DNA of 38,297 nucleotides from contig JAOQAF010000016.1 of the NCBI GenBank assembly GCA_025963735.1, forward strand, positions 1 to 38,297, in the 5' to 3' direction. The translations under genes and the position numbers were made by a program. The notes beneath the pieces were generated by a model. That model was not told the origin of the DNA and did no database searches. It worked only from the letters and a program-made list of their open reading frames with translations. This stretch comes from Bacteroidota bacterium. GTDB lineage: Bacteria > Bacteroidota > Bacteroidia > B-17B0 > Aurantibacillaceae. Shown here in pieces: positions 1-38,297 of the stretch (positions are counted from its first letter, which is position 1; the number at the start of each line of letters is the position of its first letter).

Positions 1-351
1 AAGGCCATTGAAAATCCTTATACAAGCATTATCGGGCATCCTACGGGACGACTTTTATTAGCTCGTCCCGGATACCCCATTAACCACAAAAAAGTGATCG
101 ACGCCTGCGCTGCTAACAGGGTTCATGTGGAATTAAATGCCCATCCTTACCGCCTGGATATTGATTGGAGATGGATTAATTATTGTATGGAAAAAAACGT
201 TATGATTTCCATTAACCCCGACGCGCATCATAAGGAAGGTTTTAACGACATGCATTATGGTGTGTACGCCGCCAGAAAAGGTATGCTGACAAAAGAAATG
301 TGTTTGAACGCGCTTGGACTTAATGAACTGATTAACGCTTTTAGAAAATAA
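1..351 (+). CDS. C-terminal part of PHP-domain / PolX-type DNA polymerase (5' truncated by window)
   Basis: Open in frame 1 from base 1: KAIENPYTSIIGHPTGRLLLARPGYPINHKKVIDACAANRVHVELNAHPYRLDIDW...SINPDAHHKEGFNDMHYGVYAARKG; typical PHP-domain end of PolX family (GHPTGR, ELNA, INPDAH). Confidence 0.75.
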   Translation, partial: KAIENPYTSIIGHPTGRLLLARPGYPINHKKVIDACAANRVHVELNAHPYRLDIDWRWINYCMEKNVMISINPDAHHKEGFNDMHYGVYAARKGMLTKEMCLNALGLNELINAFRK

Positions 352-386
352 GAAATTAATCCGCGGTTCAATTCAATTCCAACAAA

Positions 387-1898
387 ATGGCAATAATAAA
401 TTCCATAGCAAGCTGGCTTCTTAAAAAACGAATGCACCAGATCGAACTGTTTATTAAATACCCGATAGATGTTCAGCAGGAGTGGTTGCATTCTTTACTC
501 TCCGATGCCAAAGATACAGAGTACGGTAAAAAATTCGGATTTTCTACCATTAAAAATTACGAACAATTTAAATCTCAAGTGCCGGTTAATGATTATGAAT
601 CTTTAAAACCATACATTGAGCGAACCCGTAAAGGAGAACAAAATCTTTTATGGAACACGGAAATAAAATGGTTTGCCAAAAGCAGCGGCACCACCGACAA
701 AAGCAAATTTATACCGGTAAGTAACGAAAGTCTCGACGGCTGTAATTATCATGGCGGAAGAGATATGGTAACTTTGTATTGTTATAACAATCCCGACACT
801 CAATTATTTTCAGGTAAAAGTTTAGGACTGGGCGGAAGTTTTAAAGAAGATCATTTTGGCGAATACAATTCCTTTCATGGCGATGTAAGCGCTATCATTA
901 TTCAGAACCTTCCTATGTGGGCAGAATTTTTCCGTGGTCCGGATGTTAGCATTGCCTTAATGGATGAATGGGAAAGCAAATTGGAGCGTATTGCTGAATC
1001 GATGATGAACGAAAATGTAACAAGCCTGGCAGGTGTGCCGAGCTGGATGCTGGTGTTACTGAAAAGAATTCTGGAAAAGAAAAACGCTAAAACAATTAAT
1101 GAAGTATGGCCTAACCTCGAAGTATATTTTCACGGCGGCGTTAGCTTTGCACCGTACAAAGAACAATTCATTAAATTATTCGATAACAGTAAAGTAAATT
1201 TTTTACAATTATATAACGCATCAGAGGGGTTCTTCGGAATACAGGATCAGTTAAAAAGCGATGAAATGCTGCTGATGCTTGATTACGGCATTTTTTATGA
1301 ATTTATAGATCTTGCCAATTGGAATGCCGGTAATTTTGATAAAACCATACACCTGGAAGATGTGAAAGTAAATACCGATTACGCCATGATCATAACAACC
1401 AACGCCGGACTTTGGCGTTACCAGGTTGGTGACGTAATTCATTTTACAAGCACTAACCCTTACCGTTTCAAAATTTCGGGAAGAACAAAACAAAACATTA
1501 ATGTTTTTGGCGAAGAGCTGATGGTGCACAATGCCGACAAAGCCATTGAAATGGCCTGCGAAAAAACGATGGCCCTTGTTAAAGATTACACCGTTGCTCC
1601 GGTATTTATGCAAAATAATTCAGGCGCGCATGAGTGGTTAATTGAGTTTGAAAAAGAACCCTCTAACTTCGAATTTTTTGTTACCACACTGGATGAATCG
1701 CTTAAAAAACAAAACAGCGATTATGAAGCCAAACGTTACAACAATTTTATATTGCATTTGCCTGAAGTAAAAAAACTTCCTTCCGATTCTTTTTACAAAT
1801 GGCTTAAAGCAAACGATAAACTTGGCGGACAATATAAAGTTCCGCGCTTAAGCAACGACCGTAAAATACTGGAAGAAATTCTTAATTTATCAAAATAA
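387..1898 (+). CDS. GH3 auxin-responsive promoter family protein (acyl-adenylate type)
   Basis: 503 aa; KSSGTTDKSKFIPVS, YNASEGFFGIQ, LWRYQVGDVIHF, KISGRTKQNINVFGEEL motifs of GH3 family. Confidence 0.9.
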   Translation: MAIINSIASWLLKKRMHQIELFIKYPIDVQQEWLHSLLSDAKDTEYGKKFGFSTIKNYEQFKSQVPVNDYESLKPYIERTRKGEQNLLWNTEIKWFAKSSGTTDKSKFIPVSNESLDGCNYHGGRDMVTLYCYNNPDTQLFSGKSLGLGGSFKEDHFGEYNSFHGDVSAIIIQNLPMWAEFFRGPDVSIALMDEWESKLERIAESMMNENVTSLAGVPSWMLVLLKRILEKKNAKTINEVWPNLEVYFHGGVSFAPYKEQFIKLFDNSKVNFLQLYNASEGFFGIQDQLKSDEMLLMLDYGIFYEFIDLANWNAGNFDKTIHLEDVKVNTDYAMIITTNAGLWRYQVGDVIHFTSTNPYRFKISGRTKQNINVFGEELMVHNADKAIEMACEKTMALVKDYTVAPVFMQNNSGAHEWLIEFEKEPSNFEFFVTTLDESLKKQNSDYEAKRYNNFILHLPEVKKLPSDSFYKWLKANDKLGGQYKVPRLSNDRKILEEILNLSK

Positions 1899-1959
1899 GT
1901 GTTGTGCCCGCCACAGGCATGAATGCACGTTAAACTAAATTGTGTAAATTAGTGATGCA

Positions 1960-2742
1960 TTGGCCAGGCCTGTAATCATACTTTTTGGAATTTTATTTTG
2001 TTCTTTTATTGGAAAGGACCAGCCTTCCCCTATTGTTATTAAAACAAGACTTGATAATTTTACAACGGACAATATTGGTAATATTTATACCATAAAGGAT
2101 GATGAGCTTATAAAATATCTTCCCACCGGAAAATTCTTTCTTCGTTATAGCAACCTGCAACTCGGAACCATTACCACGGTTGATGCTACTAACCCTTTAA
2201 AACTGATTTTATATTACCGCGATTTTCAGCAGATTGTTTTTTTAGATAACCAGCTGACAGCAACCAGTGATCCTGTATCACTTGAAAAACTTGGCTACGA
2301 ACAAACTGACCTAGTATGCGCCAGCGCCAACAATGGCTTTTGGCTCTATAATAAACAAAATAATGAACTCATTCGTTTTAACGAAACCTCTAAAAAAATA
2401 GCCTCTACCGGAAATCTAAAACAAATTCTGAGATCAGATATAAATCCAAACTTCATGCTGGAACATAACGGATATCTTTTTTTAAACAGTCCCGAAACCG
2501 GAATTTATGTTTTTGATATGTTTGGAGCTTTCAGTAAAATTATTTCTGTTAAGGACATAAAAACTTTTCTGGTAAGCGACGATGTTATTTATTTTAAAAA
2601 AGACAGCAGTTTTTGCAGCTATAATTTTAAATTATTTGAAGAAGCCTGCAAAAGCATGCCCGCTGGCAGCTTCTGTCTTAAGATGCAGTATAATAAGAAC
2701 AGAATCTATTGCGGATTTAAGGATTCGGTAGTAGTTTATTGA
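1960..2742 (+). CDS. hypothetical secreted/lipoprotein-like protein
   Basis: 260 aa ORF with hydrophobic N-terminus (VIILFGILFCSF), beta-propeller-like repeats; TTG start suggested by track. Confidence 0.6.
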   Translation: MARPVIILFGILFCSFIGKDQPSPIVIKTRLDNFTTDNIGNIYTIKDDELIKYLPTGKFFLRYSNLQLGTITTVDATNPLKLILYYRDFQQIVFLDNQLTATSDPVSLEKLGYEQTDLVCASANNGFWLYNKQNNELIRFNETSKKIASTGNLKQILRSDINPNFMLEHNGYLFLNSPETGIYVFDMFGAFSKIISVKDIKTFLVSDDVIYFKKDSSFCSYNFKLFEEACKSMPAGSFCLKMQYNKNRIYCGFKDSVVVY

Positions 2743-2890
2743 GCAACGTTCCTGCAATTTTTTCTTTATAGTTTCTTTAACAAATTTAATGAGCAAATCC
2801 CCTTTACCCGCTGTTATATTTGCCTTTAATACATAAATTAATTTTATCTTTAGTTTATGTAATTTTTTCCCTTGCAGCATCTTTATATTA

Positions 2891-5800
2891 ATGATTACCT
2901 CCGAAAACATATTAATTAACAAACTGGATGAATTTATCCGGAAGTATTATAAAAATCAATTAATTAAGGGGGTCATTTATTCAAGCGGCATTTTACTTGC
3001 TGCCTTTTTAAGTTTAATTCTCCTTGAGTATTTTGGCGAATTAAGTATTACCCTGCGAACTATTCTTTTTTTTACTTTTTTAATAGCAACCCTTGTTGTT
3101 TTAGGAAATTACATTGCCGTGCCATTGCTTAAATTAAATAAGATCGGTAAAATCATTTCGCACAAGCAGGCGGCCGGCATTATAGGAAATCATTTTTCAA
3201 ACGTACAGGATAAATTATTGAATGTTCTTCAGCTGCAAAGTAACCAGGCCTTGCATGGTTCCAGCGATCTTCTGGTGGCAAGCATCAACCAGAAAATAAC
3301 GGAATTAAAACCTGTTCCATTTGTTTCGGCTATTAATTTAAACGAAAATAAAAAACATCTTAAATATACGTTACCCGTTATTTTTTTATTCATGGGTATT
3401 TATTTAATCTGGCCCCAGATCATTCATAAAAGCACCACACGCTTGTTTCATTATCAAACATATTATGAAAAAGAAATGCCTTTTAAGTTCAATATTCTTA
3501 ATAGTAATCTGCAAGCCTTGCAAACACAAGACTTTAAGCTCGAAGTAAAAATTACCGGTGAGCAGATTCCAAATGAAGTGTTTATTAATATCAAGGGTAT
3601 TGAATATAAACTTGAGAAGGAAAATAATATCACTTTTAATTATACATTTAAAAACCTGCAGGCTAACACCGGTTTTCAATTAGGCGCTGCGGGTTTTAAT
3701 TCAAAAGAATACACTCTGGAAGTTTTACCCAAGCCCTCTTTACTGCAATTTAACCTGCAGTTAATCTATCCGGCTTATCTTCACAAGGCTAACGAAAGTC
3801 TCAGTAACAGCGGTGACCTTCAGATCCCGGCAGGTACAAAAGTAAACTGGACATTTAATACAAGAAACACTGATAAGCTGCAACTTAGATTTAGCGATAG
3901 CCTGGCACATCCATCAAAAAACAATGAGAATCAGTTTAACTTTTCGCGCAGTTTTTTAAACAGTAACAATTACACCATAAAAGCCTCCAACCAATTCATA
4001 AAAATCGCCCCCGACTCCGTTAATTACAGTATTAATGTTATTCCCGACCAGTATCCTTCCATCGATGTAAGTGAAAACACTGATTCATTAAACATCAAAA
4101 ACCTTTATTTCAGCGGGCAGATTAAAGATGATTATGGCTTTAATCATCTTAATTTTTTTTATAAAAAATTCAGCATTGATTCTACCGGAAAAACAAATGA
4201 AAGCACTGGAAGTTTCCCAATAGCAATTAAACGCGACCAAATCTCACAACCTTATTTTTATTATCTCGACGCCTCTAAATTTAATTTACAACCGGGCGAT
4301 AAAATAGAATACTTTTTTGAGGTGTTTGATAACGACGGAGTTAATGGTTCAAAGTCGGCCAAAACACAGCTCATGACCTTTAAGGCACCTACATTAGACG
4401 AAATAAATGAAAATACCTCAAAAAATAATTCCGAAATAAAACAAGATCTGGAGGAAAGCATTAAAAAAGCAAAACAGCTTCAAAAAGACGTAAATGAACT
4501 TTCAAAAAAAATAACAGATAAAAAACAATTGGGTTACGAAGAAAAAAAGAAAATTGAGGATGTAATTAAAAAACAAAACGAGCTGAAAAATAAAATTGAA
4601 GAAATTAAACAGGAAAATCAATTGAACAACCAGCAGCAAAATGAATTTACCCAAAATGATGAAAGCCTGCTCGAAAAACAAAAACAGCTGGAACAATTAT
4701 TTGAAAATGTAATGACTCCGGAAATGGAAAAATTATTTGACGAGCTTAATAAAATGCTGGATAAGTTGGATAAAAATGAAGTTCAGCAAAAGCTTGAAGA
4801 GATGAAACTTTCTAATAAGGATATTGAAAAAGAACTCGACCGAAACCTTGAAGCCTTCAAACAACTGGAAGTGCAGCAAAAGATGCAGCAGGCTATAGAT
4901 AAACTCGACGAACTTAAAAAGAAAGAAGATGATTTAAATAAGGAAACTGAAAATAAAAAAGAAGACAAGGACACTAAGAATAAGGACAATAAAAACAAAG
5001 ACGAAAAAAGCAAAGAGCTTGAAAAAAAGCAGGATGATATTAAAAAAGATTTTGAAAATTTAAAGGAAGAACTAAAAGAACTCGAGAAAAAAAACAGCGA
5101 ACTGGAAGAGCCAAACGCTTTGCCTAAAAACGAACAAAAGCAAAAAGAAATTGAAAAAGAAATGCAAAACAGTTCTGAGCAACTGAATAAGAATAATAAA
5201 AAAGAAGCTTCAAAATCTCAGAAAAGTGCAAGTCAGAAAATGCAGGAAATGAAGGAAGAAATGGAGCAGTCTATGGAATCTTCGGAACAGCAACAGGAAG
5301 AAGAAAACGCGCAGGCTTTGAGGCAAATTCTCGAAAACCTTCTTAATCTTTCTTTCGCTCAGGAAGAACTTATTAAACAATTGCCCAAAACACGTATTGA
5401 CAATCCACTTTATATTAAAATTCCGCAGGAACAAAACAAGCTAAAAGACGACAGTAAAATTATTGAAGATAGTTTATTGGCTTTAAGTAAGCGCGCTCCT
5501 AAAATAAGTGCCATGGTTAACCGCGAAATAAGTGCCATTAACATGAACATGGATAAAACGGTTAAATCCCTTGCGGAAAGAAATACCGGCGATGCCACCA
5601 TGCGAATGCAAAGCACAATGACATCCGTTAATAACCTGGCCCTTCTACTTAACGAAGCGTTGGAGCAAATGCAGCAACAAATGAAACAACAGCAGCAGCA
5701 AAGCTCTAAACCAGGCAGCGGAAAGTGTAAGAAACCCGGCAGCGGATCCGGGCAAAAGCCGTCTCAAAGTCCGGCCATGCCTAACATGCGTAAATTACAG

Positions 5801-6376
5801 GAACAACTAAATCAACAGCTTCAGCAATTAAAAGATGCTCTGGAAAAAGGTCAGAAACCGGGAGAGAAACCTGGTGATAAGCCCGGTGATAAAAAAGGTC
5901 AGAAGCCCGGCGGTGGAATGGGCCAGAATGGAAATACCGGCTCAGGCATGATGCCAGGCAATAGTGAACAAATGGCTAAACTTGCGGCGCAGCAGGAAGC
6001 ATTACGCCGGCAGATGCAGGGTTTAATGGATAAAATGAAGAATAAAGGCAAAAATCCGGGGGGAAACATGACGGATTTAATGGAACAAACTGAAAAAGAC
6101 ATAGTTAATAAGAACATTACCAACGAAACCATGAAACGCCAGCAGGATATTCTGAGCCGCATGCTCGAAAGCGAGAAAGCGGAACGCGAAAGGGAGCAGG
6201 ACGAACAAAGGAAAAGTAATGAAGCAAAAAGTGAAAATTTAAGCAACCCTATACAGTTTTTAGAGTATAAAAGGTTAAAGGAAAAAGAAATGGAGTTGTT
6301 AAATACTGTACCCCCAAGTTTAACGCCTTATTATAAAGATAAAGTCAACAAATATTTTAACACTGTAAATAAATAA
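2891..6376 (+). CDS. DUF4175-like very large membrane-anchored coiled-coil protein
   Basis: 1161 aa; two N-terminal TM helices, long K/E/Q-rich coiled coil, Gly/Pro/Lys-rich tract; stop overlaps next start (TAATGG). Confidence 0.7.
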   Translation: MITSENILINKLDEFIRKYYKNQLIKGVIYSSGILLAAFLSLILLEYFGELSITLRTILFFTFLIATLVVLGNYIAVPLLKLNKIGKIISHKQAAGIIGNHFSNVQDKLLNVLQLQSNQALHGSSDLLVASINQKITELKPVPFVSAINLNENKKHLKYTLPVIFLFMGIYLIWPQIIHKSTTRLFHYQTYYEKEMPFKFNILNSNLQALQTQDFKLEVKITGEQIPNEVFINIKGIEYKLEKENNITFNYTFKNLQANTGFQLGAAGFNSKEYTLEVLPKPSLLQFNLQLIYPAYLHKANESLSNSGDLQIPAGTKVNWTFNTRNTDKLQLRFSDSLAHPSKNNENQFNFSRSFLNSNNYTIKASNQFIKIAPDSVNYSINVIPDQYPSIDVSENTDSLNIKNLYFSGQIKDDYGFNHLNFFYKKFSIDSTGKTNESTGSFPIAIKRDQISQPYFYYLDASKFNLQPGDKIEYFFEVFDNDGVNGSKSAKTQLMTFKAPTLDEINENTSKNNSEIKQDLEESIKKAKQLQKDVNELSKKITDKKQLGYEEKKKIEDVIKKQNELKNKIEEIKQENQLNNQQQNEFTQNDESLLEKQKQLEQLFENVMTPEMEKLFDELNKMLDKLDKNEVQQKLEEMKLSNKDIEKELDRNLEAFKQLEVQQKMQQAIDKLDELKKKEDDLNKETENKKEDKDTKNKDNKNKDEKSKELEKKQDDIKKDFENLKEELKELEKKNSELEEPNALPKNEQKQKEIEKEMQNSSEQLNKNNKKEASKSQKSASQKMQEMKEEMEQSMESSEQQQEEENAQALRQILENLLNLSFAQEELIKQLPKTRIDNPLYIKIPQEQNKLKDDSKIIEDSLLALSKRAPKISAMVNREISAINMNMDKTVKSLAERNTGDATMRMQSTMTSVNNLALLLNEALEQMQQQMKQQQQQSSKPGSGKCKKPGSGSGQKPSQSPAMPNMRKLQEQLNQQLQQLKDALEKGQKPGEKPGDKPGDKKGQKPGGGMGQNGNTGSGMMPGNSEQMAKLAAQQEALRRQMQGLMDKMKNKGKNPGGNMTDLMEQTEKDIVNKNITNETMKRQQDILSRMLESEKAEREREQDEQRKSNEAKSENLSNPIQFLEYKRLKEKEMELLNTVPPSLTPYYKDKVNKYFNTVNK

Positions 6377-6783
6377 TGGTGCCGGCTAAAGGAGAAAACC
6401 TGAAAATTAATTCGAATGCGGAAAATTTACGACTTGTAGAGCGATTGGTAGATGATGTTTGCCATATCTATAATGTGAATGAAGATAGTTATGGTAACAT
6501 CCTGATAGCCGTAACAGAAGCGGTTAATAACGCCATAAACCATGGCAACCAGAATAACCCTGATAAATATGTTCAGATCGGATTTGAAACCGACGAAAAA
6601 CATCTTATTTTTAATATTAAAGACGAGGGCCCGGGCTTCGACTACCAAAATCTTCCCGACCCAACCGATCCGTCTAACCTTGATAAAGTAAATGGTCGCG
6701 GTGTTTTTTTAATGAAACATTTGGCCGACCGGCTCGAATTTAAAGACAACGGCAAAGAAGTGTCGCTTGCTTTTAATAATTAG
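6376..6783 (+). CDS. ATP-binding protein, HATPase_c_2 / anti-sigma regulatory factor-like
   Basis: ITEAVNNAINHGNQ (N box), DEGPGFD (G1), NGRGVFLMKHLAD (G2). Confidence 0.85.
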   Translation: MVPAKGENLKINSNAENLRLVERLVDDVCHIYNVNEDSYGNILIAVTEAVNNAINHGNQNNPDKYVQIGFETDEKHLIFNIKDEGPGFDYQNLPDPTDPSNLDKVNGRGVFLMKHLADRLEFKDNGKEVSLAFNN

Positions 6784-6846
6784 TATACCAAATTTTCCTA
6801 AAATCTTCGCCAACTATTTAAATCAGGTTATCTTTAAGGTATCTCT

Positions 6847-8673
6847 TTGAGAAACTATTTCAAATATATTTATCTCTTTCTGTTGCTTGCTCCGGGCATA
6901 AATCTGCAGGCTCAAAAAAACCAGAATGCCGATAAGCTGGCCCTGCAATACTTCGAGCAAAAAGAATTTGAAAAGGCAAATACTTTTTTTGAAGATCTTT
7001 TTGATCAGAACCCTGACACCTGGTATTCGTATTACTACAAAAGTTTATTGGCAGTTAAAGATTATTCCAAGGCCGAAAAAATAACCAAAAAACAGTTGAA
7101 GGCCAATAAATTTAATTCATACCTGTATGTTTATCTTGGACGCATTTATAAAGCGCAAAACGAACCCAAAAAAGAGAAAGAAGCCTATCAGAAAGCAATT
7201 AAAGAACTTGTTCCAATGCAGGCTTATATTCAGTCACTGGCTAACACTTTTGTGGAGGATGAACTTTATGACTATGCGATAGAAACCTATAACAAAGCCA
7301 AAACATCGGACTATCCTTATTTTTACGAGCGCGCAGAAATTTACAAACGCAAGAACGATTTGAAAGCGATGATCAACGAATACCTTGACGCGCTGGAGTT
7401 CAGGGACACCGAACTAATAACCGTACAAACCAATTTACAAAATTCCCTGGGTTATGACGATGAGGAAGGCGGGATAAAAAATCCTTTACTAAAACAGGAA
7501 CTTCAAAAACGTATTCAAAAAAGCCCTGAAAAAACAGTTTTAAGCGAATTTTTAATTTTCATTCAAAAACAACAAAAAGATTTTGACGGAGCTTTTGTTC
7601 AGTCGCGCGCGTTAGATAAACGATTAAAAGAAGATGGCCATCGGGTTTTTGAACTGGCACGCATCTGCGTAAGCAACCAGATTTGGGATGTTGCTAAACG
7701 CTGTTATGAATATATTATTGAAAAAGGTTCCGGTAACCTTTATTATGATGCCGCATCCATTGATATTCTTAATGTAGAATATCTATCGGTTACACAAAAA
7801 CCATTACCTGCACAGGAAGAATTACTTTTACTGGAAGCTAATTTAAACAAGGCTAAAGACAAATATCAAAACAGCAGTATGAAGGCACAGATAATAAAAA
7901 ACCTTGCCTCATTGGAAGCCTACTATCTGAACAGGCCTGGCACTGCCGTTATTTTACTTCAGGATCTTATTGGTGAGTCGGGCGCTGATGCCACTGCCAA
8001 AGCTGAATATAAAACCATGCTCGCGGATATTTACCTGATAAAAGGTGAAATTTGGGAAGCCTCCCTTTTATATTCGCAGGTAGAAAAAGATTTTAAATAT
8101 GAAGCCATTGGGCAGGAAGCGAAATTTAAAAATGCAAAGCTGAGTTTTTATGCCGGAGATTTTAAATGGGCAAAAACTCAGGCGGATGTTTTAAAAGGAG
8201 CTACCAGTAAATTAATTGCAAATGATGCGCTTGATTTAAGTCTGATTATTACCGACGCCATTGGAGTTGATACCAATGATTTGCCCTTAAAACTTTTTGC
8301 GAGTGCCGAATTAATGATCCTTCAGCATAAGTATGACCAGGCTGTTGCCCGCATGGACAGTATTAATCAATTATTCAACACCAATACTTTAGGTGATGAT
8401 ATTTATTACAAGAAAGCTCAGATCTATCAAAAGCTTGGAAAGTATGAACAGGTAGAAGCCATGTACAAAAATATTATCGAATTTTTTCCGGATGAACTGT
8501 ATGGCGATGATGCCCAGTTTAAACTTGCAGAACTTTATGAAAAATTTTTGATGGATAAGGAAAAAGCGAAAACTGCTTATCAGGAGGTACTGACAAAATA
8601 TCCGGGAAGCATTTATGTGGTTGAGGCAAGGAAACGGTACAGGGAACTTAGAGGTGATAACCTCAGCAATTAA
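6847..8673 (+). CDS. tetratricopeptide repeat protein with signal peptide
   Basis: 608 aa; N-terminal signal peptide then multiple TPR-like units. Confidence 0.85.
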   Translation: MRNYFKYIYLFLLLAPGINLQAQKNQNADKLALQYFEQKEFEKANTFFEDLFDQNPDTWYSYYYKSLLAVKDYSKAEKITKKQLKANKFNSYLYVYLGRIYKAQNEPKKEKEAYQKAIKELVPMQAYIQSLANTFVEDELYDYAIETYNKAKTSDYPYFYERAEIYKRKNDLKAMINEYLDALEFRDTELITVQTNLQNSLGYDDEEGGIKNPLLKQELQKRIQKSPEKTVLSEFLIFIQKQQKDFDGAFVQSRALDKRLKEDGHRVFELARICVSNQIWDVAKRCYEYIIEKGSGNLYYDAASIDILNVEYLSVTQKPLPAQEELLLLEANLNKAKDKYQNSSMKAQIIKNLASLEAYYLNRPGTAVILLQDLIGESGADATAKAEYKTMLADIYLIKGEIWEASLLYSQVEKDFKYEAIGQEAKFKNAKLSFYAGDFKWAKTQADVLKGATSKLIANDALDLSLIITDAIGVDTNDLPLKLFASAELMILQHKYDQAVARMDSINQLFNTNTLGDDIYYKKAQIYQKLGKYEQVEAMYKNIIEFFPDELYGDDAQFKLAELYEKFLMDKEKAKTAYQEVLTKYPGSIYVVEARKRYRELRGDNLSN

Positions 8674-8827
8674 TCAAACCTCAAATAATCTGTAGACGTT
8701 ACCATTAAACCAATTTGTCTTAAAAATGCCGCCAACCGCCAAGCATGTCTTGCTGCTATATCTGCAAAAGATCAGAAAATAGCATTTGGTTGAACGACTG
8801 AATGTTTAACGCGTGACTTAACAATGT

Positions 8828-9148
8828 GGGCATCATAAAATTTCCAGTTAAAACTCTTTGGATGTTTAAAAGGAGTTCGAAAAAGACTATCGCACCACAG
8901 ACAGTAATTTTATATGCAGGTCTTTTGAGAAAGCTAGTGTGGGAGGCCTGGCTGTTCGAGGCCAAGACGGTTTCATATGGGCGAGTTCCACGACTCTGCT
9001 TAAACATCGAAAAGAGTTTAGAGAAATTTTATGAAGCCTTGAGTTTTCCTTTCTTTCTGGTCAAGCAAAAAGAAAGGAACAGTTTTTGTGCAAATTTGTT
9101 AATTCATTATTATTGTACCTGAAGTCTTAATTGAAAAAGACTTTTTAA
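8828..9148 (-). repeat. copy A of a dispersed MITE-like repeat; core 8828-9038 with ~40-bp terminal inverted repeats
   Basis: Reverse complement aligns by eye to 35308-35622; arms 8828-8870 (GGGCATCATAAAATTTCCAGTTAAAACTCTTTGGATGTTTAAA) and ~9000-9038 (TTAAACATCGAAAAGAGTTTAGAGAAATTTTATGAAGCC). Confidence 0.85.
9048..9077. repeat. hairpin CCTTTCTTTCTG...CAAAAAGAAAGG inside repeat copy A
   Basis: 12-bp arms with one mismatch; same hairpin at 35376-35401 in copy B. Confidence 0.6.
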
Positions 9149-9159
9149 GGGGCAATTAA

Positions 9160-10245
9160 TTAAACTTTTATTTCTGCATTCAATGCTTTTAATAAGGCTC
9201 CCGCTTTTAAAAGACATTCTTCATATTCTTTTTCAGGATCACACAAGTGTGTTATGGCGCTGCCAACCGCAATGGAAACCCGTTTTGTTTTTACATTGTA
9301 AAAAATGCTCCGAATGGTTACCGAAAATTCAAAGTCACCGTTACTTTCTATAAAACCCATGGCGCCTGAATAATAGTCCCTTTCAAAATTTTCCGTTTCA
9401 TCAATAAGCTGCATTGCTTTTATTTTTGGCGCCCCGGTCATGCTGGCCATCGGGAAAGTTGCGTTTATAATTTCGTCAAACGTTAAATTTCTTTTTAATC
9501 TGCAGCTAACAGTGCTTACCATGTGATGAACCGTTTCGTATGTTTCAATATTATAAAGTTTGTTTACTTTAACCGTTCCTTTTTCAGCAACCCGCGACAG
9601 ATCATTTCGTGCAACGTCAACAGCCATAACATTTTCGGTGCGTTCTTTTCCATTATTAAAGAGTTCTTTTTTCAACATTTCATCCTCTAAAGCAACTGCA
9701 GATCTTCTGGCAGTTCCTTTGATAGGTTTTGTTTCAACAATTTCGCCCGTTCTTTTTAAAAATAATTCAGGACTTGCTGATATTATAAAATCTTCTTCAA
9801 TCTTCACTAATTTAGAATAGGGAGCTTTGGCAAGTTTTTGAAGCTTAATATATACGGATAAAGGATCGATATCCGATTCCTGAGAAATAAATTGCATACA
9901 AAAATTTATTTCATAAATTATTCCTTTCTGTATTTTCTTTTTTAAGTCATATACTTGCTGTACATATTCATCTTTGGAAATACGGGGACTAAATAACAAT
10001 GTTGCATTTTCTCTGCAGTCATAATTTGTAACTCCAAAAAGATAACTTTCCTTTTCAGAAAATAAATTAATTTTTAATGGATTTACAGTTGGGTTTATAT
10101 ATGGGATTGTACAAAAAGATCTGGTGTTGCCCGGCAATTCATTAAGCCTTGAACTAAGCTCTGTAATTTTTAATTCCCCGTGATTTAAATGCTCTATTAC
10201 ATAATTATCACACGAAGGAAGTTTATTTTTAAATCCGCTGTCCAA
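9160..10245 (-). CDS. pabB: chorismate-binding enzyme, aminodeoxychorismate synthase component I / PabB-like
   Basis: KPIKGTARR, RNDLSRVA, MASMTGAPKIKAMQLID, YSGAMGFIESNGDFEFSVTIRS; anthranilate synthase I superfamily motifs. Confidence 0.75.
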   Translation of the reverse strand: MDSGFKNKLPSCDNYVIEHLNHGELKITELSSRLNELPGNTRSFCTIPYINPTVNPLKINLFSEKESYLFGVTNYDCRENATLLFSPRISKDEYVQQVYDLKKKIQKGIIYEINFCMQFISQESDIDPLSVYIKLQKLAKAPYSKLVKIEEDFIISASPELFLKRTGEIVETKPIKGTARRSAVALEDEMLKKELFNNGKERTENVMAVDVARNDLSRVAEKGTVKVNKLYNIETYETVHHMVSTVSCRLKRNLTFDEIINATFPMASMTGAPKIKAMQLIDETENFERDYYSGAMGFIESNGDFEFSVTIRSIFYNVKTKRVSIAVGSAITHLCDPEKEYEECLLKAGALLKALNAEIKV

Positions 10246-10296
10246 TTTTTTAGATAAATCCTACCCCGGTTAAATAATAAGGCACGCCGTTTATTT

Positions 10297-11688
10297 TTAA
10301 AACCTGAAGATCTCCGCAATTATACCGGGTACAATTCCTATTGCAATAACAATAACAGAAGTTAAAGTTATCACCATCATATTGGAGCGCTCTATCTGAA
10401 CAGGCTCAGGAGTGTCAAGCTTTTTAAAATACATGGCTATTATTACTTTCAAATAATAATAAGCGCCTACAGCGGAAGTTATTACTGCCAGAATCAGCAG
10501 CCACTTATGACTGGTTCCTATCATGGTGGTAAAAACAAAATATTTTGCAAAGAAACCGGAAGTAACCGGAATACCCGCAAGCGATAACATGGCAATAGTC
10601 ATACACAAGGCCATACCCGGGTTTCGCTTTGCCAAACCGTTAAAAGCATTGAGGTTTTCATTCCCATTTTTTGTTACGTTGTAAACCACGCCAAACGCAG
10701 CAATGCTGCCAATTGAATAAGCCAGAGAATAATACAAAATAGCATCCACCGAAATATTATTGCGGATGTTAGCCAGAACAACCATTAACATAAACGCGGC
10801 ATGACTGATACTTGAATAAGCAAGCATTCGTTTTACGTTGGTTTGCATGGCCGCCGAAAAATTGGCAATGATTAATGAAAGAGCAATGATGCCGGCTAAC
10901 ACACCGGTCCACACTTCACTCACGCCACTAAAACCAACTAAAAACAATCGCATAATTGCAGCGAAAGCGGCTGTTTTAACAACGGTGCTCATTAACGCGG
11001 TAATTAATGTTGGTGAACCTTCGTAAACATCAGGCGCCCAAAAATGGAAAGGAGCGGCGGATACTTTAAAACACATGGCTACCAATATCATGATCACACC
11101 AACATAAAAAAACATAGGCATACCCGACGCATGCGTTGTAATATAACTGGTAATTTGAGCAAGATCGAAACTTCCGCTGGCTCCATAGATTAAAGCTATT
11201 CCAAACAAAAGAAAACCGCTGGCAAAAGAACCCATGATCAGATATTTAAAACCTGCTTCATTACTCCTGATGTCTTTTTTCTGACTTGCTGCAAGAACAT
11301 ATAAAGGTATACTCATAATCTCTATGCCAAGAAACAGCGTGGTCATGTTTGTAAATGCTGTTAACATTAGTGCTCCCACAAGTGCAAACAATACCAGTGC
11401 AAAGTGATCAACAACGTTTGAGTCTTCTTCAAAATAATCGTTAGCCAAAATAAACCAGAAAAATGCGGTAGCTAATATGATCCCCGAAAAAGCAATTCCC
11501 ATTCTGTCAAACGCGATCATGTTGGTGAAATAAGAAATTGAATAATCATGCGTCCACTCCATAAAATTGAGCGCGTATGCAACAACAATACCAAGTAAAA
11601 CAATCGGCAACAATAACTTTTTAAACTTAAAAATTTCCGCAAGCATTGCCAAAACACCCAGCCCGCTTATAATCAATAGTCCTTTCAT
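10297..11688 (-). CDS. nuoN: NADH-quinone oxidoreductase subunit N
   Basis: Multi-TM proton-pumping subunit, KMLAYSSISHAAFML; position at end of nuo operon. Confidence 0.95.
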   Translation of the reverse strand: MKGLLIISGLGVLAMLAEIFKFKKLLLPIVLLGIVVAYALNFMEWTHDYSISYFTNMIAFDRMGIAFSGIILATAFFWFILANDYFEEDSNVVDHFALVLFALVGALMLTAFTNMTTLFLGIEIMSIPLYVLAASQKKDIRSNEAGFKYLIMGSFASGFLLFGIALIYGASGSFDLAQITSYITTHASGMPMFFYVGVIMILVAMCFKVSAAPFHFWAPDVYEGSPTLITALMSTVVKTAAFAAIMRLFLVGFSGVSEVWTGVLAGIIALSLIIANFSAAMQTNVKRMLAYSSISHAAFMLMVVLANIRNNISVDAILYYSLAYSIGSIAAFGVVYNVTKNGNENLNAFNGLAKRNPGMALCMTIAMLSLAGIPVTSGFFAKYFVFTTMIGTSHKWLLILAVITSAVGAYYYLKVIIAMYFKKLDTPEPVQIERSNMMVITLTSVIVIAIGIVPGIIAEIFRF

Positions 11689-11719
11689 ATTTCTTTATTT
11701 ACAATTTTTAAATTGTCAG

Positions 11720-13180
11720 TTATTTAATGTTGGTTAATAACAGTTTTACTCCTTCTTCCGCAAGATCATTTAAAGGCTTTGGATAAACACCAAATGCAAT
11801 TATCACTCCACATATAATAATCAGGATAGCTTTATCAGTTGAAGCAAGCGGACCAAAAACCACATTGTTATCCTTTCTGTCACCAAGCATAATACTTTGA
11901 TAACTCCGAAGCATATAAACCGCGCCAAGAATAACACTTAATCCTGCAAAGGCACCAAACCATGCGCCGTACTGATATATACCGTTTATCAGTAAAAATT
12001 CTCCGATAAATCCGTTCGTTAAAGGCAAAGCCACTGAACCTAAAAGAATGATTAAAAATAATACCGCGAAATTTCCATTCATTCCACGGATCCCGCCCAG
12101 CTTATCCAGATGACGTGTTCCTGTATGACGGATTAAAATGTCCGCGATCAAAAATAAACCCACCACATTTACTCCATGTGCCAGCATTTGCATTACTGCA
12201 CCCTGCAAACCTTGTTGTGTAGCTGAAAAAATTCCAGCTGATATTAATCCTACGTGAGCAATTGATGAATAGGCTATCAGTCTTTTATAATCTTTCTGCA
12301 CAATAGCAATGCACGAAGCGTATACAACGCCAATCACCGATAAACACATAACGGTATTTCCCCATTGCGCCAAACCGAGAGGTACAATTGGAAGAAGCCA
12401 TTTCATAACACCAAAGGTTCCCATCTTTAACATGATACCCGAAAGCAGCATGGTGCCCTGTGTTGGAGCATTCACATACGTATCCGGTTGCCATGTGTGA
12501 AAAGGAAAAATTGGCATCTTAACCGCGAAAGCAATAAAAATAAGCCAGAAAACTACGCTCTGCTGATTTTCCGTTAAAGATTTTCCGGCGTTATATAGAT
12601 CCTGAAAAGCCCATGATTTTAACCCGTCGGCATTAGTGTGATTATAAACATAAATTAAACCAACCAACATAAAGAGTGAGCCAAAAAAAGTATAAATAAA
12701 AAATTTAAAAGTAATGCTCGCCCGGTGATCTCCACCCCACAACAAACAAATGAAGTAGATAGGAATAAGAGCCAACTCCCAGAACACATAAAATAAAAAT
12801 CCGTCGTTAGCCACAAATACTCCAACCAATGCCATTTGCATAAGTAGAATTAACCCATAGAAAGAAGAGGGGTTGGCATATTCGTTTTTGTAAGAAGAGA
12901 GAATAATAAGCGGTACAAGAAAAGTTGTAAGCAGAACAAGCAATAAACTTATTCCGTCTAAACCCACCGAAAAATGAATACCCAATGATTGCACCCACGC
13001 ATGATCAAAACGTAATTGGCAACACGAATGATCATTCTTGTACATTACAAAAGCCACAAGCGATAAAATAAATTCTATAACCGAAAAGCCAAGGGCAAGG
13101 TTACGTGCCGCATTTCCTTTTATAAAAAACACCAGCAGTGAAGCCAGTAAAGGAAAACCAATTAATAAAGCTGTTAACAT
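11720..13180 (-). CDS. nuoM: NADH-quinone oxidoreductase subunit M
   Basis: 486 aa; FWELALIPIYF, KRLIAYSSIAHVG, FPFHTWQPDTYVNAP. Confidence 0.95.
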   Translation of the reverse strand: MLTALLIGFPLLASLLVFFIKGNAARNLALGFSVIEFILSLVAFVMYKNDHSCCQLRFDHAWVQSLGIHFSVGLDGISLLLVLLTTFLVPLIILSSYKNEYANPSSFYGLILLMQMALVGVFVANDGFLFYVFWELALIPIYFICLLWGGDHRASITFKFFIYTFFGSLFMLVGLIYVYNHTNADGLKSWAFQDLYNAGKSLTENQQSVVFWLIFIAFAVKMPIFPFHTWQPDTYVNAPTQGTMLLSGIMLKMGTFGVMKWLLPIVPLGLAQWGNTVMCLSVIGVVYASCIAIVQKDYKRLIAYSSIAHVGLISAGIFSATQQGLQGAVMQMLAHGVNVVGLFLIADILIRHTGTRHLDKLGGIRGMNGNFAVLFLIILLGSVALPLTNGFIGEFLLINGIYQYGAWFGAFAGLSVILGAVYMLRSYQSIMLGDRKDNNVVFGPLASTDKAILIIICGVIIAFGVYPKPLNDLAEEGVKLLLTNIK

Positions 13181-13193
13181 AAATTCTTTAAGA

Positions 13194-15083
13194 CTATTTA
13201 ATTATAAAAGTTAATAATAAAATGCACACTACGCCTATTACCATGCTGATTACATAAAAGCCGATGTTACCCTGCTGCAGCAATCTTACTCCGGAGCCAA
13301 TTCCTTTTACAGCTACCCCTACTCCATTTACAATTCCATCTAGCATAGCCACATCCACAAGTTTATGAAATATTTCTCCCAGCACATCTAACGGTTTGCG
13401 GATTATTTTATCAAACAATTCATCGATGTAATATTTGTTATAAATTAAACGTTGCATTGGCTTTAATTGTTCTTCCCTCTCTGCCGGCAAAACATTGTAA
13501 ACGCGGTACATTCTGTTCGCGAAAAATATAACTGCAGCCGCGGAAGCTACTGCAAGACCCATAAGCATCCACTCGGTATCATGCGGAAGTATGCTTGGAT
13601 CCGGACGAAGAATGACAGGTTCAAGGTTGTGATGCATCCAGTTAGGCATATGCCAAAATTCGGGCAGCCCGAGAACACCGCCCAGAACAGATAAGGCGGC
13701 CAGAACAATTAATGGAATGGTCATGCTTTTTGGTGATTCGTGTAAATGATGTTCCTGTTCATGCGTCCCTCTGAACTTTCCGAAAAATGTAATGAACAAC
13801 ATCCGGAACATATAGAAAGCGGTTAACATGGAAGTGATCATTCCCAATACCCATAATATTTTACTGTGTTCGTATGTGTGCGCGAGGATTTCGTCTTTGC
13901 TGAAAAAACCACTGAATGGCGGAAGACCGCTTATGGCGATAGTTCCAAGTAACATGGTTATAAAAGTGATCTTTATATGTCCTTTTAACCCGCCCATCTT
14001 TCTTATGTCCTGCTCCCCGCCCATGGCATGGATTACAGATCCAGCGCCAAGAAACAACAAGGCTTTAAAGAACGCGTGCGTAGTAACATGAAACACGGCT
14101 GAGCTATAAGCTCCAACACCAAGCCCGAGAAACATTAGACCTAATTGAGAAACCGTTGAGTAGGCAAGAATTTTTTTAATATCGTTTTGCATTAAGCCGA
14201 TGGTTGCGGCAAATAGTGCGGTTATGATGCCTGTAATGGCAACCACTTCACTGGCAACATCGCTGATTGAATAAAATATATTTGAACGCACCACCATGTA
14301 AATACCGGCGGTAACCATTGTAGCCGCGTGGATGAGAGCCGACACCGGCGTAGGTCCGGCCATTGCATCGGGTAACCAGGTATATAACGGAACCTGAGCT
14401 GATTTTCCCATGGCTCCTATAAATAATAATAACGCAATAGATGTTATTACAGAGGTACCCGCCGTTCCGGCCTTATCAAAAACATGATCGAATGAAACGC
14501 TTCCAAAAGTCACGAAAATTAAGATGATCCCCAATAAAAAACCAAGATCGCCTATACGGTTTATAACAAAAGCTTTTCTTGCCGCATTATTAAAGGCAGT
14601 GTTTTTAAACCAGAAACCAATTAGTAAATAAGAGCAAAGACCAACCCCTTCCCACCCTACAAACATGATCAGGTAATTATTGCCCAACACCAGCAATAAC
14701 ATAAAGAATACAAACAAATTTAGATAGGTGAAAAATCTTGAAAAGCCTTCATCATCATGCATGTAACCAATGGAATATACATGAATAAGAAAACCTATTC
14801 CAGTGATGATCAATAAAAATAAAGAAGAAAGAGGATCAACCAGAAATTCGAAAGGAATGATAAGTGTTCCGGAATTGATCCATGAAAATAAATTTACAAT
14901 GTGAGACTTTTGTTCTGAATGATTAAGTTCAACAAAAACAAGAACTGACACAATAAAGGATGCAAGAACACTTACTGAAGCGATGGTGCCGCTTAAACCT
15001 TTACTTAATTTTTTTCCAAAAAAACCATTGATTAAAAAACCTAACAAAGGAAATAAAGGAACGAGGGCAATTAGTTTTATCAT
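13194..15083 (-). CDS. nuoL: NADH-quinone oxidoreductase subunit L
   Basis: 629 aa; GWEGVGLCSYLLIGFW, KSAQVPLYTWLPDAMAGPTPVSALIHAATMVTAG. Confidence 0.97.
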   Translation of the reverse strand: MIKLIALVPLFPLLGFLINGFFGKKLSKGLSGTIASVSVLASFIVSVLVFVELNHSEQKSHIVNLFSWINSGTLIIPFEFLVDPLSSLFLLIITGIGFLIHVYSIGYMHDDEGFSRFFTYLNLFVFFMLLLVLGNNYLIMFVGWEGVGLCSYLLIGFWFKNTAFNNAARKAFVINRIGDLGFLLGIILIFVTFGSVSFDHVFDKAGTAGTSVITSIALLLFIGAMGKSAQVPLYTWLPDAMAGPTPVSALIHAATMVTAGIYMVVRSNIFYSISDVASEVVAITGIITALFAATIGLMQNDIKKILAYSTVSQLGLMFLGLGVGAYSSAVFHVTTHAFFKALLFLGAGSVIHAMGGEQDIRKMGGLKGHIKITFITMLLGTIAISGLPPFSGFFSKDEILAHTYEHSKILWVLGMITSMLTAFYMFRMLFITFFGKFRGTHEQEHHLHESPKSMTIPLIVLAALSVLGGVLGLPEFWHMPNWMHHNLEPVILRPDPSILPHDTEWMLMGLAVASAAAVIFFANRMYRVYNVLPAEREEQLKPMQRLIYNKYYIDELFDKIIRKPLDVLGEIFHKLVDVAMLDGIVNGVGVAVKGIGSGVRLLQQGNIGFYVISMVIGVVCILLLTFIIK

Positions 15084-15109
15084 ATATCTTTATCTTAATT
15101 TATTGAATT

Positions 15110-15421
15110 CTAATTTTTTAAATTACTTAAGAGATTAGTATCTATGCTTTTTACGTTACGGTAAATCATGCTTAAAATGGCCAATCCAACAGCAACCTCA
15201 GCGGCCGCAACCGCCATAATAAAGAAAACAAATACCTGCCCGCTGGCATCATGATGAAGCGTGCTGAATGCCACAAGCAAAAGATTAACCGCATTTAGCA
15301 TTAATTCAATACACATAAAAATTATAATTGAATTACGCCTTGCCATCACGCCAATTGCGCCAATTATAAATAAAACCGTACTTAACAGTAAGTAATAATT
15401 TATTGAAATTCCGTTTATCAT
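15110..15421 (-). CDS. nuoK: NADH-quinone oxidoreductase subunit K
   Basis: 103 aa; [24 protein letters not shown]. Confidence 0.95.
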
Positions 15422-15436
15422 ATCAGAAGTTAGATT

Positions 15437-15805
15437 TTAGTTTTTAGAAGTTAGATTTTTTCTTGCGGTTTTCAATGAAGATGTGAAAATAGCAGTAAGT
15501 TCATCACTCTCTTTATGTAATTTTTTTAATTTATTAATGTCTAATTTTTCATATGATTTCTCAATAATTTCAAACCAACACATCGACTCATCTGCTTCTT
15601 CGAGTACAATATTTAGCTTGGAAATAAACTCCGCAGACGATCTTCCGCGTAAAGAAGCTCTGTAATTTGCAGCTACAGAGGTTGCAGATTTAAGGATCTG
15701 GTAAGAAATTAAATCATTTGCCTTAGATTTAGGTAAAGTATTAACAAAACCGATCGTCTCAATCGCAAATCTTTTTGTTCTACTTTTTAAATCTTCTTTA
15801 TTCAC
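15437..15805 (-). CDS. four-helix bundle protein (23S rRNA intervening-sequence-protein family)
   Basis: 122 aa; LISYQILKSATSVAANYRASLRGRSSAEFISKLNIVLEEADESMCWFEII. Confidence 0.9.
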   Translation of the reverse strand: MNKEDLKSRTKRFAIETIGFVNTLPKSKANDLISYQILKSATSVAANYRASLRGRSSAEFISKLNIVLEEADESMCWFEIIEKSYEKLDINKLKKLHKESDELTAIFTSSLKTARKNLTSKN

Positions 15806-15836
15806 AATGTAAATCTTAATTCTGATTTCTAAATTC

Positions 15837-16349
15837 TTACTTAATATCCTTTTTTCCGATCATAATTGCCCCAACCATTGCAGCGAGCAATAACACGCTG
15901 GCTATTTCAAACGGAAATAAAAATTCACTGAATAAGACCTTACCGAGATTTTTAACAGTGCCTATTTGTGAAGAACCGTAGGAACTTAGATTTAACTGTT
16001 CTGTGCCTTTTAATGAGCCTACCAAAACAAACAGCATTAACCCACCGGCCACACCGGCAATTATTTTTGTAACCATTGTTCGTTGGGGTTCAGAATCCTG
16101 GTTAAGATCCATTAACATGATCACGAATAAAAACAACACCATAATTGCCCCCGCATATACTACAATATGCACCACTGCCAGAAACTGCGCGTTTAATAAC
16201 AGATAATGCCCGGCAATACAAAAGAAAGTCATTACCAGATAAAGCACACTGTTAACCGGATTCCGGCTAAACACCACCATTAATGCGAACATGATGGCAA
16301 GGAACGAAAGTATTCCGAAAAGCCATTGAGTTATTGTGTATCCTAACAT
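15837..16349 (-). CDS. nuoJ: NADH-quinone oxidoreductase subunit J
   Basis: 170 aa; RNPVNSVLYLVMTFFCIAGHYLLLNAQFLAVVHIVVYAGAIMVLFLFVIMLM. Confidence 0.95.
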   Translation of the reverse strand: MLGYTITQWLFGILSFLAIMFALMVVFSRNPVNSVLYLVMTFFCIAGHYLLLNAQFLAVVHIVVYAGAIMVLFLFVIMLMDLNQDSEPQRTMVTKIIAGVAGGLMLFVLVGSLKGTEQLNLSSYGSSQIGTVKNLGKVLFSEFLFPFEIASVLLLAAMVGAIMIGKKDIK

Positions 16350-16429
16350 ATATTTATTTTAGATTTATGATTATGATTTGCGATCATACATCTTTTATTT
16401 CTTAATTCTCAATTCTAAAATTTCCGTTC

Positions 16430-17032
16430 TTAATTAATTTTCCTGTCAATCCGGTTACCTTCCCAAACTGCATTGTGCTTTATTCCCGGGATCTTTTTAA
16501 ATTCCGCCACTTCCAAAGTTTGACGTTTGCTAACATCAATGCGTTTGTCAATTTTCTCTACAAGTTTATCTTTTCCATAAATAAAATCTTCGCGCTCATA
16601 TTCCGTATCCACAATCCTGTCGGTTAAAAATATGGCTTCTTTCGGACAGGCTTCTTCACATAAACCGCAAAATATACAACGCAGCATATTTATTTCATAT
16701 ACTTTCGCGTACTTCTCTTCCCTGTATAAACTCTCTTCGCCTTTTTGTCGCTCGGCGTTTTCCATAGTAATAGCTTCAGCAGGACAAGCCAACGCGCATA
16801 ATCCACAGGCGGTACAACGCTCCGCACCTTTTTCATCTCGCTTTAATACATGCAGACCACGATACACTGCCGACAATTTTCGTGTTTGCTCGGGATATCT
16901 GATAGTAGGCCTGCGCTTAAAAATATGGCTGGCAGTGATCATCATCCCTTTTAGAATTGCAGGAAGATACATACTCTCCATACCCGACTGCACCTTGTTT
17001 GAGACTACTTTACTTCTATTCGTTAATTGCAT
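16430..17032 (-). CDS. nuoI: NADH-quinone oxidoreductase subunit I
   Basis: Two 4Fe-4S motifs CTACGLCALACP and CIFCGLCEEACP. Confidence 0.95.
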   Translation of the reverse strand: MQLTNRSKVVSNKVQSGMESMYLPAILKGMMITASHIFKRRPTIRYPEQTRKLSAVYRGLHVLKRDEKGAERCTACGLCALACPAEAITMENAERQKGEESLYREEKYAKVYEINMLRCIFCGLCEEACPKEAIFLTDRIVDTEYEREDFIYGKDKLVEKIDKRIDVSKRQTLEVAEFKKIPGIKHNAVWEGNRIDRKIN

Positions 17033-17088
17033 TTTAATTTTTTTATTTATTGTATAACAATTGCCACATTTTATAATCCATTTTCAAA

Positions 17089-18147
17089 CTAAAAATGAAT
17101 GTTTCCTCTGAAATATTCCACCACAACTGTAATTGCTAAATTTAAAAGGGATAATGGTAATAATATTTTCCATCCTAAATGCATTAACTGATCGTAACGG
17201 AAACGCGGTAAGGTCCAGCGTACCCACATAAAAACCGATATAAAAATACAGATCTTTGTGAAGAACGCTCCGAAACCGATAATTGAAATCCATACTGAAC
17301 CATCGTGCAGGCCTATCCACTGATAAAATTCATGCGCCCACGGAAAGTTATATCCTCCGAAATAAAACGCGGCCATGATAGCAGAGGAAATAAACATATT
17401 GATGTATTCAGCAAATAAAAACAAACCTAGTTTCATGGAAGAGTATTCTGTATGATAACCGCCAACGAGTTCGCTTTCACATTCCGGTAAATCAAACGGG
17501 GCGCGGTTTGTTTCGGCCAGGGCGCAAATAAAGAAAATGAGGAAGCCAAGAGGTTGCCATACGATGTTTGCCACGCCTGCATCCTGCTGCTCCACAATTT
17601 CACTCAGGCTTAAAGTTCCACCTGATGTAATGATCAGAGCGATCACGGAGATGCCCATTGCCACTTCGTAACTGATCATTTGCGAAGACGCGCGAATCGC
17701 ACCCAGCAAAGCGTATTTATTATTGGAAGCCCATCCTCCAATCATAATTCCATACACGCCGATAGATACCACACCAAAAAGATACAGCACGCCAATATTT
17801 ATATCGGTTATCTGAAAAGAATAAGTGGAACCTGAATCTGTTGTGAAAGATTTCCCCCAGGGAATTACGCTCCCGGTCATTAAAGCCGTTAACATAAACA
17901 AGCTCGGACCAAGAACAAATAAAAACCTGTTGCTTACGTTTGGAATGATCTCTTCCTTAAAAAACATTTTTCCACCATCGGCTAAAGGCTGCAATAAACC
18001 AAACGGACCAGCGCGGTTAGGACCGACCCGATCCTGCAAAAGCGCGGACAGTTTGCGTTCCCACCAGGTTGAATAAGCAGCAACGGCTAATGAAAGGCCG
18101 AATACTATTACACACACTATAAACTTATATATTACAAATGCTATCAT
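17089..18147 (-). CDS. nuoH: NADH-quinone oxidoreductase subunit H
   Basis: QDRVGPNRAGPFGLLQPLADGGKMFFKEE; ETNRAPFDLPECESELVGGYHTEYSSMK. Confidence 0.97.
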   Translation of the reverse strand: MIAFVIYKFIVCVIVFGLSLAVAAYSTWWERKLSALLQDRVGPNRAGPFGLLQPLADGGKMFFKEEIIPNVSNRFLFVLGPSLFMLTALMTGSVIPWGKSFTTDSGSTYSFQITDINIGVLYLFGVVSIGVYGIMIGGWASNNKYALLGAIRASSQMISYEVAMGISVIALIITSGGTLSLSEIVEQQDAGVANIVWQPLGFLIFFICALAETNRAPFDLPECESELVGGYHTEYSSMKLGLFLFAEYINMFISSAIMAAFYFGGYNFPWAHEFYQWIGLHDGSVWISIIGFGAFFTKICIFISVFMWVRWTLPRFRYDQLMHLGWKILLPLSLLNLAITVVVEYFRGNIHF

Positions 18148-18150
18148 ATT

Positions 18151-19134
18151 TTATGGACGTTTATCGAATGGAATAAAACCTAAAGCTTTTTGTTCTTTTA
18201 ATACACGGGTTTTCAATTCATTTAAATGCTGATAATGATTTTGAGAAATAACCGAACTCCTGTGAATAGGCGATGGACCTTCAATAACCCAATCGCTTTT
18301 TTTCTTATGATCATAACGGCAGGTATTGCAAATAAATTCTTCCACCTCATCCCACTGATCTTTACGCGCAGTAACGCGTACAACTTCTTCACCTTTCAAC
18401 CACACGCGGGTTTTACCGCAACACTTCTCGCAATTGCGATGCGCGTCAACCGGCTTTGTAAACCATACACGCTGCTTAAAACGGAAAGTTTTATCTGTTA
18501 ATGCACCAACAGGACAAACATCGATAACATTGCCGCTAAAATCATTATCCACAATTTTTTCAATGTAAGTGGAAATCTCTGAAGCATCACCCCTGTGCAT
18601 AACACCATGTACGCGACCGTCGGTTATTTGCTCGGCGGTTTTAACGCAGCGGTAACACAAGATGCAACGTGTCATGTGCAATTTAATTTTATCGCCGATA
18701 TCAATCATTTCATATTCACGGCGCTTAAATTCGTAGCGCGTTTTAGAAGAACCGTTTTCAAAACCAAGATCCTGTAATTTACACTCACCGGCCTGATCGC
18801 ACACGGGGCAATCCAAAGGATGATTGATCAATAAAAATTCAACAACACCTTTACGCGCCTCTATAATTTCAGGAGAAGTAAAATTCTGCACAACCATTCC
18901 GTCCATAACCTCTGTACGGCAACTGGCCACCGGTTTTGGCATTGGTGTGGGGTTGGCGGTACTGCCCGCAGTAACTTTTACGATACAGGTCCGGCAATAA
19001 CCACCGCTGGTTTTTAATTTTGTATAATAACACATGGCAGGGGGAGCTACCTCCGGGCCTATCATACGGGCGGCCTGCAGGATGGTGGTTCCCTTTGGCA
19101 CGTCTATTTCTATTCCGTCTATTGTTACTTTCAT
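18151..19134 (-). CDS. nuoG: short NuoG-type 2Fe-2S/4Fe-4S protein lacking the molybdopterin domain
   Basis: 327 aa; GGYCRTC, HPLDCPVCDQAGECKLQD, CILCYRCVK, DVCPVGAL; ends shortly after the CEKCC...CNTC segment. Confidence 0.9.
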   Translation of the reverse strand: MKVTIDGIEIDVPKGTTILQAARMIGPEVAPPAMCYYTKLKTSGGYCRTCIVKVTAGSTANPTPMPKPVASCRTEVMDGMVVQNFTSPEIIEARKGVVEFLLINHPLDCPVCDQAGECKLQDLGFENGSSKTRYEFKRREYEMIDIGDKIKLHMTRCILCYRCVKTAEQITDGRVHGVMHRGDASEISTYIEKIVDNDFSGNVIDVCPVGALTDKTFRFKQRVWFTKPVDAHRNCEKCCGKTRVWLKGEEVVRVTARKDQWDEVEEFICNTCRYDHKKKSDWVIEGPSPIHRSSVISQNHYQHLNELKTRVLKEQKALGFIPFDKRP

Positions 19135-19478
19135 CTATTTGTTCAATATTTTATTAATGTCTTCTTTTAATTCCGGCGTCCGCTTTACTATAAACAACCA
19201 CATTTGTTCATTATCAACTGTATCATATGCATGCGCTAAAAAATTTCGCAGTCCGATTATACTTTCTCTATTTCTAATATTCAAAATTATTTCCGGACTT
19301 AACGTGGTAATTTTTTTAATTATTTCACCGATTATTAAAAAGTTTCGTTCACTTGTTCTTTTAAAATAAAAATTACCTTCAAATCCTGTTATATCCTTTG
19401 CATCTTTTGTACCTGCTCAATCTCTGTAATATGGCGCAAAATATCTTTTAAGTAATTATGTACTAACTCTTCACCCAT
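19135..19478 (-). pseudogene. HEPN-domain (HepT/DUF86-like) toxin, apparent single frameshift
   Basis: My minus-strand translation: MGEELVHNYLKDILRHITEIEQVQK | frame change at an A4 run (plus strand 19405-19408) | DAKDITGFEGNFYFKRTSERNFLIIGEIIKKITTLSPEIILNIRNRESIIGLRNFLAHAYDTVDNEQMWLFIVKRTPELKEDINKILNK*; Rx4HxY motif RNFLAHAY; stop abuts nuoG ATG. Confidence 0.8.
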
Positions 19479-19779
19479 AAATTAACACCTTATCTTTTTC
19501 AATTTGCTCTTTTATACTGGATTGAAGTGCTTTTTTATAAAAAAGTAAATCTATTGGTTTTTTGAACGCGTAAATCAGCTCTTCTTTAAACCAAAAATAA
19601 TTTTGAGTAAATTCATTATTGTCCTCAGGCTTTTCAAAATCAACTAATAAATCAATATCACTATAAAATTGATAATTCTCTCGCGCAGCAGAACCAAACA
19701 CATACAACTCCTTAACATGATGCTTTTGGCATATGCTTTTTATTTGGGAGAGATTGTTAGTTATGATTGGGGCGAGCAT
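19471..19779 (-). CDS. MNT-type minimal nucleotidyltransferase (MntA-like antitoxin)
   Basis: 102 aa; GSAARENYQFYSDID = GSx10DxD motif; overlaps HEPN start by 8 nt. Confidence 0.88.
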   Translation of the reverse strand: MLAPIITNNLSQIKSICQKHHVKELYVFGSAARENYQFYSDIDLLVDFEKPEDNNEFTQNYFWFKEELIYAFKKPIDLLFYKKALQSSIKEQIEKDKVLIYG

Positions 19780-19803
19780 ACTGATATTATTTCTATTTTT
19801 ATT

Positions 19804-20499
19804 TTAGCTGCAATATTTTTGAATATATTTTTCAGATAATCTGTATGATTCGCTGTTTAATTCACCGGAAGCAATTATCTTTTCAAAAACCTGGCAACCA
19901 TTTTTGTGTTTAGAATTATGGTAATATAAAACTCCCTTTAAAAACAAATAATCTGGATCCGTCTCAGAGTCTCCAACTTCTTTAATTTTATTCCAAATTG
20001 CGTGCAAATCATTGGTGATAATTGCTGAACATAATTCAAAATAATTTTTATTTTTATTCGTGTTGGTAAATACAAAGTATGGTTCTTCCAGGCTAAAAGT
20101 AACGGGTAAATTGAAATAACATTTTACTTTTCTACTACCAATAGTTGCCGGCTCCCATTTTCCCATCATTGAAACAACTCGTAAAGCTTCATTATCAAGT
20201 TCTTGTATGTTTGAAGTTTTTACTATTACTGCATCACAAACTTTTCCATCGAAATCAACAATAAACTTAACAACTGCTTTACCACCTATTCTAAGCGCAG
20301 CCACATTTTTAGGATACTTTAGATTTTTTTGAATGAATGATACTAACTCTTGTACACCTCCAGGATACTTTGCAGAAATCTCAACTTCCTTCAACATGCC
20401 GTTCAGTTCTTTTGAATTTGAAAGAGTGTCATTAAGGTTTTCTTGCCCGAAAGAGTCTACTGTAAGCAAAAAAATAAATATATAAGTTATATTTTTCAA
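19804..20499 (-). CDS. TonB C-terminal domain protein (energy-transducer-like) with signal peptide
   Basis: 231 aa; YPGGVQELVSFIQKNLKYPKNV...GGKAVVKFIVDFDGKVCDAVIVKTSN..LDNEALRVVSMMGKWEPA; TTG start immediately after nuoF TAG. Confidence 0.8.
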   Translation of the reverse strand: MKNITYIFIFLLTVDSFGQENLNDTLSNSKELNGMLKEVEISAKYPGGVQELVSFIQKNLKYPKNVAALRIGGKAVVKFIVDFDGKVCDAVIVKTSNIQELDNEALRVVSMMGKWEPATIGSRKVKCYFNLPVTFSLEEPYFVFTNTNKNKNYFELCSAIITNDLHAIWNKIKEVGDSETDPDYLFLKGVLYYHNSKHKNGCQVFEKIIASGELNSESYRLSEKYIQKYCS

Positions 20500-21837
20500 C
20501 TACGCCACTATTTTATTTAACCGGTTATAATGACTCACGTCTACAAACTTTTTACTGCGCGCCACTTCCAGAAATTCATTTTTAAAATGTCTGATAGCCG
20601 CTGCCACAGGCCATGCTGCAGCTTCTCCTAATGGACAAATTGTTTTTCCTTCTATTTTACTTTGAATATCCCACAACAATTCAACATCGCTTTCAACTGC
20701 GCTACCATTTAAAAATTTCTTTAATATTTTTTCCATCCAACCTGTTCCTTCGCGGCATGGAGAACATTGTCCGCATGATTCGTGATGATAAAAACGGGTA
20801 AATGTAAACAGATTCTTTACAATGCTAGTATCTTCATCCATAACAATAAACCCTCCCGAACCAAGCATGGTTCCTGTTTGAAAACCTCCATCCCCTAAAC
20901 TTTCGTAGCTCATTAAACGTGGTTCGCCTTTAGCGGTTTTTAAAATCAGTTCAGTTGGAAGAATAGGAACGGAAGAACCTCCGGCCACAACAGCCTTCAT
21001 TTTTTTTCCATTACGAATGCCGCCGCAATATTCTTCGCTGTATATAAATTCTTCAACAGGTAATCCTAATTCAATTTCATAAACACCCGGTTTATTAATA
21101 TGACCGGAGGCTGAAATTAGTTTTGTTCCCGTAGATTTTCCTATTCCAATTTTAGCATATTCTTCCCCGCCCATATTTATAATAGGACAAACTGCAGCAA
21201 TGGTTTCCACATTATTTACAACAGTTGGACAACCCCATAAACCAGCCACTGCGGGAAAAGGAGGTTTAATGCGGGGATTGCCCCGTTTACCTTCCAATGA
21301 TTCAAGCAACGCCGTTTCTTCGCCGCAAATATACGCTCCGCCCCCAACCTGTACATAACAGTCGTGAGAGAAATCAGTACCTAAAATATTTTTACCAAGC
21401 CAACCGGCAGCGTAAGCTTCTGCAATCGCTTTTTCAACAATTCGCGCTACATAAAAGTATTCTCCGCGTATATAGATGTAAGACGTTTTTGCACCTAAAG
21501 CATAAGAAGAAGTTATCATTCCTTCAATTAAGGCGTGAGGTATTACCTCCATCAGATAACGGTCTTTGAATGTACCGGGCTCAGATTCATCGGCATTACA
21601 CACTAAATAACGCGCAACACCTTCAGGCTTTGCCAAAAAACTCCATTTTAACCCTGTCGGAAATCCTGCTCCACCACGCCCGCGTAATCCCGATTTTTTA
21701 ACTTCGTCCGTCACCTGGTCCGGTGTCATGGTTTTTAATGCTTTTTCAACTGAAGCATAACCGCCATGTTCACGATAAACATCCAGTGTATGAATGTTGG
21801 GTACTTTATCATTATGTATTAAAAGTTTTCTTCCCAT
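20500..21837 (-). CDS. nuoF: NADH-quinone oxidoreductase subunit F
   Basis: 445 aa; GRGGAGFPTGLKWSF, GGGAYICGEETALLESLEGKRG, CGQCSPCREGTGW. Confidence 0.97.
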   Translation of the reverse strand: MGRKLLIHNDKVPNIHTLDVYREHGGYASVEKALKTMTPDQVTDEVKKSGLRGRGGAGFPTGLKWSFLAKPEGVARYLVCNADESEPGTFKDRYLMEVIPHALIEGMITSSYALGAKTSYIYIRGEYFYVARIVEKAIAEAYAAGWLGKNILGTDFSHDCYVQVGGGAYICGEETALLESLEGKRGNPRIKPPFPAVAGLWGCPTVVNNVETIAAVCPIINMGGEEYAKIGIGKSTGTKLISASGHINKPGVYEIELGLPVEEFIYSEEYCGGIRNGKKMKAVVAGGSSVPILPTELILKTAKGEPRLMSYESLGDGGFQTGTMLGSGGFIVMDEDTSIVKNLFTFTRFYHHESCGQCSPCREGTGWMEKILKKFLNGSAVESDVELLWDIQSKIEGKTICPLGEAAAWPVAAAIRHFKNEFLEVARSKKFVDVSHYNRLNKIVA

Positions 21838-21840
21838 TAT

Positions 21841-22422
21841 TTACAACGTATTATGATAATCCATGTCTGTGTAACTCCTCAGCCTGCCTTCTGATCTGTA
21901 TTTTTCTATCAGAGTATCCACTTTTTCGTAAGTAAGATTTTCGTGATAGCTTGCTCCAACCTGTGCCATCGGCGCTGTACCGCAAGAACCCAGGCATTCC
22001 GCTGTTTTTAATGTGAACATGCCATCTTTTGATGTTTCACCAACTTTAATGTTCAATCTTTTTTCAATGTGCTTTATTATATCTTCAGCACCGCATAACC
22101 AGCAGGATGAAGTCTGACATACTTCAATCACACACTTGCCTACAGGTTTTAAATTATACATCGTATAAAAAGAGGCCACTTCAAATACCTCGACAGGTTT
22201 TATTTTTAAAATTGAAGCCACATAATCCATAACTTCAGGACTTAACCATCCGCCAAACTCTGCTTGTGCAATATGTAATACCGGCAACAAAGCTGATTTT
22301 TGTTTTCCTTCAGGATAATGCGAAATTAGTGTTTGCACCGTGGCCATTGCAGCGTCATTAAACTTTATTTCAGCTCTTTTGCTGTTATCATACGGCTGTG
22401 TTCCGTGTACTTGAGCGCCCAT
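21841..22422 (-). CDS. nuoE: NADH-quinone oxidoreductase subunit E
   Basis: 193 aa thioredoxin-like 2Fe-2S subunit; CQTSSCWLCG, ECLGSCGTAP. Confidence 0.95.
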   Translation of the reverse strand: MGAQVHGTQPYDNSKRAEIKFNDAAMATVQTLISHYPEGKQKSALLPVLHIAQAEFGGWLSPEVMDYVASILKIKPVEVFEVASFYTMYNLKPVGKCVIEVCQTSSCWLCGAEDIIKHIEKRLNIKVGETSKDGMFTLKTAECLGSCGTAPMAQVGASYHENLTYEKVDTLIEKYRSEGRLRSYTDMDYHNTL

Positions 22423-22498
22423 TAATTAATTTTGGTTTTAATATTACGGATAAATAAACTCTTATTTGTGGTTTGACGAAGTAAATTATTCATTACAA

Positions 22499-23719
22499 TT
22501 ATGCGTCTAATTCTCCGGCAATCACATTCATGCTGCTCATTGTTAAAATAGCATCACTTAACATGCTTCCTTTTATCATTTCAGGATACGCCTGGTAATA
22601 AATAAAACATGGCCTTCTGAAATGAAGTCTGAATGGTGTTCTGCCTCCGTCGCTGATCAAATAAAAACCTAATTCGCCATTTCCGCCTTCTACCGCGTGG
22701 TAAACTTCTCCTTTAGGAACATCCATTTCACCCATTACAATTTTAAAGTGATAGATCAAAGCTTCCATGTTGTTATACACTTCTTCTTTTGGCGGAAGGA
22801 AAATGTCAGGCACGTCCGCCCTTACCGGCTCATCTTTCGGAATATTTTTTATAGCCTGTTTAATAATTTCAAGTGATTGCCACATTTCATGCTGCCTTAC
22901 CATAAAGCGGTCATAGGTATCGCCGCTTATTCCAACAGGAATATCAAATTTAAAATCTTCATAAGAAGAATACGGAGTTGTAACTCTTACATCATAATCA
23001 ACACCTGCAGCGCGCAAATTAGGGCCCGTGAAACTATAATTCAAGGCCATTTCAGCGGAAATTGGGCCGCAGTTAATTGTACGGTCCATAAAGATCTTAT
23101 TACGCTCAAGAAGGTTAGCAAATTCCTGAAGTGCTTTAGGATAATTGTCAACAAAACTTTGAATTTTTTTCCATGTTTCGGCCGGCCATTCTTTTTCAAA
23201 TCCTCCTATTCGACCAATGTTTGTAGTTAATCTGGAGCCACAAATATCTTCGTATATATCATAAATTTTTTCGCGCCATTGAAAAATATAAAGAAAGCCG
23301 GTCATGGCCCCTGTATCAACACCAATAACAGAATTACAAATCAAGTGATCGGAAATACGGGCAAGCTCCATAAGAATCACACGCATGTATTGTGCACGCT
23401 TGGGAAGTGTAATTCCGCACAATTTTTCAACCGTCATGTGCCACCCCATGTTATTAATAGGAGACGAGCAATAATTCATGCGGTCGGTAAGCGGTGTAAT
23501 CTGATTATAAGGACGGCGCTCTGCAAGTTTTTCGAAAGCCCTGTGAATATATCCAACTGTAGGAGTGGCTTCATGAATGATCTCGCCATCCATTTTTAAA
23601 ATGTTCTGGAAGATACCGTGAGTGGCAGGATGTGTTGGGCCAAGATTAAGAGTGGAATATTCTTTTTCTTCTGTTTGGTCGCTCATCTTTGCGGTCGTAT
23701 TATTTTCTTTTTTCGCCAT
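22499..23719 (-). CDS. nuoD: NADH-quinone oxidoreductase subunit D
   Basis: NLGPTHPATHGIFQ, GYIHRAFEKLAE, 406 aa. Confidence 0.97.
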   Translation of the reverse strand: MAKKENNTTAKMSDQTEEKEYSTLNLGPTHPATHGIFQNILKMDGEIIHEATPTVGYIHRAFEKLAERRPYNQITPLTDRMNYCSSPINNMGWHMTVEKLCGITLPKRAQYMRVILMELARISDHLICNSVIGVDTGAMTGFLYIFQWREKIYDIYEDICGSRLTTNIGRIGGFEKEWPAETWKKIQSFVDNYPKALQEFANLLERNKIFMDRTINCGPISAEMALNYSFTGPNLRAAGVDYDVRVTTPYSSYEDFKFDIPVGISGDTYDRFMVRQHEMWQSLEIIKQAIKNIPKDEPVRADVPDIFLPPKEEVYNNMEALIYHFKIVMGEMDVPKGEVYHAVEGGNGELGFYLISDGGRTPFRLHFRRPCFIYYQAYPEMIKGSMLSDAILTMSSMNVIAGELDA

Positions 23720-23730
23720 TTATTTAAATA

Positions 23731-24249
23731 TTATCTGCCAAACATTTTATCGCTTTTGTCGTCACGCGTTTGATCTTCGAGCGGGTATTCTTTCCGCATT
23801 GGAAAAATATCCATTTCATCCACATTCAAAATGCGCTTGAGATTCGGATGACCAATAAAACGGATTCCGAAAAAATCGTAAGTTTCGCGTTCCATCCAGT
23901 TTGCGCCGGGCCATAAAGTTGTAGCAGTAGGAACTTCAGGCTTATCCATAGGGAAAAAAGTTTTTATTCTTACCCTGTAATTCTTAGGCATGTTATGCAG
24001 GTGATAAATTACACCCAAATGTTTCTCATCGGCCGTTTGCATTCCGGTAAGATCGGTAAGAAAATGAAAATTTAACTCAGAATCATTTTTTAAAAAAGAC
24101 AATACTTCGTAAATATTCTCTTTCCTGATAATAAAAGTAACCATGTCCTGTGGCACCTCAGCATGGTGCTCTATCGCTTCGGGGAAGCGCGCACTTAATT
24201 GCTCCTGTATTATCTTTAATAATTCTTCGTTCATCATTTTAATTTGCAA
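23731..24249 (-). CDS. nuoC: NADH-quinone oxidoreductase subunit C
   Basis: WPGANWMERETYDFFGIRFIGHPNLKRIL. Confidence 0.95.
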   Translation of the reverse strand: MQIKMMNEELLKIIQEQLSARFPEAIEHHAEVPQDMVTFIIRKENIYEVLSFLKNDSELNFHFLTDLTGMQTADEKHLGVIYHLHNMPKNYRVRIKTFFPMDKPEVPTATTLWPGANWMERETYDFFGIRFIGHPNLKRILNVDEMDIFPMRKEYPLEDQTRDDKSDKMFGR

Positions 24250-24286
24250 TTTTTACAAGTTGACAATCATCCGATTTTCAATACAA

Positions 24287-24859
24287 CTATTCCATTCCGT
24301 AACTGTTCAGCAAACGCTTGTACTCCTCTGAATTTCTTCTTCGGAAAGATTCGTTTTTAGCAAGTTCCTGAATTTTTAAAATACCTTCAATTATTTGTTC
24401 AGGGCGCGGCGGACAGCCGGGAACATAAACGTCTACAGGAATAATCCTGTCAATACCCTGAAGAACACTGTAAGTATCAAATATACCACCGCTGCTTGCA
24501 CACGCGCCAACAGATAATACCCATTTTGGTTCGGCCATTTGTTCATACACCTGACGCAAAGTGGGACCCATTTTTTTAGCAATGGTTCCCATTACCATTA
24601 AAAGATCGGCCTGACGGGGAGAGAAACTCAACCTTTCAGCACCAAACCTTCCTAAGTCATAATCTGAAGCCATAGTGGCCATAAATTCAATACCACAACA
24701 CGAAGTTGCAAAAGGTAAAGGCCATAGCGAATTTGCCCGTGCCAACCCTATTACATCTTCTAATTTCGAAGCAAAAAACCCCGGGCCCTCTAATCCTTGC
24801 GGACTTTTAGCCATCTCGAGTTTAGTGCGTTTAATTATTTCTTTTCCCATTTTAATCAA
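24287..24859 (-). CDS. nuoB: NADH-quinone oxidoreductase subunit B
   Basis: [37 protein letters not shown]. Confidence 0.97.
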
Positions 24860-24861
24860 TT

Positions 24862-24912
24862 TTAGATTTAAGATTTTAGATGTGAGATACAGTTCTAAAA
24901 TCTAAATTCATA
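24862..24912. repeat. AT-rich inverted repeat (AGATTTTAGA / TCTAAAATCT) between nuoA and nuoB
   Basis: 24866-24880 ATTTAAGATTTTAGA vs 24894-24908 TCTAAAATCTAAATT, 13/15 paired. Confidence 0.6.
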
Positions 24913-24918
24913 CTTCTT

Positions 24919-25293
24919 CTATTCTTCCCACTTAATTGCCTTCTTCGACATCATATAGTAAAACCCAACCAATAACAATGCAATAAAACTGAATACTTCA
25001 ATAACACCCTTCATTCCTAATTCCCTGTAATTAACTGCCCATGGATACATAAAAATCACTTCCACATCAAACAAAACAAAGAGAATTGCCACCAGGAAAT
25101 ATTTAACCGCAAACGGTACCCGCGCGTTACCCTGAGCTTCAATACCACATTCAAATGAATCAAGTTTGATTTTAGTTTTACGTTTTGGCCCCAGTAAATG
25201 AGTTGCAACCATGGTTGTAACAACAAAACCCATTGCCACTAAAAACATGAGCAGAATTGGTAAATAATCGAGAGGTGAAGTTGCAGTATTCAT
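24919..25293 (-). CDS. nuoA: NADH-quinone oxidoreductase subunit A
   Basis: 124 aa; SFECGIEAQGNARVPFAVKYFLVAILFVLFDVEVIFMYPWA. Confidence 0.96.
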   Translation of the reverse strand: MNTATSPLDYLPILLMFLVAMGFVVTTMVATHLLGPKRKTKIKLDSFECGIEAQGNARVPFAVKYFLVAILFVLFDVEVIFMYPWAVNYRELGMKGVIEVFSFIALLLVGFYYMMSKKAIKWEE

Positions 25294-25384
25294 TGAAATG
25301 CCGTTATTTATTAGACTGTAAGGTTAACGATTTTTGCGAAATCGTCAAAAAAAAGACATATAAAGTTACGGAATTTTTAGCTCA

Positions 25385-28300
25385 TTATTGCTTTATGAAC
25401 TTGTAAACTGCGCGCATTTCACCTTTTTTAAGATTAAGATAATAAATACCCGGAGGCAACGACTGGATGTTAATTTTAGTCTGTTTTTCCGCGCCGGGCT
25501 TAAAGGTATTACGGGTTATAATCTGCCCTAGGTTATTAAGAATTTCGCACCCAATCTCCTCATTACCGCTGCTTGTAAAAGAAAGCGTTAATTGATCCTT
25601 TGCAGGGTTGGGCCCAACTGAAACTCCGTTAAAAATTGTTGAAAATTCTTTTAATCCCGAAATAAGAATGTTAACCGGATCGGAAGATTGCTGACAGTTA
25701 CCGTTTGCTACCCACACACTATACCACCCATCCTGTGTTGGTGTAAAGGTTGAAGATGTTTCTCCGGTTATTGGAGAACCGTTCAGATACCATTGATAGG
25801 TTTGTGCCGCCACTGTAGTTGTGAGGTATCCCGACATTATTATTACTGTAGGAGTCTGAGGGGCAGCATTTACAAACAAGGTGGAGGTTCCAACCGTGTT
25901 ACAAGCTCCCAGGGAAGCGGTAAAAGAATAAATGGCCGTAGTTGGACTGCTTACCAAAGCAGTGAATCCCTGCTGCCCAGTTGACCAATTAACAAGATTC
26001 GCATTCGTGGTAACCCCGATATTACCGGATTGATTGGCACACACCGAATTTGTAAGAGGAGTAACGGTAGCCGCATTTATTACTGAGATAGTGTTTGAAT
26101 AAGCGGCACTTGGTCCATTCACATTGGCCGAAACTAAACTAACAGTATATACTCCGGTCGCTGAAAAGGTAACGCTGGGGTTTTGAACCGTTGATGTTGC
26201 CGGTGAACCTCCGGCAAAACTCCAGTTCCATGATGTTGGATTATTGGCCGACTGATCATTAAACTGCAAAGCAGTATTAATGCATCCGGCTGAAAATTGA
26301 GTGTTGAACGCCGCAAAAGGGGCTGCTGTTGGGTTTGAATATAAATTTGTTTCCCATACTCCCCTCCCATAAGTAGCGGCCCGAAGTTTTCCTGTTGGAT
26401 AATAAATTTCCATGTCATTCACTATTACGTTGGGAAGCCCGGTAAAATAGGGCATCCAGCTGCTCATACTTGCTTCGCGGTAATATACACCAACATCAGT
26501 GCCCAGGTATAAGGCCTGAGGCGTATTATTTGAATAAACGATGCAGTTTGCCGGGATATTCGGCAATCCCGCAGAATAATTGGTCCAGGTTGCACCTCCG
26601 TTAATTGACATATAAACTTTATTACCCGATGAATATCCTGATAAGGTTACATACACATTGTTCGGATTTTGATTATCAATGGCAACGTCGGTAATCTGTG
26701 CCGAACCTAAAGGCAGAGATCCGCTGACATTAGACCATGCAGACCCTCCACTCGTGGTTTTAAAAATGGCTGAAGATGATGATGCATAAATAACATTGGT
26801 GTTGGAAGGAGCAATTTTTATTTCATCAAGAACCGCGCCTATATTTCCTAATTGAGTCCACGAAGAACCCTGGTTATTGGATACGTACACATTCTGATAT
26901 CCGCAATAAAATTGGTTTGGGCTTGAAGGGCTCTGCACGATAGGTGCCACCCAGGCCGCTGTTCCGGTAAGACCATTTGAAATACCAGTCCAGCTAGCTC
27001 CGCTGTTATTGCTGCGTTGAAAATCGCCCTGGATATAGGATGCAACAATGGTGCTATTGTTATTCCAATCAATAAAACAATCGGCTCCGTCACCCCCATA
27101 AATTTCTGACCAGGCTGATCCGTTAGAAAGATTTGTTCCGTTATCCTGATGCCCGCTTACAATTCTGCCAGGATTAGTAGCAGATAAGCCCATTTTATAT
27201 ATCTGGGCAATATTCATGGTTCCGTTAATAGTCTGCCAGCTTGCCCCTCCATTGGTAGTGCGTGCTACCCCTCCGTCAGTTCCTAAAAAACAAGTTGTAC
27301 CTGATGTATACAGTACGTAATGCAGATCAGCATGAACATAAGGTGCGCCAAAACCATACCAGTGAGTATTAAGGATCCAGTTACTTCCACCATCCGTTGA
27401 TTTCCATGAATTAACCCCTCCGACTGTGATTTCATCAGCGTTGGCGGGTGAAGCGTCTATGGCAATATCGTACCAGCCCTGTCCACCGCTTCCTGAACCG
27501 TCATTACTCCAGTCAAAAATATTTGGCGAATTACTCATCAAGCTGAAACTTGTACCCGAATTGGTTGAGCGGTAAAGCCCGCCAAAACCATTGTTAGTTG
27601 AACCAGCCAAAACATATACATAGTTTGGGTTTGCCGCACTTACCGCAAGTGATAAACGTGTACTGTTAAGGCTACCCATAAACACGCCGGAAAATGAGGC
27701 GCCTCCGTTAACCGATTTAATGCAGCCTCCGTTTGAAACTGCATATACTGTGGTAGTGTCACCTGGCCTGTATTCCGCGTCAACATACGAACCGCCCTGA
27801 ACCTGTGTCCAGTTAATACCGGCGTCAATGGAACGATAAATGCCCGCGCTGGTTGCCGCAATGAGCGTATTGGGGTTCGATGGATTTATTAAAAGCCGGT
27901 AGATGCGCCGTTGCTGAGAAGTTTGCCAAACCAATCCAGTAGTTGTCCATGTCAGGCCACCATCCAATGATTGTAAAACTCCGGTTGAATGCGTATCACC
28001 AGCGTCTTTATCACCGGTGGCAATAAAAATTCGGGAAGGCGCGAAAGGATCAATGGCTATATCAGAAACCCCCAGGGAAGCTATCTGATCAGTGGTTGTT
28101 GTATAACTGACACCGCCATCATTAGTGATCCATAAACCTCCGGCGGCTGTTCCAACATAAAAAGTATTGGTTGAGGCTGGATGCATTCTTATTACCTGAA
28201 TACGGCCCGCATCGCCACCAGCCGGTGAACCAAATGGTCCTACTGGTGTCCAGTTCGCTGTTGTGGCGCTGATCGCGGCAGTGCTCATTTGCTTAAATGA

Positions 28301-28585
28301 TGCGTTCGCGTTTAAAAATTCATTGTACTTTTCAAGAGCATACCCCCTTGAAGCTGTTTTCATGCTGCCGGTAGGATACACCCTTGGCTCCATAAACCAT
28401 TGCCATCTTTTAAAAGCCTTATACCCTTTTCCTCTTTCATAAGGCCTGTCTTTCCAATAATTGTCAAACTCTTTTACTATGTCGTAAAAATTGGCGTTGG
28501 GGTCCTGCATCATTTGAGTCCAGGTTTGGGCCTGTGAGCCAATTGTTAAGATTAAAAAAGTAAAAGCGGCAATTATTTTTTTCAT
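25385..28585 (-). CDS. secreted BNR/VPS10-sortilin-like repeat protein with PKD domain and T9SS type A sorting domain
   Basis: Signal peptide [20 protein letters not shown] (start reassigned from 28639 to 28585); repeated GGxxWxx BNR-like units; PKD ([23 protein letters not shown]); C-term [14 protein letters not shown]...[21 protein letters not shown]. Confidence 0.88.
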
Positions 28586-28653
28586 GTATTTGTTATGGGA
28601 CAGTAAAGATACGAAATCCAGTCTTCTTGAAAATACCATTCATACTAATAATT

Positions 28654-28684
28654 TTTGCTTTTAGTTTGATTTTTTGTAGCTTTG
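28654..28684 (+). promoter_or_regulatory. Bacteroidota-type promoter upstream of tatA
   Basis: TTTG (28654-28657), exactly 19 nt, TAGCTTTG (28677-28684) matching TTTG-N19-TAnnTTTG. Confidence 0.7.
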
Positions 28685-28701
28685 CACTCAAATTAAACAA
28701 C

Positions 28702-28899
28702 ATGACTTCATTATTTGTATTAGGTCTTTTAGGTGGATTAGGTGCTCCTGAAATTATTATTATCCTGGTTATTATTCTTCTTATGTTTGGAGGAAAAAAA
28801 ATTCCGGAATTAATGAAAGGATTGGGCCGGGGTGTAAAAGATTTTAAGGAAGCCAGCAAAGGCGAATCAATTGAAAGTACTGACGTAGAGAAAAAATAA
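28702..28899 (+). CDS. tatA: Sec-independent protein translocase TatA/E
   Basis: [38 protein letters not shown]; start reassigned downstream from 28627. Confidence 0.92.
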
Positions 28900-28917
28900 A
28901 ATTTTAATCATACTTTT

Positions 28918-28955
28918 AAAGCGTTATTCTGAACAGGGTAACGCTTTTATTTTTT
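28918..28955 (+). terminator. rho-independent terminator after tatA
   Basis: AAAGCGTTA (28918-28926) / TAACGCTTT (28939-28947) perfect 9-bp stem then TATTTTTT. Confidence 0.75.
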
Positions 28956-28967
28956 AAAACCATAACC

Positions 28968-30389
28968 GTGTATTCATTTTCTTCAATAGAACAACTTCAA
29001 ACCGACCTTAATAATAAACAGGTTAAATGTGAAGAGCTGGTCTTACAAGCTATTTCAGAGATTAAGAAAAAACAACACCTCAATGCTTTTCTGGAAGTGT
29101 GGGAATTAACGGCTTTGGAGCAAGCCCGTAATACAGATGCGAAAATTAAAAACGGGGATTCATTAGGAAGACTTTCGGGCGTTATCATCGGCTTAAAAGA
29201 TAACATCTGTTATAAAGGACACAAAGTATCTGCTTCCTCAAAAATATTAGAAGGATTTGAATCTTTATACAGCGCTACTGTAGTAGAAAAACTTCTAGCG
29301 GAAGACGCGATCATTATCGGCAGATTAAATTGTGATGAATTTGCCATGGGAAGCAGCAATGAAAATTCGGCATTTGGAAAAGTATTAAATCCTTTAAATG
29401 AAAATTGCGTACCGGGTGGCTCTTCCGGAGGGGCAGCAGTTGCCGTTGCCGCAGATTTATGTCATGTTACTTTAGGATCCGATACCGGAGGTTCAATAAG
29501 GCAACCCGCCTCGTTTACAGGAACAGTAGGTGTAAAACCAACATACGGCAGGGTGTCGCGTTATGGGTTAATTGCCTATGCTTCATCTTTCGACCAGATA
29601 GGTCCCATTGCAAAAAATGTTCAGGACGCCGCGCTGGTATTGGAAATTATTGCAGGGCAGGACAAACACGACAACACTTCCTCTTCTGAAAAAGTAAAAT
29701 CATACAGTACTGAATTATCAACCGGAAAAAAATATAAAATCGCTTATCTCAAAGAATGCGTTGATGCTGAAGGAGTTGATCCTGAAGTAAAAAAAGCAGT
29801 TTTAAATCAGCTTGAAAATTTTAAAAAGGACGGTCACACGGTGGAAGCCGTTAGTTTTCCTTATCTTGATTTTTTAGTTCCAACGTATTATGTACTAACC
29901 ACCGCTGAAGCCTCATCCAACCTTTCGCGATTTGACGGCATTCATTACGGTTACCGCAGCAAAGGAGCCACCGACCTTGAAAGCACTTATAAAAAATCAC
30001 GCAGCGAAGGTTTTGGCGCCGAAGTAAAACGGAGGATCATGCTTGGCACTTTTGTATTGAGCGCCGGGTATTACGACGCCTATTATAGTAAAGGGCAAAA
30101 AGTAAGAAGATTGATCCATGATAAAACCAAAGAAATACTAAAAGACTTTGATGTAATTATTACTCCTTCTACTCCGGGCACTGCTTTTGAATTCGGGAAA
30201 AACAGCGCTGATCCTATTAAAATGTATCTGGAAGATATTTTTACAGTACAGGCAAACATTGCCGGAGTTCCCGCTGTTTCAGTACCCTGCGGCATACATT
30301 CCAACGGATTACCAATGGGAATACAAATAATGGCCGGGTATTTTGAAGAAAGTAAAATGTTAGATCTTGCTTCTGTTGTAAAATTTTAA
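28968..30389 (+). CDS. gatA: Asp-tRNA(Asn)/Glu-tRNA(Gln) amidotransferase subunit A
   Basis: GLKDNICYKGHKVSASSKILEGF, CVPGGSSGGAAVAVAADLCHVTLGSDTGGSIRQPASFTG amidase signature; GTG start. Confidence 0.95.
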   Translation: MYSFSSIEQLQTDLNNKQVKCEELVLQAISEIKKKQHLNAFLEVWELTALEQARNTDAKIKNGDSLGRLSGVIIGLKDNICYKGHKVSASSKILEGFESLYSATVVEKLLAEDAIIIGRLNCDEFAMGSSNENSAFGKVLNPLNENCVPGGSSGGAAVAVAADLCHVTLGSDTGGSIRQPASFTGTVGVKPTYGRVSRYGLIAYASSFDQIGPIAKNVQDAALVLEIIAGQDKHDNTSSSEKVKSYSTELSTGKKYKIAYLKECVDAEGVDPEVKKAVLNQLENFKKDGHTVEAVSFPYLDFLVPTYYVLTTAEASSNLSRFDGIHYGYRSKGATDLESTYKKSRSEGFGAEVKRRIMLGTFVLSAGYYDAYYSKGQKVRRLIHDKTKEILKDFDVIITPSTPGTAFEFGKNSADPIKMYLEDIFTVQANIAGVPAVSVPCGIHSNGLPMGIQIMAGYFEESKMLDLASVVKF

Positions 30390-30390
30390 A

Positions 30391-30456
30391 TCTGACTTGA
30401 ATTTACCGCTTCAGGCCTGCAAAATGCTTCTTTTCGTTTTAAAGATGTAAGTCAGA
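30391..30456. other. inverted repeat between gatA and sucA
   Basis: TCTGACTT (30391-30398) / AAGTCAGA (30449-30456), 50-nt loop. Confidence 0.4.
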
Positions 30457-30522
30457 GGCTCTCACAAAAAACTTCTGTTTTACTCTATTATTTTGCTAAA
30501 TTTACCTTCGTAATTTAACAAA

Positions 30523-33243
30523 ATGGATAAATTTTCTTATTTAGGAAACAGCGATGTGAACGCGATCGAAGAGCTTTTTGTACAATATCAAAAAGACCCC
30601 AATGCAGTTGATAAAACATGGCAGGATTTTTTTAAAGGTTTTGAATTTGCACAAACAGATTTTACTTCTTCCGGCGGTGTTATTCCCGAAAATGTCAGTA
30701 AAGAGTTTAAAGTAATCAGCCTTATAACAGGATACCGTCAGCGCGGCCACCTCTTCACTAAAACAAATCCTGTTCGTCAGCGTCGTACCTACGATCCTAC
30801 CTTGGCATTAGAAAATTTCGGACTGTCGGAAAAAGATCTTGACCTTACTTTTCATGCCGGAAACGAAATTGGAATAGGACCTGCAAAATTAAAAGCAATC
30901 ATTGATCATCTTGAGCAAACCTATTGTCAGAGTATTGGTGTGGAATATTTATATGTGCGCGAACCCAAAGTTGTAAAGTGGCTTCAGGAGCGAATGGAAA
31001 AAAACCGCAACACTCCTTCCTTTACCAAGGAGGAGAAAAAAACCATTCTTAAAAAATTAACACAGGCTGTAGTTTTTGAAAGTTACCTCCATACAAAATT
31101 TGTTGGCCAGAAACGTTTTTCACTTGAAGGAGGAGAAGCGGTAATACCCGCTATTAATGCTTTAATGGAACATGGAGCTAATTTAGGAATTCAGGATTAT
31201 GTAATTGGAATGGCTCACCGCGGAAGATTAAATGTGCTCACCAACATCATGAACAAAACATACAAGGATGTGTTCACTGAGTTTGAAGGCAGGCCAAGTG
31301 AGGATTCGCTTTTTGATGGTGATGTAAAATACCACATGGGTTATTCATCCGACCAGCTAAGTGACGGAGGAAAAAATGTTCACATAAGTTTAACTCCAAA
31401 CCCTTCTCATCTCGAAACCTCTGCTTCCGTGGTACAGGGTATTGTACGCGCTAAAATAGATAACCGTCATAACGGTGATAATTCAAAAGCTTGTCCTGTT
31501 ATTTTGCATGGCGATGCCGCTATCGCCGGACAGGGACTTGTATATGAGCTGGTTCAAATGAGTCAGCTTGACGGTTTTAAAACGGGTGGCACGGTGCATT
31601 ACGTTATTAATAACCAGGTTGGTTTTACAACTAATTTTACCGATGGGCGTTCTTCCACTTATTGCACCGATGTTGCCAAAGTGGTGTTAAGTCCGGTGTT
31701 TCACGTTAACGGTGATGATGTGGAAGCTTTGTGTTTCATTTCAAAATTAGCGATGGAATTCCGTCAAACATTTCATCGCGATGTTTTTGTGGATGTTTTA
31801 TGTTATCGCAAATATGGTCACAACGAAGGAGATGAGCCGCGCTTTACCCAGCCGCTTTTATACAAAGCTATTGCAGCCCATGCGAATCCAAAAGACATAT
31901 ATGTAAAGAAGCTTGAGGCTGAACAGCCCGACCTTGCCGCAGAAGCAAAAGAAATTGAAAATACATTTAAAGCCGAGCTCGACAGTAATTTAGACGCGGC
32001 TAAGAAAACCGATAAAGCCAAGATCACTTCGTTTTTAGAAGGAACCTGGAAAGGTGTTAAAATGGCTTCGGACAAAGATTTTGAAGAGTCGCCGAAAACA
32101 GCGGTTGATGAAAAATTATTTTTAGAATTAGCAAAGCAAACCACTGAACTTCCAAAGGACAAAAAATTCTTCAATAAAATTCAGAAGGTATTTGACGACC
32201 GCAAAGCCATGATCACCAATGATAATTACGATTGGGCCATGGGAGAGTTACTGGCATATGCAACGCTGATGAAAGAGGGTTTCCCGGTGCGGTTTAGCGG
32301 ACAGGATGTAGAACGCGGAACTTTCTCCCACCGTCATGCCATTGTAAAGCTGGAAGACAGTGAAGAAGAATATACACCACTTAACAGCATTGATTCAAAA
32401 GCCAAACTAAGCATTTACAATTCGTTATTAAGCGAATACGGCGTATTAGGTTTTGAATACGGATATGCCTTTGCGGCGCCCAACACGCTTACTATATGGG
32501 AAGCGCAGTTCGGAGATTTTTTCAATGGCGCGCAAATTATCATTGATCAATACCTTACTTCCGCTGAATACAAATGGAGGCGCATGAACGGATTGGTTGT
32601 TTTACTTCCTCACGGTTATGAGGGACAGGGGCCTGAACACTCCAGCGCCCGTATGGAACGCTTCCTTCAGGCCTGCGCTGAAAATAACATGCAGATTGTG
32701 AACACGACCACACCCGCGCAGCAATTTCACGTAATACGCAGGCAGTTAAAAAGAGACTTCCGCAAACCGTTAGTATGTTTCACTCCTAAAAAATTATTGC
32801 GGTATCCAAGTTGTGTGAGCAAATTGGCAGACTTTACTAAAACTAATTTCCAGGAAGTGTTGGATGATACCATCGATGCGAAAAAAATAACACGTATTGG
32901 TTTCTGTTCAGGTAAAGTATATTACGATTTAATTGAACGACGTGAAAAAGAAGGCGCGGAGGATATCGCTTTCATTCGCCTTGAACAATTATATCCCTTC
33001 CCGCAAAAACAAGTGGACGCCATTGTAAAAAAATACAATAAGGTTAAAGAATATTTATTCATTCAGGAAGAACCCGAAAACATGGGGCCATGGAGGTTTG
33101 CAGACAACAACATGCGTTCTCTTAATTTGAAGTATATTGGCAGAGACGCCGCTGCAAGTCCGGCAACAGGATTTGCCAAACGCCACGCAGCTGAAAATGA
33201 AGAAATAATGACCAGCATTTTCACCAAAATTTTAGTGAAATAG
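30523..33243 (+). CDS. sucA: 2-oxoglutarate dehydrogenase E1 component
   Basis: 906 aa; MAHRGRLNVLTNIMNK, HGDAAIAGQGLVYE, PHGYEGQGPEHSSARMERFLQ. Confidence 0.97.
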   Translation: MDKFSYLGNSDVNAIEELFVQYQKDPNAVDKTWQDFFKGFEFAQTDFTSSGGVIPENVSKEFKVISLITGYRQRGHLFTKTNPVRQRRTYDPTLALENFGLSEKDLDLTFHAGNEIGIGPAKLKAIIDHLEQTYCQSIGVEYLYVREPKVVKWLQERMEKNRNTPSFTKEEKKTILKKLTQAVVFESYLHTKFVGQKRFSLEGGEAVIPAINALMEHGANLGIQDYVIGMAHRGRLNVLTNIMNKTYKDVFTEFEGRPSEDSLFDGDVKYHMGYSSDQLSDGGKNVHISLTPNPSHLETSASVVQGIVRAKIDNRHNGDNSKACPVILHGDAAIAGQGLVYELVQMSQLDGFKTGGTVHYVINNQVGFTTNFTDGRSSTYCTDVAKVVLSPVFHVNGDDVEALCFISKLAMEFRQTFHRDVFVDVLCYRKYGHNEGDEPRFTQPLLYKAIAAHANPKDIYVKKLEAEQPDLAAEAKEIENTFKAELDSNLDAAKKTDKAKITSFLEGTWKGVKMASDKDFEESPKTAVDEKLFLELAKQTTELPKDKKFFNKIQKVFDDRKAMITNDNYDWAMGELLAYATLMKEGFPVRFSGQDVERGTFSHRHAIVKLEDSEEEYTPLNSIDSKAKLSIYNSLLSEYGVLGFEYGYAFAAPNTLTIWEAQFGDFFNGAQIIIDQYLTSAEYKWRRMNGLVVLLPHGYEGQGPEHSSARMERFLQACAENNMQIVNTTTPAQQFHVIRRQLKRDFRKPLVCFTPKKLLRYPSCVSKLADFTKTNFQEVLDDTIDAKKITRIGFCSGKVYYDLIERREKEGAEDIAFIRLEQLYPFPQKQVDAIVKKYNKVKEYLFIQEEPENMGPWRFADNNMRSLNLKYIGRDAAASPATGFAKRHAAENEEIMTSIFTKILVK

Positions 33244-33551
33244 TGCTCAGCAAAGAAGAAGAAAATATTATTATTGACACATTAAAGCCCTTTAATCCAA
33301 CTTTTATTGGACTATTTGGGTCCTATGCGCGAAACGAAGAAACCGAAACAAGCGACATTGACATTTTGTATGACTTTGAAAACAAATATTCGCTCTTCGA
33401 TTTAATTGAACTTAAAGAGCTGCTGTATGAGAGATTAAATAAAAAAGTAGATTTAGTTTCATTGAAATATATTAAACCTTACTTTAAAAAATACATTTTA
33501 GACGATTTAGTCTACCTGTTAAATGAAAAAAACAAACAAGTTATATCTTGA
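33243..33551 (+). CDS. MNT-type minimal nucleotidyltransferase (MntA-like antitoxin)
   Basis: 102 aa; GSYARNEETETSDID = GSx10DxD; GTG start overlaps sucA TAG (TAGTG). Confidence 0.9.
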   Translation: MLSKEEENIIIDTLKPFNPTFIGLFGSYARNEETETSDIDILYDFENKYSLFDLIELKELLYERLNKKVDLVSLKYIKPYFKKYILDDLVYLLNEKNKQVIS

Positions 33552-33876
33552 ACAATTTTTAGAACGCATTGAAAGGATTGAGCGGATTATTTCTGAAACA
33601 AATAGAGAAGACTTTTATTCTTCCTATATTAATCAAGACGCCTTAATCTATAACCTGGAAGTGCTCGGAGAAATTAGCAAAAGATTTAGCGAGTATTATA
33701 AAGCAAATGTTGATGAAATACCCTGGCACAAAATTCAAGGGATGAGAAACAGACTTATCCATGACTATGACGGCATCGATTTGGAAATTGTTTGGCAAGC
33801 CGCTAGTGAGTTCGTTCCCTCACTAAAAACAATTATTGAACATCAAATTAAAGTAATAGACACAACCAAATATTAA
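33523..33876 (+). CDS. HepT-like HEPN ribonuclease toxin (DUF86)
   Basis: 117 aa; IYNLEVLGEISKRF, MRNRLIHDYDGID containing Rx4HxY; overlaps MNT by 29 nt. Confidence 0.9.
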   Translation: MKKTNKLYLEQFLERIERIERIISETNREDFYSSYINQDALIYNLEVLGEISKRFSEYYKANVDEIPWHKIQGMRNRLIHDYDGIDLEIVWQAASEFVPSLKTIIEHQIKVIDTTKY

Positions 33877-33897
33877 ATCACAAATCTTAAATATTAT

Positions 33898-35160
33898 ATG
33901 GCAATAGTAGAATTAAAAGTACCAAGTCCGGGAGAATCAATTACAGAAGTAGTGATAGCCCGCTGGATCAAAAATACAGGCGACGTGGTTGAAAAAGATG
34001 AGGTATTGGCTGAGATCGATTCCGACAAAGCTACTTTAACACTAAATGCTGAAGAAGCCGGTAAAATTGAGGTGCTTGCCGCCGAAGGTGATACTGTAAA
34101 GGTAGGACAGGTGGTTGTAAAAATTGACACCTCTGTGAAACCGGAAGCGAAAAAAGAAACGCCAAAAGCCGAAGTGAAGCAGGAAGCGAAAAAAGAAGAG
34201 TCTAAAAAAGAAAGCAAGCAGGAAGTTGCTGTAACCAAAGAATCGGCTTCCTACGCAACGGGAACGCCAAGTGTTGCAGCTGCTAAAATAATGGCTGAAA
34301 ATAATGTTACATCTAAGCAATTAAACGGAACGGGTAAAGCGGGCCGCATTACAAAACAAGATGTGCTTGCAGCTCTGTCTAACGGTTTGCCTTCTGCCGA
34401 AAAAGCTTTAAGTAACAGCTGGCAAGGTGGAAGAGATAAAGAAAGAATTAAAATGACCTCGCTTCGTAAAGTGGTGGCAAAGCGTCTTGTAGCGGTTAAA
34501 AATGAAACGGCCATGCTTACAACTTTTAATGAAGTTGATATGAGCGCCATTTACGAAATCCGCGCTAAGTATAAAGATAAATTTAAAGAAGTTCATGGAA
34601 GCAATGTTGGCTTCATGAGTTTTTTTACGAAAGCAGTGTGCGAAGCGTTATATCATTTTCCGGCAGTTAATGGAATGATAGACGGCGAAGAAATTGTGCA
34701 CAATAAATATTGCGACATTGGTATTGCCGTTAGCGCTCCGAAAGGTTTAATGGTTCCGGTATTGCGCAACGCAGAATTGATGAGCCTTGCAGAAATTGAA
34801 AAAGGAATAAAAGAACTTGCTTTAAAAGCCCGCGATGGTAAATTAACTATTCCTGAAATGGAAGGCGGAACCTTTACCATAACCAATGGAGGCGTTTTTG
34901 GAAGCATGATGAGTACCCCCATTATTAACCCGCCGCAAAGTGCTATTTTAGGAATGCACAATGTGGTTGAAAGACCTATGGCGATTAACGGACAGGTTGT
35001 TATACGCCCCATGATGTACGTTGCTTTAAGTTACGATCACCGTATTATCGATGGACGAGAAAGTGTTGGTTTCCTTGTCAAAGTAAAAGAGATGCTTGAA
35101 AACCCTACTAGAATTTTATTCGGAGGAAAATTACCGGAAGAAATTTTGTTGGGACTTTAA
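33898..35160 (+). CDS. sucB: dihydrolipoyl succinyltransferase (2-oxoglutarate dehydrogenase E2)
   Basis: Lipoyl domain [42 protein letters not shown]. Confidence 0.96.
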
Positions 35161-35200
35161 CCAAAAAATAATCGTCTTATAACAGAGCATTATTCTATAA

Positions 35201-35245
35201 AGAAACATAAAAATTAAATAATTTTCATGTTTCTTATTTTATGTA
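35201..35245 (+). terminator. AT-rich hairpin downstream of sucB, probable terminator
   Basis: AGAAACAT-A-AAAATT-AAAT-AATTTT-C-ATGTTTCT (35201-35234) followed by TATTTTATG; 41 nt after sucB stop. Confidence 0.55.
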
Positions 35246-35307
35246 CATGTTTAAGAACAGACTGGAACAATGAATAAAATTGTTACAGGCTCTATCTAGT
35301 CAAGCCT

Positions 35308-35622
35308 CAAAAAGTCTTTTCTAGTTCAGACTACAGATAGGACAATGAATTAACGATTTTCACAAAACCTGTTCCTTTCTTTTTGCTTGACCAAAAAGAA
35401 ACAAAAACTCAAGGCTTCATAAAATTTCTCTAAACTCTTTTTGATGTTTAAGCAGAGTCTTGGAACTCGCCCATATGAAACCGTCTTGGGCTCGAACAAC
35501 CAAGCCTCCCACACAAGCATTCTCAAAAGACCTGGGTATAAAATTACTGTCTATGGTGCGATAGTCTTTTTCGAACTCCCTTTAAACATCAAAAGAGTTT
35601 TAACCAGAAATTTTATGAGGCC
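35308..35622 (+). repeat. copy B of the dispersed MITE-like repeat; core 35413-35622 with ~40-bp terminal inverted repeats
   Basis: Arms 35413-35451 GGCTTCATAAAATTTCTCTAAACTCTTTTTGATGTTTAA and 35581-35622 (rc GGCCTCATAAAATTTCTGGTTAAAACTCTTTTGATGTTTAAA); aligned to rc of 8828-9148. Confidence 0.85.
35376..35401. repeat. hairpin TTTCTTTTTG-CTTGAC-CAAAAAGAAA inside repeat copy B
   Basis: Perfect 10-bp stem, 6-nt loop. Confidence 0.7.
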
Positions 35623-35640
35623 GCCTCTGCTTCGCGAAAT

Positions 35641-35795
35641 GAGGGCAAACATGTTGTACATGTTTGAGCCAGCGGATGCGTTAGACCTATCAAAAGAGGG
35701 CAAATGTTCTGAGAACATTTGAGCGAGCCGGCGCTTAGTGCCTTTTGGTTACTCTACCCACAAGCCGACTCAATTTTGCACTGCAAAATTGCCCT
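35641..35795. repeat. cluster of three covarying hairpins (AGGGCAA-N6-NGN/NNN-N6'-TTGAG)
   Basis: Perfect 9-bp stems with 3-nt loops: CAAACATGT/ACATGTTTG (35646-35666), CAAATGTTC/GAACATTTG (35701-35721), CAATTTTGC/GCAAAATTG (35771-35791, opposite orientation). Confidence 0.85.
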
Positions 35796-36020
35796 GCCAC
35801 AAAAGTGACAGAAAAAAATACCGCAAATTCAAACATTACTAATTCCTTCGGCAGAATTTTTTGGACATTTTTCAAATAATTTGTTTAATGGTGGGATGAC
35901 AGAATATTTGAGGGACGCACTATCTATAAAGTTTAATATAAACAATGATCCCGTAAATATTTAGGAACGAGATATCCCAAACTAAACTAACGATAATGCG
36001 TTGCTGTATGAATGCTATTA

Positions 36021-36476
36021 TTACTGACTTAAAACAGAAGTAGGTTTAAACACCATTCTGTAAATATATGAACCAAAGATATGCCTTCTTGCAAACCTCG
36101 CGACATTGGGAGAATTTACGAGTTTGTTATATGTATTTTTTGGCACTCCGAAGTATTCGTATTTGCTTCCGTCCTGAAAACTAATTTTTAGCGTTTGTCC
36201 TTTATATAAATAATCTTCAATGCCCGAACTAGTAGTAGTAATTGTATACTCCTCCAGAGTGGATGCATGGGTTTCGGGTGAGATACTCACCAGAAAATGG
36301 TAAGCCTCAATAATTTCCTTGCTTTTTATTTCCGCTTGCTCTTTTAGCGGTTCATTATCTGCAAATTTATCAGGGTGCCATTCTTTTATAAGATTTCTGT
36401 AAATAAGTTTTAATTCAGCAAGATTAGTTTCTTTTGTGGTGCCAAATAATTTTCCGTAATCTTTTATGCGTTTCAT
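36021..36476 (-). CDS. J-domain protein with C-terminal KTSC-like domain
   Basis: LKLIYRNLIKEWHPDKFAD (HPD) plus LKISFQDGSKYEYFGVPKNTYNKLVNSPNVARFARRHIFGSYIYRM. Confidence 0.8.
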   Translation of the reverse strand: MKRIKDYGKLFGTTKETNLAELKLIYRNLIKEWHPDKFADNEPLKEQAEIKSKEIIEAYHFLVSISPETHASTLEEYTITTTSSGIEDYLYKGQTLKISFQDGSKYEYFGVPKNTYNKLVNSPNVARFARRHIFGSYIYRMVFKPTSVLSQ

Positions 36477-36738
36477 TTCTTAGTTTAGAGTAATTTATTT
36501 TAAAATCGAATAATGTAATATAATACGAAGATAGATAAAACAAAAACATCTTTAAATTCATTTATGTTATGAATTCACAATTACAAGCTCTGTGTACCGT
36601 CAGATAAGGTTAAATAATAACGCCTGGTGTAACCAAATTTTCAACCTTTTCACTCGGGACTAAGAATCATTTTATTATCTTTAATAGAACTATTTAACCA
36701 GAAAAGTTATTATTCCGGGACTATTTTTAATTAAAATC

Positions 36739-37203
36739 ATGAAAAAGTTAATCACTCTATTCCTGTTATCCTTTAGCACTATTTTATTTTCACAGAATAA
36801 AATTGAAAGCGAGAACCCACGATACGATGCCGCGCTTGCTAAAAAATCAGGAGCAGATGATTATGGCATGAAAAAGTATGTCATCGCCTTTTTAAAAACC
36901 GGACCAAACCGAAACCAGGACTCGGCAACAGCTGTTATGTTACAGTCAGCCCACATGGCTAACATTGTTCGAATGGCCGAAGCGGGTCATTTGGTGGTGG
37001 CCGGTCCTTTTTTAGATGACTCAGAAATTAAAGGGATTTACATTTTTAATGTTGAAACTATTGAGCAGGCCAAAGCTTTAACCGAAACCGATCCGGCAAT
37101 TAAGGCAGGACGGCTGGCAATGGAGCTTCATCCCTGGTACGGATCAGCAGCTTTAATGCAAACCACACAAATTCATAAAACAATTCAGAAGAAAACTTTT
37201 TAG
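36739..37203 (+). CDS. YCII-related domain protein with signal peptide
   Basis: 154 aa; signal peptide MKKLITLFLLSFSTILFSQ; HMANIVRMAEAGHLVVAGPFLDDSEIKGIYIFNVETIEQAKALTETDPAIKAGRL. Confidence 0.85.
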   Translation: MKKLITLFLLSFSTILFSQNKIESENPRYDAALAKKSGADDYGMKKYVIAFLKTGPNRNQDSATAVMLQSAHMANIVRMAEAGHLVVAGPFLDDSEIKGIYIFNVETIEQAKALTETDPAIKAGRLAMELHPWYGSAALMQTTQIHKTIQKKTF

Positions 37204-37234
37204 AAGAAAACTTTTTAGAACTTTTTGTTAGAAT

Positions 37235-37978
37235 TTATTTTTCAAATTGATAATTCGTATAGTCCATTAAAAGAGTGTTTAAAAACTCCTCGTTTTTTTG
37301 AGTGCTGCTGATCCCGTATTTACTTTTTATTTTATCACTTAACAAGCTCAAATGCTGCGGTTGATTCTGCCTCAGGCTAAAGTCAAGAACCTCACGGATA
37401 GTATTCACCTCTGTATCCGACATAAAAGCAACTTGCGGATAAACAATTTTATAATCAGGTTTTTGCTGATGCAGTATAGTATCTTTAATTGATATAGGTT
37501 TGTTTAAGAGAATAACTGTGGTTCCCGCAACCATATCTCCAAACCTTTGCGATTTACTCGTAACTGCAACTGTAATTAAAGCAATCATCGGCCTGTCAAT
37601 TAACCTGAACATAGATCTTACAAGGTAGGAGCCAAAGTTAGGTTGTGTACCATCAAGCTTAACCACTTTAATTTTTAAGATCTTTTTTCCAAAACTTTGT
37701 CCATTTAAAAAAGTTTCGCACAACAAATGATACAAGCCTGCAGGAAGTAAACACAGAATGATCAAACCTATCATTACCTGATTATATGTTTCATGTTTCT
37801 CGTAATTGCCGCTATAAAAATCTTTACGAATAGCCAGTGAAAAAATAAGGAACATAATGCAGGTATAAGCCCATACAAAAATGCCATCGAGCAACGCTGC
37901 TAATATCCTTGGTCCCACACCCGCTGCCGTGTAAGACAAAGCAACATTTTGGGTAGTGTTAATTTTAATGCTTTCCAT
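37235..37978 (-). CDS. RDD family membrane protein
   Basis: GVGPRILAALLDGIFVWAY, GQSFGKKILKIKVVKLDG; divergent from SpoIIM-like gene. Confidence 0.88.
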   Translation of the reverse strand: MESIKINTTQNVALSYTAAGVGPRILAALLDGIFVWAYTCIMFLIFSLAIRKDFYSGNYEKHETYNQVMIGLIILCLLPAGLYHLLCETFLNGQSFGKKILKIKVVKLDGTQPNFGSYLVRSMFRLIDRPMIALITVAVTSKSQRFGDMVAGTTVILLNKPISIKDTILHQQKPDYKIVYPQVAFMSDTEVNTIREVLDFSLRQNQPQHLSLLSDKIKSKYGISSTQKNEEFLNTLLMDYTNYQFEK

Positions 37979-38025
37979 GAAGCGCTGTTGCCAGATTGTA
38001 TATTAATATATAAATTTAGTGATTA

Positions 38026-38033
38026 CAAAGGTA
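38026..38033 (-). promoter_or_regulatory. candidate -7 element for the RDD gene
   Basis: Minus strand reads TACCTTTG (TAnnTTTG) ~48 nt upstream of the RDD ATG; no clear -33 TTTG. Confidence 0.4.
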
Positions 38034-38053
38034 AAATTTTACTTGCGTTTATC

Positions 38054-38297
38054 ATGAAGGAAATAACCTTTTTAAAGCAGAATGCCCAAAAATGGGAAGA
38101 CTATGAAAAGGCTATTGATGCAGGGAAACCTGTTGGCCCTGCTCAACTCACAGAAATGTTTGTGGAACTAACTGATGATCTTTCCTACGCCAATACCAAT
38201 TACAATCAAAGCAACACAAAGGCATATGTAAACAGCTTAACCTCGCGTGTACATCATCTTGTTTACAAAAACAAAAAAGAAACCGGCAACCGTTTTA
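38054..38297 (+). CDS. stage II sporulation protein M-like membrane protein, 5' end only (runs off window)
   Basis: My translation MKEITFLKQNAQKWEDYEKAIDAGKPVGPAQLTEMFVELTDDLSYANTNYNQSNTKAYVNSLTSRVHHLVYKNKKETGNRF; open to window end; paired with RDD gene. Confidence 0.75.
   Translation, partial: MKEITFLKQNAQKWEDYEKAIDAGKPVGPAQLTEMFVELTDDLSYANTNYNQSNTKAYVNSLTSRVHHLVYKNKKETGNRF

Follow-up and report, generated by a model that had tools for sequence, protein, structure and literature searches.

The biochemistry of HepT/MntA (HEPN-MNT, type VII) toxin-antitoxin (TA) pairs is established, for example for SO_3166/SO_3165 of Shewanella (PMC7641770). The insertion of TA pairs at core sites and the decay of their toxins are also already known. 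In E. coli, mazEF lies within relA-mazG, yafNO after dinB and ccd between folA and apaH, and the review describing these cases calls the insertion mechanism of core-site TAs unelucidated (PMC7167474). In Thermus thermophilus, an MNT-HEPN module was noted in 2009 inside the lysine biosynthesis operon of strain HB8, whereas strain HB27 lacks it (PMC2701414). Furthermore, homology-facilitated illegitimate recombination has been shown in experiments with linear DNA (PMC3240628). Our literature search found no report of a TA insertion in nuo or sucAB.

Here we describe a window of 38,297 nucleotides (the whole stretch of DNA analysed) from the genome of an uncultured Bacteroidota bacterium, which holds MNT-HEPN modules at two core-operon junctions, nuoF-nuoG and sucA-sucB (Table 1). 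The original prediction had placed MNT and HEPN frames between nuoF and nuoG, and re-reading the sequence showed every coordinate that it gave to be correct. The placement holds as well, and a gene for a TonB_C-domain protein is found at the same junction. This gene and the module make up an inserted stretch of 1365 bp on the minus strand, giving the order nuoF, TonB_C-domain gene, MNT, HEPN in two frames and nuoG. Within the nuoF-nuoG gap of the window, no promoter, terminator or Bacteroides-type promoter rose above chance, and Rfam gave no match. A plasmid collection gave only two distant MNT matches (34–40% identity), so that no plasmid vehicle was found.

Table 1. Positions of the features at the nuo and suc junctions of the window.
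Feature	Position	Strand	Remarks
Four-helix gene of the 23S rRNA-intervening-sequence type	15437-15805	-	between nuoJ and nuoK; PF05635 (1.9e-11)
nuoG	18151-19134	-	downstream flank of junction; ATG 19132-19134
HEPN/HepT remainder, other frame, 93 aa	19135-19416	-	RX4HXY as RNFLAHAY; TAG 19135-19137 directly abuts the nuoG ATG
HEPN frame-break stretch	19405-19412 (about)	-	from DNA alignment with two relatives having an unbroken HEPN frame
HEPN N-terminal part, frame 0, 29 codons then TAA	19389-19478	-	ATG 19476-19478, 8-nt overlap with the MNT stop; TAA 19389-19391; matches first 22-23 residues of intact relatives
MNT (MntA-like) antitoxin, 102 aa, intact	19471-19779	-	ATG 19779, stop 19471-19473; PF01909; GSX10DXD as GSAARENYQFYSDID
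TonB_C-domain protein, secreted, 231 aa	19804-20499	-	PF03544 4.6e-15; further cargo, similar genes at nuoF-nuoG in other species
nuoF	20500-21837	-	upstream flank of junction
sucA (2-oxoglutarate dehydrogenase E1)	30523-33243	+	named from sequence; upstream flank
MNT of the other window module	33243-33551	+	GTG start overlaps sucA stop; NCBIfam MntA_antitoxin 60.2 bits, cut-off 60
HEPN of the other window module, intact	33523-33876	+	RNRLIHDY; PF01934 4.2e-24; 21 bp before sucB
sucB (E2)	33898-35160	+	named from sequence; downstream flank

Judged by domain profiles and motifs, the nuo module is a putative type VII-like (HepT/MntA) pair. A Pfam profile search, of the kind that the original prediction had named as the test of its HEPN assignment, matches both families: the MNT scores 57.9 bits on PF01909 (E=1.4e-15, cut-off 21), and the 93-aa continuation of the HEPN scores 41.9 bits on PF01934 (E=9.7e-11, cut-off 23.5), matched from profile position 17. 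Both motifs are present, RX4HXY in the continuation frame and GSX10DXD in the MNT. On the NCBIfam HepT/MntA equivalogs (NF047751, NF047752), the nuo MNT reaches 41.1 bits, under the 60-bit cut-off of MntA_antitoxin, and the HEPN of an intact relative also falls short (23.9 against a cut-off of 60); the suc MNT passes, and the suc HEPN stays below the cut-off of 60 at 48.8. PADLOC lists the MNT as the candidate PDC-S09 only and reports no named defence system. An AlphaFold model of the intact HEPN of a relative (G076; pLDDT 92.6) has as its best PDB matches the HEPN toxins of HEPN-MNT pairs 7ae2, 7ae8, 7ae9 and 6m6u, with TMq of 0.51–0.70 and Foldseek E-values of 0.01 or weaker.

The HEPN frame of this module is indeed broken, as originally predicted: frame 0 runs into its stop, the remainder continues in another frame, and relatives carry the gene unbroken. 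Intact relatives of 114–116 residues occur at nuoF-nuoG in two related genomes. At this junction the frame is unbroken in G076, a member of another genus, and in G010, a member of the same genus, and it is complete at nuo in G076, G013, G028 and G077. One full-length relative has 116 aa and shares 82% identity across the aligned portion; an open frame of 120 aa shares 75%. Comparison with relatives places the break at the stretch given in Table 1, where it amounts to a single-base difference beside a short A run. After the break, codons unique to the host genome (G000) include 2 nonsynonymous and 11 synonymous ones; the continuation thus shows purifying selection, which implies that the break arose recently, is an artefact or is bypassed by recoding. 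In the conserved genes of the window, no other frame break was found in about 5,000–5,800 aligned residues against each of three relatives (15–20 proteins per relative), which speaks against a generally error-prone assembly, though it is no substitute for reads. An assembly error is the less likely reading, and the break, if real, would be young.

Across the family, ten modules carry a broken HEPN beside an intact MNT, against no clear case of an intact HEPN without MNT (sign test p 0.002). The lesions are frame breaks in the nuo copies of G000 and G014 (near the end in the latter) and in G008:C39, nonsense codons in G077, G018, G084, G057 and G000:C186, a catalytic His replaced by Arg in the nuo copy of G010, and a disrupted HEPN copy in G059; in G035 and G070, both genes of the module are damaged. 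Such one-sided decay fits selection against losing the antitoxin before the toxin. The original prediction had read the window copy as a neutralised TA with the antitoxin intact and the toxin dead; the broken frame and the intact MNT agree with it, and the reading gains weight from the nine other family HEPN genes broken beside an intact MNT and from the lack of another frame break in the window, while the dead toxin stays subject to the chance, weighed below, of an assembly error. The module at G000:C186 (L002), the third MNT-HEPN module of the host genome, lies beside a transposase-like ORF. Between a kdnB-like gene and kdsA in G070 (L184), a remnant is found in which a deletion has joined the MNT start to the HEPN end, a late stage of decay.

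The nuoF-nuoG junction is an insertion hot spot in the family. Most of the genomes compared are MAGs. In 38 of them nuoF and nuoG occur together on one stretch, separated by anything between −4 bp (an overlap) and 2546 bp; the gap exceeds 250 bp in 23, the other 15 lying between −4 and 144 bp. Where the whole nuo operon is available (20 genomes), gaps above 250 bp occur in 14/20 cases at nuoF-nuoG versus 15/240 at the other nuo junctions. All clear cargo at nuoF-nuoG is same-strand and comprises TonB_C, lipoprotein-like, lectin-like, ORF6N and four-helix genes as well as MNT-HEPN pairs; since it is mostly not of TA type (TonB_C, lipoproteins, ORF6N), the junction may simply tolerate insertions. 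Other nuo gaps hold mainly four-helix genes at nuoJ-nuoK, where the gap exceeds 400 bp in 7/20 relatives, most with a gene similar to the four-helix gene of the window. Between nuoE and nuoF, G010 carries a DUF2442-DUF4160 pair (L204), another possible TA-like insertion in this operon.

MNT-HEPN modules are not confined to nuoF-nuoG. They also lie between nuoK and nuoL in G076 (L180, 2155-2809), between nuoL and nuoM in another family (L324, G163), and at kdnB-kdsA, miaB-sigma-54 regulator and gmd-fcl, with these flanks named from their sequences. The junction of a miaB-like gene with a sigma-54 type regulator recurs in several families (L170, L171, L111, L325). Counted by one script on two sets that were gathered differently, modules between two close same-strand genes amount to 25/46 in the family versus 8/66 in other families. 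Across all 87 family genomes, the nine best matches of a nuo-type MNT profile all fall at nuoF-nuoG, and an order-level search added no genomes outside the family.

At sucA-sucB, the junction is filled in 12/70 resolved family genomes, the other 58 having gaps of at most 164 bp. All 12 fillings are TA-type genes of three unrelated kinds, as assigned by Pfam on representatives: MNT-HEPN in seven genomes (G000, G008, G014, G021, G035 with an orphan HEPN, G070 and G077), a PIN toxin next to a small partner gene in two (G010, G020) and a ParE-like toxin with an Unstab_antitox-like partner in three (G011, G028, G048). Versus these 12/70, none of 37 genomes from other families of the class has a TA pair at sucA-sucB (Fisher p 0.007). 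No direct repeats of 13 bp or more were found at sucAB.

The modules at the nuo site form three well-supported types, type I in G000, G010 and G076, type II in G028 and G077, and type III in G014 and G073, and every type is found in both genera g1 and g10. Within g1, NuoG is 89–97% identical, versus 32–64% for the MNTs. The flanking NuoF and NuoG follow the genera, unlike the modules: the module tree rejects monophyly of g1 (p 6e-50), and the NuoF+NuoG tree rejects the module-type groupings (p 3e-5, 5e-9 and 0.03), these AU-test p-values being indicative, as the groups were named after module identities were seen. The disagreement between the two trees thus suggests that modules have been exchanged or replaced at nuoF-nuoG.

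Two of these loci also carry footprints of nuoG. In G028, the TGA stop codon of the first HEPN overlaps ATGA in a 28-bp duplicate of the nuoG start, after which comes the second MNT. In G010, about 36 bp of nuoG start come after the second HEPN, ahead of 46 bp resembling the end of the ORF6N gene and then the real nuoG. Neither sucAB nor the nuo gap of the window shows such a stub. From these two loci, we infer that an insertion with a homologous end in nuoG and an illegitimate other end would account for the stubs.

Altogether, we read the window's nuo copy as one allele, its toxin dead, of a mobile TA cassette whose transfer relies on recombination within core-gene flanks, and give this reading a probability of roughly two in three. 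TA pairs would enter core-operon junctions in this Bacteroidota family, with the nuoF stop and nuoG start as a recurrent position, and would be read out by the host operon through presumed co-transcription. They would pass between species and genera via recombination in the conserved flanking genes, the putative vehicle; old pairs would give way to different ones, and a newly arriving pair could insert before nuoG and leave a nuoG-start stub. In decay, the toxin would usually go before the antitoxin, with the window copy a recent case; intact copies would be active toxins, and the broken one would have lost toxin function in the living cell. It is also possible, if rather doubtful, that TA modules spread like a recombination drive, in which core-gene homology converts empty or rival alleles to filled ones and the toxin punishes reversal, until a toxin mutation ends the drive and leaves an orphan antitoxin as at the window's nuoF-nuoG.

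The frame break itself allows other readings. Should it stem from a mistake in sequencing or assembly, the organism itself would have an intact HEPN frame and the junction would hold an ordinary active TA pair at a hot spot. This would suit a single-base difference beside a short A run in a 269-contig draft (97.9% completeness), followed by a frame that is stop-free and under purifying selection; it is unlikely given that the window genes are free of other breaks against three relatives, that many of the family's independent toxin lesions are of other kinds than homopolymer indels, and that the third module of the host genome also has a HEPN nonsense codon. A programmed frameshift or slippage yielding low-level full-length HEPN is hardly credible: although the continuation frame remains conserved, no canonical slippery heptamer lies in frame, and relatives, which do not conserve the site, read through without a shift. 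Phase-variable slippage, which the original prediction had entertained, is similarly unlikely, as the A run is only four long and its site is not conserved in relatives.

As to the origin of the modules, ancient vertical inheritance would have placed them at the junctions in a common ancestor, followed by divergence and many losses. Each junction having its own MNT lineage would agree with this, as seen in the nuo-type profile matches all falling at nuoF-nuoG and in suc-type MNTs at sucAB in several species. We consider it quite improbable, since the module types span genera in conflict with the NuoF/NuoG tree, the MNTs of one genus diverge far more than its NuoG, and the sucAB junction is shared by TA families with no relation to one another; these data rather point toward transfer or replacement. 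Very improbable, too, is regulatory coupling, by which TA pairs would be kept in nuo and suc to sense expression of the respiratory and TCA operons, toxin loss being an orphan-MNT specialisation. The placement on the host strand, with short gaps, inside two operons of energy metabolism and the MNT kept in every nuo-site module seen whole speak for such coupling, whereas the 58/70 genomes without a sucAB insert, the many empty nuoF-nuoG junctions, the modules in unrelated operons (kdnB-kdsA, miaB, gmd) and the non-TA cargo at nuoF-nuoG speak against it.

A single junction of the complex I operon, with interchangeable TA alleles common to genera and with stubs, offers a concrete testable mechanism, namely transfer via core-flank homology followed by one-sided toxin decay. 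It becomes available because alleles are shared across genera at the nuo junction, nuoG stubs lie beside two of them, and sucA-sucB is filled only by TA-type genes. A broken TA pair, together with interchangeable pairs in related bacteria at the same junction and in other core operons, gives a rare glimpse of the way in which these genes spread and decay.

Compared with HepT/MntA (PMC7641770), the nuo module shares PF01934 and PF01909, the MNT upstream of the HEPN, overlapping genes and both motifs, and the modelled HEPN fold appears nearest to solved HEPN toxins, albeit by weak matches; it differs in its split toxin frame, in the MNT and the intact-relative HEPN falling under the equivalog cut-offs, and in an activity that is putative. 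By the route of homology-facilitated illegitimate recombination (PMC3240628), an insert would come to lie beside a partial duplicate of its anchor gene, as in G028 and G010, but that route is known from experiments and is here deduced from two natural loci. The T. thermophilus HB8 case (PMC2701414) likewise concerns an MNT-HEPN module, placed in a biosynthetic operon of one strain only, yet is a single case with no recurrence, allele exchange or toxin decay. With the E. coli core-gene TAs (PMC7167474), our loci have in common the co-directional core genes, many empty strains, different TAs per site and module decay; in contrast, several nuo, suc and other junctions are used here within one family, three unrelated TA kinds occur at one junction, and allele types common to two genera as well as nuoG stubs hint at a mechanism. 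New here are hence the scale within one family, the several TA kinds at one junction, the sharing of alleles across genera and the nuoG stubs.

Follow-up and report, generated by a model that had tools for sequence, protein, structure and literature searches.

Hairpins whose flanks are constant and whose fully paired stems differ raise the question of what is being kept at such a locus, a structured RNA, a mobile DNA element, or something else. Three of them lie close together in a contig from a Bacteroidota bacterium (Aurantibacillaceae; GenBank assembly GCA_025963735.1, contig JAOQAF010000016.1), of which a stretch of 38,297 nucleotides, the window, was analyzed. Here, we report the architecture, range, and mobility of the family to which they belong.

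All three hairpins of the first-pass annotation were found where it had placed them, with 0 mismatches in the constant positions (Table 1). The flank pattern AGGGCAA-N15-TTGAG matches exactly at these three places and nowhere else in the window, and six times in the whole genome, where the reversed control pattern has 0 matches. With 3 mismatches allowed, the pattern is no commoner in the window than in shuffles (27 matches, 36 expected), and the finding therefore rests on the exact matches. The six inner base pairs that had been read as the stem do pair fully, but the true stem is 9 bp long (CAAN6/N6'TTG). Sequence downstream of TTGAG, first given as common to units 1 and 2, belongs to a conserved 3' tail that is partly common to all three and brings the unit to its full length of 43 nt; GATGCG (unit 1) and CGGCGC (unit 2) stand there in place of the family nGTGYG. 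Model R1, built partly from unit 1, matched units 1, 2, and 3 with 56.0, 43.7, and 52.6 bits, and their DNA folding z-scores were -3.7, -3.0, and -4.8, respectively.

Table 1. Positions of the three units and of neighboring features in the window
Feature	Coordinates	Strand	Description
Unit 1	35642..35684	+	AGGGCAA-ACATGT-TGT-ACATGT-TTGAGCC + tail AGCGGATGCGTTAG
Unit 2	35697..35739	+	AGGGCAA-ATGTTC-TGA-GAACAT-TTGAGCG + tail; outer pair 2:29 broken (G.G)
Unit 3, inverted	35753..35795	-	AGGGCAA-TTTTGC-AGT-GCAAAA-TTGAGTC + tail GGCTTGTGGGTAGA
Host hairpin module GTCACTTTTG..CAAAAGTRAC	35743..35813	none	Interrupted by unit 3; also found in several relatives, either carrying units or free of them
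Larger palindromic repeat, long imperfect hairpin	35361..35622	+	Arms 35413-35429/35606-35622 and 35439-35458/35575-35594
2-oxoacid dehydrogenase acyltransferase gene	33898-35160		Borders the repeat block on one side
DnaJ/KTSC-domain gene	36021-36476	-	Borders the repeat block on the other side

Unit 3 faces unit 2 tail to tail and is inserted in the loop of GTCACTTTTGacgcgCAAAAGTAAC, the host hairpin loop lying between GTCACTTTTG and CAAAAGTAAC. The region can be aligned with related copies of the host module. One of them (L071) carries 0 of the three units, with the sites of units 2 and 3 empty, and three others (L026, L130, and L046) have units at positions 2 and 3 with stems different from those of the window, position 2 being held by ACGGC..GAGCG units. 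Unit 1 is missing from L026, L130, and L071 and has no counterpart. Different but paired stems at the same sites would reflect either repeated use of a site or change of the stem in place.

The larger palindromic repeat has a second copy at 8829-9090 (minus strand), 93% identical and without units. The left end of this ~260-bp repeat, CTTTCTTTTTGCTTGACCAAAAAGAAACAAAAA.TCAAGGC, recurs widely, also in contig 51 of G081 at a spacing of ~380 bp, and the region was matched in 50 of 100 relatives. A 93-aa open reading frame spanning the repeat (35441-35722) had no Pfam family match, and phage and plasmid records contained nothing that matched the region.

The 43-nt family consensus consists of A[G/C]GG, a 9-bp stem (C...G), an NGT loop, and AGC[C/G]RGnnnGTGYGnnRG. 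In the aligned matches, conservation past TTGAG runs through CC, R, G, nnn, GTGYG, nn, and RG and then ends; one search pattern already contained the columns CC, G, and GTG, which are equally clear in units collected without them. The ends of the unit are placed to within 2-3 nt (left) and about 5 nt (right). Stem length is fixed and stem sequence free: a 21-nt core (9 bp plus 3 nt) was present in 162 of 165 units found with free core length, and the loop carries its G in 88% and its T in 90%. The first reading missed an outer helix of two base pairs (2:29 and 3:28) beyond a G/AG internal loop. Pair 2:29 is itself compensated, swapping G-C for C-G (A[G]GGC..GAGC[C] vs A[C]GGC..GAGC[G]; GC in 56 and CG in 4 of 62 distinct units), a statement that rests on the 62-unit analysis and raw contexts, many further A[C]GGC..GAGC[G] units being excluded as evidence since their search required a standard 2:29 pair.

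A structure maintained under changing sequence, as first claimed, was borne out by pairing and covariation far above controls. Among 86 distinct 15-mers gathered regardless of pairing, 47 were perfect Watson-Crick hairpins; reassigning the 3' arms in 2000 shuffles gave 2.0 on average and never more than 7. The 127 full-pattern matches, also unselected for pairing, include 94 with six standard inner pairs and 28 with five. Of the pair cells in 62 distinct units, 97.9% are paired, compared with 74.5% in shuffles, and the covariation score is 0.619 (0.161 shuffled, 0.05-0.10 for slid structures); some of these units came from a search demanding near-perfect pairing, the 15-mer set being the unbiased test. 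Stem arms sought in the flanks, as expected of a stem templated from its target, scored 5.37 where chance gives 5.26 (5.17-5.32 in the null sets), a negligible difference.

The first-pass annotation had proposed a dispersed family with diversified stems and named what would speak against it: no further units, uncompensated stems in other copies, or an annotated insertion sequence or noncoding RNA at the locus. Model R1 found 8 units in the window's own genome and up to 75 in relatives (75 in G018, 35 in G019, and 29 in G009); the other two points were checked as far as possible and left the pattern standing. Another congener has 18 units, other congeners have none, and 4 of 17 sampled genera were positive with this model. 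The flank pattern occurred in 52 of 100 relatives, its inner arms mostly paired, and, among the matches listed, in numerous uncultured members of the Bacteroidota in the GTDB collection. With the strict pattern, the window's own genome was the sole positive among 398 genomes phylum-wide; the family is therefore narrow rather than pan-Bacteroidota, with a patchy distribution over a limited set of mostly uncultured members. Copy number overstates insertion events, because some copies ride as passengers of a larger repeat. Such a repeat in G018 (L135, L138, L165, L167, L201, and L229) has two fixed unit positions 110 bp apart, which differ in stem type, and was amplified as a whole. The few matches outside Bacteroidota among those listed (e.g., Bowmanella and Weissella) look like chance, with poor pairing or coding-like context. 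Viral contigs gave 34 pattern matches; those inspected were mostly unpaired and without the tail, and so were attributed to chance.

Filled and empty sites show, as judged from their aligned flanks, that the 43-mer is an insertion, i.e., mobile. A both-flank search for empty counterparts yielded 26 filled/empty pairs, whose sites differ by the 43-mer. In the cleanest pair (L152 vs L283, in one genome), flanks are 98% and 100% identical, the filled site being GTTTGCAGGTG-unit-GCAAAGGC (GCAAAGG flank) and the empty site GTTTGCAGGTG-AAAAACACCT-GCAAAGGC. Other pairs are L200/L162, L227, L193/L187, L143/L150, and L187/L047, and within the window's own genome L006/L007 were compared with L003/L004. 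Target loss is usually 0-10 nt, and up to about 20 nt in less certain alignments. Nine of 14 independent empty sites (those findable by BLAST, not a random sample) are strong hairpins (z <= -3, mononucleotide shuffles); seven of these were entered within the apical loop or at its edge, and two immediately 3' of the hairpin. Over 97 nonredundant sites, junction hairpin potential was marginally raised (mean, 5.90 vs 5.65; SD, 0.12), and stems of >= 9 were found at 8 junctions (2.6 expected; maximum, 7). The empty sites clearly show loop targeting; given the marginal result over the 97 junctions, it is a frequent preference and not a rule, and universality is not claimed.

The sites themselves are varied. 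L152, L227, and L283 belong to a repeat region with several GTTTGCAGGTGAAAAACACCTGCAAAGGCAT..GAACACCAACAACGGCTAAAAA copies, some of which have an inserted 43-mer. Two units abut tRNA gene 3' ends (tRNA-Arg at L315 and tRNA-Leu at L244), and at L313 a unit follows a tRNA-like 3' end where ARAGORN calls no tRNA. At L289:1235-1703, a unit is read in frame (RANSQWLFEP) within an open reading frame resembling the end of a reverse transcriptase (PF00078 match, E = 1.4e-5, below the curated cut-off); another unit lies 330 bp away.

REP-like sequences are, in general, palindromes of 20-65 nt with many dispersed, mostly intergenic copies. The units answer to this description, being 43-nt palindromes with up to 75 copies per genome that lie mostly between genes (14 of 125 classified units are inside an open reading frame call), and the REP-like nature suspected at first is supported. 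Each unit is, we consider, probably a copy of a mobile DNA element that is palindromic, REP-like, and non-autonomous and measures about 43 nt. Such an element would be recognized by its shape as a folded single DNA strand, no letters being fixed outside the foot, the G-T of the loop, and the tail, and a trans-acting enzyme with a preference for exposed hairpin loops, e.g., on the lagging-strand template, would copy it. Stems would drift since pairing alone would matter, a mismatch in one arm later being matched in the other, either via selection at the next move or via hairpin-templated repair. The more specific proposal of a shape-recognized mobile hairpin that replaces the loops of other hairpins, through a single-strand enzyme of some kind or transposase-free template switching, with copying that re-pairs the stems, is possible, though we would not bet on it.

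A link to a RAYT or IS200/IS605 gene, which the first reading had suggested, found no support. These genomes commonly have Y1 transposase genes, yet no unit stands beside any Y1/RAYT gene examined: the flanks of 50 Y1 loci (145 kb) contained 0 units at E < 0.01, and RAYT/IS200 matches (PF01797, in 46 and in 32 genomes; NF047646, in 10) were not flanked by units in the loci examined. There was no Y1 match in 7 of 32 unit-bearing genomes, and 6 of these 7 also had no match to the NCBIfam RAYT model; the Y1/RAYT-free genomes include G105 (same records as G006), which is 100% complete and has 10 units. Recurring neighbor genes were all from common families of the phylum and stood at varied distances. 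Tentatively, and at somewhat less than even confidence, we name a Y1/HUH-type single-strand transposase as the most likely mobilizer, with classical RAYTs only a part of that choice.

Next in rank, and open to more doubt, is spread without a transposase. Replication or repair would stall at a hairpin, or SbcCD-type nucleases would open its tip, and the end would copy a similar hairpin elsewhere and resume in the 3' arm. The lack of a linked transposase agrees with this, target losses of 0-10 nt and junctions in the loop or 3' arm suit template switching, and hairpin-templated copying would explain perfect compensation too. However, the constant ends and the conserved unpaired 3' tail are not predicted by template switching, under which unrelated hairpins would be taken up equally often.

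A classical REP whose mobilizer is a RAYT (TnpA-REP) of subclass 2.6, that of the Bacteroidota, is an unlikely reading. The size, hairpin, dispersal, and genome-dominant stem types of the units are all REP/REPIN-like, as are the tail-to-tail pairs (units 2 and 3; L026), but, besides the unit-free Y1 flanks and the six unit-bearing genomes without any Y1 or RAYT match, the units have no GTAG or GTGG foot, and the RAYT-like genes of these genomes are flanked by their own, different inverted repeats (e.g., CCGCAGGGTTACAAACCCTGCGG), which agrees with what PMC6006769 gives for subclass 2.6. The RAYT-like HUH genes at L113, L122, L124, L126, and L127 lie between such repeats (e.g., CCGCAGGGTTACAAACCCTGCGG and CACCACACGAAAGGATTCGTGCGG), which are distinct from the unit and are candidate REPs of Bacteroidota RAYTs.

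Among described systems, the CGTC-tagged REPs (among them Neisseria dRS3 and Rickettsia RPE-4/RPE-6; PMC3733652) resemble the units in their short hairpin of 8-9 bp, the heterogeneity of its stem, a short tail that stays unpaired, and dispersal, sometimes inside larger palindromes, and roughly also in fixed A/T pairs near the foot. In contrast, the CGTC, TGTC, or CCTC tag is absent from the unit alignment, where the foot is A[GC]GG; the units' loop has 3 nt (NGT) rather than 4-5; and their tail is a 14-nt motif of RGnnnGTGYGnnRG type instead of CCA. The CGTC criterion is A-T at pairs 1-2 of an 8-9 bp stem, and the 9-bp stem of the units has an invariant C-G followed by A-T at pairs 2-3. REPs are commoner between convergent than divergent genes (PMC3733652), as are the units here (37 convergent and 12 divergent contexts, with 62 codirectional). 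Since the CGTC REPs likewise have no dedicated transposase and REPs are inserted within palindromes in a few species (PMC3733652), both main oddities of the units have precedent; tag, tail, loop, and range differ. With GTAG REPs and REPINs of RAYT systems (PMC2817692, PMC3116915, and PMC6006769), the units share dispersed intergenic palindromes, inverted dimers, and genome-dominant stem types, but not the GT[AG]G guide at the 5' foot or a RAYT gene flanked by units. The repeats of TnpA-REP subclass 2.6, as PMC6006769 presents them, are from the same phylum and have atypical, non-GTAG structures with copies elsewhere in the genome; unlike these, the units do not flank the 2.6-like genes of the present genomes, which have other inverted repeats at their flanks. 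Subterminal hairpins of IS200/IS605 elements, which serve as single-strand recognition signals, are similarly small; no unit was found at the ends of IS200-like elements examined, and target loss differs from their seamless insertion.

As far as our searches of open-access full text reach, this family of REP-like mobile palindromes is undescribed; new here are its scaffold, the compensation at its foot, and the evidence from filled and empty sites for insertion into the loops of hairpins. REPs are common, and the family bears on how they spread when they have no cognate transposase and on how their stems diversify and yet remain paired. Its compensated stems are numerous, natural, and set on an unchanging scaffold, some of its filled/empty pairs are recent and have nearly identical flanks, and some unit-bearing genomes that have no Y1 genes are near-complete; together, these make shape recognition and the targeting of hairpin loops directly testable.

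The first reading had also considered a structured RNA, and a cis-regulatory leader, terminator, or small RNA could account for the strong covariation, for the leader-like positions of some units (e.g., L058, L169, and L328-L330), and for the terminator-like patterns in the area (3 vs 0.8 expected). An RNA helix tolerates G-U pairs, and selection on RNA from one strand should favor them. G-T mismatches, however, were as frequent as A-C mismatches (11:10 over 80 distinct stems, single and double mismatches counted), orientation relative to codirectional neighbor genes was even (33:29), Rfam families gave no match, contexts were unrelated, and no recurring neighbor gene suggested a common function. 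Because mismatch types are equal and strand bias toward genes is absent, the constraint is best read as acting on DNA, not RNA, and a structured RNA is very improbable; strong covariation by itself does not make one, as this family shows. Integron attC-like recombination sites also have variable self-complementary stems between conserved ends, but the fixed 21-nt core, the absence of RYYYAAC/GTTRRRY core sites from the unit alignment, and dispersed single copies with no cassette arrays seen (integrase linkage being judged from recurring neighbors) leave them virtually no chance.

At L058, L154, L169, L184, L199, and L328-L330, units occupy one similar site, ..ATATGGC-unit-GAAAGCCAT.., a short distance upstream of start codons. 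Among the genes that follow, one begins MKGIILAGGSG and is sugar nucleotidyltransferase-like, and the site is possibly a leader that retains the unit.
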